A DNA stretch of 64,000 nt from Herbaspirillum sp. Sphag64 (GTDB taxonomy: Bacteria; Pseudomonadota; Gammaproteobacteria; Burkholderiales; Burkholderiaceae_D), in NCBI RefSeq assembly GCF_014192645.1, contig NZ_JACHYE010000010.1:62001-126000 (forward strand), read 5' to 3'. The notes below the pieces were generated by a model. The model was not told the origin of the DNA and searched no databases. It saw only the letters and a program-made list of their open reading frames with translations. This document shows positions 1 through 64,000 of the stretch, piece by piece; the first letter of the stretch is position 1, and every line of letters starts with the position of its first letter. A program made the translations under genes and the position numbers.

Positions 1-108
1 CAAGCTGGTTCGTCGGCTGACACATGACTTCATTCAAAGCTGCACTGAATCGCCAACGACATCGAAACGCCGCAAATAAACCGGACCATGTAAATTCGCG
101 AGGAGTTG

Positions 109-552
109 CTAAGGCCTGGAAAGAATCGCTTTCAGAAAGAGTTTCAGATCGCGCTCCAGATCCAGTCCAAAATCCTGCCTCGCGACTGCACGAAATACCT
201 CTGGTTCCAGCAAAGGCTCGCTGGATTCTGCTGTTCGGATGGCGCTACCCACAGCGTCAAATTGAACAGCATAGGAATACTCAGGATTCGTCACCGGATC
301 AGCGTTGCCTGAACTACGCCGAACACTGAAGCCAAGACGCAAGTACTCTGGCTTGTGCGCATCCTCGGTTGATTCGCTCACCCACCAACCCGCAGCCTCC
401 AATTCATTGCGCAGGGCTGCAAGCGTCTTCCTCACTGTATCAATGGCTCGCGACGTGATGATGTCAAAATCCTCCAATGCCTGTCTGGCCTCGTCTTCGG
501 CCGCTTGTTTTTCCAGCGCTAATTCACGTATTGCTTCGTTCAGGATTCCCAT
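109..552 (-). CDS. Hypothetical protein, coiled-coil N-terminus
   Basis: A 147-residue soluble protein that I do not recognise. The first 50 residues are rich in Ala, Glu and Leu and look helical or coiled-coil; the remainder is mixed alpha/beta with no known catalytic motif. No signal peptide or membrane segment is visible. It lies downstream of the LysR gene on the same strand, with about 95 bp between them, and could be co-transcribed with it, but nothing links the functions. Coding is supported by an uninterrupted frame with normal residue composition for this genome. Confidence 0.6.
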   Translation of the reverse strand: MGILNEAIRELALEKQAAEDEARQALEDFDIITSRAIDTVRKTLAALRNELEAAGWWVSESTEDAHKPEYLRLGFSVRRSSGNADPVTNPEYSYAVQFDAVGSAIRTAESSEPLLEPEVFRAVARQDFGLDLERDLKLFLKAILSRP

Positions 553-647
553 GATGCTTTCTCGGTTTTATTCACTGGAGAATGTTAGCCGATAAGTCGG
601 CGAAATCTGGCTGCGCCAAGCGAGCGGGTGATCGCGAGCAATCGGCT

Positions 648-1541
648 TCATGTTGTCGTTATCCGCGACTTCAGAAAATCGATAAATAGCCGCGCCCGCG
701 CTGGCAGCAGACGCGTGGCAGTGACTGCATGTACCTCCAGCGGCGCCATGCGCCATTCCGGCAGAACGCGCCGCAGCCGTCCCGCGGCCACATCATCGCG
801 CGCCAGCTCAGTATGCATCACTGCAATACCCATCCCAAGCGAAGCCAATACGCGCGCCATACCGACGCTGTTGACGCAGAAGCGTGTCGGCACCTTGACC
901 TCGACAGACTCCTCGCCGCGATAGAGCACTTTGATGTCATCCTGCTGCGAACTTGACGGTAGCGTACAAAATTCGTGGTGCGCCAAATCCTTGACATGCT
1001 TGATCGGCGGCGCTTTCTTCAGATAGTCGGGCGATGCATACAGATAGCGCGGCAGCGAGGCAATGGGCCGTGCGATCAGGTTGGCTGAAGCAGCCGGCAA
1101 GGGGCCAATGCGGATGGCCAGATCAAACGCTTCGGTTTGCATGTCGATGCGCCGCGGCGTCAAGTCCAGATCAAAATCGATCAGTGGATAAGCCACCGCA
1201 AAATCACGCAGGATGGGGCCTAGATGTCCGATCGCCAGATCGACCGGCATTGACACGCGCAGCGTACCAGTCGGCCGCTCGGCAACATCACGTAACGCTT
1301 CATGAGCGATCAAAGCCTCCGCGACGATACTTTGGCAGCGCAGAAAATACACCTCACCGGCATCGGTCAACTCAACCCGGCGCGTCGATCGGTTGAGCAG
1401 GCGCAGGCCGACGGCCTTCTCCAGGTTCGACACGTGGCGCGACAAGGTGGCGATCGGCATATCCAGCGACAGAGCAGCCGCACGGAAATTTTTCATCCTC
1501 GCGACTTCGACGAATTGCTGCATGTAGCTCAGCATTTCCAT
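648..1541 (-). CDS. LysR family transcriptional regulator
   Basis: A 297-residue LysR-type regulator of typical family length. The N-terminal winged helix-turn-helix occupies about residues 1-60 (FRAAALSLDMPIATLSRHVSNLEK, then the NRSTRRVELTDAG wing). The effector-binding domain follows from about residue 90 (GTLRVSMPVDLAIGHLGP...). It is divergent from the Old Yellow Enzyme fusion gene with a 137-bp gap containing 11-bp repeats, the classic arrangement of a LysR regulator controlling its neighbour and itself. The inducer is unknown; electrophilic enones or quinones are a guess from the target gene. Confidence 0.93.
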   Translation of the reverse strand: MEMLSYMQQFVEVARMKNFRAAALSLDMPIATLSRHVSNLEKAVGLRLLNRSTRRVELTDAGEVYFLRCQSIVAEALIAHEALRDVAERPTGTLRVSMPVDLAIGHLGPILRDFAVAYPLIDFDLDLTPRRIDMQTEAFDLAIRIGPLPAASANLIARPIASLPRYLYASPDYLKKAPPIKHVKDLAHHEFCTLPSSSQQDDIKVLYRGEESVEVKVPTRFCVNSVGMARVLASLGMGIAVMHTELARDDVAAGRLRRVLPEWRMAPLEVHAVTATRLLPARARLFIDFLKSRITTT

Positions 1542-1567
1542 TTTATTTTGATCTCATGGTCATTTTT

Positions 1568-1600
1568 ATTGATCCATTATTGATCCATTATTGAATCAAT
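1568..1600. promoter_or_regulatory. Three tandem 11-bp repeats, candidate LysR operator
   Basis: ATTGATCCATT occurs twice back to back, followed by ATTGAATCAAT, itself a perfect palindrome with a one-base centre. The array sits between the divergent LysR and flavin-oxidoreductase starts. An 11-bp period puts the units on one DNA face, as expected for a LysR tetramer. Binding is inferred. Confidence 0.55.
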
Positions 1601-1678
1601 GATTTCAATTATACGTATTTATCCTGATTATGGATCAGCGTAGCATTCCCTTCAACCCAACCCTTGAAGGAAAAACAC

Positions 1679-3667
1679 ATGAACCAGCTCTTCACCCCTG
1701 TGCGCATCGGCCGCTACACCATGCGCAACCGTCTCGTGATGTCACCCATGACCCGTTCGCGCGCCGACGACGCCACCGGCGTACCTTCCGAATACACCGC
1801 GCTTTACTATGCCCAGCGCGCTGACGCAGGCTTGATCATCACCGAAGGTGCCTTCCCGTCGCCGCTGGGCAAAGGCTACGTGCGCACGCCGGGAATCCAC
1901 GCCGACGCACAGGTCCAGGCCTGGAAAGCCGTCACGGAAGCAGTTCATGCCAAGGGCTCTCTGATCTTCCTGCAACTGATGCACACCGGGCGCATTTCGC
2001 ATTCCAGCATGTTGCCCGGCAATGTTGTGCCGGTCGCCCCCTCGGCGATTCAACCCAAAGGCACGGTCTTCACTGCAAGCGGCCCGCAGGCACTGGAAAT
2101 GCCCCGCGCCTTGGCCACCGACGAGATCGCCGGCGTCGTCGATGAGTTCAGAATCGCCACACGCCGTGCACTGGAAGCCGGCTTCGATGGTGTTGAGTTG
2201 CATGCCGCCTCGGGATATTTGCCTGAACAATTCCTGTCTTCCGAAACCAATACCCGCACCGATCGCTACGGCGGCTCGCTGGAAAATCGCGCGCGCTTCA
2301 TCATGGAGGTAATAAACGCGATGATTGTCGAAGCTGGCAGCGACCGCGTGGGGATCAAGATTTCGCCCGAGATGCATTTCAACGATGTCAGCGATGCCGC
2401 GCCTCAGGAAACCTATTCCTACCTGGTGCAACAGCTTGCCCCGCTCAAGCTTGCGTATCTGCATCTCGCTGTGCAAGCCAAGGTTGAATTTGACTACGCC
2501 AGACTGCTGCGCGGGTTATTCAAGGGCGCCTTCCTGCAAGGTGGCGGCTTGACCAAAGCCAAAGCGGAGACACTGATCGGCGACAAGGACGCCGACGCGG
2601 CGGTATTTGGTTCCCTGTATCTTGCCAACCCCGACCTCGTGCAGCGCTTCCAGCTCGGGGCACCGCTCAACAAACCAGAGCGGGAAACCTTGTATTCTGC
2701 CGGGCCACAGGGCTACATCGACTATCCCACGCTCGACGTCACGGCCAATCGCGCAGTGCGCATTCATAGCTATGGCGGTGCTGGTGTTCCCCGATTGGAA
2801 CTGGTTGCACGGCCGATAGCGGCACCCGGCGATGTGATCGTCAAGGTACATGCCGCCGGTATCAACGCGCTGGACTGGAAAATACGCGACGGACTGGTAA
2901 AAGACGCCTTTCCGCTTGCGCTGCCGGCAACACTGGGCATCGAGCTTGCCGGCGAGGTGGTCGAACTTGGCGAAGGCGTCACCGATCTTGCCATCGGCGA
3001 CCGTGTCATGGGGCCGCTGGCCGGGCTGGGTGCCTATAGCGACCACGTTGCGGTCGCGGCAAGCAAGCTCGCCGTGATACCGCCTTCAATGGATGACATC
3101 CAGGCCGCCGCGATTCCCGTCGCCGCATTAACCGCATGGCAAGCCCTGTTTGATGCAGGCCAACTGCAACGAGGCCAGACCGTGTTAATTCATGGCGCAG
3201 CCGGTGGCGTGGGCAGTTTTGCAGTGCAGTTTGCACGCCAAGCAGGCGCGCGCGTGGTGGCCACCGCACAAGGTGTCAATGCAGGCTATGTCAGCGGACT
3301 TGGTGCTGATCTCGTGATCGATTACCGCGCAGACAATTTTTGGGAACACAGCGGCCAGGTTGACCTCGTGCTTGATCTGGTCGGTGGTGAGACCTTGGCA
3401 AGGTCATGGCAAGTTGTGGCCGAGGGCGGTCTGATCGTCAGCACTGCCGCGCCGGAAATCATGGGCCTGATCCCACATGGGAAGCGCGGGAAATGGTTCC
3501 AGATGCAACCCGATGCACAACGTCTGGCGCACATTGCGGCGATGGTTGCAGACGGACGCCTGCTGGTGCGCGTCTCGGAAGTGGCTGGGTTGGAAGATAT
3601 CAACGATGCCATTGAGCGCAACAAGTCTGGGCATGGACCAGGGAAGACCGTCGTCAGACTCCAATAA
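1679..3667 (+). CDS. Old Yellow Enzyme - quinone oxidoreductase (MDR) fusion
   Basis: A 662-residue protein with two oxidoreductase domains. Residues 1-350 are an Old Yellow Enzyme (NADH:flavin oxidoreductase) TIM barrel with the family signature NTRTDRYGGSLENRARF. Residues about 360-662 are a zinc-independent medium-chain quinone oxidoreductase with the NAD(P)H-binding HGAAGGVGSFAVQFA motif. OYEs reduce activated C=C bonds using FMN. The usual catalytic pair His-x-x-Asn/His is His175-Ala-Ala-Ser178 here, so the second residue is replaced. The ATG at 1679 is preferred over an in-frame TTG at 1664 because GAAGGA lies 7 bases upstream. The two domains may act on related enone or quinone substrates, which is inference. 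Confidence 0.9.
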   Translation: MNQLFTPVRIGRYTMRNRLVMSPMTRSRADDATGVPSEYTALYYAQRADAGLIITEGAFPSPLGKGYVRTPGIHADAQVQAWKAVTEAVHAKGSLIFLQLMHTGRISHSSMLPGNVVPVAPSAIQPKGTVFTASGPQALEMPRALATDEIAGVVDEFRIATRRALEAGFDGVELHAASGYLPEQFLSSETNTRTDRYGGSLENRARFIMEVINAMIVEAGSDRVGIKISPEMHFNDVSDAAPQETYSYLVQQLAPLKLAYLHLAVQAKVEFDYARLLRGLFKGAFLQGGGLTKAKAETLIGDKDADAAVFGSLYLANPDLVQRFQLGAPLNKPERETLYSAGPQGYIDYPTLDVTANRAVRIHSYGGAGVPRLELVARPIAAPGDVIVKVHAAGINALDWKIRDGLVKDAFPLALPATLGIELAGEVVELGEGVTDLAIGDRVMGPLAGLGAYSDHVAVAASKLAVIPPSMDDIQAAAIPVAALTAWQALFDAGQLQRGQTVLIHGAAGGVGSFAVQFARQAGARVVATAQGVNAGYVSGLGADLVIDYRADNFWEHSGQVDLVLDLVGGETLARSWQVVAEGGLIVSTAAPEIMGLIPHGKRGKWFQMQPDAQRLAHIAAMVADGRLLVRVSEVAGLEDINDAIERNKSGHGPGKTVVRLQ

Positions 3668-3720
3668 ACTTTGCTGATACTGTGCGTTTACATGGTGCTT
3701 CAGCCTTTGAACGCTCTGGC

Positions 3721-3747
3721 TCAGGCTGGCAAAACTGGCCAGCCTGA
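3721..3747 (+). terminator. Hairpin downstream of the OYE fusion
   Basis: A perfect 10-bp inverted repeat (TCAGGCTGGC / GCCAGCCTGA) with a 7-base loop lies 54 bases after the stop codon. There is no clear T-run after it, so it may be an mRNA 3' stabiliser or a weak terminator. Confidence 0.4.
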
Positions 3748-3889
3748 ATCATTCGTTAGTCCGCATTGGTATTTCGCAAATTGGATTACCGGTAGATAAT
3801 GCATGGCTGAAAACGATACGTTCAGATCGCTCTGCCAGATCAGGTCGTTGATTTTCTATTTCTGACTCATCTACCGAGGAAACTTGCTA

Positions 3890-4252
3890 ATGCCCCATGT
3901 CACTCTGGAATATACGGACAACCTGATTTCACTGGATACCCGCAAGATATTGTTGAAACTCAATACCGCCTTGGCGGCATCAGGGCATTTTGAAGAAGAA
4001 GACATCAAAAGTCGTTCCATCAAATTAGACGACTATGTCGTTGGTACCAGTGCAGAACAGAAGACGCGAGGCTTCTTGAACGTCAGGCTGGCGATACTTT
4101 CTGGACGGACTGATAGTGTCAAAAAGCAGTTATCTGAAATCGCGATCGCAGAGGCCAGAGATTTTTGCCAAGGCTATCCTGGTATGCGTATCCAGCTGTC
4201 CGTTGAGGTAGTGGATATCGACCGAAGCGCCTACTCAAAACTTTTCTTTTAA
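3890..4252 (+). CDS. 5-carboxymethyl-2-hydroxymuconate delta-isomerase family protein
   Basis: A 120-residue protein of the CHMI/tautomerase superfamily, which isomerises 5-carboxymethyl-2-hydroxymuconate in homoprotocatechuate degradation. It begins MPHVTLEYTDNL, so Pro2 becomes the catalytic N-terminal proline after Met removal, and the length matches the family. An upstream in-frame TTG at 3884 would bury this proline, so the ATG at 3890 is the right start; GAGG is about 11 bases upstream. No other homoprotocatechuate genes are nearby, so the real substrate may differ. Confidence 0.82.
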   Translation: MPHVTLEYTDNLISLDTRKILLKLNTALAASGHFEEEDIKSRSIKLDDYVVGTSAEQKTRGFLNVRLAILSGRTDSVKKQLSEIAIAEARDFCQGYPGMRIQLSVEVVDIDRSAYSKLFF

Positions 4253-4335
4253 TTGCCGGTAAGGCGAAGTTTGTCGACCTTCGTCGAAAGCTGACATCAG
4301 CTGGCCGTCCTTCCTCGTTGAGTGTCGAAGCTATT

Positions 4336-4397
4336 CCTGTCTTTGCAAGCCGTAGTGGCTTGCAAAGACAGGGGGGAGCGCCAACAAAGGACGCGGC
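4336..4397 (-). repeat. Partial copy of a structured RNA/repeat element with perfect 16-bp inverted repeat
   Basis: CCTGTCTTTGCAAGCC, five bases, then its exact reverse complement form a 37-base hairpin (4336-4372). On the minus strand the flank GCCGCGTCCTTTGT, then CCTGTCTTTGCA and CTACGGC, match in order the 5' half of the RNA element at 12953-13112. The 3' half of that element is missing here. It begins just after the thioesterase stop codon on the same strand, so it may end that transcript, though no T-run follows. Confidence 0.5.
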
Positions 4398-4790
4398 TTA
4401 CTCTATTTTTGCTAACGCATCTGCGACGGCAGCCGGCACACACGGACGACCATTTTCGAAGCATGTTGCAACGAACGTCGCATCGGCATACGGCACCCCG
4501 TCAACTTTAATCTGCTGAAAAAAGTTCACGCGATTGCGTTTCTCATTCCTTTGCAGCTCGCAAGTCACCTCTACTTTATCCCCACGCTTTAAGCTTTTAC
4601 GAAAGCGCAGAGAATATTCAAGCACCATATACATTTTGCCTTGCTTGAATTCTTCCTCGATATCTATTCCAAGTCCCTCCTTCATAAAAGCATGGCGAGT
4701 CCATTCCATGTAAAACGGATAATAGAGACCATCGACGACGTCTTGAAAATCGATATGAGCGGGATCTACTTCGAAGTGCTTTGTAAACAT
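4398..4790 (-). CDS. Acyl-CoA thioesterase, hot-dog fold (4HBT-like)
   Basis: A 130-residue hot-dog-fold thioesterase. The N-terminal FEVDPAHIDFQDVVDGLYYPFYMEWTRH resembles the HxDxxGhvnn..Y..w active-site region of 4-hydroxybenzoyl-CoA/YbgC-like enzymes, with Asp14 and the following helix in place. The later segment RFRKSLKRGDKVEVTCEL is the conserved beta region. Such enzymes hydrolyse acyl-CoA thioesters in the cytoplasm. It is a single gene, convergent with the CHMI gene. The substrate cannot be deduced. Confidence 0.8.
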   Translation of the reverse strand: MFTKHFEVDPAHIDFQDVVDGLYYPFYMEWTRHAFMKEGLGIDIEEEFKQGKMYMVLEYSLRFRKSLKRGDKVEVTCELQRNEKRNRVNFFQQIKVDGVPYADATFVATCFENGRPCVPAAVADALAKIE

Positions 4791-4922
4791 ACATTCATCC
4801 TGATCTGGAAATTAAATTTAGAAATGTAAAAACAAAATCGATAGAACAAGTCAAAACTGGACGCACACATTATTAATCATAGAGGTCCTCTTTGCTTGAC
4901 TATCGGCGCGAGTGAGGAGGGC

Positions 4923-5681
4923 TTATCTCGTCTCGGCAGCAGCAGCCTGTTCAATCACTTTTGCAACTTCTTCGGGGTGTGCAATGAACGCTGCGTGGCT
5001 ACCAGTGATCTCAACCACCTTGCTGCCAGCGCGCGCTGCCATGAAGCGCTGCAACTCGGGATTGACGGTACGGTCTGCTGTGGTAATCACGGCCCAGCTC
5101 GGCTTGGTCTTCCAGGCGGCTTGTGTGACGGGCGCACCTGCCGTCTGGACGCTGGGCATCACTTGCGACATGGCCATGAACCCGGCATCGGCTGCGGGTA
5201 AATCAGCGGCGAAATCGGCGTGGAACTGGGCGGGATCGACATAGAGGTAGCCGTCAGCGGTCGCTTTGATGGACGCGCTTACCGGCGGCGTTTTTTTGAC
5301 CAGATTCAGCAGACTTTCTCCGACCTCCGGCGCAAAGGCAGAGACGTAGACCAGGCCTGCAACCTTGGGATTGACACCAGCCTCGGTGATCACCATACCG
5401 CCATAGCTATGACCGACCAGAATGCTTTTATCGTCGAAGGCATTGATTGCCCGTGTGGTGACTTTGACGTCCTCAGCGAATGAGGTTTCCGGTTCTTGAA
5501 CGATGGCGACGTGATAACCGTCGCGCGTCAGAATTTTTGCGACGCCTTGCCAGCCTGAGCCGTCAGCGAAAAAGCCGTGCACCAGAACGATGTTCTTCAC
5601 CGGTTCGGCCATCGCCGGGTTGTTCAGTGCAGCGACCAGGGTCATTGCCAAAGCGGAAGTGATACGGACGATTGTGTTCAT
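4923..5681 (-). CDS. Exported alpha/beta hydrolase
   Basis: A 252-residue alpha/beta-fold hydrolase. The start at 5681 gives a good signal peptide (MNTIVRITSALAMTLVAALNNPAMA) with GGAG 8 bases upstream; the frame extends 21 residues further but without a better site. Motifs are the oxyanion-hole LVHGFFADGSGW, the nucleophile elbow GHSYGG, and a late GSHAAF carrying the catalytic His. It resembles the small hydroxynitrile-lyase/esterase-like hydrolases often found beside oxidative-stress genes. It is probably periplasmic. It follows the aldehyde dehydrogenase on the same strand after a 63-base gap. Confidence 0.87.
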   Translation of the reverse strand: MNTIVRITSALAMTLVAALNNPAMAEPVKNIVLVHGFFADGSGWQGVAKILTRDGYHVAIVQEPETSFAEDVKVTTRAINAFDDKSILVGHSYGGMVITEAGVNPKVAGLVYVSAFAPEVGESLLNLVKKTPPVSASIKATADGYLYVDPAQFHADFAADLPAADAGFMAMSQVMPSVQTAGAPVTQAAWKTKPSWAVITTADRTVNPELQRFMAARAGSKVVEITGSHAAFIAHPEEVAKVIEQAAAAETR

Positions 5682-5744
5682 TTTTATACTCCAGAGTAAA
5701 TTAACGACAGGATGGGATGACGCAATGGTTTTTTTGGAAATCAC

Positions 5745-7148
5745 TCAACCAACAGTCTTGGCCCACACGGCTTGGGCATTGGTAAATTCGCGCAGACCAA
5801 AATGCGATAACTCGCGACCGTAGCCACTCTTCTTGACACCACCCACGGGGATGCGCGCGTTGGATGCGGAGAAGCCGTTGATGAAGACACCGCCGGTTTC
5901 CAGTCGCCGTGCAATGCGCTGGGCGCGAGCAACATCCGCGGTCCAGAGGCTGCCGCCCAAGCCGTAGTCGCTGGTGTTGGCCAGTTCGATGGCGTGCTCA
6001 GCGTCTTCGGCAATCATGAGGGGCGCAACCGGGCCGAAGGTCTCTTCGTCGAAGGCCGCCATACCCGGCTTCACATCCGCCAATACTGTCGGTGCATAAA
6101 AGTTACCGGGACCTTCGATTTTGTAACCACCCAGCAGTAACGTGGCACCGGCATCGAGAGTGCGCTGGACCTGATTGTGCAGTTCGTCGCGCAAGTCGTA
6201 GCGCGCCATCGGGCCCATGGTGTTCAAAGGGTCCAGCGGGTCGCCCACTTTGAGCTGACTGGCGGCGGCGACAAATTTGCGGGTGAATTCGGCGGCAATA
6301 GGCTTCTCAAGGATGAAGCGTTTGGCAGCGAGGCAGACCTGCCCCGCATTCTGAAAACGTGCCTCGGTTGCTGCTTTCACGGCCAGATCGATATTGGCGT
6401 CTGCCAGCACGATGAAGGCATCGGCACCGCCCAGTTCGAGCAAACTTTTCTTGAGCGTACGACCAGCCAGTGCAGCCACCGCCGCACCGGCGCGCATGCT
6501 ACCTGTGAGCGTGACGGCGGCCACACGCGCATCTTCGATGACGCCAGCAACGGTTTCGTTGTCGACATTCAGATTGGCGAACAAACCGTCGGGAAATCCG
6601 GCGATTTCAACCATGTGTTGCAGGGCGTATGCCGACCCCATCACGTTGGGAGCATGCTTGAGGATGAAGCCGTTTCCAGAAAACATGATCGGCCCTGCTG
6701 CACGCACGACCTGCCACAAAGGGAAATTCCATGGCATGACAGCCAGGATGCTACCGATCGGCAGATAAGACACATACACCTGATCGTTGCCCTCTACCGC
6801 AACCGCCTCATCGGCGATGATGGCCGGACCGTTTTCGGCAATCCAGTCAATGGTAGCGGCGCATTTTTCGACTTCTGCGCGGGCGGCGGCAATTGTCTTG
6901 CCCATTTCACTGGTGATGATGGATGCCAGCGTGTCGATATTTAGACGCAGGACCTCGGCCAGTCGGCGATAGGTTGCGATACGCTCTGCTATCGGCGTTG
7001 CACGCCACATACGGAAGGCGGCAGCGTTGCGTTCGAGCACACTTTCTACCTCTGCATGGGTTTGATAGGCGTAGGTGGCGATCAATTCGCCGGTAGCAGG
7101 GTTACGGGAAACTGCGCTGGCAGTGGAACTGATAGGGTGATGCGACAT
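5745..7148 (-). CDS. NAD(P)-dependent aldehyde dehydrogenase, succinate-semialdehyde type
   Basis: A 467-residue aldehyde dehydrogenase closest in style to the short SSADH group. Visible motifs are MPWNFPLWQVVRAAGP (cofactor site), LTGSMRAGAAVAALAGR, the general-base Glu in LELGGADAFIV, the catalytic Cys in FQNAGQVCLAAKRF, and EETFGPVAP near the C-terminus. It oxidises an aldehyde to the acid in the cytoplasm. Its promoter region is an inverted near-copy of the one before the DJ-1 gene at 8454, so both are probably controlled by the XRE regulator between them. The physiological aldehyde is not known. Confidence 0.9.
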   Translation of the reverse strand: MSHHPISSTASAVSRNPATGELIATYAYQTHAEVESVLERNAAAFRMWRATPIAERIATYRRLAEVLRLNIDTLASIITSEMGKTIAAARAEVEKCAATIDWIAENGPAIIADEAVAVEGNDQVYVSYLPIGSILAVMPWNFPLWQVVRAAGPIMFSGNGFILKHAPNVMGSAYALQHMVEIAGFPDGLFANLNVDNETVAGVIEDARVAAVTLTGSMRAGAAVAALAGRTLKKSLLELGGADAFIVLADANIDLAVKAATEARFQNAGQVCLAAKRFILEKPIAAEFTRKFVAAASQLKVGDPLDPLNTMGPMARYDLRDELHNQVQRTLDAGATLLLGGYKIEGPGNFYAPTVLADVKPGMAAFDEETFGPVAPLMIAEDAEHAIELANTSDYGLGGSLWTADVARAQRIARRLETGGVFINGFSASNARIPVGGVKKSGYGRELSHFGLREFTNAQAVWAKTVG

Positions 7149-7179
7149 GAATTGCCTCCGTGAGTGAAAGAGCAGTGTT

Positions 7180-7263
7180 GATGAACTGCTGTGACATCAC
7201 TGTAGGCAATGACAACGCGCTCAAGAAGGCGTCTTGTTATCCTATGAGTCGCACTCACTGGCA
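7180..7263 (-). promoter_or_regulatory. Promoter/operator copy A, upstream of the aldehyde dehydrogenase
   Basis: Read on the minus strand, TGCCAGTGAGTGCGACTCAT, GGATAACAAGACGCCTTC and CTACAGTGATGTCA recur at the same spacing at 8320-8403 on the plus strand. The first part overlaps the final codons of the XRE regulator gene. It is probably the operator of that regulator; the binding is inferred. Confidence 0.6.
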
Positions 7264-8054
7264 GACGCAGGTGGCGTGGGAATATAAGTCACCAGCGACA
7301 GGTCCGGCCGCCCCACCGGTGTCAACGCGACGTAGGTAAAGGCGGTAATTGCCCCCGAAGGCAGTCGCATCCGCTTTGCGCCTTCGTCAAATCCCTTCAC
7401 ATCGGTATCTTGCCACCATGCCCGAAACTCCGGGCTCAATTCATTCAGTTCGGCGATCAGGTGATCGAAGGGCTCCTTATCAACCGCCTGGGCGCGCGCA
7501 GCGCGAAATGCCGAGATCATGCCTCGGGTCATCTGTTCCCAATCCAGAATCTGGGTGCGATAAGGACGATAAAGGAAGAGCAGCCGCAGCGTGTTGCGCT
7601 CGTGCGCCTGCAAAAGGCCGTAGTCGACGAACAGGTCGGCGATCGGATCGTTCCACGCCAGAATATCTAGGCGCGCGTTACGAACATAGGCCGGCACGGG
7701 AATGGTTCGCACCAGCATCTCCAGACCATCGCTGACGCGCCCGCCAGTTGCGGCGGCCGGAGCCTCGCGCGACGACAGCGCAAACAGATGGGTAGATTCG
7801 ATCTGATCGAGCTTCAGCACTTTTGAAATTCTGCGCAACGCATCGGCCGAAGGCTGGATCTCACGACCTTGCTCCAGCCAGGTGTACCAGCTCACGCTGA
7901 CACCGGCGAGCACTGCCACTTCTTCACGGCGCAAGCCCGGCGTCCGGCGGGGGCCTTTTGATAGGCCGTATTCATCAGGCTGCAGGCGCGCGCGTCGGCT
8001 GCTCAGAAAGGTGCCTAGTTCGCGTCGTTGTTCCGGGGAGGGTCTGCTGGACAT
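7242..8054 (-). CDS. XRE/MmyB-like helix-turn-helix regulator
   Basis: A 270-residue DNA-binding regulator. The N-terminal helix-turn-helix carries the hallmark TPGLRREEVAVLAGVSVSWYTWLEQGR (about residues 37-63). The C-terminal MmyB-type ligand-binding domain includes PVPAYVRNARLDILAWNDPIADLF. Relatives usually repress adjacent oxidoreductase genes and respond to small hydrophobic ligands. It lies between the aldehyde dehydrogenase and the DJ-1/monooxygenase pair, whose upstream regions are near-identical inverted copies, so it probably controls both. Its last codons lie inside operator copy A. Confidence 0.9.
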   Translation of the reverse strand: MSSRPSPEQRRELGTFLSSRRARLQPDEYGLSKGPRRTPGLRREEVAVLAGVSVSWYTWLEQGREIQPSADALRRISKVLKLDQIESTHLFALSSREAPAAATGGRVSDGLEMLVRTIPVPAYVRNARLDILAWNDPIADLFVDYGLLQAHERNTLRLLFLYRPYRTQILDWEQMTRGMISAFRAARAQAVDKEPFDHLIAELNELSPEFRAWWQDTDVKGFDEGAKRMRLPSGAITAFTYVALTPVGRPDLSLVTYIPTPPASASECDS

Positions 8055-8319
8055 GGCGTGCTCTGGGAAGGCGTGGTGGAAACCGATAAAACGCAGATGG
8101 CATTGTTAACCGGTAGGTCGAGCGCCAATTCTAAATCATAAAAAGGACGCTCATTAATCGTTCCGAATAAAGCGAGTAAATCTCACATTTCCGGCACTTT
8201 TACTTGCACTCTTTCTCTCGTTCTTACTCCTGCATCACATCCCGGACCCCGCTGGCCTGCTCTGGGTAACAAGCCCTCACCATCAAAGTCGATCTCGCCA
8301 TCAGCTTTATCAAACCGCA

Positions 8320-8403
8320 TGCCAGTGAGTGCGAGTCATAGGATAACAAGACGCCTTCCTGAGCCGCAGTTGACTACCTACAGTGACGTCAGAGCAGCAG
8401 AAA
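8320..8403 (+). promoter_or_regulatory. Promoter/operator copy B, upstream of the DJ-1 gene
   Basis: An inverted near-copy of 7180-7263. Block order and spacing are identical, with scattered substitutions. It includes a sequence equivalent to the last codons and stop of the XRE gene, although no gene ends here. The rest of the 8055-8453 gap shows no coding frame. Co-regulation with the aldehyde dehydrogenase is likely. Confidence 0.6.
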
Positions 8404-8453
8404 CACTGCCCTTCCTTTGATTGACACCGTGTATTTTTAACCAGGAGATTGAC

Positions 8454-9128
8454 ATGACCGTGAAGCATATTTTGTTTGTATTAACAAACACACCCGAGAT
8501 TGGCCCTCACAAGCGCGCAACAGGATATTTTTTCTCCGAGGTCGCGCATCCTTATGAAGTGTTTGATCGTGCAGGGTTCGCCATTGAGTACGCTTCCCCT
8601 CTGGGCGGCACACCACCCGAAGATGGCTACGATGCAAGAGATCCTGTGCAGTCATCCTTCCGCGAGAGTAAGGCCATCCGCCGTATGGCGCGCAGCCGCA
8701 AGCTCTCTGAAGTCGATGTCCTCGACTACGATGCGGTTTTCTTCCCCGGTGGCTTGGGACCGATGATGGACATCGCCGTTGACCCCGAAGTCAAGCGCGT
8801 TGTTGCGCGTGCCTGGGATGCAGGTAAGATCGTCGCCGCTGTGTGTCATGGCCCAGCGGCATTTTTAGGTGTGACCTTGGCTGATGGCACCCAATTGATC
8901 CGGAATCGCAAGCTGACCTCTTTCTCCAACGAGGAAGAAGCAGGTTACGCCCAGGCCGATGTACCATTCCTGCTGGAAGACGCGCTGCGTGCTGAAGGTG
9001 CCGACTATACGGCAACGGAGGTATGGCAAGCCAAGGTCGTCATTGATGGCCGTTTGTTTACCGGTCAAAACCCAGCATCGGCAGGCCCGCTGGCACAAGC
9101 AATCGTTACAGCACTTCAAGGAGAATAA
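8454..9128 (+). CDS. DJ-1/PfpI family type 1 glutamine amidotransferase-like protein
   Basis: A 224-residue DJ-1/PfpI-superfamily protein of the Hsp31-like branch. The nucleophile elbow AAVCHGPAAF supplies the conserved Cys and adjacent His, and VFFPGGLGPMMD forms the upstream loop. Members act as glutathione-independent glyoxalases, deglycases or chaperones. The ATG at 8454 has AGGAG 6 bases upstream; the frame opens earlier at 8421 without a site. It is followed within 2 bases by a monooxygenase gene, so they form one operon. The shared promoter with an aldehyde dehydrogenase suggests reactive-carbonyl detoxification, which is inference. Confidence 0.9.
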   Translation: MTVKHILFVLTNTPEIGPHKRATGYFFSEVAHPYEVFDRAGFAIEYASPLGGTPPEDGYDARDPVQSSFRESKAIRRMARSRKLSEVDVLDYDAVFFPGGLGPMMDIAVDPEVKRVVARAWDAGKIVAAVCHGPAAFLGVTLADGTQLIRNRKLTSFSNEEEAGYAQADVPFLLEDALRAEGADYTATEVWQAKVVIDGRLFTGQNPASAGPLAQAIVTALQGE

Positions 9129-9130
9129 GC

Positions 9131-9433
9131 ATGAGTACAAGTACACCAATCACCATCGTCGCCCGTTGGCAGCCACACAAGGAATCGTATGATGAAGTCC
9201 GCGCCATCATCAGCCAGTTACGTCCAAAATCGCTGGCAGAGCCCGGTTGCCTCGGCTACGAAGTGTTCGAAAGCACGGATGCGTCAGGCACGATTCTCTT
9301 GCTAGAGCATTACCGCGACGCAGAGGCGTTGGAGGCACACAAGCAGTCTGAGCATTACCAAACGTTCGTGGTGGGACAAGCCCTGGCCCTGCTGGCTGAC
9401 CGCAAGGTTGAGGTCTTGCAGGCACGCACGTGA
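9131..9433 (+). CDS. Putative quinol monooxygenase (ABM domain)
   Basis: A 100-residue dimeric alpha/beta-barrel protein of the antibiotic-biosynthesis monooxygenase (YgiN-like) family. Typical features are ITIVARWQPHKE at the start, EPGCLGYEVFES, and the HKQSEHYQTF segment. These cofactor-free enzymes oxidise quinols or similar aromatics. It starts 2 bases after the DJ-1 stop codon with AGGAG just upstream, so the two are translationally close. It probably belongs to the same electrophile or quinone response. Confidence 0.87.
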   Translation: MSTSTPITIVARWQPHKESYDEVRAIISQLRPKSLAEPGCLGYEVFESTDASGTILLLEHYRDAEALEAHKQSEHYQTFVVGQALALLADRKVEVLQART

Positions 9434-9577
9434 TAACGACGGTCGACGTCGTTCGTTGTAAAAAGCCGGCATCGATGTGAACGCGGGTTTTTTGTTGTCC
9501 TTCCGATCCGCTTTCATCGCAGCGACCATTATTGGTGATTGATTTACTGCGATGAGAGCGCACCGAAAATAATACGC

Positions 9578-10186
9578 TCACTTCCAAGTCAGATAACCAA
9601 ACACGGCGCGCTGTACCCGCTGCCGCAGCGTACCGATCTCCCAATCGTCACGGGCACCCGCCGCATCGACCATGCCCCGAATAATGGCCAAAAGGTCCGC
9701 CGCCACTTCCGGAAACTGGACGCCCTGGGGCATATCCGGCTGTGCCAGTATCGTCAACATCATCGTGTGCAGGCTTGCCGCATAACCGCGCAAATCCGCT
9801 TCAACCGGTAAGCGTTGTTCCTCCGCATCGAGGATTTTCGCCAGAGCAGGGCGGGTGAGTTGTTGTGCGATGGCGATATCAATCAACTGCTCCAACGCAA
9901 CCCGTCCTCCTTCTTCGAGACGGATTGCCTCCAGCTTCTCCATGAGCGTCGTGACCTGCTCAATGATCAACGCTTTGGTAATGGCGTCACGCGAGGGAAA
10001 GTATTGATACAGCGAGCCAATACTGACACCAGCCTTTGCTGCCACCGAGTTGGTGGAACACGCGGTCAGGCCATCTGTTTCCAGAATGTGAGCGGCAGCT
10101 TGCAAGATAGCCTCAACCGTTGCCACAGCGCGGGCTTGTAAGGGCTTTTTACGAGGTGCAAGGGCGAGGTTGGCTTTGCGTTGCAT
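9578..10186 (-). CDS. TetR family transcriptional regulator
   Basis: A TetR/AcrR-type regulator of about 202 residues. The helix-turn-helix is in TVEAILQAAAHILETDGLTACSTNSVAAKAGVSIGSLYQYFPSRDA; the C-terminal ligand domain is variable. I chose the start MQRKANLAL at 10186; the open frame begins 14 residues earlier, inside the probable operator. It is divergent from the inositol-monophosphatase-like gene, with a perfect palindrome between them, so it probably represses that unit and itself. Confidence 0.9.
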   Translation of the reverse strand: MQRKANLALAPRKKPLQARAVATVEAILQAAAHILETDGLTACSTNSVAAKAGVSIGSLYQYFPSRDAITKALIIEQVTTLMEKLEAIRLEEGGRVALEQLIDIAIAQQLTRPALAKILDAEEQRLPVEADLRGYAASLHTMMLTILAQPDMPQGVQFPEVAADLLAIIRGMVDAAGARDDWEIGTLRQRVQRAVFGYLTWK

Positions 10187-10222
10187 AGCAGGGAATAAAA
10201 CGAGTATCAAAACTGAGTGATG

Positions 10223-10237
10223 ACTCATATTATGAGT
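10223..10237. promoter_or_regulatory. Perfect palindrome, candidate TetR operator
   Basis: ACTCATA-T-TATGAGT is a perfect 7+1+7 palindrome between the divergent TetR and inositol-monophosphatase-like starts. Neighbouring GAGTG/ACTGAGTGA copies extend the pattern. Location and symmetry fit an autoregulatory TetR operator. Confidence 0.6.
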
Positions 10238-10267
10238 GCGTTACCAGCAAAGCACAAGTTCTACGCC

Positions 10268-11080
10268 ATGACGACTCCCAACACCCTCTCTGACGATGCA
10301 GTGCTGCTACAGCAGACCGCGCAGGTCATCCACCGCACCGGCAACATGCTGCTTGAACGCTTTAACCCCAAAGCGCGCCCGACAGACTTGCCAACGCTAC
10401 TTGCCGCCATTGATGCCAATGACCAGGCGGTCACCGCGTATTTGCGCCAGCAGCTACAAGAGATTCGTCCGCAAGCCGGCTGGATCGAAGACGAAAAAGC
10501 CAACGGCCCGCTGCCACCGGGTGAATGGTGGGTGGTTGATCCGGTTGAAGGGAATATCAACCACATCCACGGCATGTACGGCTGGAGCGTCACGGCCACA
10601 CTGGTGCGCGACAACCGCATCGTGCTCACCGTCGTCGACGAGCCGCTGGCCGCGCGCGTCTATACCGCGCTGCATGGCGGTGGCGCCTGCCTCAATGGCG
10701 AGAAACTGCAAGTCTCCTCCAAGCAAGATCTCCGTGCCGCACTGGTCAGCACCGGACAGGCAACACCGGGAGAGGACGCCGGCACCTTGGAACGCCTAGG
10801 CAGCTCGATCACCGCCATGCTCAAGACCACCTTGCTGGTGAAAGCCGCCGTACCTGCCACGATGCAGTTAATTGATGTAGCAGCAGGGCGGATTGACGCC
10901 TTCTGGCAACCCGGCAACGTGCTCTCTGGGCAGGTCGCAGGTGCGCTTCTGGTAAGGGAAGCAGGAGGTATCGTTACCGATTGGGACGGTGCCAACTGGG
11001 AATTGAACAGCCCCCATTTCTTAGCCACGACTCCCGGAGTACAGACAGCCATCGTGCAGGTCTTACGTCAGCTTGCCTGA
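10268..11080 (+). CDS. Inositol monophosphatase family protein with altered metal site
   Basis: A protein of about 270 residues with the inositol monophosphatase fold. The core motif usually written DPLDGTxNF is DPVEGNINHIHG here, so the second metal-binding Asp is Glu. The usual C-terminal WDxAAG is LSGQVAG followed by the conserved ALLVREAGG, so that Asp is absent. This suggests altered catalysis or another substrate. An alternative in-frame start at 10232 would overlap the TetR palindrome; 10268 is preferred although neither has a strong ribosome site. It is divergent from the TetR gene, and an NAD(P)-binding protein follows on the same strand. Confidence 0.82.
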   Translation: MTTPNTLSDDAVLLQQTAQVIHRTGNMLLERFNPKARPTDLPTLLAAIDANDQAVTAYLRQQLQEIRPQAGWIEDEKANGPLPPGEWWVVDPVEGNINHIHGMYGWSVTATLVRDNRIVLTVVDEPLAARVYTALHGGGACLNGEKLQVSSKQDLRAALVSTGQATPGEDAGTLERLGSSITAMLKTTLLVKAAVPATMQLIDVAAGRIDAFWQPGNVLSGQVAGALLVREAGGIVTDWDGANWELNSPHFLATTPGVQTAIVQVLRQLA

Positions 11081-11120
11081 TCGTCTGCCAGCAATCATTC
11101 ACCTCAAACAGAGAACCCAA

Positions 11121-11783
11121 ATGGAAACATTCGCAGTCATTGGCGCCAGCAGTGGAACCGGACGAGAGATCGTCCGCCTGCTCGCCAGTCGTGGACAACA
11201 GGTACGCGCCATCGCCAGACGTCCCGTAGAAGCCAGTCAATTTGTCGCGCCCTACAGCGCAGACGTCACCGATGCAAAGGCAATCGCCAAGGCACTGGAT
11301 GGTGAGTTCACCGCGATCTTCTTCACGGTCGATATTCACAAACGGTTTGCCTCCAAAGAGGAAGTCCGGTCGCTCATGTTCGACGGTTTCATGCATACAA
11401 TTCGTGCCGCCAAGCGGCAACGCGTGCCGCCGCGCATTGTGCTGCTGTCGGTGATCGGGCCAGACAAACCATCATGGGTCTGGCACCTTCTCAACCTGTT
11501 CAAGCGGGGGATGAAACAGAATGTTGTGGATCGCGAAGCCGCACTGTTGCAAAGTGGCCTGCCTTACGTCATTGCCCGTGCAGCAAGACTGGTCGACCCG
11601 GCTGACCCAATGCGCGCAACCGCAATCACACCAGCAACCCACAGTCTCGATATGAAGCGCACCATCGCGCGAAGCGATTTAGCCCTCGCGCTGGTGAATG
11701 CCGCGCAGGCAGCGCCGGCGTGCAGTACCTGGGATATGTTTTATGACGATGTGGCGACGCTACCTGACTGGGCCACAACATAG
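11121..11783 (+). CDS. NAD(P)-binding Rossmann protein (NmrA/atypical SDR)
   Basis: A 220-residue atypical short-chain dehydrogenase. The nucleotide-binding loop VIGASSGTGREIVRLLASRG is at residues about 5-24, followed by VRAIARR, which suggests NADP preference, and SADVTDAKAI. It lacks a classical Tyr-x-x-x-Lys dyad. It may be an NmrA-like redox sensor or a reductase. It lies 40 bases after the inositol-monophosphatase-like gene, probably in one operon under the TetR regulator. Confidence 0.85.
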   Translation: METFAVIGASSGTGREIVRLLASRGQQVRAIARRPVEASQFVAPYSADVTDAKAIAKALDGEFTAIFFTVDIHKRFASKEEVRSLMFDGFMHTIRAAKRQRVPPRIVLLSVIGPDKPSWVWHLLNLFKRGMKQNVVDREAALLQSGLPYVIARAARLVDPADPMRATAITPATHSLDMKRTIARSDLALALVNAAQAAPACSTWDMFYDDVATLPDWATT

Positions 11784-11811
11784 AGACCATCAAGGATGGA
11801 GAGGTGTCGCT

Positions 11812-12213
11812 GGCAGTTGGGTTGCCTCTGGGTTGATGCGCACCCAGGCGCGCATGTTGAAAAGCCCATTCTTCCTGGCAAACGTTGCGCTCTCGGTGTT
11901 GGTATTTACCGCCATGTTTGCGGGCTATACCTATCTGGCAGAAATGCTCGAAAAGGCTGCCGGCATCGCGCCCGCCCAAGGAGGCTGGTGGCTGATGGGT
12001 TTTGGCGCAGTAGGCTTGGTCGGCAATTGGCTCGGTGGGTTATGGGTAGATCAAAAGCCGCTCGCGACTACGGCGTTTTTCTGTGTTCTACTTGCGCTGG
12101 GCATGGCTATCTCGTCCTGGGGGCCCGGTCACGTAGGCTATCTTTCCGCAGCTATCGCACTACTTGCTGTTGTCGCGGCACTATTGATCGCCAAGCTATC
12201 TCCAGCCAACTAA
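11812..12213 (+). pseudogene. Remnant of an MFS efflux transporter
   Basis: The frame encodes about 130 residues resembling the second half of a major facilitator drug-efflux permease. A linker and TM7-like segment (MLKSPFFLANVALSVLVFTAMFAGYTYL) are followed by GLVGNWLGGLWVDQKPL and a short final helix. The N-terminal six helices are missing, and the region between the middle and last helices looks shortened. No plausible start or ribosome site precedes it. It starts about 30 bases after the SDR gene and is best read as a decayed gene. Confidence 0.65.
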
Positions 12214-12536
12214 TTGATATACCCCCGACCGTGGGAGCATGCTCGCCATGGAATGGAAGATGACCTACACCTTAAGTCAGTTTTAGCCGGATTTCAGATA
12301 AAGTAAAGATATCCGAATAACAGATAAATTAAAAATATCTGTATGCCAGATATTTTCGAAACGGCTGAATAGCAGATAAACCCGCCTTAGCAAGAGAAGT
12401 GACACTACACAGAAGCGCCCTCCAATGTATAGTGGTCTACTAAACCCCGCCCCGCATGTCTCCCCAACTGATTTCACCGTCCAACGTATCGGCGCAGTGA
12501 CATCAGCAGCCCTTCATGCGCGCGTCAGGTAACGGG
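12214..12536. other. Non-coding gap with repeated CAGATA words
   Basis: No gene seen. CAGATA occurs at about 12294, 12319, 12346 and 12372, with an inverted ATATCTG near 12335, in an AT-rich 90-bp tract. The CAGATAA/CAGATAT variants suggest a protein-binding array or a decayed repeat. Confidence 0.4.
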
Positions 12537-12917
12537 TTACACCGCAGCGTCCATCGCTTCCATGTCGTTCAGGCACTCCACCTGCCGCCGCGCCTCATCG
12601 CGCAACAAACCAGCAGAGGCAATCGACATGCGCATCAACTGATCGGCCAGCACAATGCCAATTGCTGGTGCTGCCTTGTGAGCAGGCTCAGCGTCTTCAT
12701 TGGCTTCGCGTTCGAGTTTGCTGGTATAGATCAATTGCAGGCAAGCCTGAATGCCGGTGGAGATATCGAGCGTGGTCTCCAGCAAGTTGCCATACAGGCT
12801 GCCTTGCTGGATGCCTTCTATCCAGTGAAAGTCTTGGTGGGTAGGATCGGGATGGTGTTGATTTTGTTGTTGTTCATCGTCGTGCGCGGTGCTGGCATTA
12901 CTGTCAATGTGGGTCAT
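12537..12917 (-). CDS. Hypothetical protein downstream of a structured leader RNA
   Basis: A 126-residue protein that I do not recognise. Its N-terminus is hydrophilic and rich in His, Gln and Asp (DDEQQQNQHHPDPTHQD); the middle is helical (GNLLETTLDISTGIQACLQLIY) and the end is helical with KAAPAIGIVLADQLMRMSIASAGLLRDEARRQ. There is no signal peptide. The start at 12917 has GGAGG 5 bases upstream; the frame runs 21 residues further into the leader. It resembles small orphan proteins of Pseudomonas and relatives in size and composition, but I cannot name a family. Confidence 0.65.
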   Translation of the reverse strand: MTHIDSNASTAHDDEQQQNQHHPDPTHQDFHWIEGIQQGSLYGNLLETTLDISTGIQACLQLIYTSKLEREANEDAEPAHKAAPAIGIVLADQLMRMSIASAGLLRDEARRQVECLNDMEAMDAAV

Positions 12918-12952
12918 GAAGCCTCCGTAGATGCAGGACAAAACCCGACAAC

Positions 12953-13112
12953 GCCTCAAGGGTGAGGGTGGCGGGCACAAGACAGGGTTGACGAACCGGA
13001 CATACGATCAGAACCGGCATACCCGAAGGTATCCCTGCCCAGGCCCGCCGTAGAGACGTGCAAAGACAGGGCGAAAAAAACGCGTCGACAAAGGACGCGG
13101 CATTTCGCCGAT
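12953..13112 (-). ncRNA. Structured leader RNA element (copy A)
   Basis: Read on the minus strand, two elaborate structures precede the gene at 12917. The first is GGCGAAA...TTTCGCC (13070-13109) enclosing hairpin CGCGTC/GACGCG followed by seven T. The second is a long helix GGCGGGC...GCCCGCC (12970-13049) with an inner helix GGGCAGGG/CCCTGTCTT, a TTCG-capped hairpin ATACC/GGTAT, and a CCGG/CCGG hairpin. The copy at 50680-50812 has the same order of helices with different stem bases, i.e. compensatory changes. Short conserved words are CTAYGG, TTCGG, GCCGGTT and CAACCCT. Confidence 0.7.
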
Positions 13113-13180
13113 CGTATGTAATAGGTCGTCAAACCTGACTCCCTTTTTGTTGGGAGCGCGTCAAGAATACCGGGGGGTAA

Positions 13181-13655
13181 AACGGGGGTCAATGGTTATT
13201 GTCTGATTGTTATCAGGAGAAGTAGCAGTACCTTCGGTGAGCTAGCAATGTGTTCGTACGATCAACTTAATCCATTGATAGTGATTTAAGTATTAATTTT
13301 CTATTGAGAACAACTTCCTAGTCCGAGGGCTATTGTTTCGTTGCGATAATAAAGTTTGAAAAATATTATTTAATTAAATGCCCTGTCATTAAATCGGCTT
13401 TTACTCCTCTCAGCGAATTTGGAGCTACTAAATCTCATCATCTGTGTGGCCGAACGAGTGCGGCCATATCATAGAGTTTGAAAATTGTGTCAGCGAAGGC
13501 TTGAAGTTTCGCAAGATCAGTTATTCGGTGATAATTCGCGTATTTTCCCGATGAGCAAGCATGTTATGCTCTCGGCGATTACGGGATTTAACCAGAAGTC
13601 ACCTGCCAAGATTTTTCTTTGCACTAGCGTCCTACAGCCAGACCGAGGAGAAGAT
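13181..13655. other. AT-rich non-coding region before the accessory cassette
   Basis: No supported gene. The AT content rises sharply from about 13200, marking the left edge of the cassette. The frame at 13485 could extend the GNAT-like gene upstream but lacks a ribosome site. I see no clear promoter, integrase or terminal repeat. Confidence 0.5.
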
Positions 13656-14333
13656 TTGAACTTCACGATGGAAGACATTCGCAGGGCGTTAGACACGGTT
13701 TCGCTCGCTAACATTGCTGCCGGGAAAATCTCCTCCGGTAAGTTAGTCGGCAAAGCCGGAGAAGTCGACTATGCGATCTACGCCGGATGGGATTTATTGT
13801 TTGCGAACCTGTGTGACCGCTCTTGGGGGGCCTTTAATGTCACACTTTTGCGCTATATCCAATCACTGGAAGCTCAAGGTGTCGACGTTGATCCAATCTT
13901 GGAGGTGGCACAGTTAGAAGACTATCACTGGCGCTGGCTAGATAAGAGCTTGCACTACAAAGGCAACTGCTATCAGTGGTTCTTCCTTCTCGCGGAAGGC
14001 TACCCTCAGGCGGCATGCCTCATCTATCACCCGAAAGCGAGTGTAGTTGGAGCTGGCGATATTTTCTATATTGAATACATTGCGGCTGCACCATGGAATC
14101 GGGAGAATGTATTCGCAGATCGTATTTTCAAAGGTGTAGGGCCAAAGTTGTTGGACTGCGTCGTTAGCTATGCACAGGAGGATCTTCAACTTCAGCCAGG
14201 ATTCTCGTTGCACTCTCTTCCCAAAGCTGAACAATTCTATGAACGTATTGGGATGAAAGCTTTTCAAGCATACGATAAACCAGGTCTGAAATTCTTTGAG
14301 TGGGTAGCTCCCGAATCAATGGTGAAAGGATAA
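13656..14333 (+). CDS. GNAT-like acetyltransferase domain protein
   Basis: About 225 residues from the TTG at 13656, which has GAGGAG 5 bases upstream; in-frame ATGs at 13551 and 13668 are alternatives. The C-terminal half looks like a GNAT fold: FYIEYIAAAPWNRENVF, GVGPKLLDCVVSYAQE as the acetyl-CoA loop region, and LHSLPKAEQFYERIGM as the final strand-helix. The N-terminal 100 residues are unfamiliar. It is the first gene of a tight unit with an ImmA/IrrE peptidase (4-base gap) and a beta-family protein. A toxin-like or modifying role is possible but not shown. Confidence 0.72.
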   Translation: MNFTMEDIRRALDTVSLANIAAGKISSGKLVGKAGEVDYAIYAGWDLLFANLCDRSWGAFNVTLLRYIQSLEAQGVDVDPILEVAQLEDYHWRWLDKSLHYKGNCYQWFFLLAEGYPQAACLIYHPKASVVGAGDIFYIEYIAAAPWNRENVFADRIFKGVGPKLLDCVVSYAQEDLQLQPGFSLHSLPKAEQFYERIGMKAFQAYDKPGLKFFEWVAPESMVKG

Positions 14334-14337
14334 TTGT

Positions 14338-15198
14338 ATGAAAATCCTGAACACGCTTGAAGAAGATTTTCCTTGCCCTCCGTCTACAGCGGTCGAACCG
14401 AGGAAGTTTTATGAGGCATTCCTTAAAGCTGACGCGATCCTTGCCGCTGCGCCAAAAAAATATCGCGAGACAGTCGAAACTCGCCTACCGGAGTTGATGA
14501 GCTTTATCTATCACGGCGGCGATGCTGCGGCAGCGCTCTTCCGAAAACGGGATGACGCATCAGAGGTGCTGATCAATCTATGGCTGTCCTCCGTGAGGCG
14601 AGCAGCGGGATGGTATGTCGCAGCTAACTCACTTCCTTCGTTCAAGGGCTTAGATAAGTCAATCTACACCGACATACCCAAGAAATTCAAGGATGCAGCA
14701 AGACTTCCCGATATAGGACCTTATTTGGCAGATTATGGCATCGTTATAATTTGGGAGGAGTCAATTCCCTCAATGAAGCTTGATGGCGCTGTATTCTCGC
14801 TCCCTTCTGGACACATAGTTGTTGCACTCAGTTTGAGGTATGCGCGATTAGATCATTTCTGGTTTACCTTGATGCATGAGCTCGCGCACGTGATATTACA
14901 TGCCGATCAATTAGATAACCCAATTCTTGATGACTTCGATGTTGAGACCGATAGTCTTGTGGAAAAACAAGCTGACCGCCTTGCTTCGGATAGTCTAATT
15001 CCTCGAAATGAATGGCGTAGCTGTCCAGCTCGTTACACCAATTCTGTAAACGATATTATCAATTTTGCGGAACAGTTAGGTATTGCACCCCAAGTCGTGG
15101 CCGGGCGTCTGCAGCGAGAGCAAAAGCGGTACGATCTGTTCTCCGAAATCATCAATAAATACAACGTGCGAGATATATTGAATGGCACTGAACTATAA
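14338..15198 (+). CDS. ImmA/IrrE family metallo-endopeptidase
   Basis: A 286-residue predicted zinc peptidase. The active-site helix is LMHELAHVILH (HExxH) with a downstream EKQADRLASDSLIP supplying the third ligand, exactly the ImmA/IrrE (COG2856) arrangement. The N-terminal 150 residues are helical without an obvious helix-turn-helix, so it is not a standard HTH-ImmA fusion. Relatives cleave repressors or antitoxins to switch on mobile elements or stress responses. It overlaps the next gene by 17 bases, which suggests coupled translation. The target may be encoded in the cassette, but no repressor is visible. Confidence 0.87.
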   Translation: MKILNTLEEDFPCPPSTAVEPRKFYEAFLKADAILAAAPKKYRETVETRLPELMSFIYHGGDAAAALFRKRDDASEVLINLWLSSVRRAAGWYVAANSLPSFKGLDKSIYTDIPKKFKDAARLPDIGPYLADYGIVIIWEESIPSMKLDGAVFSLPSGHIVVALSLRYARLDHFWFTLMHELAHVILHADQLDNPILDDFDVETDSLVEKQADRLASDSLIPRNEWRSCPARYTNSVNDIINFAEQLGIAPQVVAGRLQREQKRYDLFSEIINKYNVRDILNGTEL

Positions 15199-16258
15199 CT
15201 ACACGCCCTTTTTTAAATTCAAAGGTAACGAGGTCGCAGGCCTCTCCATGCTGAATAGTAGGCTGAAGGAAGAGCTCACCCCGTTCTTTGATTTTGCACG
15301 CAAAGATGGAATGAGTCGCCTTGATTTTGAAAAATCAGTTGCGGTGTGCGCGAAAAAAGCCAAAAAATATCTCAAAGAATTTTCGTATATATTTATTGAT
15401 TCATTCGATATTCCAGATTCAATAGCTTACGCAACAACTCCAAACTGTAGAGTTATTATTGAAGAATTTTTTGACTTCGAATACGTTCCTGTTATTGGAC
15501 TGGACCGCGCGGCCAACCATAATAAAGCTATTTTTGATGCAAAGGCGAAGGGGGAGATAATTTCCGACAAAGTCGCGATACGATTTCAGCCGGAGGAATT
15601 CTCGTCGTTCAATCTGATTGAAAGCGAGTTGTTGGACCTCATCAGAAAAGGAACAATTTTTTTTTCAGACTGGATTTTCATATTTGACTGTCGGGTGTGC
15701 CTGCAGAGTAATCGACTGAAGCTTGCCAGCGAGATCGCAAATTTTACCCTATCTGCTGATAAAGCCTTTGAGGTCGGGAAGTACATTGTAGTGGGGTCTT
15801 CAATACCTGCATCGATTACGGATATCGCCAAGCCAAGTGATGAGTCGCTAGTGCCGAGAGCCGAACTCGAAATTTTTCATACCGCGCAATCTATGGCAGA
15901 GGGAATTGTCCTGTCGCTTGGCGATTACACCATCGTCAGCCCACTCTACTCCGATCTTACAATTGCGCCCGAATTGCTACTCAGTGTGACAGCACCCAAG
16001 GTTTTTTATACGTACGAACATCAACATTACATCGCTAGAGGAGGTCGAATAAAAACTGGTGGCTATGGTCAATATGATTCAATCTGCGTGGAAATTTCCC
16101 AGAAGAGCTTTTATCGAAAGTCTCACTATTCTTGGGGCGATAATTTTATTCAAGAACGCGCAGATGGGAAAGGAAGTAACAATGTCACCCCTTCAACAAT
16201 CCTGAAGCCAACGATATGTGCTCATATTGAGTATATGTCACGGGATTATCCGAAGTAA
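15182..16258 (+). CDS. Beta protein / sce7725 family protein
   Basis: A 358-residue protein. The N-terminal YTPFFKFKGNEVAGLSML matches the start of the phage 'beta protein' (sce7725) family, which opens with YxPxLKxKxgExxAL. The body is alpha/beta with no membrane segment and no catalytic motif that I can assign. In other genomes this family often sits beside sce7726-type nucleases, as here. It overlaps the peptidase gene by 17 bases and, tail to tail, the sce7726-like gene by 74 bases. The molecular function is unknown; involvement in phage conflict is inference. Confidence 0.75.
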   Translation: MALNYNYTPFFKFKGNEVAGLSMLNSRLKEELTPFFDFARKDGMSRLDFEKSVAVCAKKAKKYLKEFSYIFIDSFDIPDSIAYATTPNCRVIIEEFFDFEYVPVIGLDRAANHNKAIFDAKAKGEIISDKVAIRFQPEEFSSFNLIESELLDLIRKGTIFFSDWIFIFDCRVCLQSNRLKLASEIANFTLSADKAFEVGKYIVVGSSIPASITDIAKPSDESLVPRAELEIFHTAQSMAEGIVLSLGDYTIVSPLYSDLTIAPELLLSVTAPKVFYTYEHQHYIARGGRIKTGGYGQYDSICVEISQKSFYRKSHYSWGDNFIQERADGKGSNNVTPSTILKPTICAHIEYMSRDYPK

Positions 16259-16817
16259 TAGGGCTCGAACCTCGTGCGGTTAATGCTTTACCCACGACCT
16301 CGTTAATTGCGCTTGTCGGTAGGCTAGAAGCGATCAACTCAGCAATTTTTTGCCGGTTCATTTTTTCAAGTGAAAGGCTATTGAAATTAGGAAAGTTTAC
16401 CAGCTCAGAGCGCCACAAACTTAGCAAAGCGATCTCTGGAAGATACGACGGATTTCGTGTAGCACCTCGAATATGCTTAAAAATCACTGATCCACTTGCC
16501 CTTGAGTTAGCAATAATAATGCCCCAATGCTTGGGTACAATCACTTCAGCCCTTTTCAAGTGATTAGTAGTTGTGACAAGTGTGATTAACGGAAAAGCTT
16601 GATCATAAAACTGGGATTGACGAACAATCCGATTTATCGAATCCGTTTCCCCTTTGATCTCGTAACAATGCATAGTCTTATAGACTGCGACAACGTCTGC
16701 AATTGCATTTCCATTACAAACGTGAACCTCTTCCAAAGTTGCATGAGGCGGCCTCGCTCGTCGTCCTAAATGGACAATGAGTGCTTTTCTTATTTCTTTG
16801 TCCGTTAATTTTTGCAT
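16185..16817 (-). CDS. sce7726 family protein, PD-(D/E)XK nuclease-like
   Basis: A 210-residue protein from the ATG at 16817 (AGGA 10 bases upstream); a GTG at 16907 would add 30 residues. It starts with DKEIRKALIVHL, typical of sce7726 proteins. A nuclease core is readable: Glu in LEEVHV, Asp in IADVVAVY (residue 41), and CYEIKGETD, whose Glu53-x-Lys55 completes the D-(E/Q)XK signature. It is expected to bind and cut nucleic acid, though this is untested. It is convergent with the beta-family gene, overlapping its last 74 bases, and lies immediately downstream of glmS. Confidence 0.8.
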   Translation of the reverse strand: MQKLTDKEIRKALIVHLGRRARPPHATLEEVHVCNGNAIADVVAVYKTMHCYEIKGETDSINRIVRQSQFYDQAFPLITLVTTTNHLKRAEVIVPKHWGIIIANSRASGSVIFKHIRGATRNPSYLPEIALLSLWRSELVNFPNFNSLSLEKMNRQKIAELIASSLPTSAINEVVGKALTARGSSPITSDNPVTYTQYEHISLASGLLKG

Positions 16818-16935
16818 GGTGGAAAAGTCCTGCGCGGATACTACTGCATGAATGCACCTCGTGATATTGGCGAGATGGGCTAGTATTTTCTCAGATAAAG
16901 CCGCCACTCACCAGTCCGCAATTGAAAAGGCGACG

Positions 16936-16980
16936 TCTCGTTCTTACAAGTAATTTGCAAGAACGAGATTTGTTTTTCTC
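16936..16980 (+). terminator. Strong hairpin with T-tract between sce7726 and glmS
   Basis: TCTCGTTCTTACAA and TTGCAAGAACGAGA form a 14-bp stem with one mismatch and a five-base loop, followed on the plus strand by TTTGTTTTTCTC. It is a typical rho-independent terminator for plus-strand transcription, yet the nearest plus-strand gene ends at 16258. It could also act on glmS transcripts in the opposite sense. Confidence 0.7.
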
Positions 16981-17047
16981 AGACTTTGATCGGTTGTCTC
17001 AAGCTATATTTGGAAAGAACACTTGTAGTCGTGCTGCCCCATGTTAA

Positions 17048-18865
17048 TCACTCCACCGTAACCGACTTAGCCAAATTCCGCGGCTTATCCACATCCGTCC
17101 CCCGTGCCAACGCCGTGTGATACGCCAGCAATTGCAACGGCACCACATGCAGAATCGGTGACAGCACGCCATAGTGCTCCGGCAGGCGAATCACATGTAC
17201 GCCTTCACTTGATGCAATGCTCGATCCGGCATCGGCAAACACATACAGCTGGCCGCCACGGGCGCGGACTTCTTGCATGTTGGATTTCAGCTTTTCAATC
17301 AGCGCATCGTTGGGGGCAACGGTGACGACGGGCATTTCTTCCGTCACCAGGGCCAGTGGGCCGTGCTTGAGTTCGCCGGCGGCATAGGCTTCGGCGTGGA
17401 TGTAGGTGATTTCCTTGAGTTTGAGTGCGCCTTCTAACGCAATCGGGTAGTGCAGGCCACGGCCGAGGAAGAGGGCGTTCTCTTTGCGGGCGAAAGCTTC
17501 GGCCCAGGCGACGATGCTGGGTTCCAGCGCGAGCACGCTTTGCAGTGCGGCTGGCAGGTGGCGCATGGCTTTGAGGTGTTCGCTCTCTTGGGCGTCGGTG
17601 AGGCGGCCTCGGCTTTGTGCCAAGGTCAGCGTCAGCAGGAACAGGGCGACCAGTTGGGTCGTGAAGGCTTTGGTGGAGGCGACGCCTACTTCGACCCCGG
17701 CGCGGGTGATGTAGGCCAGTGCCGATTCGCGCACCATGGCGCTGGTGCCGACGTTGCAGATGGTGAGCGTGTGTTGCATGCCTTGTGCGCGGGCATGCTT
17801 GAGGGCGGCAAGGGTGTCGGCGGTTTCGCCACTTTGCGAAATGGTGACGACCAGGGTGCGTGGGTTGGGCACGCTGTCGCGGTAGCGGTATTCGCTGGCG
17901 ATTTCAACATTGGTGGGGATGCCAGCAATCGATTCCAGCCAGTAGCGGGCGGTGAGGCCGGAGTAGTAGCTGGTGCCGCAGGCGAGAATGAGGATGGAGT
18001 CAACCTGCTTGAAGATGCCGTGGGCCTGGTCGCCAAAGAGCTCGGGCATGATGTTCTCGATGCCTTCGAGGGTGTCGGCGATGGCGCGTGGTTGCTCGAA
18101 GATTTCCTTTTGCATGAAGTGCTGGTAGGGGCCGAGCTCAATCGCACCACTGTAGGCGTTGACGGTTTTGACGTCGCGTTGCACTGGCTTGCCGTTGAAA
18201 TCGACGATCCAGTAGCGTTGCAGTTGCAGGTCGACGACGTCGCCTTCTTCGAGGTAGATGATCTGGTTGGTGGTACCGGCTAAGGCCATGGCGTCGGAGG
18301 CGACGAAGTTCTGGCCTTCGCCCACGCCGAGGATCAGCGGTGAGCCTTGGCGGGCGGCGACGACGCGATGTGGTTCGTCCACGCAGAAGACGGCAATCGC
18401 GTAGGCGCCGGTGAGACGGCGCACGGCTTGCTGTACGGTCTCGAACAGGTCGCCGGTGTACATGTGGTCGACCAGGTGGGCAATGACTTCGGTGTCGGTC
18501 TGGCTTTCAAAGACATAGCCTGCGGCTTGCAGCTCGCGGCGCAGTTCTTCGTAGTTTTCAATAATGCCGTTGTGGACCAGGGCAATGCGGTCACGCGAGA
18601 AGTGCGGGTGGGCGTTGTGAGTGGCGGGTGCACCGTGGGTTGCCCAGCGCGTGTGGGCAATGCCGGTGAAGCCGGCGAGGTGTCCTTCGGCGACCTGCTT
18701 TTGCAGTTCAGCCACGCGGGAGGTGCTGCGCGAGCGTTGCAGTTTGCCGTCCATGTGGACTGCGACGCCGCAGGAGTCGTAGCCGCGATATTCGAGCCGC
18801 TTGAGGCCTTCGAGCAGGATGGGAGTGACATCTTGTTGCGCAACCGCGCCGACGATACCGCACAT
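17048..18865 (-). CDS. glmS: Glutamine--fructose-6-phosphate aminotransferase (isomerizing)
   Basis: A 605-residue cytoplasmic GlmS, full family length. It makes glucosamine-6-phosphate from fructose-6-phosphate and glutamine, the first step to UDP-GlcNAc. Residues 1-240 are the class II glutaminase domain with nucleophile Cys2 (MCGIVGAV). The isomerase half has two SIS domains, with [14 protein letters not shown] and ASTKAFTTQ, and the conserved C-terminus [16 protein letters not shown] lies upstream of the ATG. The 3' end is the classical Tn7 target, and an accessory cassette lies beyond it. The gene is divergent from an Lrp-type regulator; glmU, the later pathway enzyme, is nearby. Confidence 0.98.
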
Positions 18866-18914
18866 GGCAAACCTTTCAATGAAGAGTCAATGGCGTCATC
18901 TTAGGTGAGTGCTG

Positions 18915-18989
18915 GTGAAATAAGATTGCTATATTGATAGATAAGTGAAATAAAATTCCGTCATCTATGGTGTGTGAAATATTATTTCA
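18915..18989. promoter_or_regulatory. GTGAAATA repeats between glmS and the Lrp/AsnC gene
   Basis: GTGAAATAA at 18915 and 18945 and GTGAAATAT at 18974 are spaced 30 and 29 bases apart, about three helical turns. The last is half of a perfect palindrome TGAAATA-T-TATTTCA (18975-18989). Regularly phased sites upstream of an Lrp-type gene suggest autoregulation and possibly control of glmS. Confidence 0.5.
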
Positions 18990-19042
18990 TTTAGTTGTGA
19001 TTATTTTTTATTTATTTTGTTTATTGATGATTGGGGGCAGTG

Positions 19043-19510
19043 ATGGAAGATGTTGCGCTAGATGAGCTGGACCGGCGCATCCTGAATGCGTTGCAAGAGG
19101 ATGCCGGGCAGACCAATCATCAGTTGGCGGAGCGGGTGCATGCGTCGGCACCGACTTGCTTGCGGCGGGTACGGCGGCTGGTGGAGGCGGGCATTATCGT
19201 GCGGCAGGTGGCCTTGCTGGATGCGGAGAAGCTGGGGCCAGCATTGACGGCGATTGTGGAAATTACGCTCGATCAGCAGGGCGATGAGCGGCAGGTGGCG
19301 TTTGAGCAGCTCGTCGCGGATGAGCCTGCAGTGCAGCAGTGCTATCGGGTGTCGCCGGGGCCGGACTTTGTGTTGATGGTGCAGGTGGCGGATATGCCGG
19401 CTTACCATGCGCTGGCGCATCGCTTGTTTGCGGGGCACAAGAATGTGCGGAACGTGCGTAGTTATTTCAGCATCCATCGCAGCAAGTTCGACACCCGGGT
19501 GGCGGTGTGA
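19043..19510 (+). CDS. Lrp/AsnC family transcriptional regulator
   Basis: A 155-residue Lrp/AsnC regulator from the ATG at 19043; a TTG at 19031 is in frame but the ATG fits the family start (LDELDRRILNALQEDAGQ). The helix-turn-helix is TNHQLAERVHASAPTCLRRVRRLVEAGII, and the C-terminal RAM ligand domain runs from about residue 65 (LTAIVEITLDQ) to the end. Such proteins bind amino acids and form octamers on phased sites, like the repeats upstream. It is divergent from glmS. Confidence 0.93.
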   Translation: MEDVALDELDRRILNALQEDAGQTNHQLAERVHASAPTCLRRVRRLVEAGIIVRQVALLDAEKLGPALTAIVEITLDQQGDERQVAFEQLVADEPAVQQCYRVSPGPDFVLMVQVADMPAYHALAHRLFAGHKNVRNVRSYFSIHRSKFDTRVAV

Positions 19511-19561
19511 TGCTTGCTGTGATGGCGTGCATTCCTTGGAATGCGGCGGTGGATCGAGGGC

Positions 19562-20920
19562 TTATTTCTTGATCTTGACCGGGCGTTGCCAGCCTGCCAG
19601 CGACAGTTGCTTGCTGCGTGACAGGGTGAGCTGATCGGCGGGGGCGTTTTTGGTGAGGGTGGTGCCGGCACCGATGGTGGCGCCTTTGCCGACGGTGATC
19701 GGGGCGATTAACTGCACGTCGCTGCCGACGAAGACGTCGTCTTCGATCACGGTTTCCGACTTGTTGACGCCGTCGTAGTTGCAGGTGATGACACCCGCGC
19801 CGATGTTGCAGCCGGCGCCAATGCGGGCATCGCCAATGTAGGCCAGATGGTTGGCTTTGCTGCGGGCGGCGATGGTGGATTTTTTGACTTCGACGAAGTT
19901 GCCGATGTGGACGTCTTCGCCCAGCTCGGCACCGGGTCGCAGCCGTGCGTAGGGGCCGATGAGGGAACCGGCACCGACGACCGCGCCGTCGATATGGCTG
20001 AAGGGTTTGATCTGTACGCCTTTGCCGATATGGGCATCGCGGATAACGCAGTGGGCACCGATGACGGCACCGTCTTCGATGGTGACGTTGCCTTCAAAGA
20101 CGCAATTGACGTCGATGCTGACATCTCTGCCGCAGTCGAGCTTGCCGCGCACATCCAGACGCGCCGGGTCGAGCAGGGTCACGCCCTGTTCCAGCAAGGC
20201 GTTGGCAATGCGGCGTTGGTAGAGGCGTTCCAGCTCGGCCAGTTGGGCCTTGCTGTTGACGCCGACGGTTTCAGCAAAATCATCGGGCTGGGCGGAGACG
20301 ACTTCAACGCCATCGGCCACGGCGGCGGCCACGATATCGGTGAGGTAATACTCGCCTTGGGCGTTGTCGTTGGAGAGCGCCGCCAGCCATTGGCGCAGCT
20401 TGGCGGTAGGGGCGACGAGGATACCGGTGTTGATTTCCTGAATGGTGAGTTCGGCGGGGCTGGCATCCTTTTGCTCGACGATGCGTACCAGTCGGCCTTG
20501 CTCGCGCACGATGCGGCCGTAGCCGGTGGGGTCGTCGAGGTTGACGGTCAGTACGCCCAGCTTGTCATTGCCGGCGCAGGCCAGCAGCCGCGTCAGTGTG
20601 GTGCTGGAGGTGAGCGGGACGTCGCCGTAGAGGACGAGCGTTGGTACCTTATCGTCGAGCTGTGGCAGGGCTTGCGCTACCGCATGGCCGGTGCCGAGTT
20701 GCGGTTGTTGCAGGGCAAAGCTCAGGTCGCTGGCGGTAAAGCTGGACGGTACAGCATCGCCGCCATGGCCGTAGACCACGCACAGTTGCGTTGGCTGCAG
20801 GCTGCGGGCGGTGTCGATAACGTGGGCCAGCAGTGGCTTGCCGGCGAGTGGGTGAAGCACTTTGGGCAGTGCGGATTGCATACGTTTGCCCATGCCGGCG
20901 GCGAGGATGACAACGTTCAT
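19562..20920 (-). CDS. glmU: Bifunctional UDP-N-acetylglucosamine pyrophosphorylase / GlcN-1-P acetyltransferase
   Basis: A 452-residue GlmU, full length. It acetylates glucosamine-1-phosphate and joins it to UTP, giving UDP-GlcNAc for peptidoglycan and LPS. The N-terminal uridyltransferase domain opens with [37 protein letters not shown] is the metal-binding segment. From about residue 250 the hexapeptide-repeat left-handed beta helix carries the acetyltransferase, with [11 protein letters not shown] and [12 protein letters not shown] active-site strands. It lies two genes from glmS, consistent with its pathway, but on its own transcript. Confidence 0.98.
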
Positions 20921-21194
20921 GATCGATGAGGACGGTAATGTTGAGGGCAGTTAATGTGCCGGGGCAGCCAGTAAAATCAGGCTGCAGTGTAGCATGGGCA
21001 AGGCTTGGCGAGGGTATCAGGGGGGTGTTGGCCGAGCGGATTTGAGGCTGATTTGTTGGTGTTCTTTTCTCTTTGCTGGCACATTTTTTGATTAAGATAG
21101 TGACGCTCCCGGGGTTTGTCATTCGTCCGACAGCTCTGTCATTTCTCGTTATCTCCGGTTATCTCCTGATCAGGACGGCTTTTGAAGGTAGTGC

Positions 21195-22241
21195 ATGAAG
21201 ATCCTTTTGTTGAATGATGAGTTTTATACCACCGGTGCCAGCACCGCCATGTTGCGCCTGGCTGAGCGCTTGGTGCTGCAACATGAAGTGATTGTGATGC
21301 CGCGTATCGATGGTCAAGGGGAGGTGCGCAAGAAGTTTGAGGAACTGGGGATTCCGATCGTGCATAACATTGATGCGGTCGATCTGATTGTGGCCAATAC
21401 CTTGATGGCGGGTGCGCTGGTGGCCGAGGCGGGGCCGAAGTGTCCGGTGATCTGGTGGATCCATGAGGCGGAGGTCGGGCGCGACCTGATTTTGCGTTTC
21501 CCGCAGTTGGCGCCGGGTTTCCGGCAGGCATCGCATATCGTGTTTCAGACGGAATATCAGCGCAAGGTGTATGGCAGTTTTCTGTTTGACAGCCCGGCGA
21601 CGGTGCATGTGATGCCGTTCTGGAATAACGCCATTTATCAGTACGACAATCTGCTGCCAGCGCCGAAGCAAAAGAAGCGCATTGTCTGTATCGGTACCAT
21701 TGAGCCGCGCAAGCGGATGGAAGACACCATCATGGCGGTTGATGCCATGCCGGCAGCGTTGCGTAGCGAGATTGAGGTGGTTTTCATTGGCAAGTATCTG
21801 CAGTTGGGAGAGGCTGCACGCAAGCTGGTCGATGCCTTCCCGGAGCGCTATCGTTTGCTGGGGGAGCTGGCCAATGAGGAGACGCTGTCTTATCTGGCGT
21901 CAGCCGATGCGTTTGTGCTGGCCAGTTATAGCGAATCGCAGCCATTGACGATCTGGGAGGCGTTTGAGCTGGAAGTGCCGGTGTGCCTGTCGGATCTGGA
22001 GACCTATGCGCATATCGGCTTTCGCCATGCACGTAATGTGATGATGCATCCGGTGGGCAATATCGAGATGTTGTCGACCAATCTGCAATTGCTGCTGACC
22101 AGTGAGAGCTTGCGTGGCGCAGTCACCAAGGCGGGCAAGAGTCTGTTGTTGCGTAATCTGACCAACGACTGGACGGATGCCTTTGACCGGTTGGTTTATC
22201 GGGTTGCTGCTGAGGCTGAAATCAAGCGACTTGGTTATTGA
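21195..22241 (+). CDS. Family 4-like glycosyltransferase
   Basis: A 348-residue GT-B glycosyltransferase. The C-terminal half shows the donor-binding pattern: KKRIVCIGTIEPRKRMEDTI, then FVLASYSESQPLTIWEAFELEVPVCLSDL, where the Glu-x7-Glu motif of GT4 enzymes is recognisable. The N-terminal domain (NDEFYTTGASTAMLRLAERL) is acceptor-binding. No signal peptide, so it acts in the cytoplasm. It is transcribed alone and ended by a hairpin at 22279, but borders the surface-polysaccharide block. Donor and acceptor are not deducible. Confidence 0.88.
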   Translation: MKILLLNDEFYTTGASTAMLRLAERLVLQHEVIVMPRIDGQGEVRKKFEELGIPIVHNIDAVDLIVANTLMAGALVAEAGPKCPVIWWIHEAEVGRDLILRFPQLAPGFRQASHIVFQTEYQRKVYGSFLFDSPATVHVMPFWNNAIYQYDNLLPAPKQKKRIVCIGTIEPRKRMEDTIMAVDAMPAALRSEIEVVFIGKYLQLGEAARKLVDAFPERYRLLGELANEETLSYLASADAFVLASYSESQPLTIWEAFELEVPVCLSDLETYAHIGFRHARNVMMHPVGNIEMLSTNLQLLLTSESLRGAVTKAGKSLLLRNLTNDWTDAFDRLVYRVAAEAEIKRLGY

Positions 22242-22278
22242 GTTTGATGATGTTGTTGTTAGTAGTAGTGATGATGAG

Positions 22279-22308
22279 ACGCGGCAGATTTTCACTGCCG
22301 CGTTTTTT
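22279..22308 (+). terminator. Rho-independent terminator after the GT4 gene
   Basis: The stem ACGCGGCAG / CTGCCGCGT with a seven-base loop is followed by TTTTTTATT. It lies 38 bases after the glycosyltransferase stop and just before the convergent methyltransferase-like gene. Confidence 0.85.
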
Positions 22309-22315
22309 ATTTCTT

Positions 22316-23353
22316 TTACAAGGTGCCGTTGCGTGCGTTCTGCACCTGACGCTGGAAGAAGCTGACAATATCCTTGACCAGTTCCGGGTTGCGCAGCGTG
22401 GCTTGATAAAACAATTGCTGGGCATCGTTGTGCATGTCGCAAATGGCGGCTAGACGTCCCATCTGGAAGATGATGTCGGCGTTTGCGGGTTCTTGCGCAA
22501 GGGCTTTATCGAGCGTGGCAAAGGCTTCTTCGTAGCGGGCCGAATTGATGTCGGCAATGGCGCTGTCGAGCAGGGATACGGGCGCCGCCGTGACGGTGCC
22601 ATTGGCTTCGCGCTGATTGACTTCGGCCTGTAGCTTCGCCAGATCCAGATGATGTTGCTCCAGCTGTGCGGAGGCGGCGCGCTGTTCTGCCGAGGCTTGC
22701 AGCCAGAGTGCGCTGAAGGTGCCGAGGTCGCGGATGGAGGCGGCATGCAGGCTTTGACCCGGTACCACGGCGACAATGCTTTGCTGGCTGGTAGTCGGGC
22801 CACAATGGGCCGCGCGCATGCTCAGGCTGGCCAGCAGGTGCTGTAGCTCGTCGTCGTTCCAGAGCCTGACCTGATTCGCCTGCGACGGTGGGCCCAGGTC
22901 GCCTGCTGCCCGCTGTGGTGTCGTGAGAATGGCAACCTTGGATTGTTGCAGCAGTTGGTGCAGTAACGCCAGCACATGCGTGGGATCAGCCAGTTGCTCG
23001 ATCAGGTTGACGCTGAGGATCAAGGCGTCGTTGAGGATGACCTCTGGTAAATCGACACTGATGGGGGCATCGGGGTTGATGTCGATCCACAGCAGCTGGG
23101 GATAGGTCTGGCGACATTGGGCCAGCTTCTCGCCCGACTCCAGACCGATGATGATCAGTTCAGACTGTAGCGCCAGCAGTTGCTCGGCATCGCCGCAACC
23201 GATGGCGATGACATATTGGCATTCATATTGGCGCGCCAGCGTAACCGCCAGCGCATAGGGATCACCGGAACTCTGGCTGTGCAGATCGCTGCTGCGTTGT
23301 GCATGGGCGTTGATCTGATAGCTGGCAGGGAGGAAGAAGTTGTTTGCGGTCAC
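22316..23353 (-). CDS. Methyltransferase-like protein with C-terminal TPR module
   Basis: A 345-residue cytoplasmic protein. The N-terminal half looks like a class I SAM-dependent fold: YVIAIGCGDAEQLLAL as motif I, IIGLESGEKLAQC, then a conserved-looking LSVNLIEQLADP region. It lacks a clear GxGxG, so cofactor binding is uncertain. A coiled-coil (QRAASAQLEQHHLDLAKLQAEV) joins it to a TPR-like C-terminus that resembles the C-terminus of the next gene product. It is in an apparent operon with GT2, an unknown protein and rfbDCAB, implying a role in glycan synthesis or modification. Confidence 0.7.
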   Translation of the reverse strand: MTANNFFLPASYQINAHAQRSSDLHSQSSGDPYALAVTLARQYECQYVIAIGCGDAEQLLALQSELIIIGLESGEKLAQCRQTYPQLLWIDINPDAPISVDLPEVILNDALILSVNLIEQLADPTHVLALLHQLLQQSKVAILTTPQRAAGDLGPPSQANQVRLWNDDELQHLLASLSMRAAHCGPTTSQQSIVAVVPGQSLHAASIRDLGTFSALWLQASAEQRAASAQLEQHHLDLAKLQAEVNQREANGTVTAAPVSLLDSAIADINSARYEEAFATLDKALAQEPANADIIFQMGRLAAICDMHNDAQQLFYQATLRNPELVKDIVSFFQRQVQNARNGTL

Positions 23354-23380
23354 GATGCGTCCTGGTTGGAATGGGCGGGT

Positions 23381-25120
23381 TCAGTTTGCTGCCAGCAGGT
23401 CGGTGTAGAACTGCAGGATAGGCCGGATGACCTCCGGTGCCTGCAATGCTGCCTGATAAAAGAGTTCTTGCGCCTGTAGCGGACGTTTGCCGGTTTGCGC
23501 CAGATAGGCCAGTTGCAGGAACGTCTGCAGGCTTTGCGATGCGACTTGCAGACTGGCAGGTATGGCATTGCCGGTGCTGCCAGCGGCTTGTTGCGGACCG
23601 AGCCTGCCTTGATAGAAACCGATGATGGTTTGCAGGAGTTGTGGTTCCAGCCTGGCAGCTTCTTCGAAGATGTTGATGGCGTCTTCCGGCATGTCCGACA
23701 AGACACCAATACGCCCCAACTGATACAGAAACACAGGTTCGGCGGCGAGTGCATCGCCGCTGGAGATGAGTAGTTCGTAGGCGGCTGGCAAGGCGCCGTC
23801 GTCAATCAGTGCGGCAGCTTGCGCCAGTAATTGGGCCGGATTCAGGCTGGTATCGCCGGTGTTACTGGTGACGTTGCTGTTGACGAATTGACGTTGTTGC
23901 AGTTCGTCGGCAATGGCTTGCCACATGAACGAGAGCCGGTAGTCGCCATTCAGGTCGGCCTTGGCACATTCCACACGGGCAATCGCTGCAACGGCCTCGG
24001 GATACTTGGGTGTCGGGCAATTGGTGGCGCTTTTGTCGCGCTGGAAAATCTCCAGCATGGTGCGCAGTTCGTTGAAGGCTTCCTGATAGAGCTCGCGCAC
24101 AGCCAACCCTTCCGGGATACCAAGATGCTCCGCCAGATGGCGCATGATCCAGCCTTCATCAGTGGGGCGGGAGAAGCTGGTGCGGGTGGCGCTGGCGGCA
24201 AGCAGGAAGGCGTTGAATGTTTGCCCCAGTAGCTCGGCGCGCACCGCGACCGGGTCAAAGCGGGTCAGTTGGCTACGGTCCCAGATAAACGCATGCTGGT
24301 CTTCTACCATGGCATCGTAATGGTTGTGCCAGCCGATGTCGCGTTCTTGCCGGGTGTATCGCGGCATGCGCTCCTTGAGGATTTTGCGACGACCGTGGGC
24401 GCTGTTGCGGATCGGGTAGTGACGCAGCAGGAACGGTACCGGGAAAACGCGCTGATCCGCAAAGGCGGCATTGTGGCCGCCGCTGGAAGTGATGTCGATC
24501 TCAGCGCCGGTGTGCTTCCAGGCCCGGATCTGCAGAGCATTGACCCATTCGCCCGGCTCAAAGTACGCGAAGCGCTCACGCAGGTCATCACCGGCACTGA
24601 AGCTGTCATCAACCGGGCGGAAGTTGAGTACCTTGAAGTTGACGGCACTGTAGCCTAGTGCGTCGACCAGTCCGAAGGTTTCACGCAGGCTCATGTCGGT
24701 CCAGGGGCCTTCGCGTAGCTCGTCGGCATCCGTGTTGATGATCCAGTCTGCACCAAGCTCTTTAGCCAGCTGGACCTTGCGCAGCAGAATTTCGCGCGAG
24801 AGGAATTGCTTGTCCAGCTGTTCTGCGGTCGTGTTTGGGGCTTCGGGGGGGAAGCTCTCGATGTGCAACAGGCCGCGATTGAGCCACTGACTGGCAATCT
24901 GTACGGTGTTGTCGGTTGAGCGGTTATCCATCAGATAGACTTCGCAACCATTCTCGATCAGATCACCAATCGCCTGTCCGATCACATCTTCTTCATTGAA
25001 AGCGGCGATGATGGCAACAACGCGCGGCAGACGGGCGGGCAGTAGCGCACGCAGTCCCGTTAGCATGGAGTGTGGCAAAGAAGTCATGGGTCTGCTGGAG
25101 TCGTCAATTTTGTGGGTCAT
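23381..25120 (-). CDS. Family 2 glycosyltransferase with TPR-like C-terminus
   Basis: A 579-residue protein. Residues about 30-330 form a GT2-type GT-A domain: VVAIIAAFNEEDVIGQAIGDLIENG, YLMDNRSTDNTV, and WIINTDADELRE, whose DxD-like Asp-Ala-Asp binds the nucleotide-sugar metal. The C-terminal 200 residues hold two TPR-like units (FLYQLGRIGVLSDMPEDAINIFEEAARLEP and AQELFYQAALQAPEVIRPILQFY). It sits 27 bases from the methyltransferase-like gene and 12 from an unknown gene, all in one orientation. It is probably a transferase in surface polysaccharide assembly; the TPR part may dock partner enzymes. Confidence 0.87.
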   Translation of the reverse strand: MTHKIDDSSRPMTSLPHSMLTGLRALLPARLPRVVAIIAAFNEEDVIGQAIGDLIENGCEVYLMDNRSTDNTVQIASQWLNRGLLHIESFPPEAPNTTAEQLDKQFLSREILLRKVQLAKELGADWIINTDADELREGPWTDMSLRETFGLVDALGYSAVNFKVLNFRPVDDSFSAGDDLRERFAYFEPGEWVNALQIRAWKHTGAEIDITSSGGHNAAFADQRVFPVPFLLRHYPIRNSAHGRRKILKERMPRYTRQERDIGWHNHYDAMVEDQHAFIWDRSQLTRFDPVAVRAELLGQTFNAFLLAASATRTSFSRPTDEGWIMRHLAEHLGIPEGLAVRELYQEAFNELRTMLEIFQRDKSATNCPTPKYPEAVAAIARVECAKADLNGDYRLSFMWQAIADELQQRQFVNSNVTSNTGDTSLNPAQLLAQAAALIDDGALPAAYELLISSGDALAAEPVFLYQLGRIGVLSDMPEDAINIFEEAARLEPQLLQTIIGFYQGRLGPQQAAGSTGNAIPASLQVASQSLQTFLQLAYLAQTGKRPLQAQELFYQAALQAPEVIRPILQFYTDLLAAN

Positions 25121-25132
25121 GGCGGCGGGACA

Positions 25133-25999
25133 TCAAAAGAAATGGCGCTGCTGCAACGGGCTTTGCGGGAAGTAGCGTTCGCAGGCATTGAGGATGCGAA
25201 TACGCAGGGCAAAGAAGTTGTCGAGGTAGCGCTGGTTGCCGGTTTGCTGGTAGGCCATCTTGAGCGCGTTGAGGGTCATCATCTCGTTCCAGTAGGGGCT
25301 GTAGGAGGCATCAGACCAAGGCATTTTTTCGATGTCGTAAGGGGCGATGTTGATCGACGGGTCTTGCGACAGGATCAGCGAGGCGATTCGCTCAACGATG
25401 AATACCTTCATATTCAGCGGCGACTTCTGGCGGTAGTCGGTGAGTGCATCGATCTCGCGTCCTAGTGGATGCGCAGGGTCTTCGGTGATGGCAAACAGTT
25501 GCTCGGTAAGCGCGAACCATTTGTCCCAGAAGGCTGGTGTGGCGACGAAGTAATTGCAGAAAATGGTGGTCTGCAAATCCATCACGAGATGGTGGAAATC
25601 TATCTCGGCACCGATCTCGCGCAGGAAGCCATCGACCAGTTGCAGCATGCCGGGGTGGTAGCGGTTACCGTGCTCGATGATGTTCAGGTAGCAGGTGGCG
25701 TCCTGGCGGAAGGGCGAAAAGCTGTAGACATCGTAGCCAGGATTGCTGTCGATGAAGTCGCGGACCTTGCCCGAATCAAGCAGTGTCTTGCCATAAAAAA
25801 CCGGAGAGAAGAAGCCGTACAGCTCGTCTCCATTGAGTGCATTGTTGAGCAGAAATTGGCGGATCGGCCAGTATTCGCGCCAGTCTGGGCGTTCGTTGGC
25901 GGTGTTGTCCAGGGGCAGGAAGCCGGGGTCGACCCGGTTTCGGCTCTCTTGGTCGTAATAGATCTGGAAAATATTGGCGATACGGGTTTCGCTACTCAT
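25133..25999 (-). CDS. Unknown protein of the polysaccharide cluster
   Basis: A 288-residue soluble protein that I do not assign to a family. It is rich in aromatic residues (NGDELYGFFSPVFYGKTLLDSG, YDVYSFSPFRQDATCYLNIIEHG) with no membrane segment or signal peptide. The pattern loosely recalls capsule or GT-A-like accessory proteins found with polysaccharide genes. The start overlaps the end of rfbD by 4 bases, so it is translated from the same transcript. A role in sugar transfer is likely from context only. Confidence 0.7.
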   Translation of the reverse strand: MSSETRIANIFQIYYDQESRNRVDPGFLPLDNTANERPDWREYWPIRQFLLNNALNGDELYGFFSPVFYGKTLLDSGKVRDFIDSNPGYDVYSFSPFRQDATCYLNIIEHGNRYHPGMLQLVDGFLREIGAEIDFHHLVMDLQTTIFCNYFVATPAFWDKWFALTEQLFAITEDPAHPLGREIDALTDYRQKSPLNMKVFIVERIASLILSQDPSINIAPYDIEKMPWSDASYSPYWNEMMTLNALKMAYQQTGNQRYLDNFFALRIRILNACERYFPQSPLQQRHFF

Positions 26000-26955
26000 G
26001 TCGGCTCCGCTGGCGCGATATCGGTGTCATAGGGTGCAGGCAATTGCTTGCCGGTCAGTTGTTCCATGCATTGTGCCACTGGCGTTTCCCATGTGGGCAG
26101 TTGTACGCCGAAGCACTGCTCCAGTTTATCGACACACAGGCGCGAATTGCGTGGACGTTGGGCTGCAGTGGGATAGGCGCTGCTTGGTACGGCGTTGATG
26201 GCACCAGGCTGCAGCTTGTGCGGCAGTTGCAGCGCACTTAGCAACTTAACAATGGTTTGTGCATAGTGATGCCATGATGTTTCACCGCGTGCGCTCAGGT
26301 GATAGATGCCGCGGGTTGCTGCCATATGGTCGTGTATCGCTGCTGAGCTTGCCTGTTCCTTGTTTTCCAGCAGGTGCAGGAGGACATCGGCAATCGTGGC
26401 AGTCGAGGTTGGTGCGCCGATCTGATCGGCAACCACATTCATGCTGTCCCGTTCCTGTGCCAGACGCAGGATGGTTTTGAGGAAGTTGCCACCGTGCGTA
26501 CCGTAGACCCAGCTGGTACGGAAGATCCAGTGACGTTCGCAATAACGTGCAATCGCCTGTTCGCCGGCCAGCTTGCTCAGGCCATACACGTTCAGCGGAT
26601 TGGGTTCGGCCTGCTCATCTTTTGGGGTGTTACCGCTGCCGTCAAAGACGTAGTCGGTGGAAAAGTGGATCAGACCGATATTCAGGCGCTGCGCCTGTTG
26701 CGCCAGAATCGCGGGTGCGGCGGCGTTGATGGCATAGGCGGCATGGACCTGGGTTTCGGCCAGATCAACGGCGGTGTAGGCGGCAGCGTTGATGATCAGA
26801 TCGGGCTGTACGGCGTCGATCAAGCTCGTAATGGCAGTGCCGTCTGCCAGGTCCAGCTGCTTGCGAACTGGTGCAATCACTTCACCGTAGACTTGCAGGC
26901 GTGTACTCAGCACATGACCGAGCTGACCTGTGGCGCCGGTGAGAAGCAGTTTCAT
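25996..26955 (-). CDS. rfbD: dTDP-4-dehydrorhamnose reductase
   Basis: A 319-residue extended SDR. It catalyses the last step to dTDP-L-rhamnose. GATGQLGHVLSTRL is the nucleotide-binding loop, HFSTDYVFDGSG the substrate loop, and NPLNVYGLSKLAGEQAI carries the Tyr-x-x-x-Lys dyad, all classical for RfbD/RmlD. It overlaps rfbC by 4 bases (ATGA) and the downstream unknown gene by 4 bases, so the operon is tightly coupled. Confidence 0.97.
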   Translation of the reverse strand: MKLLLTGATGQLGHVLSTRLQVYGEVIAPVRKQLDLADGTAITSLIDAVQPDLIINAAAYTAVDLAETQVHAAYAINAAAPAILAQQAQRLNIGLIHFSTDYVFDGSGNTPKDEQAEPNPLNVYGLSKLAGEQAIARYCERHWIFRTSWVYGTHGGNFLKTILRLAQERDSMNVVADQIGAPTSTATIADVLLHLLENKEQASSAAIHDHMAATRGIYHLSARGETSWHHYAQTIVKLLSALQLPHKLQPGAINAVPSSAYPTAAQRPRNSRLCVDKLEQCFGVQLPTWETPVAQCMEQLTGKQLPAPYDTDIAPAEPT

Positions 26956-27497
26956 GGGAAGACCTCGGCATCGGCGAGCAGGCTGCCTTGCTGATCCTTC
27001 TCGGAGATGATCTTGTCGCCTTCGTATTCCCAGTGGATGCCAATGGCGGGATCGTTCCAGCGGATGCAGCGTTCATGTTCACGCATCCAGTAATCGGTGG
27101 TTTTGTAATGTACCTGGGCGGTTTCGCTGATGGTCACGAAGCCGTGTGCGAAGCCCGGTGGTATCCATAGGTGGCGGTGGTTATCTTCGGACAGGCGCAC
27201 GCTGAACCAGCGACCGAAGGTCGGTGACTGACGGCGGATATCGAGTACGACATCGAGAATCTCACCGCTGCTGACTCGGATCATCTTTCCCTGCGTATGT
27301 TGGATCTGATAGTGCAGGCCACGCAGTACGCCACGTGTACTGAGCGAGCAATTGTCTTGAACAAAGACCGGTGTTTCTCCAGTCACTTGTTCAAATGCGC
27401 GGGCATTGTAGCTTTCGTAGAAATAGCCGCGAGCGTCGCCATGGACGACAGGTTCCAGTATTAGTAATCCGGGCAAGGAAGTGGGAATGGCGCGCAT
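26952..27497 (-). CDS. rfbC: dTDP-4-dehydrorhamnose 3,5-epimerase
   Basis: A 181-residue cupin-fold RmlC. It epimerises dTDP-4-keto-6-deoxyglucose at C3 and C5. Motifs are DARGYFYESYNARAFEQVTG, the catalytic His in GVLRGLHYQ, and WIPPGFAHGF. It lies third in the rfbBACD order, 34 bases after rfbA, and overlaps rfbD by 4 bases. Confidence 0.97.
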   Translation of the reverse strand: MRAIPTSLPGLLILEPVVHGDARGYFYESYNARAFEQVTGETPVFVQDNCSLSTRGVLRGLHYQIQHTQGKMIRVSSGEILDVVLDIRRQSPTFGRWFSVRLSEDNHRHLWIPPGFAHGFVTISETAQVHYKTTDYWMREHERCIRWNDPAIGIHWEYEGDKIISEKDQQGSLLADAEVFP

Positions 27498-27531
27498 GGG
27501 AATGGGTGCTGTTCAAAAGTGGGCGATTGGA

Positions 27532-28455
27532 TCAGGAAAGTAGCTGTAGCAGATACTGGCCATAGGCGTTTTTGCGTAACGGCTGGGCGAGCTTCTCTAA
27601 CTGTGCCGCGTCGATATAGCCACGCCGGTAGGCAACTTCTTCAGGGCAGGCTACCTTGAGTCCCTGGCGTTTTTCAATCGTGGCAATGAACTGACTTGCT
27701 TCAAGGAGTGAGTCATGGGTGCCGGTATCCAGCCAGGCCATGCCACGTCCCATTAGTTCGACCTGTAATTGATCACGTTGCAGGTAGCTGCGGTTGAGGT
27801 CGGTGATTTCCAGTTCGCCTCGGGCAGAAGGGCGCAGCGTGGCGGCGATGTCGCAGGCCTGATGATCGTAGAAATAGAGGCCGGTGACGGCGTAGTTTGA
27901 CTTGGGCTGCGGGGGCTTTTCGATAATGTCGATGGCACGGTGTTGCGCGTCAAACTCGACCACACCGTAACGCTCCGGGTCGTTGACGTGATAGGCAAAG
28001 ATAGTGGCGCCTTCGGTGTTGGTGTCAGCGGTGCGTAACTGCTGCTCAAAGTCGTGGCCATAAAAAATATTGTCACCGAGTACCAGTGCCGAAGGGGCAC
28101 CGTCGATGAAGTTCCGACCAATCAGGAAGGCTTGCGCCAGACCATCCGGTGATGGTTGCACGGCATAGGACAATTGCAGGCCCCATTGTTGACCGTCGCC
28201 AAGCAGCTCGGCAAAGCGCGGTGTGTCCTGTGGGGTGGAGATGATCAGGATCTCGCGTATCCCGGCCAGCATCAGGCTGGTCAGTGGGTAGTAGATCATC
28301 GGCTTGTCGTAGATCGCCATCAATTGCTTGGAGATGACCTGGGTCGCCGGATAAAGCCGTGTGCCGGAACCACCGGCGAGAATGATGCCGCGGCGCTTGC
28401 GACCGTGGCTATCCTGGCTGCCGGTGCTGCCAGTACTAGCGGTGGTTTGCGTCAT
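27532..28455 (-). CDS. rfbA: Glucose-1-phosphate thymidylyltransferase
   Basis: A 307-residue RmlA. It makes dTDP-glucose from dTTP and glucose-1-phosphate. After an unusual Ser/Thr-rich tail ([15 protein letters not shown]) comes the family start [46 protein letters not shown] and [15 protein letters not shown] are further signatures. The N-terminal tail is probably real because the ATG overlaps the rfbB stop by 4 bases, but it is about 20 residues longer than usual. Confidence 0.97.
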
Positions 28456-29519
28456 GGCGCGTCCTGTTTTCCGTAGTGTTGTTCCAGCCAGTGTAGATAG
28501 TTTCCTGAACGAATACCGGCAACCCAGTCCGGGTGATCGAGGTACCAGCGGACTGTTTTGGCGATGCCGGTGTCGAAGGTTTCCTGTGGCTTCCAGCCCA
28601 GCTCACGTTCGATTTTGCGGGCATCGATGGCGTAGCGGCGGTCGTGCCCGGGACGGTCTTCGATGAAGCGGATCTGATCGCGGTAGCTGCCGGCTGGTTT
28701 TGGTTTGAGTTGATCGAGGATGTCGCACAAGGTCTGTACGACGTCGAGGTTGGTCTTTTCGTTCCAGCCACCGATGTTGTAGGTTTCGCCCGGTTTGCCG
28801 GTTGCCAGTACCTGACGGATGGCAGCGCAGTGATCACTGACGAAGAGCCAGTCTCTGACTTGCTGACCATCGCCATAGATCGGTAGTGGCTTACCGTCGA
28901 GTGCATTGAGAATGACGAGTGGGATCAGCTTTTCCGGGAAGTGATAGGGGCCATAATTGTTGGAGCAATTGGTGGTCAGCGTCGGTAGACCATAGGTGTG
29001 GTGGTAGGCTCGTACCAGATGATCTGACGCTGCCTTGGAAGCCGAATAAGGACTATTGGGGGCATATGCCGTGGTTTCGCTGAAGGGCGCATCCTGCGGG
29101 CCTAGCGTGCCATAGACTTCGTCGGTAGATACATGCAGGAAACGGAACTGCTGCTGCTCTTCTACGGGCAGTCCAGCGTAGTAGTGCCGTGCATTTTCCA
29201 GCAAATTGAAGGTGCCGTTCACATTGGTATGGATGAATTCACCCGGGCTGTGGATGGAACGGTCAACGTGGCTTTCGGCTGCGAAGTGCACAATCGCACG
29301 TGGCGTATGACGGGCAAACAGGGCGCTGATGGTCTCTCGGTCGGCGATGTCTGCCTGGACGAAATGGTAGCGTGCGTCGCCATCCAGGCTGCTCAGGTTA
29401 TAGGGGTTGCCGGCGTAGGTCAGCTTGTCGATATTGAGCACGGGCTCATTTTGCCCGGCCAGAAAATCGAGAATGAAATTGCTGCCGATGAAGCCAGCAC
29501 CGCCTGTCACAAAGATCAT
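28452..29519 (-). CDS. rfbB: dTDP-glucose 4,6-dehydratase
   Basis: A 355-residue extended SDR of normal length. It converts dTDP-glucose to dTDP-4-keto-6-deoxyglucose. [11 protein letters not shown] binds NAD; STDEVYG, with the catalytic Asp-Glu, and [12 protein letters not shown], with Tyr-x-x-x-Lys, are the RfbB active-site motifs. It is the first of the four rhamnose genes, 40 bases after galE, and overlaps rfbA by 4 bases. Confidence 0.97.
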
Positions 29520-29559
29520 GAGTCAATCGCCTGTAAGTTACTGATGGATTAATAGTGAA

Positions 29560-30570
29560 TTAATGGTGAAAACCGTCGGGGTTGTTACTTTGCCAGCGCC
29601 AGCTATCTGCACACATGGTTGCCAGCGAACGCGTCGCTCGCCATTCAAGTAGGGTATTTGCCAATGTTACATCGGCATAGTAGGCAGGAACATCGCCTGC
29701 GCGACGTGCGGAAATATTGTAGCGAAGGGGCTTGCCGCAGGCCTGTTCAAATGCGTGGATGACCTCCAGCACGCTATGGCCCTTGCCGGTGCCAAGGTTG
29801 ATAGCGCGGCATTGCGGTTGTTGCAGGTACGTCAATGCATGCAGATGACCGGCCGCCAGATCGACAACGTGAATAAAGTCCCTGACACACGTACCATCGG
29901 GCGTGTCATAGTCGCCGCCCCATACTTGGAGCTCGTCGCGTTTACCGATGGCGACCTGCGTCAGAAATGGCATCAGATTATTGGGAATACCATTTGGGTT
30001 TTCACCGATCAGACCACTCTCATGCGCACCTACGGGGTTGAAGTAACGCAGTAGTGCAATATGCCAGTCAGGATGCGCAACATAATAATCGCGCAAGATA
30101 TCCTCGATCATGATCTTGCTGCGCCCATAAGGGTTACTGGCGCTGAGTGGATGTTGTTCGTCAAAGGGCAGATACTGAGGATTGCCATAGACCGTGGCGG
30201 AAGAGCTGAAAATCAGTGTCTTCAGGCCCACTGACTGCATCGCTTGAAGCAGGCGCAGTGTGCCGACCACATTGTTATCAACGTATTCCAGAGGCTTTGC
30301 TACCGACTCACCGACTGCCTTCAATCCCGCAAAATGGATAACGGCATCGCAATGATAGTCACGCAGGGTAGCCTCAACCGTGGCGCGGTCGCGCACATCT
30401 GCGCGTACCAGCTGCAGGGATTTCCCTGTGATGGTTTGTACGCGTTCCACGGCCGCAGGAACGCTATTGCTGAAATTGTCCAGCACGACAACGTGATGCC
30501 CGGCGTTGAGCAATTCCACGCAGGTATGGGTTCCGATATAACCAGCACCGCCGGTGACGAGAATATTCAT
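29560..30570 (-). CDS. galE: UDP-glucose 4-epimerase
   Basis: A 336-residue GalE, from ATG 30570; the open frame extends 21 residues upstream without a family match. It interconverts UDP-glucose and UDP-galactose. NILVTGGAGYIGTHTCVELL is the NAD loop, FSSSATVYGNPQYLP and NPYGRSKIMIEDIL give the Ser and Tyr-x-x-x-Lys residues, and ALLRYFNPVGAH is a GalE hallmark. It lies between rfbG and rfbB in the same direction. Confidence 0.96.
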   Translation of the reverse strand: MNILVTGGAGYIGTHTCVELLNAGHHVVVLDNFSNSVPAAVERVQTITGKSLQLVRADVRDRATVEATLRDYHCDAVIHFAGLKAVGESVAKPLEYVDNNVVGTLRLLQAMQSVGLKTLIFSSSATVYGNPQYLPFDEQHPLSASNPYGRSKIMIEDILRDYYVAHPDWHIALLRYFNPVGAHESGLIGENPNGIPNNLMPFLTQVAIGKRDELQVWGGDYDTPDGTCVRDFIHVVDLAAGHLHALTYLQQPQCRAINLGTGKGHSVLEVIHAFEQACGKPLRYNISARRAGDVPAYYADVTLANTLLEWRATRSLATMCADSWRWQSNNPDGFHH

Positions 30571-30607
30571 AGTGCTGCGCTTGCAGTTGTCAGTGAGCGC
30601 CGCCGGA

Positions 30608-31693
30608 TCAAGACAGACTCTGATAGAACTCAATCTGGCTTTCGCTCAAGCTGCGCAAGTCTTCGTTGTTGATGTAGCCGGCATACCAGGTGGCAGTTAG
30701 TTCCAGCGCTGTATAGAGTTCCATGCGCGGGATCCAGTTCAGTCGCTGGCGGGCCTTGGAAATATCCAGACGGACGAAGGCGGTTTCATCTGGCGGCGTG
30801 GTGACGCCGGATTGCAGACTGACTTCGATCGGTTCGACATCGTTCTGATGCAGCGCATGATTGAAGGTGGCACATAACTGGGCAACCGTTTGCAGATCCG
30901 TATCGGCCGGACCGAAGTTCCAGGCAGTCGCGTAGGCATGACCGCCTTCAAACAGCTTTTGTGCGACCTGCAGATAGCCCGAGATCGGCTCCAGCACAAA
31001 CTGCCAAGGGCGGATGGCATGGGGATTGCGGATCTTGATCGGTTCTTCTTTTTCCAGGGCCCGGATAAAGTCGGGGATCAGTCGGTCGCTGGAAAAGTCA
31101 CCGCCACCGATGACATTGCCTGCCCGCACCGTAGCGACGGCAGCGCAGTTCTCGGGATCCTTGCTAAAGTAAGAGCGACGGTAGGCTGAAGTAACCAGTT
31201 CGGCAGCACCTTTGCTGCTGCTGTAAGGGTCGTGCCCACCCATTGGGTCATCTTCCCGGTAGCCCCATAGCCATTCGCGGTTTTCATAGCATTTGTCGCT
31301 GGTAACGATCACGGCTGCACGCACGCTAGGCGTCTGTCTTACCGCCTCCAGCACATGGGCAGTTCCCATGATGTTGGTGGAGAAGGTATCGATCGGCGCC
31401 AGCAAGGCATCGCGCGCCAGCGGCTGTGCTGCCAGATGGAAGACGATGTCGGGCTGTGCCGCTGCCAGGGACTCGGTCAGATGCTTGAGGTCGCGTACAT
31501 CACCGGTGGTGGTCTCTACGCTGTTGTTAAGACGTGCCAGATGGAACAGGCTGGGGCTGGTCGGCGCCGGCAGCGAGTAACCCACCACGTCGGCACCCCA
31601 ACGATGTAGCCATAGTGCCAGCCAGCTGCCGATGAAGCCGGTGTGGCCGGTAATGAAAACGCGTTTGTCACGCCAGAAATGTGCTGCCATCAA
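30608..31693 (-). CDS. rfbG: CDP-glucose 4,6-dehydratase
   Basis: A 361-residue SDR matching RfbG/AscB. It converts CDP-glucose to CDP-4-keto-6-deoxyglucose, a precursor of 3,6-dideoxyhexoses. It shows FITGHTGFIGSWLALWLHRWGADVVGYSL, VIVTSDKCYENREW and DPYSSSKGAAELVTSAYR, all typical of this subfamily rather than RfbB. It is the first gene of the galE-rfbBACD unit. The usual partners (CDP-glucose synthase rfbF and dehydrase rfbH) are not in the window, so it may depend on a distant locus. Confidence 0.92.
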   Translation of the reverse strand: MMAAHFWRDKRVFITGHTGFIGSWLALWLHRWGADVVGYSLPAPTSPSLFHLARLNNSVETTTGDVRDLKHLTESLAAAQPDIVFHLAAQPLARDALLAPIDTFSTNIMGTAHVLEAVRQTPSVRAAVIVTSDKCYENREWLWGYREDDPMGGHDPYSSSKGAAELVTSAYRRSYFSKDPENCAAVATVRAGNVIGGGDFSSDRLIPDFIRALEKEEPIKIRNPHAIRPWQFVLEPISGYLQVAQKLFEGGHAYATAWNFGPADTDLQTVAQLCATFNHALHQNDVEPIEVSLQSGVTTPPDETAFVRLDISKARQRLNWIPRMELYTALELTATWYAGYINNEDLRSLSESQIEFYQSLS

Positions 31694-32094
31694 ACATCCT
31701 CATGCACCAGGTTGACTGTGTCGGGCATGTGCAGAGAGTGCAACCGGAGCGGCATCCCTGAGGATGCACAGTCTCCGTCACATCGTTACTTGCTGAGGCA
31801 TTACCTCAGTCCCCCTGCTGCAGTCACGACTTTGATACAGGGCTGACGCACAATGCAACCAGTGTGTCTCGCGTTTTGGTTGATTGCATTTGGCCTCAGT
31901 CCTGCCGTCATTAATGATCTTGTTGTACTGTCAGCGATTGCTACCCGTATTGGCAGCAAACCTGCTGACAGACAAATTAAATCATGCGGTGGAGGGGCTT
32001 CAAGCGAGGAGTAAGGGGGTATTTATTGGCTAATCCACATGAATATGGCGTGGATCAGCACAATAGTTTTAGATTTGCTGCAGCGAAGCCGGTA
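31694..32094. other. Non-coding gap between rfbG and ttcA
   Basis: No supported gene. It should contain the promoter for the leftward rfbG-galE-rfb operon. A separated inverted repeat CATCCTCA (31695) / TGAGGATG (31759) lies near the rfbG start. The end of ttcA faces in from the right. Confidence 0.5.
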
Positions 32095-33057
32095 TCAATC
32101 CTGCAGATACAGGGAAATGACATTGGCAGTCTCGCCGCTACCGGTGGCGCAGGGTTCTTCATCAAACGCGATATCGCCATTGGCATCGGCTTCGCCGGTG
32201 GCCTTGAGGTTGGCAAAGTCGAACAGTTTGCGGTCCATCAAGTGCGAGGGTGCAGCGGTGGAGAGTGAGGCAAAGATGTTGTCCACCCGGCCTGGATATT
32301 TCTTCTCCCATTCCCGCATGAGGCCCTTGATCTGCTTGCGTTGCAGGTTTTCCTGGCTGCCACAGAGGTCACAGGGGATGATCGGGAACTGCTTCACTTC
32401 AGCATAGCGGGTGAGATCGGCTTCCTTGACGTAGGCCAGGGGACGAATCACGATCTGTTTGCCGTCGTCAGATTGCAGCTTGGGTGGCATACCCTTGAGT
32501 TTGCCGCCGAAGAACATGTTCAGGAAGAAGGTTTCCAGTATGTCGTCGCGATGATGCCCAAGGGCAATTTTTGTTGCGCCGAGTTCGGTGGCAACCCGGT
32601 ACAGAATCCCGCGCCGCAGACGTGAACAAAGCGCACAGGTGGTTTTTCCCTCTGGTACGACGCGCTTGACGATACTGTAGGTATCCTGATTTTCGATGTG
32701 ATAAGCCACTCCTAACTTCTCAAGATAGGCAGGCAATACGTCGGCCGGGAAGTTCGGCTGCTTCTGGTCCAGATTGACGGCGATGATGTCAAAGTGGATC
32801 GGTGCCCGTTCGCGCAGGGTCAGCAGAATATCCAGCAGCGCGTAGCTATCCTTGCCACCGGATAGGCAGACCATGATCTTGTCGCCGTCTTCGATCATGT
32901 TGTAGTCGCCAATCGCCTGGCCGGTCAGACGGCACAGGCGCTTGTGCAGCTTGTTGTTTTCGTAAGCGATTTTCTCGGCTTGTTTCTGGGTCAGCTGCTG
33001 CTGTTCTGTTTGCTGCTGGCCGTCAGCCGGAGCGGCATGTTCGAGCACTTGATTCAT
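32095..33057 (-). CDS. ttcA: tRNA 2-thiocytidine(32) synthetase TtcA
   Basis: A 320-residue PP-loop ATPase. It thiolates cytidine 32 of certain tRNAs using a [4Fe-4S] cluster. [14 protein letters not shown] is the PP loop; [16 protein letters not shown] and [16 protein letters not shown] are the two Cys-x-x-Cys motifs that hold the cluster. An extra Gln-rich stretch ([15 protein letters not shown]) leads the protein. It is followed by folB on the same strand. Confidence 0.96.
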
Positions 33058-33119
33058 GGCTAGTCCTGCAATAGTGGGTCAGACAAGGCGGCGTCTGATC
33101 AATCTGATAAATTGGATAA

Positions 33120-33515
33120 TTAAGACAATGACTTGACGCGGAAGACTTCCACGCCAACCGCATCACAGTCCGGGTAGACGTCTGGTTTTTCGGTCGAGAC
33201 ACGTACTGCGCGTACCTTGGGATGTGCCAGCATGGAGGTGACGACATCATCGCATAAGGTTTCCTGCAGATGGATATGGCCTTGTGCCATGCGCGCTGCG
33301 ATGGTGCTGCGGATGAAGTCATAGTCCACCACTTCTTGCAGCAGGTCATCTTTTGGTGTCGACTCAGCCAGCGGAATGAACAGATCGACATTGATCAGGA
33401 TGCGCTGTTCACCTTTCTTTTCGAATTCGTGCACGCCAATGTTGATCAGCACCTCGTAGTTGCGCAGGAACAGGCGGCGGCAATCGTTTAATTCAGGATG
33501 AGAAAGAGAGAACAT
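33120..33515 (-). CDS. folB: Dihydroneopterin aldolase
   Basis: A 131-residue FolB from the ATG at 33515 (three residues inside the longest frame). It cleaves dihydroneopterin to 6-hydroxymethyldihydropterin in folate synthesis. It shows IGVHEFEKKGEQRILINVDLFIP with the catalytic/pterin-binding Glu, and DYDFIRSTIAARM. The order SDR-folB-ttcA, all leftward, links it to the pteridine-reductase-like gene upstream. Confidence 0.92.
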   Translation of the reverse strand: MFSLSHPELNDCRRLFLRNYEVLINIGVHEFEKKGEQRILINVDLFIPLAESTPKDDLLQEVVDYDFIRSTIAARMAQGHIHLQETLCDDVVTSMLAHPKVRAVRVSTEKPDVYPDCDAVGVEVFRVKSLS

Positions 33516-33566
33516 GATTTCCAAAAAAGTGAGTGTTGATGCATAGACAATCTTGCTGCGATTGGC

Positions 33567-34340
33567 TTATTTGGCGATGAACATGACATCGCGTTGCAGC
33601 GGTATCAGATGCTGGCCGCCATCGACCAGTATCGTGGTCCCGGTCATGGCGGCTGCTGTTGCTGCAAAGCAGACCGCAGCGGCCACATCATCTGGGGTAC
33701 TGCTCTTGCCCAGCGGTGTAACCTGATGGGCTTGTTCGAACTGATCCGGGGTCTGATCGCCGGATACCATGGTAATGCCCGGTGCGACACCGACTACCCG
33801 CACTTTTGGCGCCAGCGCTTGTGCCAGCAAGGTGGTGGCGCTCAGCAAGGCTGCCTTGGATAGCGTGTAGGACAGAAAATCGGGATTGGGATTGTACAGC
33901 TTCTGGTCCAGCAGGTTCACCACTACCGACTGCTGACCCGCTGGCGTGGCTTCAAACAGGGACTGCGCCAGCAGTACAGGGGCTGCCAGATTGGCATGCA
34001 TATGCCGGTCTAGTGATGTTGTGGAGAAATTTTCTGCCAGATCATGTTCGAACAGCGAAGCATTGTTCACTATGCAACGTACCGGCCCCAACTGCGCCGC
34101 TTGTGCGATCAGGGATTTGACACCCGATTCATCGGCCAGCTCGCATTGCAGTGCGATCGCACGTCGTCCGAGTGCGGTGATTTCTTTCACCAGCTGCAGT
34201 GCTTCGGTACGCGACTTGCCATAATGCACGGCAATGTCCCAACCATCACGCGCCAGCGCCAGCGCAATGATGCGGCCGATACGCTTGGCTGCGCCGGTGA
34301 CCAGGGCAACTTGTTGTCGAGATGGATGCATGGCTTTCAT
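33567..34340 (-). CDS. SDR family oxidoreductase, probable dihydromonapterin/pteridine reductase
   Basis: A 257-residue classical SDR. VALVTGAAKRIGRIIALALARDGWDIAVHYG is the NADP loop in the arginine-containing form (TGxxxRIG) characteristic of pteridine reductases. NNASLFEHD, and FLSYTLSKAALLSAT with Tyr-x-x-x-Lys, complete the active site. Its place directly before folB supports a role in reducing pterins. The start could be 34340 or 34331. Confidence 0.85.
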   Translation of the reverse strand: MKAMHPSRQQVALVTGAAKRIGRIIALALARDGWDIAVHYGKSRTEALQLVKEITALGRRAIALQCELADESGVKSLIAQAAQLGPVRCIVNNASLFEHDLAENFSTTSLDRHMHANLAAPVLLAQSLFEATPAGQQSVVVNLLDQKLYNPNPDFLSYTLSKAALLSATTLLAQALAPKVRVVGVAPGITMVSGDQTPDQFEQAHQVTPLGKSSTPDDVAAAVCFAATAAAMTGTTILVDGGQHLIPLQRDVMFIAK

Positions 34341-34424
34341 TTCATGTCGGAATCGGGTGCCGCGAGATAGCGCTCACCCCGGTAATCGAAAAACACAGCG
34401 GCGGTTTCACATACAATACGCCCC

Positions 34425-35582
34425 ATGCAACTGCAATTACCTCAAGCTTCTGCCGACGCGCTGGACGCGTCCCGTTCCCTGACCCAGCTGATTGCCGAAG
34501 AGATTCGGCAGCAATCAGGCTGGATGTCGTTTGCTCGCTACATGGAACTGGCGTTGTATGCGCCGGGACTAGGCTATTACAGCGGCGGCGCAGCCAAATT
34601 GGGCAAAGACGGAGATTTTACAACCGCGCCGGAAATTTCGCCGCTCTTTGGTGCCACGCTGGGCCGGTTGGCACTGGAATTGTTTCCGCAATGCGACGCT
34701 GCTGTCATGGAGTTTGGTGCCGGAACCGGCAAACTGGCCTTGGATGTGCTCAGCGAATTGCGCGCTGCCGGGCAATTACCGTATGAATATTGCATCGTGG
34801 AAATATCGGCGCAGTTGCGTGCGCGACAACAGGAAACCTTGCGTGACTTTCCGCAGGTACGCTGGCTGGATCAGTTGCCGACGCGTTTCTCCGGCGTGGT
34901 GCTGGGCAACGAGGTACTGGATGCGATGCCGTTGCAGCTGGTGGTGCGTACCCCGGAGAGCTGGGCCGAACGTGGTGTCGGGTTGACGACGGAGGGCAGT
35001 TTTGCGTTTGTTGATCGGGATGCCGATGGAGTCTTGCTGGAACAGATTGCGCAGCAGATTCCTGAGGCAGAGAGTTTGCCGTCCGGGTATCTGACGGAAG
35101 TGCATGCCATTGCTGGCGGCTTCATGCAATCGCTGGCAACCATGTTGAGCACGGGCAAGTCAGCGGCCTTGCTGTTCGATTATGGTTTTCCGGCGCGGGA
35201 ATATTATTTCCCGGGACGTGCACAAGGCACACTGATGTGTCATTACCGACATCATGCGCATGCGGACCCTTTTTATCTGCCGGGTTTGCAGGACATTACT
35301 GCACACGTTGATTTCACCGCCATGGCACAGGCGGCGATTGCCGGTGGACTGGAGGTCTTTGGCTATACCAGTCAGGCGGCCTTTTTGCTCAATGCCGGTA
35401 TCGGTGACGTGCTGTTGCGGACTTCGCCAGAGCAAAGCCGTGCCTATCTGCCACAGGCCAATGCAGTACAAAAACTGATTTCGCCGGCAGAAATGGGCGA
35501 GTTGTTCAAACTGCTGGTGGTGGGCAAAGGCGTTGACTGGCCAGCGCGGCTGTTGGCGCATGATCGCACCCATCGTCTATAA
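34425..35582 (+). CDS. Class I SAM-dependent methyltransferase, NDUFAF7/DUF185 family
   Basis: A 385-residue protein of the COG1565 family, whose mitochondrial member NDUFAF7 methylates an arginine in complex I. It shows family landmarks IRQQSGWMSFARYMELALYAPGLGYYSGG, GDFTTAPEISPLFGATLG, the SAM motif VMEFGAGTGKLALDVL, and GNEVLDAMPLQLV. The bacterial substrate is not known. It is divergent from the SDR-folB unit. Confidence 0.92.
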   Translation: MQLQLPQASADALDASRSLTQLIAEEIRQQSGWMSFARYMELALYAPGLGYYSGGAAKLGKDGDFTTAPEISPLFGATLGRLALELFPQCDAAVMEFGAGTGKLALDVLSELRAAGQLPYEYCIVEISAQLRARQQETLRDFPQVRWLDQLPTRFSGVVLGNEVLDAMPLQLVVRTPESWAERGVGLTTEGSFAFVDRDADGVLLEQIAQQIPEAESLPSGYLTEVHAIAGGFMQSLATMLSTGKSAALLFDYGFPAREYYFPGRAQGTLMCHYRHHAHADPFYLPGLQDITAHVDFTAMAQAAIAGGLEVFGYTSQAAFLLNAGIGDVLLRTSPEQSRAYLPQANAVQKLISPAEMGELFKLLVVGKGVDWPARLLAHDRTHRL

Positions 35583-35636
35583 AATTCGTGGCATTGACAG
35601 CATTAATGAGAGAACAACCATGAGAGAACAAACATC

Positions 35637-35831
35637 ATGATTCGTTGGGTACTGGTTATTTTTCTGGCCGTCATTGTCTTTTCCAGTTTGCTGCCATGGC
35701 TGGAAAAACTGGGTATTGGCCGGTTGCCGGGTGACTTGCGCTTCAAGTTGTTCGGACGTATTTTCTCGTTGCCATTTGCGTCGACTATTCTGATTTCAGT
35801 GGTCATTTTTCTGGTGGCACGCTTCCTGTAG
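35637..35831 (+). CDS. DUF2905 family small membrane protein
   Basis: A 64-residue inner-membrane protein with two transmembrane helices (about residues 3-22 and 44-63) around a conserved loop LEKLGIGRLPGDLRFKLFGRIFSLPFAST, characteristic of DUF2905. The function is unknown. It ends 9 bases before the response-regulator gene, so they are likely co-transcribed. Confidence 0.88.
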   Translation: MIRWVLVIFLAVIVFSSLLPWLEKLGIGRLPGDLRFKLFGRIFSLPFASTILISVVIFLVARFL

Positions 35832-35840
35832 AAGGTCATC

Positions 35841-36497
35841 ATGCGAGTCCTGCTGGTAGAAGACGATGTCATGGTTGGTGAGGCAGTCCGCAAAGGGCTG
35901 CGTCAGGATGGCTTTGCCGTCGACTGGGTGCAGGATGGCAAGGCTGCTGAACTTGCGCTGCAACACGAGACGTATGCCTTGCTGTTGCTGGACCTCGGTC
36001 TGCCGCAAAAAAATGGTCTGGAGGTGCTGCGCAGCTTGCGTCAACGCGGTGACAAGATCCCGGTACTGATCGCGACCGCGCGCGATGCCGTCTCCGATCG
36101 TGTTGCCGGGCTGGATGCCGGCGCTGATGATTATCTGATCAAGCCCTACGATCTGGAAGAGCTTGGTGCGCGCATGCGGGCTTTGCTGCGGCGCCAGTCG
36201 GGGCGTGCCGATAGCGTGATTCAGTTGCGGGATGTTTGCCTCAATCCTGCTACCCACGAAGTAACACTGGCGGGGCAGCCGGTCAACTTGTCGGCACGCG
36301 AATTCACCTTGCTGCATGCGTTTCTGGACCGTCCCGGGGTGGTTCTCTCGCGTGCCCAGCTGGAAGAAAAACTCTACGGCTGGGATGACGGCGTCGAGAG
36401 CAATGCCGTCGAAGTACATATCCATGCTCTGCGCAAAAAGCTGGGCAGTGACTTTATCAAGAACGTACGCGGCATTGGTTATCTGGTCCCCAAATGA
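35841..36497 (+). CDS. OmpR-family response regulator (QseB/PmrA-like)
   Basis: A 218-residue response regulator. The receiver domain has acidic residues in LLVEDD and phospho-acceptor Asp51 in LLLLDLGLPQKNG, with Thr and Lys in IATARDA and YLIKPYD. The C-terminal winged helix (LSAREFTLLHAFLDRPG, HIHALRKKLG..IKNVRGIGYLV) is OmpR-type. The stop overlaps the sensor-kinase start by 4 bases. It resembles QseB/PmrA/TctD. A PmrA-box-like repeat before the nearby protease gene suggests one target. Confidence 0.95.
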   Translation: MRVLLVEDDVMVGEAVRKGLRQDGFAVDWVQDGKAAELALQHETYALLLLDLGLPQKNGLEVLRSLRQRGDKIPVLIATARDAVSDRVAGLDAGADDYLIKPYDLEELGARMRALLRRQSGRADSVIQLRDVCLNPATHEVTLAGQPVNLSAREFTLLHAFLDRPGVVLSRAQLEEKLYGWDDGVESNAVEVHIHALRKKLGSDFIKNVRGIGYLVPK

Positions 36498-37801
36498 ACT
36501 CCATTCGTCGACAATTATTGCTGTGGCTGGCGCTGGGCTTGAGCGCAGGAATTTTTCTGGCGGGTCTGGTGCTGTACTTTCAGGCGCGTGAAGAGGCTAA
36601 CGATATCTTCGACTACCAGATGCGCCAGATTGCGGCTTCGTTGCCGCGTCAGGCATTTGCACCGATTGCGCCGGGCCGTGACCTGCCGGATCTGGACGAC
36701 GAAATCATGATGCAAATCTGGAACAGCAACGGTACCGTGATCTATCACTCGCACTCGACCAGCGTGATGCCACAGCAAGCCGAACTTGGCTTTGTCGATG
36801 TACCGGGACCGGGCGGCATGTGGCGTGTCTATAGCGCGCAGATCGGTAATACCGTAGTGCAGGTGTCGCAGCCACAAAGCGCCCGCAAGCAGGTTGCTGC
36901 GCAGATGGCGATCAAGACGGTGATGCCGCTGCTGCTGTCGTTTCCGTTACTGGGTGCATTGATCTGGATTGCGGTCAGTCGGGGGCTGGCGCCAGTGCAG
37001 CGTGCCGCGGCTGATGTGCAGTCGCGCGACATGCATACCCTGACACCGATTGCGGACCAGCATCTGCCGCAGGAAATTCGGCCACTGACGCATGCCTTCA
37101 ACGATTTACTGACACGACTCCAGCATGCCATGCAGGCGCAACGGGCCTTTGTCGCGGATGCCGCGCATGAGCTACGTACGCCACTGACAGCGTTGCGCTT
37201 GCAGGCACAACTGGCAGAACGGGCGACTGACGAGGCGGAGCGGCGAGGTGCATTTGCTGATCTGAAAAATGGATTGGAGCGCGCGACCCATTTAGTCCAT
37301 CAACTATTGACCTTGGCGCGCCAGGAGCCTGGCGTGCAGGAGCTTGGCCGCATTGCCTTGGCACCATTGTTGCAAAGCGTTCTGGCCGAGTTGGCACCGC
37401 TGGCCGCCGAGCAGGAGATCGATCTCGGCATGAATGCAGGGGATCACCTCACCATGGAGATCCAGGGCAATGCCGACGCCTTGCGTATCCTGTTCAATAA
37501 CCTTTTGTCCAATGCGCTGCATTACACCCCCAAAGGGGGCGTTGTGGATGTTGCCTTGCAGCGCACGGAAGACGGGGTACAGGTAACGATTCAGGACAGT
37601 GGGCCGGGAATTCCCGAGCAGGAGCGCGAACGCGTATTCGACCGCTTTTACCGCGCCACGTCTGCCGCCAGTCAGCCTGCTACCGGAAGCGGTCTGGGCT
37701 TGGCGATTGTGCGTCAGATTGCGAGCCTGCATACGGCGACTGTACATCTCGACAACACCAGTCAGGGTTTGCTGGCAACGGTGACATTTCCTGCTGCCTG
37801 A
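36494..37801 (+). CDS. Sensor histidine kinase (QseC-like)
   Basis: A 435-residue inner-membrane kinase. Transmembrane helices at about residues 8-28 and 143-162 flank a short periplasmic sensor. It then has HAMP-like linker, H-box ADAAHELRTPLTALRLQAQLAER with His225, N-box LFNNLLSNALHYTPKGG, and G-boxes DSGPGIPEQER and GSGLGLAIVRQI. It partners the response regulator it overlaps. The signal is unknown; QseC/PmrB relatives sense metals, antimicrobial peptides or envelope conditions. Confidence 0.95.
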   Translation: MNSIRRQLLLWLALGLSAGIFLAGLVLYFQAREEANDIFDYQMRQIAASLPRQAFAPIAPGRDLPDLDDEIMMQIWNSNGTVIYHSHSTSVMPQQAELGFVDVPGPGGMWRVYSAQIGNTVVQVSQPQSARKQVAAQMAIKTVMPLLLSFPLLGALIWIAVSRGLAPVQRAAADVQSRDMHTLTPIADQHLPQEIRPLTHAFNDLLTRLQHAMQAQRAFVADAAHELRTPLTALRLQAQLAERATDEAERRGAFADLKNGLERATHLVHQLLTLARQEPGVQELGRIALAPLLQSVLAELAPLAAEQEIDLGMNAGDHLTMEIQGNADALRILFNNLLSNALHYTPKGGVVDVALQRTEDGVQVTIQDSGPGIPEQERERVFDRFYRATSAASQPATGSGLGLAIVRQIASLHTATVHLDNTSQGLLATVTFPAA

Positions 37802-37813
37802 CGATTTTTACGG

Positions 37814-37830
37814 CTTAAGTTTGTCTTAAT
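37814..37830 (+). promoter_or_regulatory. PmrA-box-like direct repeat before degP-type gene
   Basis: CTTAAG-TTTGT-CTTAAT matches the pattern CTTAAK-N5-CTTAAK bound by PmrA-type regulators. A TATGAT -10-like hexamer follows at 37841. The adjacent response regulator is the obvious candidate binder. Confidence 0.5.
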
Positions 37831-37937
37831 TTTCGCGCTTTATGATGCACTCCATCGGGTAAAAAAGTACCCGAATGATTGTTTGATTGATTGTCTGAGC
37901 AATCGTCTTTTGATTCATTCATTAATAGGAGTGTTCC

Positions 37938-39443
37938 ATGAATCGCCGCGTTGTCCTTATGCGTAATACCCTTGCGCTGACTCTGGCCGCCGTGCTTGGC
38001 GGTGGTTATGTCTATCTGCATGGTTCGGACTTCACTACTGCCAGTGCCGCACCGTTGCTCTCTGGTGCGCCCGCAGCAGGTGCCGCTGCCGTGTCTCCCA
38101 CCGGGAATGTCGCGCAGATGGCGCCGACGGATTTCTCTGGCATCGTTGAGCGGACCGGTCCAGCCGTGGTCAACATCAGCGTGACTGGCAAGGCAAGCCG
38201 TCGTAGCGATAACGCCGATCAGGCCGAGGAGAATGATTCCAATGATCCTTTCTATGAATTCTTCAAACGCTTTGGTCCGCAATTTGGCCAGCAATTTCAG
38301 CAGCCGCATGGTCCTCAAATCACGCATGGTCTGGGCTCGGGTTTCATCATCAGCGCAGATGGGTTGATCCTGACCAATGCGCACGTGGTTGACGGTGCGC
38401 AGGAAGTGACCGTCAAGCTGACCGACCGCCGTGAATTCAAGGCTAAGGTACTGGGGATCGACAAACAAAGTGATATCGCACTGATCCGTATTCCTGCCAA
38501 GGATTTGCCAACGGTACAGATCGGTAATTCAAGCCTGCTCAAGGTCGGTGAACCAGTGCTGGCGATTGGTTCGCCCTACGGTTTTGACAATACAGCGACT
38601 GCCGGTATCGTCAGTGCCAAGTCACGTAGTCTGCCAGATGATAATTACGTTCCGTTCATTCAGACCGATGTGGCGGTCAATCCCGGAAACTCGGGTGGCC
38701 CTCTGTTTAATCTGAAGGGCCAGGTGGTTGGTATCAATTCGCAGATCTATACACAGACTGGCGGCTATCAGGGCTTATCGTTTGCGATTCCGATTGATGT
38801 AGCGATGAAGGTACAACAGCAGTTGCTGGCCCACGGCAAGGTGACTCGCGGTCGTCTTGGTGTGTCGGTGCAGGAGGTCAATCAGGCCTTGGCGGAATCC
38901 TTTGGTTTGAAGAAGTCGGAAGGCGCCTTGGTGAGTTCGGTGGAAAAGGATAGTCCAGCCGAGAAAGCTGGCGTACAAGCAGGTGACGTGATTTTGGCAT
39001 TCAACGGGCAGCCGATTGATCACTCCGTCGATTTGCCGACCGTCGTGGCGGATGCCGCACCGGGCAGCACGCAAAAGCTGGAGATCATGCGCAATGGCAG
39101 TGCCAAGACGATCAGTGTGGTGATCGGGGAAATGAAGCCGGTCAAGGAAGCTGCCGCCAATGGCAATGCCGAACCGCAGGGACGTCTTGGTCTGGCGGTG
39201 CGTCCTCTGAACAAGGATGAGCAGCAGCAAATCGGTGTGCGTGGCGGCTTGCTGGTACAGGATGTCAGTGGTCCGGCCGCAGTAGCGGGGATCGAGAGTG
39301 GCGATGTGATTCTGTCACTTAACGGTACCGCGGTAACCGGCGTTGAGCAGTTGCGCAATCTGGTCAGCAAGGCGGGCAAGAACGTTGCGCTGCTGGTTGA
39401 ACGTGGCGATGAAAAAATCTTCGTACCCGTTTATCTGGAGTAA
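37938..39443 (+). CDS. Do-family periplasmic serine protease (DegP/MucD-like)
   Basis: A 501-residue HtrA protease/chaperone that degrades or refolds damaged periplasmic proteins. An N-terminal signal/anchor (LALTLAAVLGGGYVYL) leads a trypsin-like domain with His149 (TNAHVV), Asp179 (SDIALI) and Ser252 (GNSGGP), then two PDZ domains (about residues 295-385 and 415-495). AGGAG precedes the ATG. It is a single gene downstream of a two-component system with a PmrA-box-like site, so it may be induced by envelope stress through that system. Confidence 0.95.
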   Translation: MNRRVVLMRNTLALTLAAVLGGGYVYLHGSDFTTASAAPLLSGAPAAGAAAVSPTGNVAQMAPTDFSGIVERTGPAVVNISVTGKASRRSDNADQAEENDSNDPFYEFFKRFGPQFGQQFQQPHGPQITHGLGSGFIISADGLILTNAHVVDGAQEVTVKLTDRREFKAKVLGIDKQSDIALIRIPAKDLPTVQIGNSSLLKVGEPVLAIGSPYGFDNTATAGIVSAKSRSLPDDNYVPFIQTDVAVNPGNSGGPLFNLKGQVVGINSQIYTQTGGYQGLSFAIPIDVAMKVQQQLLAHGKVTRGRLGVSVQEVNQALAESFGLKKSEGALVSSVEKDSPAEKAGVQAGDVILAFNGQPIDHSVDLPTVVADAAPGSTQKLEIMRNGSAKTISVVIGEMKPVKEAAANGNAEPQGRLGLAVRPLNKDEQQQIGVRGGLLVQDVSGPAAVAGIESGDVILSLNGTAVTGVEQLRNLVSKAGKNVALLVERGDEKIFVPVYLE

Positions 39444-39459
39444 GCTGCGCTGAGGAAGA

Positions 39460-39505
39460 CCCGGCAGTACCGCGACTTGACGTCAGGTGCTGCCGGGTTT
39501 TTTTT
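39460..39505 (+). terminator. Terminator after the DegP-type gene
   Basis: CCCGGCAG and CTGCCGGG form a stem around a 22-base loop, followed by eight T. It lies 17 bases after the protease stop codon. Confidence 0.8.
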
Positions 39506-39520
39506 ATCCAAAGGTATTAT

Positions 39521-41320
39521 TCAGTCCCAGTGATGTTTTTCTTCGCGACTGGTGACATCCTGATCGCTGGCAAACATGTCCATCAACTCTTCACGTGCCT
39601 GCACTGCCATCGAAACCAGCGTTTGCTGGTCTTTGTAGTGAGGGTAGAGTTTCTCCAGGGTGGCGATATTGTGGGCGCGGAATTTCATTGCCGCGCGATG
39701 GGCACGATAGGCACCAAAATTCAGTTCACCCAATACCTTCTTGCCCATCTCGAGCGCGCTTTCAAAGGTTTCCCGTTCGAGAATGGTGACACCACGGTCC
39801 ATCAGATCGTAGAGATGGGTGACATTACGTGCACGCGCGGCGATTTTCAGATGTGGAAATGCCCGTTGTACTTCCTCTACCATTTTCAGACTGGTGTCGA
39901 CATCGTCAATCGCAATCACGAGCAATGTCGCTTTCTCAGCACCGGCGGTACGCAGCAGGTCGATCCGGCTGGCGTCGCCATAGAAGACCTTGAGACCAAA
40001 CTTGCGCAGTGTTTCGATTTGATCCGGATCATGATCGAGGACGGTCATGCCAATACCATTGGCATGCAGCAGACGACCGATGATTTGTCCAAAACGTCCA
40101 AAGCCGGCGATGATCACAGGGTTATCATGTGGATCGATATGGTCGGCAGGACGACGCTTGGTATCTTGCAGGCGCGGTAATAAAAAACGATCATGCAAAA
40201 GTAGCAATATGGGTGTGACTACCATCGATAGCGCTACCACCACGACTAGAATGGAGGACACTTCTGGTGTTAGCACCTTTGCAGTTGCCGCTGCGCCAAA
40301 GACCACGAAGGCAAATTCACCACCCTGCGATAGGAGGAAGGCAAAGAACAATTGTTGATCGCGTGGCAGCCGGAAGCAGCGGGCAAGTCCGTACAGCAGT
40401 GCAATCTTGATCGTCAGAAAGCCGAGCACCAGTCCGAGAATGAGCCACGGTTGTTGCATGAAAATACCGAAATCCACCGACATGCCGACGGCGATGAAAA
40501 ACAGTCCGAGCAACAAGCCCTTGAACGGCTCCAGATCGCTTTCCAGTGCATGCCGATATTCGGAATCTGCCAGCATTACACCGGCGAGAAAGGTGCCGAG
40601 TGCCATCGACATTCCTACCGATTGCATCAATAGGCAGGTAGAAATGACCAGCAGCAATGCGAAGGCAGTGAAGATCTCGCGCAGGTCGGTCTTTGCGATG
40701 TAGCGCAGGATGGGGCGAGTCAGATAGCGTCCGCCAAACACCAGTGCCAGGATCACGGCTATGACCTGTACCGTATGTGCCCAGCCATGGCCGTGCCCTT
40801 TTGTCACTGCGACTCCCAGCAGTGGGATTGCTGCCATCATCGGGATCGCAGCAATATCCTGAAATAGCAGTATCGCAAAGCCAGCCGCGCCAGCTGGCGT
40901 GGCATTGAGCTTGCGTTCGCCCAGCGTTGCCAGGGCAATGGCCGTAGAAGATAGTGACATGCCGAGCGCGCCGATGAGTGCGACCCTCCAGTCAATATCG
41001 ACTGCCACCGCAGCGGCACACAGGCCTGCGCTGACCAGCGCTACCTGGGCGCTGCCCCAGCCAAAGATATGGCGACGCAATTGCCAGAGACGTTGTGGTT
41101 CCAGCTCCAGCCCGATCAGAAATAGCAGCAATACGATACCAAATTCCGAAAACTGGAGGATGTCATCGACGTTACTGATCAGGCGTAGTCCCCAGGGACC
41201 GATGGCAATACCGGCCAGCAAATAGCCAAGTACTGCACCGAGCCCGAGTTTCTTGGCAATCGGCACAGCCAGCACGGCAGCCAGCAGATAGATCAAAGGA
41301 TTAAGCAATTGTTGTCCCAT
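39521..41320 (-). CDS. CPA2 monovalent cation:proton antiporter (KefB/KefC-like)
   Basis: A 599-residue inner-membrane protein. Residues 1-390 form a Na+/H+ exchanger fold with about 12 helices (YLLAAVLAVPIAKKLGLGAVLGYLLAGIAIGPW...). The cytoplasmic half is a TrkA-N/RCK domain, VIIAGFGRFGQIIGRLL, binding NAD(H). Kef proteins export K+ in exchange for H+ during electrophile stress, gated by glutathione adducts. It follows a quinone-oxidoreductase-like gene by 6 bases, the normal Kef-ancillary pairing. Confidence 0.93.
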   Translation of the reverse strand: MGQQLLNPLIYLLAAVLAVPIAKKLGLGAVLGYLLAGIAIGPWGLRLISNVDDILQFSEFGIVLLLFLIGLELEPQRLWQLRRHIFGWGSAQVALVSAGLCAAAVAVDIDWRVALIGALGMSLSSTAIALATLGERKLNATPAGAAGFAILLFQDIAAIPMMAAIPLLGVAVTKGHGHGWAHTVQVIAVILALVFGGRYLTRPILRYIAKTDLREIFTAFALLLVISTCLLMQSVGMSMALGTFLAGVMLADSEYRHALESDLEPFKGLLLGLFFIAVGMSVDFGIFMQQPWLILGLVLGFLTIKIALLYGLARCFRLPRDQQLFFAFLLSQGGEFAFVVFGAAATAKVLTPEVSSILVVVVALSMVVTPILLLLHDRFLLPRLQDTKRRPADHIDPHDNPVIIAGFGRFGQIIGRLLHANGIGMTVLDHDPDQIETLRKFGLKVFYGDASRIDLLRTAGAEKATLLVIAIDDVDTSLKMVEEVQRAFPHLKIAARARNVTHLYDLMDRGVTILERETFESALEMGKKVLGELNFGAYRAHRAAMKFRAHNIATLEKLYPHYKDQQTLVSMAVQAREELMDMFASDQDVTSREEKHHWD

Positions 41321-41326
41321 GCGATG

Positions 41327-41887
41327 TCAGTCTGTTGACTGGCGTTGCGGCCAGTGTGGATATTGATCGAGCATTGTTCTGTAATGTGCAGCGTGTTGCG
41401 CCAGTGTCGTCTGACTGACGTCGCTGGCGGCATGTAGCAGAAATGGAGGGTGCCAATGCATGCCGCACAATTGCGCAGTTTGTCGATAAGGCGGCAGAAA
41501 TTCCTCGAAGGGATAACCATGGCGTTCACCCGACTGATACGACGCCGCATCCGCACCGGTGGTGGCGACAAGCAGGAAGTCCTTGCCCTGCAGCGCTGTA
41601 CCTCCTGGTCCGAATGCCCAGCCCCGTTCCAGCACCTGATCCAGCCATTCCTTCTGTAGCGCTGGCATGCTGTACCAATGAATCGGGTGCTGCAGAATGA
41701 TCAGATCGGCTTGCATCAGCAGCGTGCGTTCACGGACGAGGTCGATATGAAAATCAGGATAGTTTTGGTAGAGGTCGTTAATGATCACGCGCGGCGATGA
41801 CTTGACGGCATCCAGCATGGTCCGGTTGGCGCGAGAGATGTCTGCCCCTGGATGGGCATAAAGAATGAGAATGCTTGGAGAGCGCAT
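41327..41887 (-). CDS. KefF/KefG-like NAD(P)H-dependent oxidoreductase
   Basis: A protein of about 186 residues with a flavodoxin-like quinone reductase fold. ILILYAHPGADISRANRTMLDA is the FMN-binding start; LILQHPIHWYSMPALQKEWLDQVLERGWAFGPGG is a KefF/KefG/MdaB hallmark. I chose the ATG at 41887; the open frame continues upstream without similarity. Its stop is 6 bases before the Kef-type antiporter, so it is very likely the ancillary subunit needed for full channel activity. Confidence 0.9.
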   Translation of the reverse strand: MRSPSILILYAHPGADISRANRTMLDAVKSSPRVIINDLYQNYPDFHIDLVRERTLLMQADLIILQHPIHWYSMPALQKEWLDQVLERGWAFGPGGTALQGKDFLLVATTGADAASYQSGERHGYPFEEFLPPYRQTAQLCGMHWHPPFLLHAASDVSQTTLAQHAAHYRTMLDQYPHWPQRQSTD

Positions 41888-42170
41888 GGCAACGGGTAGC
41901 ATTTTGTGCATTGATGACGGAGTGGCTGAAATATATAACGGGAACCTGTGCTTGGGTTTCAATATTGCCCATCTGTTGATATTTGGTCTGCGCATTCGAC
42001 AGCGTATCGGTGTCACTGCCGAAAAAGAGTCTTGCCCACATGTAAAAAAGGAATCAATACGCTTATACTTTCTCTCTATTGTGGGCAGATATCGTGTTGT
42101 TTGAAACATGGAGTTGATCTGTCGACGACGCCGGCGATGGTAACCGGCTCTTATTGCCGTCAGGAGCGAG

Positions 42171-43106
42171 ATGCAAGATTCCGAAGCAAACCAGCCACAA
42201 CCAGCACCGCAGCCAGAAGCTCAGCCAAAGCCGCAGCCGTCAGCAACACTTGACGGACCTTGGTCGCAGGCATGGAGATTTTTTGGTGCCAGATTCAGGG
42301 CAATTTCTGACAAGGCGGGCCGGCGGCTCATGCAGCGCACGCTCAAGATTGGCGTATCTGCGCGTATTTTTCACCCTGAACCGGGTGCCAAGGGCTTGCG
42401 TGGTAAAACGCTACAATATCTGGAAGAGTCAATCGCGCAGTGGGTAATGTCGCGTGATGTACTGGTATTCATGATACCGACTGTCAATACCAATGGTCTG
42501 GTGCATCCCAGCAATATACGTTTGCGCGACTATGCCAAGCATCTGGATGGTCTGGTACTGCAAGGTGGTGCAGATGTTTCTCCACAAAGCTATTCCGAGG
42601 CGGCGACCCGGCCCGAATGGAGCGGCGACCGGGTGCGTGATATGTACGAACTGGAGCTGTTGCACGAATTTATCGAAGCCGGCAAGCCAGTTCTGGGTAT
42701 CTGCCGTGGCTGCCAGTTGATCAATGTGGCTTTCGGTGGCACTCTGTATCAGGATATTGCCAGTGATGTTCCTGCCGCGATTGCGCACGTTAATGACCAG
42801 TACGACGGCAATTATCACGAACTGACGTTCCCGCCCGATTCATCCCTGGCGTCGCTGCTCAATACCCGGCAGGCTACTGTGAATTCGATTCACCATCAGG
42901 CAGTCAGGGAGCTGGGACGTGACCTGTCGATTGAGGCTGTTTCAGGCAAGGACAATATTGTTGAGGCAATTCGTTATCGTAAGGCACCGTTTGTAATGGG
43001 TCTGCAATGGCATCCCGAGTTCCACCGCGCGGCGGGTACCGAGTTGCTTGATTGCATGCCAATCCTGGACAGCTTCCTGCGAACAGCCAGGGAGACAAGG
43101 TTCTGA
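42171..43106 (+). CDS. Gamma-glutamyl-gamma-aminobutyrate hydrolase family protein (PuuD-like)
   Basis: A 311-residue class I glutamine amidotransferase-like hydrolase. After a Gln/Pro-rich head of about 30 residues come VLQGGADVSP, the nucleophile elbow GICRGCQLINVAFGGTLYQD (catalytic first Cys), and VMGLQWHPEFH with His and Glu. PuuD enzymes cleave gamma-glutamyl-GABA in putrescine breakdown. No other puu genes are near, so the substrate may differ. AGGAG lies just before the ATG. Confidence 0.88.
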   Translation: MQDSEANQPQPAPQPEAQPKPQPSATLDGPWSQAWRFFGARFRAISDKAGRRLMQRTLKIGVSARIFHPEPGAKGLRGKTLQYLEESIAQWVMSRDVLVFMIPTVNTNGLVHPSNIRLRDYAKHLDGLVLQGGADVSPQSYSEAATRPEWSGDRVRDMYELELLHEFIEAGKPVLGICRGCQLINVAFGGTLYQDIASDVPAAIAHVNDQYDGNYHELTFPPDSSLASLLNTRQATVNSIHHQAVRELGRDLSIEAVSGKDNIVEAIRYRKAPFVMGLQWHPEFHRAAGTELLDCMPILDSFLRTARETRF

Positions 43107-43146
43107 TCAGGGAACCTTCTGTCGTCTGGAGTAATCGTAATTCGCG

Positions 43147-43193
43147 TGCGTCGCAGGTAGTCGCAATATTGCTGCGACGCATAGAAGTATTTT
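43147..43193 (+). terminator. Hairpin with T-run after the PuuD-like gene
   Basis: TGCGTCGCAG and CTGCGACGCA form a perfect 10-bp stem; a TTTTTT run follows 10 bases later. It is a probable terminator, lying 20 bases before the DUF883 gene start. Confidence 0.55.
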
Positions 43194-43206
43194 TTAAGGA
43201 GTATCC

Positions 43207-43512
43207 ATGACAATGTCTACCTACAAAACAGTGAGAAACGATATGAAAACCCTGGTAAAAGATGCACAAGCGTTGTTCCGCGAGGCTGCAGCAAGTACCG
43301 GTGACAAGGCCGATGAGCTGCGCAGCAAAGGTCTGACTATGCTGGAAGCTGCAGTCGAGGCTGCGCAGAATGCGCAAGCAGTTGCGGTAGAAAAGGGCAA
43401 GGAAGTTGCCAAGCGCACGGATGACTACGTCCATGAAAATCCATGGCGTGCCGTGGCGATTTCTGCCGGTATCGGCCTGCTGGTCGGTCTGGTTATTGGC
43501 CGCAGCAAGTAA
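43207..43512 (+). CDS. ElaB/YqjD/DUF883 family membrane-anchored protein
   Basis: A 101-residue protein with a long amphipathic helical region followed by NPWRAVAISAGIGLLVGLVIGRSK, the family's C-terminal membrane anchor. E. coli YqjD/ElaB relatives bind ribosomes at the membrane in stationary phase. It heads a three-gene unit with a holin-family YqjE-like protein and a YqjK-like protein, as in enterobacteria (yqjDEK). AAGGAG precedes the ATG. Confidence 0.92.
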   Translation: MTMSTYKTVRNDMKTLVKDAQALFREAAASTGDKADELRSKGLTMLEAAVEAAQNAQAVAVEKGKEVAKRTDDYVHENPWRAVAISAGIGLLVGLVIGRSK

Positions 43513-43527
43513 CGCGCAGCGTTGACG

Positions 43528-43920
43528 ATGGAATCTCAACAAACGCAGACAGAGTCAGCTAGTCCCGGTGTTATCACCGGGACGCTGGCCATCGTCAAGA
43601 ATTTACTTGGGCTCATTGCCAACCGGATTGAGCTGGCGTCGCTGGAGCTGTCTGACATTGGCGTTCATCTGATCAAGTTTCTGGTTCTGTTTGGATTGGC
43701 TGCCATTGCGCTATGGTTTGCACTGGCGTTTTGGACGGTGCTGCTGGTTTTCCTGGCCTGGGATGCCTGGGGCTGGAAAATACTGGCGGTGTTAGGCGCC
43801 TTCTTTACCTTGGTGACCGCGATCATTGTGTGGCGTGCCTATGCCCTGCTGCAGCAGGAAAAACTTGGGCTGCCGTTGACCATGGCTGAGTTGCGCAAAG
43901 ACCGTGACGCTTTGTTATGA
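43528..43920 (+). CDS. Phage holin family / YqjE-like membrane protein
   Basis: A 130-residue protein with two transmembrane helices (about residues 48-72 and 78-105) after a helical N-terminus LAIVKNLLGLIANRIELASLELSDIG typical of YqjE. Despite the family name it is a chromosomal membrane protein of unknown role. The ATG at 43528 follows a TTG at 43522 in frame. It overlaps the next gene by 4 bases. Confidence 0.87.
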   Translation: MESQQTQTESASPGVITGTLAIVKNLLGLIANRIELASLELSDIGVHLIKFLVLFGLAAIALWFALAFWTVLLVFLAWDAWGWKILAVLGAFFTLVTAIIVWRAYALLQQEKLGLPLTMAELRKDRDALL

Positions 43921-44339
43921 AGGATGCCATGGCAGACCATATGGACAAGATGTCGAAAGAGCAAAGACGCCGCAAACTGCTGGCCGAAGGCGCCCTATAC
44001 CGGTTTGGCATCATCGAGGCGCGCGAGCAGGTGCGCGCCGGTCTGACGCCCACAGGCCTTGCCAAATCAGCGGCAAGTCGCTTCAGTAGTGCATTGGGTA
44101 CTGGTGTGAGCAGTCTTTTTTCGGGTGGCGGCAATGCTGGCAAAATTGTGCAATCCCTGACCCCTCTGCTGGTGAGCGGGATGTCTCTGCTTTCGAAACG
44201 CTACGTACGCAAGTCTTTTCTGTACTACGGCATCATCACAGCCGGTGTTTTGCTTGCCCGCTATGTGGCCCGCAAAGCAAAGAATACTGACGCTCCAGAC
44301 GATGCAGCTGAGGGAGCGAGCTCTGGCGAGGATGAATAA
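43917..44339 (+). CDS. YqjK-like protein
   Basis: A 140-residue protein. RRRKLLAEGALYRFGIIEAREQVRAGL resembles the Arg-rich helical region of YqjK, and YGIITAGVLLARYVARK is a membrane helix near the C-terminus, followed by an acidic tail. It is the third gene of the DUF883-holin-YqjK unit, coupled by an ATGA overlap. An internal ATG at 43929 is an alternative start. Confidence 0.7.
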   Translation: MKDAMADHMDKMSKEQRRRKLLAEGALYRFGIIEAREQVRAGLTPTGLAKSAASRFSSALGTGVSSLFSGGGNAGKIVQSLTPLLVSGMSLLSKRYVRKSFLYYGIITAGVLLARYVARKAKNTDAPDDAAEGASSGEDE

Positions 44340-44459
44340 GAGCATTGCCTGTATGGCAAGCGATCTGGCCGGCGATACCTCTCAATCACAATAACTGAAA
44401 AGAAACATCATGCCTTCCCGCACACACTGGGTGCCGGAAGGCTTTTGTAATACTGGAGA

Positions 44460-45122
44460 ATGAAGATGCAAAAATTAACCATTGGATTATTGACTCTGAC
44501 GCTAGCGGTTGCCGGCTGCGCCAACATGAGTCCGACACAGCAAGGCACGGCGACAGGCGCTGGCATCGGCGCCGGACTGGGCGGCATTATCGGTGCTGCC
44601 ACTGCAGGCGGCGGCGCAGGTCGTGCGGTAGGTGGTGCTGCGATTGGTGGTGCTTTGGGCGCGGTATTGGGTAATGTCTGGTCGACGCGCATGGAAGATC
44701 AGAAGCGCTCGATGGAACAGGCGACGCGCGGCACCGGCGTGCAAGTGACGCAAACGGCCGACAATCGCTTGAAGCTCGAAGTGCCGAGTGATATTTCCTT
44801 TGATGTCGGGCGCGCGGATATTCGTCCTGACTTCCGCGCCGTGCTGGATAAATTCGCACTGACGCTCAATGATAATCCGGCCTCCACGGTAACCATTATT
44901 GGCCATACTGATAACACTGGCAGTGATGCCGTCAACGATCCACTGTCGATGCAGCGTGCAGCACGCACTCGTGACTATCTGACAACGCGTGGCGTATCGC
45001 CGGGCCGGTTCCGTATTGATGGCCGTGGTTCGCACGAGCCGCTGGTTGCTAATACCAGTGATGCCAATCGTGCCCGTAATCGTCGTGTTGAAATCTTTGT
45101 CGCGGAGCCGCAGCAGCGCTAG
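44460..45122 (+). CDS. OmpA-family outer-membrane lipoprotein with glycine zipper
   Basis: A 220-residue protein. A lipoprotein signal (LLTLTLAVAGCANM, lipobox LAVAGC) leads a glycine-zipper segment (GAGIGAGLGGIIGAATAGGGAGRAVGG) and then an OmpA C-terminal domain (DISFDVGRADIRPDFRAVLDKFA, TDNTGSDAVNDPLSMQRAARTRDYL, NRARNRRVEIFV) that binds peptidoglycan. It resembles YiaD. The two in-frame ATGs at 44460 and 44466 are both possible. It ends at a strong terminator. Confidence 0.93.
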   Translation: MKMQKLTIGLLTLTLAVAGCANMSPTQQGTATGAGIGAGLGGIIGAATAGGGAGRAVGGAAIGGALGAVLGNVWSTRMEDQKRSMEQATRGTGVQVTQTADNRLKLEVPSDISFDVGRADIRPDFRAVLDKFALTLNDNPASTVTIIGHTDNTGSDAVNDPLSMQRAARTRDYLTTRGVSPGRFRIDGRGSHEPLVANTSDANRARNRRVEIFVAEPQQR

Positions 45123-45153
45123 TTCTTGCGTTCTGATGGTGGTAGCGATCATA

Positions 45154-45190
45154 AAAAATGCCGTTCAGATCAACTGAACGGCATTTTTTT
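45154..45190 (+). terminator. Rho-independent terminator after the OmpA lipoprotein
   Basis: ATGCCGTTCAG and CTGAACGGCAT form an 11-bp stem with a five-base loop, flanked by A and T runs, so it could work in both directions between the convergent lipoprotein and cytochrome genes. Confidence 0.9.
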
Positions 45191-45252
45191 ATCTATACAC
45201 TGCACTGATGGGTACACCAGCAACAGCAAAGGTGAGGTTTTAGTTCTTGGTC

Positions 45253-45819
45253 TTATTTTTTGGTGTCAGGCATTGGTGCTGCAGCATTTGCCTCAGCAGC
45301 AGGGGCTGGCTTCGGCACATCAGGTTCCTTGAAAGCTGCGCCAGACTGGTTTGCCATATAAACCACGGTGCGTGCAATCTCGACATCATCCAGATCAGGA
45401 TTGCCGCCTTTGGCAGGCATGCCGTTGTAGCCACCAATCGCATGCTTGACCAGGGTGTCAAAGCCTTCGCTGATCCGAGCCTTCCAGGCTTGTGGGTCGC
45501 CCACTTTTGGCGCACCGGCCAAGCCAGCACCATGGCAGTTGACACAGGTGGATTTGAAAATTTCTTCACCGCTCAACAGTTGCTTGGGCGCGCTGGCATC
45601 ACGGAAAGTGAAGCCTTCATCTGCGACCGGTTCAATACGGTTTTTGATCATTTCCGGTGTTTGACTGCTGGATCCAGCGCCGGTTTTTTGTCCATTAGTG
45701 ACATATTGGACCAGCAAAATAATGCAGATGATTGGAATCAAAAATCCCGCCAGTACAGCGGCAATGAGTTGCTTTGGTGTCTTGATTGCGGATTCTTGCT
45801 CGTGATGCGCGTCGCTCAT
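45253..45819 (-). CDS. Membrane-anchored c-type cytochrome (cytochrome c5-like)
   Basis: A 188-residue protein. An N-terminal membrane helix (LIAAVLAGFLIPIICIILLVQYV) anchors a periplasmic cytochrome domain with haem motif CVNCH and a Met ligand in GYNGMPAKGG. The C-terminal Pro/Ala tail is flexible. It carries electrons in the periplasm, probably for a terminal oxidase. It is a single gene facing the OmpA lipoprotein, with a shared terminator between them. Confidence 0.92.
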   Translation of the reverse strand: MSDAHHEQESAIKTPKQLIAAVLAGFLIPIICIILLVQYVTNGQKTGAGSSSQTPEMIKNRIEPVADEGFTFRDASAPKQLLSGEEIFKSTCVNCHGAGLAGAPKVGDPQAWKARISEGFDTLVKHAIGGYNGMPAKGGNPDLDDVEIARTVVYMANQSGAAFKEPDVPKPAPAAEANAAAPMPDTKK

Positions 45820-46042
45820 GGTTTCCTCTATGCAATATTATTGGAAAGTGTTCACACTGATTCCAGATGCATTGTCTGAACTTCAGCTTGACGCTTACTT
45901 GCTATGTAGAGAGGTGGTGTCTCGCCCCAACTTTTGATTATAGACACAATGTAATTCATTGGGAACGGAAAATAGCGGCTTGGCGTGGACGTCGCCCGCG
46001 AAAAACTGTATCCTTCATGCCTCTTCGACGTTCGCGTCCTGC

Positions 46043-46118
46043 GCGGCTGTAGCTCAGTGGATAGAGTATTGGCCTCCGAAGCCAAGGGTCGCTGGTTCGA
46101 TTCCAGCCAGCCGCGCCA
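46043..46118 (+). tRNA. tRNA-Arg (anticodon CCG)
   Basis: A full cloverleaf: acceptor GCGGCTG/CAGCCGC, D arm GCTC...GAGT, anticodon stem TTGGC/GCCAA with loop CTCCGAA (anticodon CCG, codon CGG), T arm GCTGG-TTCGATT-CCAGC, discriminator G and encoded CCA. Its last 54 bases recur at 54244-54297, so it is the insertion site of the element that follows. Confidence 0.96.
46065..46118 (+). repeat. attL, 3' end of the tRNA-Arg gene
   Basis: These 54 bases are identical to 54244-54297, spanning the anticodon loop to the CCA. The intact tRNA here is retained by the left junction. Confidence 0.85.
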
Positions 46119-46199
46119 CTAATTTGTTTTAAATCAAGCACTTACCGTGAATGAGGCGGACAGCGTGACGCCTCAATACTCGTATTATACGTCTCTCAG

Positions 46200-46217
46200 T
46201 GTGCCAAAATTGTGCCA
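46200..46217 (+). repeat. Subterminal repeat (left), candidate integrase arm site
   Basis: TGTGCCAAAATTGTGCCA, itself two TGTGCCA units, is identical to 54172-54189. It lies 81 bases inside attL in the same orientation as the copy near attR. The rest of 46119-46414 holds no gene. Confidence 0.5.
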
Positions 46218-46414
46218 GAGTTCATGGGCTTGAAAGCCTGTACTGGCCTCTCTTTCCAGCTATCGCGTGGTACCCGGTTTAGCCTCAAAATCACCCTCCG
46301 ACCAAAAATTGCAGCGATTTTTTACGGGGACACCCGCGCCCTTGCCGCGCTCAGAAGTCCCCATGCCGCCCTTTGAGAGTATTGGGAGCGGCATCATTTG
46401 TTAGATATAAAACA

Positions 46415-46816
46415 TTACTGTGTGAGTGTCGGGGGCGTCTCAGTTGCCGTTGCCGTTGGAGCCTTCTTTGCCCCGGCTGATACACATCCCTTGTCTTCGT
46501 ATAGAGCTTGGAGCCTCTTGTAGCGTGCTATGGCTGCTTTGGCTTCGACGGAATGGGCATCACTAGTATCCATGAAAAACCACGGGACGATAAGGAATGC
46601 ACCAGCGACCCCAAGTCCGACATTTTTTGCAACTTGGCCGTTTACGTCGGAATCACTAATCAGCTTCTGATTCTGCATATCTTGCATTTCGTTCTCAATA
46701 CTTCTGCAACTCTTGGTGTCGTCACCTATCTGTGACAACTGGACAGGGTTAGGAGTGGTGTGTACACAAGCCGTCAGAGTGAGCGCTGTTGCTATGGTCG
46801 TTGCTATTCTTTTCAT
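46415..46816 (-). CDS. Putative lipoprotein
   Basis: A 133-residue protein with a lipoprotein signal (IATTIATALTLTACVHTTP; lipobox LTAC). The mature part has a Cys pair region (DDTKSCRSIENEM..), a hydrophobic Gly/Ala stretch (NVGLGVAGAFLIVPWFF) and a Thr/Ala/Pro-rich end. Similar small lipoproteins occur in phage and plasmid accessory regions. Single gene near the left end of the element; function unknown. Confidence 0.8.
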   Translation of the reverse strand: MKRIATTIATALTLTACVHTTPNPVQLSQIGDDTKSCRSIENEMQDMQNQKLISDSDVNGQVAKNVGLGVAGAFLIVPWFFMDTSDAHSVEAKAAIARYKRLQALYEDKGCVSAGAKKAPTATATETPPTLTQ

Positions 46817-46942
46817 ATTCTTTCCATATTGAAGTTATTTATCACTGACAGCAATTTGTCAGGATAGGCTAACAATTGTAACAATAAGTTACTTTTGTCT
46901 TAATGATAATTTTCGTGTGGCGGTAATCAAAGGACCGTTTCT

Positions 46943-47035
46943 TTACCAGTTAGTCTGCTCTATGTAGAGTGGTAATAAAGTCCTTGTAAACAAATTGATT
47001 ACCAGTCATAATTATTTCCACCTTTAATTACCAGT
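46943..47035 (+). repeat. Three TTACCAGT repeats before the serine recombinase
   Basis: TTACCAGT occurs at 46943-46950, 46999-47006 and 47028-47035, with a near-inverted AGTGGTAA at 46968. The last copy reaches the ribosome-binding region of the recombinase gene. They may be recombinase binding sites (res-like) or autoregulatory operators. Confidence 0.45.
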
Positions 47036-47044
47036 GGAGATGGT

Positions 47045-47647
47045 ATGACCCGCGCCTTCCTTTACGCCCGTGTATCGACTGCGGAGCAGACAACCGATAA
47101 CCAAGTCCTCCAAGCGGCTCAGGCCGGGTACGTCATCGAACCGCACCGAGTTCATTCAGAGACCATCAGTGGCACTGTCCCTGCAATGGAGCGGCCTGAG
47201 TTCGTCAAGGTGGTCTCTAAGCTGGAGCAGGGGGACATGCTGGTGGTAGCGAAGCTGGACCGACTGGGGCGCAATGCTGCCGATGTAGACCGGACAGTAG
47301 AGATGCTGAGGCAGATGGGCGTCCGGGTAGTGGTGCTGGACCTGCCAGTGATGGAAGTGACCAGTGCAGCCGGTGAGCTGGTCCGCCGGATGTTCGCAGC
47401 CTTTGCCCAGTTCGAACGGGATCAACTGGTGGAACGGACCCTTGCAGGGCTGTCTAGGGCCAAGGCAGAGGGCAAGGCACTGGGCCGCAAGGATGCCCTT
47501 GCTGTGCTCGCTGAGAAGCGAGGTATCAAGCTGCCTCAGTTGCACACGGAGATACGACAGAAGCTTGCAGGCGGTGCTACGGCACGGGGGCTAGCCAAGG
47601 AGTACGGGGTATCGCATCCAACGATACTCAAGGTGGGGCAGCAGTAG
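47045..47647 (+). CDS. Serine recombinase (resolvase/invertase family)
   Basis: A 200-residue small serine recombinase. The catalytic domain has ARVSTAEQTTDNQ with the nucleophile Ser, then KLDRLGRNAADVDRTVE with the conserved arginines and FAQFERDQLVERT. The C-terminal helix-turn-helix is TARGLAKEYGVSHPTILKVG. Such enzymes resolve cointegrates or invert DNA. It lies within the tRNA-integrated element; repeats just upstream could be its sites. Length is normal. Confidence 0.93.
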   Translation: MTRAFLYARVSTAEQTTDNQVLQAAQAGYVIEPHRVHSETISGTVPAMERPEFVKVVSKLEQGDMLVVAKLDRLGRNAADVDRTVEMLRQMGVRVVVLDLPVMEVTSAAGELVRRMFAAFAQFERDQLVERTLAGLSRAKAEGKALGRKDALAVLAEKRGIKLPQLHTEIRQKLAGGATARGLAKEYGVSHPTILKVGQQ

Positions 47648-47782
47648 CGGTAGTGAAGGTAGGCACACAGTCCATCAGGGCCAGTCCGAGCAATCCGGCT
47701 GGCCTTTTCTTTGGTCGATCAATATGGGGTAAGCATTTCGGTCAGTTATAAGACACACGCCCATCAACCATGAAGGAGGACC

Positions 47783-47995
47783 ATGACAGCAGCATCGGTA
47801 TTCGACGGTACTACCCATCCGCTTGAGCATAACGAGGTAGAGCGGCATTACTTCCTGTACACGTTGCAGAAGACATCTAGGAGCGGCCCCAGCGCTTACC
47901 GTAGAGCAATCGAGGCAGCTACAGGCGGTCTACCTACGTGGGCCATGAGAGGCAAGCCGGGGCGTAAGCAGCAATCAACCAAGGAGCAACTATAA
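47783..47995 (+). CDS. Small hypothetical protein
   Basis: A 70-residue soluble basic protein, unrecognised. AAGGAGG lies 4 bases upstream of the ATG, one of the best ribosome sites in the element, supporting translation. The C-terminus GKPGRKQQSTKEQL is positively charged. It is followed by a small frame with its own ribosome site but an ACG start. Confidence 0.6.
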   Translation: MTAASVFDGTTHPLEHNEVERHYFLYTLQKTSRSGPSAYRRAIEAATGGLPTWAMRGKPGRKQQSTKEQL

Positions 47996-47997
47996 GC

Positions 47998-48135
47998 ACG
48001 ACAGGTACTACTCATATCGGTGGCCGTCTGAGTACGTCTCAGCAAGAAGCCATTGCCCAAGCAGTAGCGCAACATGAAGAAGAACAGGCGTTTATGGTGC
48101 AGGTACGGGTTGTGTACCGGATGTTGAACAGGTAA
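47998..48135 (+). pseudogene. Small frame of 45 codons with ACG in place of a start
   Basis: An open frame encoding TTGTTHIGGRLSTSQQEAIA and continuing to NR. AAGGAG, inside the end of the preceding gene, lies 11 bases before the ACG. It looks like a short coupled gene whose ATG has mutated to ACG, or which uses a rare ACG start. No function recognised. Confidence 0.35.
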
Positions 48136-48198
48136 CAGGCTTCGCAGCCAGCATTACGGCAGCGTTCGCACCAGATGCGCGGGTAGTACCAGTACATG

Positions 48199-48837
48199 CT
48201 AGGCGGCGATGGGCTTTGCTACTGCGGTATCACCGTGCTTGACCCAGAGCTTCTGGATACCGATGACACCCTTGCCGGTGATGAGCGTCTTACTGTACGC
48301 CTTGCGTAGCCGATGAATCCGGTCGTACCAAGTACGCTCTTGCAGCTTGAACCAGCCACGATCAACATAGACTTGGTACGGCTCCGTTGATGGGTACGGC
48401 TTGATGATGCCCAGCTCGCGCAGGAAGTTGTACAAGCGGCCTCGACCACTACCAAGTACCTTGGCTACCTCGGACATCTCCTGCCCGTTGTTAGCCTCCA
48501 CGAGTGCGTCATGGACTGCCACCTTCGGTGCCTGCTCCTGCACCTTGTTCTCCAATGCGATGACTTGCTCGGTGTAGTTCAGGAGCAAACCGCGTAATGC
48601 TGCCGGGTCACTCAGGGTTGGCTTGGCCTCAAGCTCTTGCCATCGGTCAATGATCCTTGCCCGCATCTGTACGCTGTAGCCAGATACGAGAATCAGGGTT
48701 TCGCGCTTGGGTAGCAGGTACTCTGGATTTTTCTTACCGTTGGCTGCTGTGTAGTAGCCCTCAAAACTGAGGGTTCCCCCTCCACCGTACAAGTCAGCCA
48801 GCATCGTGAGGATAATCTCCCGCCACGATTGCGTCAT
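48199..48837 (-). CDS. Phage regulatory protein, Rha/KilAC antirepressor type
   Basis: A protein of about 212 residues from the ATG at 48837 (AAGG 6 bases upstream). The first part, LLPKRETLILVSGYSVQMRARIIDRWQELE, is the end of a Rha domain. The C-terminal half, APKVAVHDALVEANNGQEMSEVAKVLGSGRGRLYNFLRELGII, is a KilAC (ANT) DNA-binding domain. The first Rha helices look shortened, so it may be N-terminally truncated. Such proteins modulate phage lytic decisions. The 48906 start would add residues overlapping the upstream gene. Confidence 0.82.
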   Translation of the reverse strand: MTQSWREIILTMLADLYGGGGTLSFEGYYTAANGKKNPEYLLPKRETLILVSGYSVQMRARIIDRWQELEAKPTLSDPAALRGLLLNYTEQVIALENKVQEQAPKVAVHDALVEANNGQEMSEVAKVLGSGRGRLYNFLRELGIIKPYPSTEPYQVYVDRGWFKLQERTWYDRIHRLRKAYSKTLITGKGVIGIQKLWVKHGDTAVAKPIAA

Positions 48838-49090
48838 GCTCTGCCTTGCGGAGAGCGGAGAGGCGGGATTCAATGTCGTACTTATCCCACCAAGCACCGG
48901 ACCCATCCGGGTTAGTTACCTCTGGCTTGTACTTCCTGAAGAAGCTCATGGCTCTAGATACGGCTGGGTAGTGATCCCGCCGTCCTCGCCGGTGGTCGGT
49001 CTTGATAGCGAGGCAGCAGTAAATGTCATGACCGATAGCGATCCTGTGTCGGGCCTCGGCCAGCACTGATGATGCTTTCATGTAGGTCAT
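48794..49090 (-). CDS. Small hypothetical protein, paralogue of the upstream remnant
   Basis: A 98-residue protein with YPAVSRAMSFFRKYKPEVTNP and WWDKYDIESRLSALRKAEHDA; I do not know its family. The upstream remnant at 49087-49335 encodes a similar end (FFNKYKPEG, WWPRGDIQSRLSALAAA), and its stop overlaps this ATG (ATGA), so they were a duplicated, coupled pair. It overlaps the start of the KilAC gene by 44 bases. Confidence 0.6.
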   Translation of the reverse strand: MTYMKASSVLAEARHRIAIGHDIYCCLAIKTDHRRGRRDHYPAVSRAMSFFRKYKPEVTNPDGSGAWWDKYDIESRLSALRKAEHDAIVAGDYPHDAG

Positions 49091-49335
49091 TGACCTGCCT
49101 CCTCTGCGTCCTTGATAGCAGCCGCGAGTGCCGAGAGCCGGGATTGAATGTCACCACGAGGCCACCAGATATCGTTCTGGTCTTTACCCTCGGGCTTGTA
49201 CTTGTTGAAGAATGCCTGTGCAGCGTTGCGGTCAGTTCTTAACCGTGATGCCGCTATGGAGATGGCCCGACAACCGACACATCCGGTGATGAAGGTGACG
49301 CTACGGGTAGGGTGGTTCAGGCTAAAGCCAGGTAA
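49087..49335 (-). pseudogene. Start-less paralogue of the 98-residue protein
   Basis: The frame encodes about 80 residues ending NAAQAFFNKYKPEGKDQ...WWPRGDIQSRLSALAAAIKDAEEAGQ, homologous to the downstream gene product. A stop codon precedes the frame without any ATG, GTG or TTG start in a suitable position. Its TGA overlaps the next ATG. Confidence 0.5.
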
Positions 49336-49419
49336 TTTGATGTGTTAGAGTATTCCGCTGTCCCAAGACCACATTGCTGGTCTCTATTGTTACTAGGCCT
49401 GATACTTAGGAGAGGGTTC

Positions 49420-50004
49420 ATGAAGGTGTTGCCCCGTCGAAGGCTATTGCTCAGAAACCGATTCCAACTAAAGCCATTAGATAGCCCTGCAAATAAAAGC
49501 TGGATAGAGCGGTGGCTGCCCTACGTAGATATTACGTTGAAGTTCGCCTCAATTATTGCTTTTGTAGTGGCTGGATTGTGGGCTTATCGTCAGTACGCTG
49601 TGGCAGGAAGTGATGATTGGATGGTCAATCTAGATATTCAGACGGAGGTTCTTCCTTACAAGGACGACTTGAGGTTGCTTGTAATTCATGTCAAAGCAAC
49701 GAATCCACGCAGTGCGTCCATTGACTTCGAGAAAAGTAAGAAGGACTCATTTAAGTTATCGATACGTAAGCTCCCAGTAGGCCTGCAGGCTGGTGAAGCT
49801 GTAGACGTTGATAATGGAGAAGCAATTAACGAGTTTGACTTTCTCCCTTCTGAAGATGTCTTTAGCGTTCTTCCCGGCGCGGAGCAGGACAGTAACGCGA
49901 CTATTGTTCTCCCTGTCAATGCCGTTGTCTCATTGTCGGCAGTAATTTCCAAGTACAACGCAGATTACTGCGTTAAAAATAGTCTTGTCCAAGTTAAGCC
50001 ATAG
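49420..50004 (+). CDS. Hypothetical single-pass membrane protein
   Basis: About 194 residues from the ATG at 49420 (AGGAGAGGG upstream); the frame opens earlier without support. A basic N-terminus (LPRRRLLLRNRF) precedes one membrane helix (ITLKFASIIAFVVAGLWAYRQY), then a soluble beta-rich domain of about 140 residues. It has no known motif. It resembles in layout the protein at 52508. An anchor facing the periplasm is likely. Confidence 0.65.
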   Translation: MKVLPRRRLLLRNRFQLKPLDSPANKSWIERWLPYVDITLKFASIIAFVVAGLWAYRQYAVAGSDDWMVNLDIQTEVLPYKDDLRLLVIHVKATNPRSASIDFEKSKKDSFKLSIRKLPVGLQAGEAVDVDNGEAINEFDFLPSEDVFSVLPGAEQDSNATIVLPVNAVVSLSAVISKYNADYCVKNSLVQVKP

Positions 50005-50088
50005 GTGGTCATGTTAGTCAGCTAATTGTCAGTCTTTGGGCTGTATGCGATTATCCCCAATCAATATAAAAAATAATGGGGAAAATAT

Positions 50089-50550
50089 ATGAATATTAAA
50101 GCTGCACTGGTGCTGGCCGCCGCACTACACCCTTTAAGTAATGTCGCAGCGTCTGAAAAATGGACAGAGGTAAGCAAGGACAGTATCGCAACAATGAAAC
50201 TCGATACGAGATCAGTAAGTCATGTCGGTGAATACGTCAAAGCATGGATTTTGGTGGATTTTGCTCGTCCTAACAAAATGGGGCTACGGTCGCAGAAAGT
50301 ACTACAGTTATATTCTTGTACTGATCGAACGGTAGAATTCACACAGATAGTCAACTACCGCAAGCCGAATGGAGCGGGGCCGGGTGACTCTGTGCAATCA
50401 AATACACCTTACAGACAGGCGGTGGTGCCCGACACCGCTGGCGATCTTATGCTTCGTTCTGTGTGTCAAGTAATCGCAATACAGGATTACTACCAAGGGG
50501 ATAAGAATGCTATACCTCCAGACGTTCATAAATGGCCCTTCACTGATTGA
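50089..50550 (+). CDS. Secreted protein, surface-adhesin E-like
   Basis: A 153-residue protein with a signal peptide (AALVLAAALHPLSNVAASEKW, cleavage after the second Ala). The mature part starts WTEVSKDSIATMKLDTRSV and continues with WILVDFARPNKMGLRSQKVLQLYSCTDRTVEF, the pattern of the adhesin-E-like family (secreted, often with two Cys). GGGGAA lies 7-9 bases before the ATG. Probably periplasmic; role in the element unknown. Confidence 0.72.
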   Translation: MNIKAALVLAAALHPLSNVAASEKWTEVSKDSIATMKLDTRSVSHVGEYVKAWILVDFARPNKMGLRSQKVLQLYSCTDRTVEFTQIVNYRKPNGAGPGDSVQSNTPYRQAVVPDTAGDLMLRSVCQVIAIQDYYQGDKNAIPPDVHKWPFTD

Positions 50551-50679
50551 CAACCTGTGGCCTAGCTTAGCTAGTCCTCCTAATTCATTTTCCTCTTGAC
50601 CGACGTAAACCGTCACGCGTAAACTTCTATTTGTCGCGGATAAAGACGTGACCGGGTTTGATCGCCCGACTAACTCAAG

Positions 50680-50812
50680 GCGGACAACCGCCAACTCGGC
50701 GGTATTTTTTCGTCCGTACCATGCTGTGTCTTCTATGGGCAGCGGTGGTGGGGAGGCTTCGGCCTGCCGGTTTCCTTGAGTACCGGTCGATCAACCCTAT
50801 CATCTGCTGCCC
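50680..50812 (+). ncRNA. Structured leader RNA element (copy B)
   Basis: Same architecture as 12953-13112. Helix CGGAC/GTCCG (50681-50716) encloses hairpin ACCGCC/GGCGGT followed by TATTTTTT. Then come CTATGG and a long domain closed by GGGCAGC/GCTGCCC (50737-50812), with a 10-bp inner helix GGTGGTGGGG/CCCTATCATC (with wobbles), a TTCG-capped hairpin AGG/CCT, and a GCCGG/CCGGT hairpin before CAACCCT. It lies 51 bases before the ATG of a small unknown gene, as in copy A. Confidence 0.72.
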
Positions 50813-50863
50813 ACCTCGTTTGATCGCGGGGTGAGTGGTGTAACTCACTCAAGGAGTCACATA

Positions 50864-51301
50864 ATGACTAGCATCGCCACGCCCGTAAGAAGCACAGCTA
50901 CACCCAACACGCCTGCACGTTCCGTATCCCCAGCAGTCCCGCCCGCAATCCCACGTAAGCAGTATCAGGCAAGCCATCAAGCAAGCCATCACGCACCACG
51001 CCAGCAGCGCACCTTCTCCAATGAGGCAAGTACCCGTGTCTTTATTGACGTTGGTCTATCCGAGGAGGGCGTACAGGCAACGTACCAGCTCGGCCATGAG
51101 GTCGGAGCATCGGCAGCACAGCAGTGGTCCCGCCTCTGCAATCTCCACGAGTACAAGGGCGTTAGTCGCACCCAGTACAGCAAGATGACCGCGACTAGCC
51201 GCATGAATCTCCTCGTTGATCCTGCCTATGGTGAGTGCTTCGAGAGGGGCTTCACGGAAGGGTTCTCCTCGGTCTTCAAGCACGTAGCTGGGAGGAACTG
51301 A
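50864..51301 (+). CDS. Small hypothetical protein after leader RNA
   Basis: A 145-residue protein from ATG 50864 with AAGGAG 8 bases upstream. The first 55 residues are Ala/Pro/Ser/His-rich and probably unstructured (SHQASHHAPRQQRT). The C-terminal 80 residues form a conserved domain with GHEVGASAAQQWSRL, YKGVSRTQYSKMTATSRMNLLVDPAYGECFERGFTEGF. The next gene encodes a paralogous domain. The family is not known to me; the leader RNA suggests post-transcriptional control. Confidence 0.65.
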   Translation: MTSIATPVRSTATPNTPARSVSPAVPPAIPRKQYQASHQASHHAPRQQRTFSNEASTRVFIDVGLSEEGVQATYQLGHEVGASAAQQWSRLCNLHEYKGVSRTQYSKMTATSRMNLLVDPAYGECFERGFTEGFSSVFKHVAGRN

Positions 51302-51304
51302 GCC

Positions 51305-51544
51305 ATGACCGCACCTACGACTACGACATTGAGCATCCAGCCAACCAATGACCCTGACGTTGCTCTTGATATTGATCTTGATATCGCTTATGAGCGAGGC
51401 CAAGAGAACGGTGAGGCTATCGCTAGACAGTGGTGGAACATCAAACGAAGGGGCGATTACAAGCGACTCACTCGCACTCAGTTCAGGGATATGGAGGTAG
51501 CCAGTCACACACGATTGTTATTCGGGCCTGAGTACAGCGAGTGA
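51305..51544 (+). CDS. Truncated paralogue of the preceding small protein
   Basis: 79 residues. YERGQENGEAIARQWW, YKRLTRTQFRDMEVASHTRLLFGPEYSE aligns with the domain of the preceding protein, but the frame stops where the first continues CFERGFTEGF. Homology ends at GAGTG (51539-51543), exactly where the truncated integrase begins. The gene is 3 bases from its paralogue. It probably lost about 20 C-terminal residues through the deletion joining the two. Confidence 0.55.
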   Translation: MTAPTTTTLSIQPTNDPDVALDIDLDIAYERGQENGEAIARQWWNIKRRGDYKRLTRTQFRDMEVASHTRLLFGPEYSE

Positions 51545-52301
51545 GCGCCCTGAGAATAGCAACGGCTTTTGTCGATAGGGGTACAGCCCGGGCCTCTCCG
51601 TTCTTCGTATCGGGGAGGTACGCTGTCTGTTGTTCTAGGTCGATGTACCTCCAATCCAGCTCAATAATCTCGCCTCGGCGCATGGCAGTTTCGACTGCGA
51701 AGGGAATGATAGTCCGTAGAAATCCACCTCTTGCGGCGTTGGCAGCATCCAGCAGGGCGCGCTCTTCATATTCTTTCAGTCGCCTGACCCTACCGCGAGA
51801 ACATTTGGGTTTGGTGATTTGAGCAAATGGGTTTTGTAAAAGATCGAGTCCCCACTCTCGTCGGGCAAGATTGATGATGCGCGACATCATGTGCAGTTCT
51901 CGTGTCACTGTGTCAGGCGCTACCTCTTTCAATCTACAGTCCCGCCATTCAGCGACAATAACTGGACTCAGGCTCTTGATAGGGTAGTTCACTATGTCGC
52001 TACGCAGGATCTTACCGAGCCGGTACTTCTCACTCTCATGGGATTTTTTAGTCGGAGTAACGTCCCGCAGGTAGCGTTCAAAGAACTCTCTGAGTGGTTG
52101 CAGTCCGAACTGCCTATGGGCTTCGATGATAGCCCTTGCTGCACGCTCCTTCACTAGCGGTGCTTCGATTGAATTAATCCATTCGCGGGCCGTCTCCTGC
52201 GTAGGAAACGTCATAGACTGATGAGGATGGTCCTTGAGGCAGACACGGGCCTGATACGATGTCTTCCCTTTACTGTTGACGCGCACTTGAATAAAACCCA
52301 T
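51544..52301 (-). pseudogene. Truncated tyrosine recombinase/integrase
   Basis: About 252 residues from ATG 52301 (AGGAG upstream). The arm-binding and core-binding regions are present (FIQVRVNSKGKTSYQARV..., ETAMRRGEIIELDWRYIDLEQQTAYLPDTKNGEARAVPLS) and the first catalytic Arg (AMRRGE) is intact. The His-x-x-Arg, second His and Tyr are missing, since the frame runs into unrelated sequence after ILRAL. It resembles the intact integrase at 53159, so it is the relic of a second element. Confidence 0.8.
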
Positions 52302-52507
52302 CGCAACTCTCCTTGGTGTTGTGGAAAAAGTTGGGTCAGGTCCTCGTACTAGGTTGCGCCTCTCGGCCCTTATGGGGCGACACCAATGCTTGTACAACGC
52401 ATGCGAGGTGAAGACGTTCAGTATCACACATTCAAACTGGACCACAATTAAACCGATGCGGTTATAGACATGGTTAAATAAGATACGTAATTCAAATAGG
52501 CATAGAG

Positions 52508-53149
52508 ATGTGGTCGAATTTAATGTGGATTTTCTTAAGTCTTGCTTCGGGCGCAGGTCTCACTTGGGTATCTATGTTTGGCGATCCTAGAATATGGGGG
52601 CCTCGGTTAGTTTTTATTACGATTGCACTAGTCTTGATGATGTTGTTCTTTCTCTCAATGGCAGTGCTCGGCTTTTTGCGAAACCATCGCAACTACGGAC
52701 CGATGCTGCGAATTATTGTTGGTCAAGATGGCCCCTACGTGGAAACTGAGAATCACAACGTCTACAACGTGATGAAAACTGTCTATATCGGGGTAAGGAA
52801 CACGGGAGGAGTTTATTTAACCAATTGCAAGCTAGAGTTTGAGACGCATGATAACGGTCGGGAGCTTAAGACATGGCACGTAGATGGCCCATTTAGTCTA
52901 AACCCCGGGGAGCAGCGTTATATCAGTTTGGCTGCTTACGGGGAGCCTATCTCGGTTAATGTTCAAGGTACTCCATCAATTCAGCTAAGCGCACCGCCAA
53001 GTGGCAATTATATGGGGCAGCTTGCCCCAACACTTCCCCTTACAGGTGGTGTTGTTACTCTACGTGCTCGTAGTGCCGAGAGTCAGCCATGCGAAGTTCT
53101 TTGCAAGCTCTGGGTGGACAACGGCAAGCTGTGCTGGGACGAGGTTTAA
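52508..53149 (+). CDS. Hypothetical two-helix membrane protein
   Basis: A 213-residue protein with two membrane helices (about residues 4-24 and 34-56) and then a soluble beta-sandwich-like domain (VYIGVRNTGGVYLTNCKLEFETHD..., PFSLNPGEQRYISLAAYG). No catalytic motif. It lies between the truncated and intact integrase genes and ends 10 bases before the latter's stop, convergent with it. Likely a cargo gene of unknown role. Confidence 0.65.
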   Translation: MWSNLMWIFLSLASGAGLTWVSMFGDPRIWGPRLVFITIALVLMMLFFLSMAVLGFLRNHRNYGPMLRIIVGQDGPYVETENHNVYNVMKTVYIGVRNTGGVYLTNCKLEFETHDNGRELKTWHVDGPFSLNPGEQRYISLAAYGEPISVNVQGTPSIQLSAPPSGNYMGQLAPTLPLTGGVVTLRARSAESQPCEVLCKLWVDNGKLCWDEV

Positions 53150-53158
53150 CTCGATAGG

Positions 53159-54124
53159 TTATTCCAATTTCCGCACCAACTGCGACACGTCCAGATGGGT
53201 GTACCGGTCCAGCATCGCTAATGTCTTATGTCCGGTGATGCGGGCCACCTCGATTACATGCAGTCCCTTTTCGAACAGTCGGCTCGTGGCCTCATGCCTG
53301 AGGTCATGGAACCGCACCCCTTTGAGGCCAGCCCGACTTACGGCCCGGTCAAATGCCTGACTGACCGACGAAGCCGCAAGCGTGAACAGTGGCCCTTCCT
53401 TGGCCTGCTTTAGCTCCCCTATCACGGCAAGTGCCTTAGACGATAGTGGTACAGTGCGAGACATCCCGTTCTTCGTTCTGGGGAGATATATAGAGCACCG
53501 GCTCAGGTTAACGTTTTCCCAGCGTATTGCCAGTAGTTCAGACCGCCGCATTGCAGTCTCTACCGCCAAGGGAACAATCAGCTTCAGTTGTGGCGACTCC
53601 GTAACATTAACTATGCGCTCTATGTCTTCGGGGCTGATCCGGGTTCCTCTTCCGGGTGGTAGGCGGGGGCGGGAGGTCTTCGGTATGCCGTTCGGCAGGA
53701 TGACTCCCCACTCATTGACCGCAAGCACGTAGGCCCGGTGTAACAGGTTCAGCTCATGGGTAACAGTCTGGGGTGATACGGTGGCTAGACGCGTTGCCTT
53801 GTATCTGGCTAGGTCAGCATGACTCAGGTTATGAACATGGTAGCCGCCCAAGGCTGCAAGGAGAGGCTTGGACCGGGAGATATCCGCAGCCGGGTAAGCC
53901 TTCTTTCTGGATTCATCTTTGAGGTACTGGGACAGTATTTCCTGTACCGTAGTGGATTGGCTGCTGGTGCTGCCGATGTAGGTTCCCCGGTGCATCTGGG
54001 CCTCGACCTCGTTGGCCCAAGCAATGGCCGATGATCGTTGTTCGAAGCTCTTGGTTTGGGTGGGGTAGCCTTGCTTGCGGACCTGACACCGCCACATGCT
54101 TCCGCGTTTGCTGATTGTTGCCAT
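53159..54124 (-). CDS. Tyrosine-type site-specific integrase
   Basis: A 321-residue phage-type integrase with all catalytic residues visible: Arg in ETAMRRSELLAI, His-x-x-Arg in HDLRHEATSR, His in GHKT, and Tyr in LDRYTHLD. The N-terminal half contains the arm-binding three-strand sheet (SMWRCQVRKQGYPTQTKSF) and core-binding helices. It lies next to attR and reads inward, so it is the integrase of this element, acting on the tRNA-Arg 3' end. Its start is 48 bases from the subterminal repeat. Confidence 0.95.
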   Translation of the reverse strand: MATISKRGSMWRCQVRKQGYPTQTKSFEQRSSAIAWANEVEAQMHRGTYIGSTSSQSTTVQEILSQYLKDESRKKAYPAADISRSKPLLAALGGYHVHNLSHADLARYKATRLATVSPQTVTHELNLLHRAYVLAVNEWGVILPNGIPKTSRPRLPPGRGTRISPEDIERIVNVTESPQLKLIVPLAVETAMRRSELLAIRWENVNLSRCSIYLPRTKNGMSRTVPLSSKALAVIGELKQAKEGPLFTLAASSVSQAFDRAVSRAGLKGVRFHDLRHEATSRLFEKGLHVIEVARITGHKTLAMLDRYTHLDVSQLVRKLE

Positions 54125-54171
54125 GCGATTCTCTCCGAATCGCTGTCTGGGTTATCCCGGTTTGTGCTGAC

Positions 54172-54189
54172 TGTGCCAAAATTGTGCCA
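54172..54189 (+). repeat. Subterminal repeat (right), candidate integrase arm site
   Basis: TGTGCCAAAATTGTGCCA, identical to 46200-46217, lies between the integrase start and attR. Two TGTGCCA units in tandem suit a multi-site arm-binding region. Confidence 0.5.
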
Positions 54190-54194
54190 AAACC

Positions 54195-54297
54195 GTAGCT
54201 CAGTGGATACAACGCCGCGTCCCGTAAGGGATGCAAGGCCGAAAGTATTGGCCTCCGAAGCCAAGGGTCGCTGGTTCGATTCCAGCCAGCCGCGCCA
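54195..54297 (+). repeat. attR with an interrupted tRNA-Arg copy
   Basis: 54244-54297 repeats the last 54 bases of tRNA-Arg(CCG). Upstream, 54195-54209 (GTAGCTCAGTGGATA) also matches the tRNA D-arm, but about 34 unrelated bases separate the two parts and the 5' acceptor strand is absent. It cannot fold as a functional tRNA. Confidence 0.8.
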
Positions 54298-54567
54298 TGA
54301 AGACTTGAAAATCAATGACTTGCCGAGATTGAGACGGATTGAGTGATGTATCCGCTACTGATACAGATCGCCGGCAAGTCTGTTTGTTAAACAAACGCTT
54401 GATGCACAGCATCGGGTGTTTTGTTTTTCAAGTCATCCAAAACAATGTTTCCCTAGATTCCCCGACGTCCTCATGGCACGGCCAAGGAAACCTCTTTGGC
54501 CCTGCTCGAAAATCGTAGGTCTACGGTTGACGCATTCGCGGCATCGACCTTTGAGTATTCCTGATGC
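54298..54567. other. Non-coding flank right of the element
   Basis: No gene seen. It contains a perfect palindrome GTTTGTT-A-AACAAAC (54382-54396) and a separated inverted repeat GACTTGCCG (54317) / CGGCAAGTC (54372). Confidence 0.5.
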
Positions 54568-56121
54568 TCATGCGGCTTGACTCAACGTAAAGCTTGCCAC
54601 CATTTGCGCCAGGTGTTTGGCCTGATCTTCCATGTTCGCTGCCGTAGCCGCACTTTGCTCGACCAAAGCAGCATTCTGCTGAGTCAGTTCATCCAGTTGA
54701 TTGATTGCGGCGTTGACCTGTAGCAGTTCACTCGATTGTGAAATTGCTGCAGCCGAGATTTCGTTGATGAGGTCCGAGACGTGTTTGACCGCGCTGACAA
54801 TATCCTTCATGGTGTTACCGGCATCACTGACCTGGCGGGTCCCATCTTCGACCTTGCTCACGCTGGTGCTGATCAGCGTCTTGATCTCCTTGGCAGCCTC
54901 TGCGGAGCGTCGTGCCAGATTGCGAACCTCGCTGGCGACCACTGCGAAGCCTCGGCCTTGTTCGCCGGCACGCGCGGCCTCGACGGCCGCATTGAGCGCG
55001 AGAATGTTGGTTTGGAAGGCAATTCCATCGATTACGCCAATGATGTCGGCGATCTGTTGGCTGCTGCTATTGATTTCTCCCATGGTATAGATCACTTGCG
55101 CCACTGCGGTACCGCCACGTTGCGCGACTGCTGATGCTGAATCAGCGAGCTCGCTGGCGCGCCGGGCAGCATCCGTGGAGCCCTGTACGGTACTGGTCAG
55201 GTGCTCAAGGCTGGAGGCAGTTTCTTCCAGGCTGGCGGCAGAACGCTCCGTACGATTACTGAGGTCTTGATTGCCGGTGGCGATTTCTTGGCTGACCAGC
55301 GCTATATTATTAGTGCCTTGGCGCACATCGGCGACCAAATGCTGCAGCTGTTGTTGCATATGTTGCAAGGCGCGCATCATGTCGCCAAATTCGTCGTTGC
55401 GCCGGGTGGTCACAACGTGACTAAGATCACCTTTGGCGATGTGCTCGGCAACCGTGATGGCCGCGCGTAAAGGTGCTTTGATGGTTCGAATCAGCAGGGT
55501 TGCGCCGACCGCCAGCAAGGCCATCAAAAAGCCGAGAATCCAGCGTGCGAGCACGATGTTGTCGCCACGCTTACGCTCGATCTCAAGCTGCGCTTGGGCG
55601 AATATCTGGGTTTGCAGGTCTGCAAATGCCTGTAAATTGCTCAGGTAGTCTTTGACGGCAGGTTCAAACGTGTCGTGGGTCTCTGCAAGTGCGTTGACCT
55701 CATCTCCGGCCAGCTTGCGCTCCACCGCTCGAATACGCGCGGCTAATACCTGCCTGCGTGATGCCGTGATTTTGTCCAAAAGGACTCGCTCAGCAGGGGA
55801 GTTTTCCTGGGCTGCGAGCTTTTTCTGTACTTCTGAAATTTGTTGACTCGTGGCCTTGATGATGGGTGTGAAGTAATTGTCTATTCCCTTATCGTTACTC
55901 ACCAGAATAGCTAGATCGCGTGCGGTATTTGATTGTGCCATGCCCACCCATTGGGTCGCGAGTGTAACGCGGACAATTTGTGCACTGAGGGTTTGTTGAC
56001 TGCGGCTCCATAGTGCATCGCCACGCAGGTTAACGAAGGTCATTGCTGCAGCCAGCAGGATGAAGAAGGATGCCACTGCTGCCCAGAGCTTTGCTGCGAG
56101 GGATTGTTTGAAGAAATGCAT
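54568..56121 (-). CDS. Methyl-accepting chemotaxis protein
   Basis: A 517-residue inner-membrane chemoreceptor. Helices at about residues 10-30 and 190-212 bracket a periplasmic four-helix-bundle (4HB_MCP-like) sensor. HAMP (about 213-265) and the cytoplasmic signalling domain follow, with the conserved hairpin tip IIGVIDGIAFQTNILALNAAVEAARAGEQGRGFAVVASEVRNLA. It signals through CheA/CheW to the flagella. The ligand is unknown. No che genes are near, so it is an orphan receptor. Confidence 0.95.
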   Translation of the reverse strand: MHFFKQSLAAKLWAAVASFFILLAAAMTFVNLRGDALWSRSQQTLSAQIVRVTLATQWVGMAQSNTARDLAILVSNDKGIDNYFTPIIKATSQQISEVQKKLAAQENSPAERVLLDKITASRRQVLAARIRAVERKLAGDEVNALAETHDTFEPAVKDYLSNLQAFADLQTQIFAQAQLEIERKRGDNIVLARWILGFLMALLAVGATLLIRTIKAPLRAAITVAEHIAKGDLSHVVTTRRNDEFGDMMRALQHMQQQLQHLVADVRQGTNNIALVSQEIATGNQDLSNRTERSAASLEETASSLEHLTSTVQGSTDAARRASELADSASAVAQRGGTAVAQVIYTMGEINSSSQQIADIIGVIDGIAFQTNILALNAAVEAARAGEQGRGFAVVASEVRNLARRSAEAAKEIKTLISTSVSKVEDGTRQVSDAGNTMKDIVSAVKHVSDLINEISAAAISQSSELLQVNAAINQLDELTQQNAALVEQSAATAANMEDQAKHLAQMVASFTLSQAA

Positions 56122-56717
56122 AATGCGTTGCCTGGATCAAAGGTAAATAAGTGACAGGAGTGTTTGTCAAACCAAAATAAGCGAACGATCTCCCGGCGTG
56201 ATGCCAGGCTATTGGGTCGCTTTTTATGGTCTTGCGATTGTGAGCGTGCCGTCGGGCTTATAAACAAACGCGGCGTTGGCTCTTGCTCAAATGTCACCGG
56301 TGCGGATGGCGGCGGTGGCTGCTCCGTTAATTGGTGTCGCGTGACATGGGTGATGTGCGACTTTTTGTTGATGAGCGGGAACAATTTTAGCAAATAATAT
56401 GCCATCTCATTGATCGGTTGGGTTGCTTTGTACCTGCTTCTCCGTTCTGATTTACTTATCGATAGCAGGCAGCGAGCGCTTTTCACTATGGCAAGTGTCC
56501 ATTCGATACTTGTGGCTCGTGTTGTTATACTGATGATCAATTTGATTTGGTCAGTGTATTGTCAGCAAATGTGCTGTGGTAACGCTTTTGCTTGCGTTGT
56601 TCATAGGTAATGGGACGAGGGAGGGGCGTCGCTGTTCGCCCCATTTTGGCGTGTCGGCTAAAGCACACATTTAGCATGCAACTTGCCGATATAAGGCCGT
56701 GATCGCGCGTTAAGCGT
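56122..56717. other. Non-coding gap upstream of the ATP synthase operon
   Basis: A minus-strand frame across it has no family resemblance. I see no convincing gene or RNA. The operon promoter lies at its right end. Confidence 0.5.
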
Positions 56718-56747
56718 TTGACGAATACAGTCCTTAACAATTATAAT
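56718..56747 (+). promoter_or_regulatory. Sigma-70 promoter of the ATP synthase operon
   Basis: TTGACG (56718-56723) and TATAAT (56742-56747) are separated by 18 bases. Transcription should start near 56754, about 55 bases before the atpI ATG. The -10 is a perfect consensus. Confidence 0.7.
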
Positions 56748-56809
56748 CGCCGGGCTTCTAAACCGCCGTCTGCTCATATTGAGTGCGGCCTGCACGATAT
56801 TGGATATAT

Positions 56810-57154
56810 ATGCTGCGTATCATCCTAATGCAGCTTGTGGCCATGGTCGTCGCTGCATGCACAGCTGGTTTGTTGGGCGGCGTATCCGCGCTATGGTCGG
56901 CGCTGTTGGGGGGGCTTTGTTGTGTCGTTCCCAATGGTTTCTTTGCCTGGCGTCTTTATACCAGTGCTCGCAAGCCCGGTGGGGCTAACCCGATGACGTT
57001 TTTCTTCGGGGAATCTATCAAGATTGCTACGACTCTTGCGCTCATGGGCGCAGTTGTTTGGTTGTATCACGGTGTTAACTGGCTCGCATTTATGTTGAGC
57101 TTCATCGTGGTGCTTAAAAGTTATTTAATTTTACTGTTTAGACATCGACCATGA
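56810..57154 (+). CDS. atpI: ATP synthase subunit I
   Basis: A protein of about 114 residues with four membrane helices ([66 protein letters not shown]). AtpI aids c-ring assembly or Mg2+ supply. The ATG at 56810 is chosen over a GTG at 56783; neither has a good ribosome site. It overlaps atpB by 4 bases and heads the operon. Confidence 0.88.
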
Positions 57155-57966
57155 CCGCTGCTGCGCACGCACCTACTCCTTCGGAATACATCGTCCACCA
57201 TCTGGGCCACTTTTCTTCGCAGCACCAAACCAAGATTGTTGATTTCTCGGTGTTCAACCTCGATACCATCTTCTGGTCGGTATTTTGTGGCGTGGTTGGC
57301 TGTTTTTTAATGTACCTTGCAGCCCGTAAGGCTACGTCGGGTGTTCCTGGCCGTTTTCAAGCCTTTGTTGAAATGATTGTTGAAATGGTGGAGGACCAGT
57401 CCAAAGCCATCGTTCACGGCGATCGTAGTTTCATCGCACCGCTGGCATTGACCGTGTTTGTCTGGGTCGCGCTGATGAACTCGCTGGACTTCCTGCCTGT
57501 GGACTTGGTGTCGGGCATTCTGCGCGTGTTTGGCATGGAAGAAATGCACCACCGTATCGTGCCAACGGCTGACCTCAACGGTACGCTTGGCATTGCTTTG
57601 GGCGTATTGGCATTGATGTTGTTCTATAGCGTCAAGATCAAGGGTCTGGGTGGCTTCATTCACGAATTGTTCGCTGCACCTTTCGGCATCTGGCTGGCAC
57701 CATTCAACCTGCTGCTCAATATCATTGAATTTGCGGCCAAGACCGTGTCGTTGGGCATGCGGTTGTTCGGTAACATGTATGCTGGCGAACTGCTGTTCCT
57801 GCTCATCGCATTGCTGGGTTCGGCAGCGACGGCGTTTGGTTTTGTTGGCCACGTCATCGCAGGTTCCATCTGGGCAATTTTCCACATCCTGATTGTGTTG
57901 CTGCAAGCATTCATTTTCATGATGTTGACACTGGTGTATATCGGCCAGGCGCATGAAGCGCATTAA
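57151..57966 (+). CDS. atpB: ATP synthase Fo subunit a
   Basis: A 271-residue polytopic membrane protein that forms the proton half-channels against the c-ring. It has the conserved helix [37 protein letters not shown], whose Arg (in GMRLFGN) is essential for proton transfer, and a final helix ending [13 protein letters not shown]. The length is typical for beta-proteobacteria. It overlaps atpI by 4 bases. Confidence 0.97.
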
Positions 57967-58028
57967 TTCGGCAGTTGTACCGTTTTAGCGTTTGTTTTTT
58001 GATTTTTGTATTAACTTTAACTTTCTAA

Positions 58029-58283
<255 letters not shown>

Positions 58284-58358
58284 TTCAGACGGCTTAGCCG
58301 ATTCTCATTTTTGCCGGATTATTGATTCGGCACACGTTATTCTGAGAAGGAAATTACC

Positions 58359-58829
58359 GTGAACTTAAATGCAACATTGTTTGCGCAGTTCGTGGTCTTC
58401 TTCATCCTCGCGGCTTTTACGATGAAATTCGTATGGCCGCCGTTGATCAAGGCGCTCGACGAGCGCGCGAAGAAGATTGCGGATGGATTGGCTGCTGCAG
58501 ATCGCGGCAAGGCTGATCTGGCTGCCGCCGAAAAGCGCGTACAGGCTGAACTGGCTGGCGCACGCGACGAAGGTCAAAAACGTATTGGTGACGCTGAAAA
58601 ACGCGCACAGCTGATCATCGAAGAGGCCAAGAAGACCGCTTCGGAAGAGGCTGCACGCATCATCGCCAACGCCAAGGCAGAAGCCGAGCAGCAAGTAACC
58701 AAGGCACGTGAAGACTTGCGTGGCGAAGTTGCAACTCTGGCTGTCAAAGGTGCCGAGCAGATTCTCAAGCGTGAAGTCAATGCAGCAGCACATGCTGACT
58801 TGCTGAACCAACTGAAGACAGAGCTGTAA
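58359..58829 (+). CDS. atpF: ATP synthase Fo subunit b
   Basis: A 156-residue peripheral stalk subunit. One N-terminal membrane helix ([23 protein letters not shown]) precedes a long charged coiled-coil ([39 protein letters not shown]...). The length matches E. coli AtpF. Its stop is followed after 1 base by the atpH start. Confidence 0.97.
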
Positions 58830-58830
58830 T

Positions 58831-59364
58831 ATGGCCGAACTCGCAACGATTGCTCGCCCTTACGCTGAAGCGCTGTTTCGTGTGGCCAAAGCCGGCAGTT
58901 TGTCGGCTTGGTCCGATCTCGTTTCTGAGATGGCGCAAGCTGCAGCTCATCCGGATGTGAAGGCGCTTGCGCAGAATCCGGCATTGTCGGATCAGCAGGT
59001 TGCTGCCACCTTTGTGTCGGTTCTGAAGACGCCACTGAGTGTCGAGGCGCAAAACTTCGTCAACACGCTGGTAGACAACGGCAGGCTGACGCTGTTGCCC
59101 GAAATCGCTGCCCAGTTCCATGTGCTTAAAAACGCACAGGAAGGTGCTGCCGATGCGGAAATCACCAGCGCTTTTGCGTTGACTGATGCGCAGCTCAAAG
59201 ACCTGGTGGCGACACTGGAAAAGAAATTCGGTCGCAAGCTGACTCCTTCCGTGAAGGTGGATGAAGCCCTGATCGGCGGCGTACGCGTGGTGGTCGGTGA
59301 CGAAGTGTTCGATACCTCGGTACGTGCCAAGCTGCAGCAGTTACATGTCGCTCTGGCTGCGTAA
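58831..59364 (+). CDS. atpH: ATP synthase F1 subunit delta
   Basis: A 177-residue F1 subunit that links the stalk to the alpha3beta3 head. It shows the family start [16 protein letters not shown] and the C-terminal signature [25 protein letters not shown]. Confidence 0.97.
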
Positions 59365-59418
59365 TAGCGCAGAGCCCAAGCGTGAGCTTAAGCGAAAGAA
59401 AAATTTTTAGGAGTTAGT

Positions 59419-60960
59419 ATGCAACTCAACGCATCTGAAATCAGCGAGCTGATCAAGAGCCGGATTCAAGGCCTTGGCGATACCGCTGAGATTCGTAATC
59501 AAGGCACGGTAATTTCCGTGTCCGACGGTATCTGCCGTATCCATGGTCTGTCTGACGTGATGCAAGGTGAGATGCTGGAATTCCCTGGCAATACCTTTGG
59601 TCTGGCACTGAACCTGGAGCGTGATTCGGTTGGTGCAGTTATTCTGGGCGAATACGAACACATTTCCGAAGGTGACACTGTCAAGTGCACTGGTCGTATT
59701 CTGGAAGTGCCAATCGGTCCTGAATTGCGTGGCCGTGTGGTCAATGCACTGGGTCAGCCTATCGATGGCAAGGGTCCTGTCAACGCCAAGCTGACAGCGC
59801 CGATCGAAAAGATCGCGCCAGGCGTTATTGCACGTCAATCGGTGTCCGAGCCACTGCAAACCGGTATCAAGTCGATCGACGCAATGGTCCCTGTCGGCCG
59901 CGGTCAACGTGAGCTGATCATTGGTGACCGTCAAACCGGTAAGACCGCTGTAGCGATTGATGCAATCATCAATCAAAAGGGCCAAAACGTCACATGTATC
60001 TATGTCGCGATCGGCCAAAAGGCTTCGTCGATCAAGAACATCGTGCGCGCACTCGAAACGCACGGCGCGATGGAATACACCATCGTCGTTGCAGCTTCGG
60101 CTTCGGAATCGGCAGCGATGCAATATGTGTCGGCCTACTCCGGTTGCGCCATGGGCGAATACTTCCGTGACCGTGGTCAAGATGCACTGATCGTCTATGA
60201 TGATCTGTCCAAGCAAGCTGTTGCGTACCGTCAGGTTTCGCTGTTGCTGCGTCGTCCACCAGGCCGTGAAGCGTATCCTGGCGACGTGTTCTACCTGCAC
60301 AGCCGTCTGCTGGAGCGCGCTGCACGCGTGAACCCGGATTACGTTGAGAAATTCACCAACGGTGAGGTCAAGGGTAAGACTGGTTCGCTGACTGCATTGC
60401 CAATCATTGAAACCCAGGCTGGTGACGTTTCTGCTTTCGTTCCAACCAACGTGATTTCGATTACCGACGGTCAGATTTTCCTGGAAACTTCGCTGTTCAA
60501 CGCTGGTATCCGTCCTGCGATCAACGCCGGTATCTCGGTGTCGCGCGTTGGTGGTGCTGCGCAAACCAAGGTCATCAAGAGCCTGTCCGGTGGTATTCGT
60601 ACCGACCTGGCACAGTATCGTGAACTGGCGGCGTTTGCACAGTTTGCTTCCGATCTGGACGAAGCAACCCGCAAGCAGCTCGACCGTGGTGCACGCGTTA
60701 CCGAATTGCTGAAGCAGGCACAGTACGCGCCGCTGTCGATTTCGCTGATGGCCGTGACTCTGTTTGCGGTCAACAAGGGCTACCTGGATGACGTCGAAGT
60801 GAAGAAGGTATTGGCATTCGAAGCTGGTGTTCACAGCTTCCTGAAGACCAGCCACGCTGCACTGCTGCAAAAGATCGAAGACACCAAGCAACTGGATAAA
60901 GAAGCTGAAGCGGCATTGGCTGCTGCGATTGCGGACTTCAAAAAATCCGGCGCATACTAA
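59419..60960 (+). CDS. atpA: ATP synthase F1 subunit alpha
   Basis: A 513-residue F1 subunit. Non-catalytic nucleotide site: P-loop GDRQTGKT at residues 169-176. Other signatures are [13 protein letters not shown] in the N-terminal barrel and the 'arginine finger' region [21 protein letters not shown] precedes the ATG. A same-length minus-strand frame is a shadow of this gene. Confidence 0.98.
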
Positions 60961-60990
60961 TCTCAACTGAAGCTATAAGGAGTCAATCTC

Positions 60991-61860
60991 ATGGCTACAG
61001 GTAAAGAGATACGCGGCAAGATCAAGAGCGTAGAAAATACGAAGAAGATCACCAAGGCGATGGAAATGGTCGCTGCATCCAAAATGCGCAAGGCGCAGGA
61101 CCGGATGCATGCGGCACGTCCCTACAGTGACAAGATTCGTAATATCGCTTCCAATCTGTCGCGCGCCAATCCGGAGTACACGCATCCATTCATGGTCAAG
61201 CAGGATAGCGCCAAGAAGGTGGGTTTCATCGTCGTCACAACCGACAAGGGTTTGTGCGGCGGTATGAATACCAACTCCTTGCGCCTGGCCACTGCCAAGA
61301 TTCGTGAACTGGAAGCGCAAGGCAATGCAGTGGAAGCTGTCGCGATCGGCAACAAGGGTTTTGGTTTCCTGAACCGTGTCGGTGCCAAGGTTGTGGCGCA
61401 CGTCACCCAACTCGGTGATACACCACATCTGGATAAGCTGATCGGCCCTGTCAAGGTGCTGCTCGATGCCTACCAAGAAGGTAAGCTGGATGCGGTTTAT
61501 CTGGTCTACACCAAGTTCATCAACACGATGAAGCAAGAGCCGACGCTGCAACAATTGTTGCCGTTGTCGAGCGACAAGCTGGTGGCAGATGAAGGTGCGC
61601 ACTCGTGGGACTATATCTACGAACCTGATGTTCAGAGCGTCGTCGATGAGTTGCTCGTGCGTTACGTGGAAGCCCTGATCTATCAGGCCGTGGCCGAAAA
61701 TATGGCGTCCGAGCAGTCGGCCCGTATGGTGGCGATGAAGGCAGCAAGCGATAACGCCGGTAACGTGATCGGCGAGTTGAAGTTGGTCTACAACAAGACT
61801 CGTCAGGCCGCGATTACCAAGGAACTGTCCGAAATCGTCGCCGGTGCGGCAGCGGTCTAA
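60991..61860 (+). CDS. atpG: ATP synthase F1 subunit gamma
   Basis: A 289-residue central rotor shaft. The N-terminal helix [32 protein letters not shown] and the C-terminal helix ([36 protein letters not shown]) form the coiled-coil. [12 protein letters not shown] is a family signature. AAGGAG is upstream. Confidence 0.98.
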
Positions 61861-61883
61861 AGACTTCATGCAGAGATGCGTAA

Positions 61884-63317
<1,434 letters not shown>

Positions 63318-63389
63318 GATCCTCTTGATTCTCGCAAAGCAGTCCCGGTCTGAACAAGTCTCGGGATTGCCGAGCGGATAGGAAACGAT

Positions 63390-63812
63390 ATGGCAAATAC
63401 AATTCACGTTGACGTGGTCTCCGCCGAAGAAGCAATCTTCTCCGGTGAAGCAGAATTCGTCGCGTTGCCTGGTGAAGCGGGTGAGTTGGGGATCTATCCT
63501 CGTCACACTCCCTTGATCACGCGTATCAAGCCGGGCGCCGTGCGTATCAAGGTGCCAGGCCAGGCGCAGGACGAGTTTGTTTTCGTCGCTGGTGGTTTGC
63601 TGGAAGTGCAACCGGATGCAGTGACCGTGTTGGCTGACACAGCTATCCGTGGTGCTGATCTCGATGAAGCCAAGGCAACTGAAGCCAAGAAACTGGCCGA
63701 AGAAGCACTGAACAATCGTGATTCCGCCATCGATTACGCTGCAGCACAAGCAGAACTGGCAACTGCTGTTGCGCAATTGGCGGCGATCCAGAAACTGCGT
63801 CAAAAGCGTTGA
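63390..63812 (+). CDS. atpC: ATP synthase F1 subunit epsilon
   Basis: A 140-residue subunit that couples rotor to c-ring and can inhibit ATPase. It has an N-terminal beta-sandwich ([37 protein letters not shown]) and a C-terminal helical hairpin ending [13 protein letters not shown]. It is the last gene, followed by a terminator. Confidence 0.97.
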
Positions 63813-63873
63813 TCGCTTGTTGGAACTGCAGATGGATTTGCAGTACCCAACGTGCAGATGTTGAGATGAAAAA

Positions 63874-63895
63874 GGCAGCGTAGGCTGCCTTTTTT
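63874..63895 (+). terminator. Terminator of the ATP synthase operon
   Basis: Stem GGCAGC/GCTGCC with loop GTAG, preceded by an A-run and followed by TTTTTT, 61 bases after the atpC stop codon. Confidence 0.92.
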
Positions 63896-63996
63896 ATTTG
63901 CTGCATCGTTCTTGTTGAATTATCTTGTTTGCTTTGATCGCTCTGTATTTTGTCTTGGGCATGAAGTTGATTGAGTGTTGAAAAAGGAACGCCAAC

Positions 63997-64000
63997 ATGG
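63997..64000 (+). CDS. Possible start of a gene cut by the window edge
   Basis: An ATG at 63997 follows AAGGA by 7-8 bases, at the very end of the window. Only the start codon is visible, so no product can be named. Confidence 0.3.

Follow-up and report, generated by a model that had tools for sequence, protein, structure and literature searches.

The locus raises the question of what one and the same RNA does in front of two different small protein genes of a single genome. In the window, i.e., the whole stretch of 64,000 nucleotides analysed here, taken from Herbaspirillum sp. Sphag64, one copy of this RNA lies inside an element integrated at a tRNA-Arg gene and another copy lies outside it; the original prediction took the RNA for a portable expression module or for the target of a host or phage factor. 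Using the Rfam covariance model of the C4 antisense RNA (RF01695, gathering score 45), we identified both copies as members of this family: the element copy at 50731-50818 on the + strand (64.3 bits) and the other window copy at 12964-13055 on the − strand (64.9 bits). The existence of two copies of one RNA architecture was thus confirmed, as was their similar distance from the start codon (45 nt from the C4 end at the element copy and 46 nt at the other window copy), and the downstream ORFs were indeed unlike, with 145 aa (50864-51301) and 126 aa (12537-12917), respectively. A riboswitch or another type of leader was rejected after the RF01695 match; besides C4, no other Rfam family was matched at these loci, c4-a1b1 and IsrK both staying below their gathering scores. 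In phages P1 and P7, C4 serves as the immunity RNA, and processing by RNase P to about 77 nt is a criterion for RNAs of this kind.

The element copy is located in an integrated element of 8.2 kb (46065-54297, no strand assigned). This element is bounded by perfect 54-bp repeats of the 3′ part of tRNA-Arg (46065-46118 and 54244-54297) and contains two tyrosine integrases; its cargo also includes a resolvase and a KilAC-domain antirepressor. The interval initially delimited for the RNA, 50680-50864, comprises the terminator, the C4 and the Shine-Dalgarno region; it does not include the promoter-like boxes, the hairpins of the leader or the target upstream (50658-50680).

The element copy, with all features on the + strand, was characterized, from the upstream to the downstream end, by the presence of promoter-like boxes distinguished by eye (TTGACC and TAAACT, with a spacing of 18 nt, 50596-50625); an IsrK-like leader RNA (50633-50709); a small hairpin (50653-50668) whose loop carries the target b1 (TTGATCG, 50658-50664); the target a1 (ACTCAAGG, 50673-50680); a competing, antiterminator-like hairpin (GGCGG-ACAA-CCGCC, 50679-50692), whose first two bases are the last two of a1; and a terminator-like hairpin (ACCGCC/GGCGGT) with a T-run (50687-50710), the tail of which is the T-run already flagged in the original prediction. 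The C4 RNA follows, with its segment a (CCTTGAGT, 50774-50781) and segment b (CGATCAA, 50788-50794), and then a target b2 (TTGATCG, 50820-50826), a target a2 covering the Shine-Dalgarno site (ACTCAAGGAG, 50847-50856) and the 145-aa ORF, which is the predicted C4 target gene. The C4 segment CCTTGAGT is complementary to a1, and its pairing with a2 is longer by at least one base; CGATCAA is complementary to both b1 and b2. At the other window copy, on the − strand, we found b1 (TTGACGA, 13126-13132), a1 (ACATACGATCGG, 13108-13119), a terminator-like hairpin with a T-run (13074-13099), the C4, for which b2 was not found at the start site, and the 126-aa ORF, which belongs to a small-protein family present at 22 loci.

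In the genome from which the window was taken, 24 C4 loci were found above the cut-off, a number that may be a lower bound, with 150 of 715 first-look candidates scored. The order of the leader was the same at all 24 loci: a first hairpin, the short hairpin with b1 in its loop, a1 and the terminator-like hairpin, followed by the C4. A TTGAC box was observed by eye in a comparable position at 23 of the 24, and the ORF starts 42-56 nt after the C4 at 23 loci, the last one (L018) being cut by the end of a contig. For most solitary copies, the shared unit extended from about 110-215 nt before the C4 start to about 400-530 nt after the C4. Sharing with another locus reached further upstream at L011, L014, and L030 and further downstream at L033; at the element copy and L015, the common stretch covered just 100-120 nt or so before and 150-165 nt after the C4. 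Fourteen of the 60 relatives searched also carry C4, with at most eight in one genome (23 of the 26 C4 matches were used; two without a locus and one at a contig end were left out). Among genomes sampled evenly across the class, C4 was present in at least 28 of 370, the window's own genome included; no more than 11 candidates were scored per genome, which makes these counts lower bounds, and the best-scoring 28 loci were used.

In its own upstream leader, each of the 24 loci has an a1b1 target that matches segments a and b of its own C4. When duplex energies were calculated with the 12-nt loop a and the 7-nt segment b (the targets of L018 and L027 being set by hand), the own target was the best for all 24 C4s and the own C4 the best for all 24 targets, with a mean energy of −20.2 kcal/mol for own pairs versus −5.4 kcal/mol for foreign pairs. 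Two of the 552 foreign pairs came within 3 kcal/mol, both involving L012 and L020, which have loop a in common. With loop a alone, the own target was the best in 20 of 24 cases. A yes/no pairing test was positive for 24 of 24 own versus 22 of 552 foreign pairs in this genome, for 20 of 23 versus 28 of 506 in the relatives, and for 27 of 28 versus 24 of 756 in the class-wide sample. Moreover, 23 distinct loops a were counted among the 24 loci. Where the ORF belongs to the main protein family, the C4 scaffold had a mean identity of 0.79 in class A (12 loci) and of 0.92 in class B (10 loci; both classes are described below), and loop a, in the best register, one of 0.54 and 0.51, respectively. 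Hardly any response of one copy to the C4 of another is predicted. The element copy is thus a genuine C4 locus inside a mobile element and one of 24 self-matched copies. The idea of a generic expression module, or of a passive target of some factor, was abandoned, since C4 itself appears to be the regulator, with segments complementary to sites in its own leader.

Downstream of a1, a hairpin resembling a terminator and followed by a T-rich tail was observed in all 24 leaders. In 23 of them, a competing hairpin of at least 4 bp, whose start coincides with or adjoins the end of a1, takes up part of the 5′ arm of the terminator, versus 5.9 expected from a shuffled upstream segment; the scripted helix begins two bases past a1 at L014, and L028 has no helix of 4 bp. 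Among 26 further loci (23 from relatives, plus P1, P7, and D6), a1b1 was detected in 23 and a terminator also in 19, with a competing hairpin in 17 of the latter (5.4 expected); by script, a1b1 was missing at three of these 26 loci and the terminator at four more. The 28 class-wide loci yielded a1b1 in 26, a terminator in 26 and a competing hairpin in 23 (7.4 expected). The leader anatomy is common to P1, P7, and D6. As judged from sequence, the leader of the element copy and most of the others contain the two mutually exclusive hairpins, one a terminator and the other beginning at the antisense target, that define an antisense transcription attenuator. The terminator was more stable than the competing hairpin at 22 of 23 loci (mean of −10.3 versus −7.0 kcal/mol), so that the switch would have to act during transcription and not at equilibrium. 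At the element copy, the two hairpins are close in energy (−10.9 kcal/mol for the terminator and −9.4 kcal/mol for the competing hairpin), and the competing hairpin drops to −2.3 kcal/mol when a1 is occupied.

We propose that the C4 locus is probably an antisense-controlled attenuator that would act as a self-limiting silencer. It would be read in the order promoter, leader with a1b1, terminator, C4, a2b2 (at the element copy) and controlled ORF, and C4 freed from earlier transcripts would pair in trans with new ones. In a first step, suggested by the anatomy, C4 would bind the leader through segment b at the b1 loop and through segment a at a1; pairing at a1 would seize the 5′ arm of the competing hairpin, the terminator would form, and transcription would stop before the C4 and the ORF. 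In a second step, suggested by the matching sequence, C4 would cover the Shine-Dalgarno site of readthrough transcripts and block their translation, as has been reported for P1 and P7. Ten loci, among them the other window copy, would use the first step only. The terminated leader would be an IsrK-like RNA, which could in turn sponge C4. The ORF would be on when a copy enters a cell devoid of matching C4, and off once C4 accumulates. In attenuation of the pT181 type, an antisense RNA likewise seizes the antiterminator arm and the terminator forms; here, however, the antisense RNA would be encoded downstream of the attenuator, on the same strand and in the same transcript. The premature termination published for P1 occurs downstream, in icd, and is Rho-dependent, which counts against attenuation in the leader. 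An attenuator or sponge reading of C4 or IsrK was not found in the titles, abstract openings and passages covered, subscription literature being outside this scope.

Overall, two classes of locus were observed: class A, with b2 near the Shine-Dalgarno site (14 loci out of 24, including the element copy); and class B, without b2 (10 loci out of 24, including the other window copy). At the class A Shine-Dalgarno sites, loop a of the own C4 was the best of 14 in 11 cases only. At the class B start sites, the own loop a was the best for none of the ten C4s and for one of the ten sites. Class B appears unusual because b2 was found at 26 of the 28 class-wide loci and one of the two misses (L145 and L149) is due to parsing, L149 being misparsed and having b2 by eye. 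The b2 target was also absent at L050 and L054 (genome G001) and at L055 and L057 (genome G004), in two other genomes of the genus, and no exact b2 was found at L045 (G031). We infer that class B would be an attenuator-only variant of the C4 locus.

These classes bear on whether C4 might act solely on translation at the Shine-Dalgarno site, the mode of the P1 model, with a1b1 as a decoy through which the terminated RNA mops up C4. The frequency of b2, both among the 24 loci and class-wide, speaks for such a mode of action; a sponge RNA would also require a1b1 and a terminator, and IsrK is described as a short terminated RNA active in trans in passages of PMC4825925. However, the ten loci that have neither b2 nor an own-specific a2 keep a matching a1b1, which would leave a decoy nothing to relieve, and the overlap between a1 and the competing hairpin was well above expectation in three sets of loci. 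We consider control of translation alone improbable, and retain attenuation in the leader as the preferred explanation.

The leader of the element copy spans the whole IsrK model (RF01394) with 39.8 bits, below the cut-off of 50, and the leader of a C4 locus from another genome (L059) reached 50.1 bits. With the c4-a1b1 model (RF03163, cut-off 46.7), the element copy scored 21.0 bits (50620-50672). The leaders of P1 and D6, with 35.1 and 46.5 bits, respectively, against the IsrK model, both pass the c4-a1b1 model. According to passages of PMC4825925, IsrK of the Salmonella prophage Gifsy-1 is a terminated leader followed by STnc1160, a processed RNA about 80 nt long, and by a small ORF, an arrangement like that observed here. 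When supplied in trans, IsrK raised a Gifsy-1 transcription fusion 8-fold and a translation fusion 139-fold, and a C4 sponge would explain both effects (PMC4825925). The authors of that study liken IsrK to P4 SeqA and suggest a CI-like action for STnc1160; in their text, the terms 'c4 RNA' and 'phage P1' are absent (PMC4825925). Their published model, by which they explain their data and which counts against an attenuator, is activation of orf45 through direct pairing (PMC4825925). At our loci, the RNA that follows the leader is a C4. We infer that STnc1160 may be a C4 that is titrated by IsrK. In a table of PMC12189769, isrK and C4 of Xylella are given side by side on one strand as separate RNAs; they look like one locus. 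The CI RNA of P4, with seqA and seqC, is also comparable by description, as an antisense RNA that arises by processing of a leader transcript, with complementary sites up- and downstream and with termination of transcription (as outlined in PMC4825925).

The original prediction held that one RNA design controls unrelated small genes. The unit, consisting of promoter-like boxes, leader, C4 and ORF, does recur at 24 places in the genome; listing the genes downstream, as had been suggested, revealed ORFs of a single small-protein family (108-133 aa) at 22 of these loci (21 were aligned; the 22nd, L018, is cut by the contig end), and in other genomes antirepressors or a primase-like gene at several C4 loci. 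The element copy carries the 145-aa ORF in place of a family member. The family was present in 9 of the 61 genomes searched, all of one genus; its relatives include a Duganella MAG and Herbaspirillum sp. RV1423. A further match, in a Rhizobiales record (L064, one of six matches in genome contigs), was set aside as apparently spurious, with 43 codons between stops and no C4. Matches of the family were at chance level in Pfam (21 aligned members), in the PDB (profile), in PHROGs (window member), and in NCBIfam and PADLOC (window member and L011), and no relatives were found in the viral contigs searched. The structure predicted for the window member from an alignment of six sequences comprises two long helices, with a mean pLDDT of 73.9 and values below 50 for residues 1-34; with Foldseek, this model gave no match at E ≤ 0.001 in the viral and PDB libraries.

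The median dN/dS was 0.17 in class A (50 of 55 pairs usable) and 0.21 in class B (44 of 45), values which indicate that the family proteins are under purifying selection. For the 21 complete members, no co-oriented ORF of at least 110 aa started within 150 nt downstream. Given this low dN/dS and the lack of a near co-oriented ORF downstream, the protein itself seems to matter. Of the 25 ORFs located after C4 in the class sample, the six that looked like antirepressors were compared with Pfam, and all six matched antirepressor families (Rha twice, KilA-N, Bro-N, AntA, and P22_AR_N). Moreover, in genome G023, a relative detected with the family profile (E 1.2e-7 in a small ORF set) lies between the C4 and a Toprim/AAA primase-like gene, with a 4-nt overlap with the latter. 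The family thus occupies the position of icd in P1 and P7.

P7 Icd, which has the same position, can reversibly inhibit cell division according to its record note; together with the dN/dS values and the downstream context, this would fit an arrangement similar to a type I toxin-antitoxin system, with the small protein as the toxin and C4 as the antitoxin RNA. Such an arrangement would be compatible with an attenuator. However, none of the scans (Pfam, PHROGs, NCBIfam, and PADLOC) matched a toxin or defence family, the predicted helical hairpin gives no specific hint, and several copies with an open frame lack an above-threshold C4, which argues against strong toxicity. We regard a toxin-antitoxin function as rather doubtful. 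Regarding the copies without C4, the family profile gave 40 matches in the genome, fragments included, with 22 at C4 loci and 18 elsewhere. In the 17 stretches spanning these 18 copies, no C4 reached E 0.1, and two of the stretches had weak matches to isrK or c4-a1b1. In the 11 of these stretches that were inspected by eye, the a1b1 leader was kept at L096-L100 and part of a C4 with b2 at L095. These leader or C4 remnants indicate that the RNA was sometimes lost and the gene retained.

Such losses would also be expected if the 24 copies were relics of dead prophages or satellites without a present role, and elsewhere C4 does precede antirepressors or a primase-like gene. However, the match between C4 and its own leader is kept at 24 of 24 loci despite 23 distinct loops a, and the proteins appear to be under purifying selection; we judge it quite improbable that the copies are mere relics. 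The predicted preference for mobile regions was weakly supported: within up to 6 kb on each side of the 24 loci, integrases were identified at two, the element copy and L015, with a shortened one at a third, L017 (blastp with four recombinase queries against ORFs of at least 110 aa; ORFs with long X runs or strong overlaps were left out). A tRNA was present in 5 of the 24 fetched stretches. At L017, the shortened integrase (184 aa) is of the P4 type, shares 52% identity with its counterpart at L015 and lies about 3 kb upstream of a solitary C4. Downstream of the C4 at L015 (3125-9215) are an ORF of 126 aa and a DUF927/Toprim protein of 900 aa, and a P4-type integrase and a tRNA-Leu are close by; L015 may be a satellite-like element, possibly under C4 control. 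For one locus, we compared the flanks with other genomes of the genus: the flanking gene on one side was matched in 31 of 33, and the flanks lay close together without the unit in the seven genomes compared on both sides, the insert being partly N. No comparable empty site was present among the matches listed for the flanks of L016 and L028, and no clean empty site was obtained for solitary units at the loci compared.

Compared with C4 of P1 and P7, the loci described here share the covariance-model match, two pairing segments, an upstream a1b1, an a2b2 at the Shine-Dalgarno site and a small ORF downstream. They differ in that a single genome holds 24 self-matched copies, ten of them without a2b2, in that a lineage-restricted small-protein gene mostly takes the place of icd-ant downstream, and in that the score with RF03163 stays below the gathering score. 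There is a precedent for such an expansion in Acinetobacter baumannii, for which 21 C4-like Group 1 sRNAs that differ mainly in loop a are described in one genome (PMC5320573). Phage or host RNAs were proposed as their targets (PMC5320573), whereas each C4 matches its own leader here. In the present case, C4 loci might have left mobile elements and formed a chromosomal multigene system, with 22 helical proteins under private antisense RNAs and ten copies as pure attenuators. Each copy would then be its own incompatibility group, silencing only incomers of the same specificity, as private immunity or addiction units, and an attenuator plus sponge would also underlie P1 C4 and Salmonella IsrK; we put this scenario forward as a tentative possibility. 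Silencing by C4 is of a known kind; the putative attenuator-only copies and the large set of predicted private specificities are new. The workings of C4 were established with P1 and P7, and the 24 natural variants present here in one genome, with one scaffold and differing specificities, are suited to the study of how crosstalk between short antisense loops is avoided. The anatomy also gives the named a1b1 element a concrete putative job, that of an attenuator, and joins IsrK and C4, which were named separately, into one type of locus; attenuator-only copies would allow the two control steps to be separated.

Concerning the other genes of the element, the 145-aa ORF had no match in Pfam, NCBIfam, or PADLOC and no relatives among the viral contigs or plasmids searched; its best match, a weak one, was phrog_5604 of PHROGs (E 0.0045). 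It is followed by a 79-aa ORF (51305-51544, + strand), a weak relative that resembles a partial copy of it (34% identity over 56 aa). The KilAC-domain antirepressor (48202-48906) is on the − strand, opposite to the C4, and could be a partner once served by the C4 switch. A related element (L172) was found in another species of the genus (G012), where the C4 lies about 0.4 kb before the integrases. Identity between the two elements was 29% for the resolvase, 30% over 76 aa for the 145-aa ORF, 56% over 100 aa for the antirepressor, 55% for the membrane protein, and 51% and 61% for the integrases. In the window, an ORF for a predicted membrane protein (52508-53146) lies between the two tyrosine integrases (51486-54124), and the same trio is present in L172. 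Finally, near the other window copy (14338-16258), an ORF with a metallopeptidase-like HELAH motif, observed by eye, adjoins an ORF of 358 aa.
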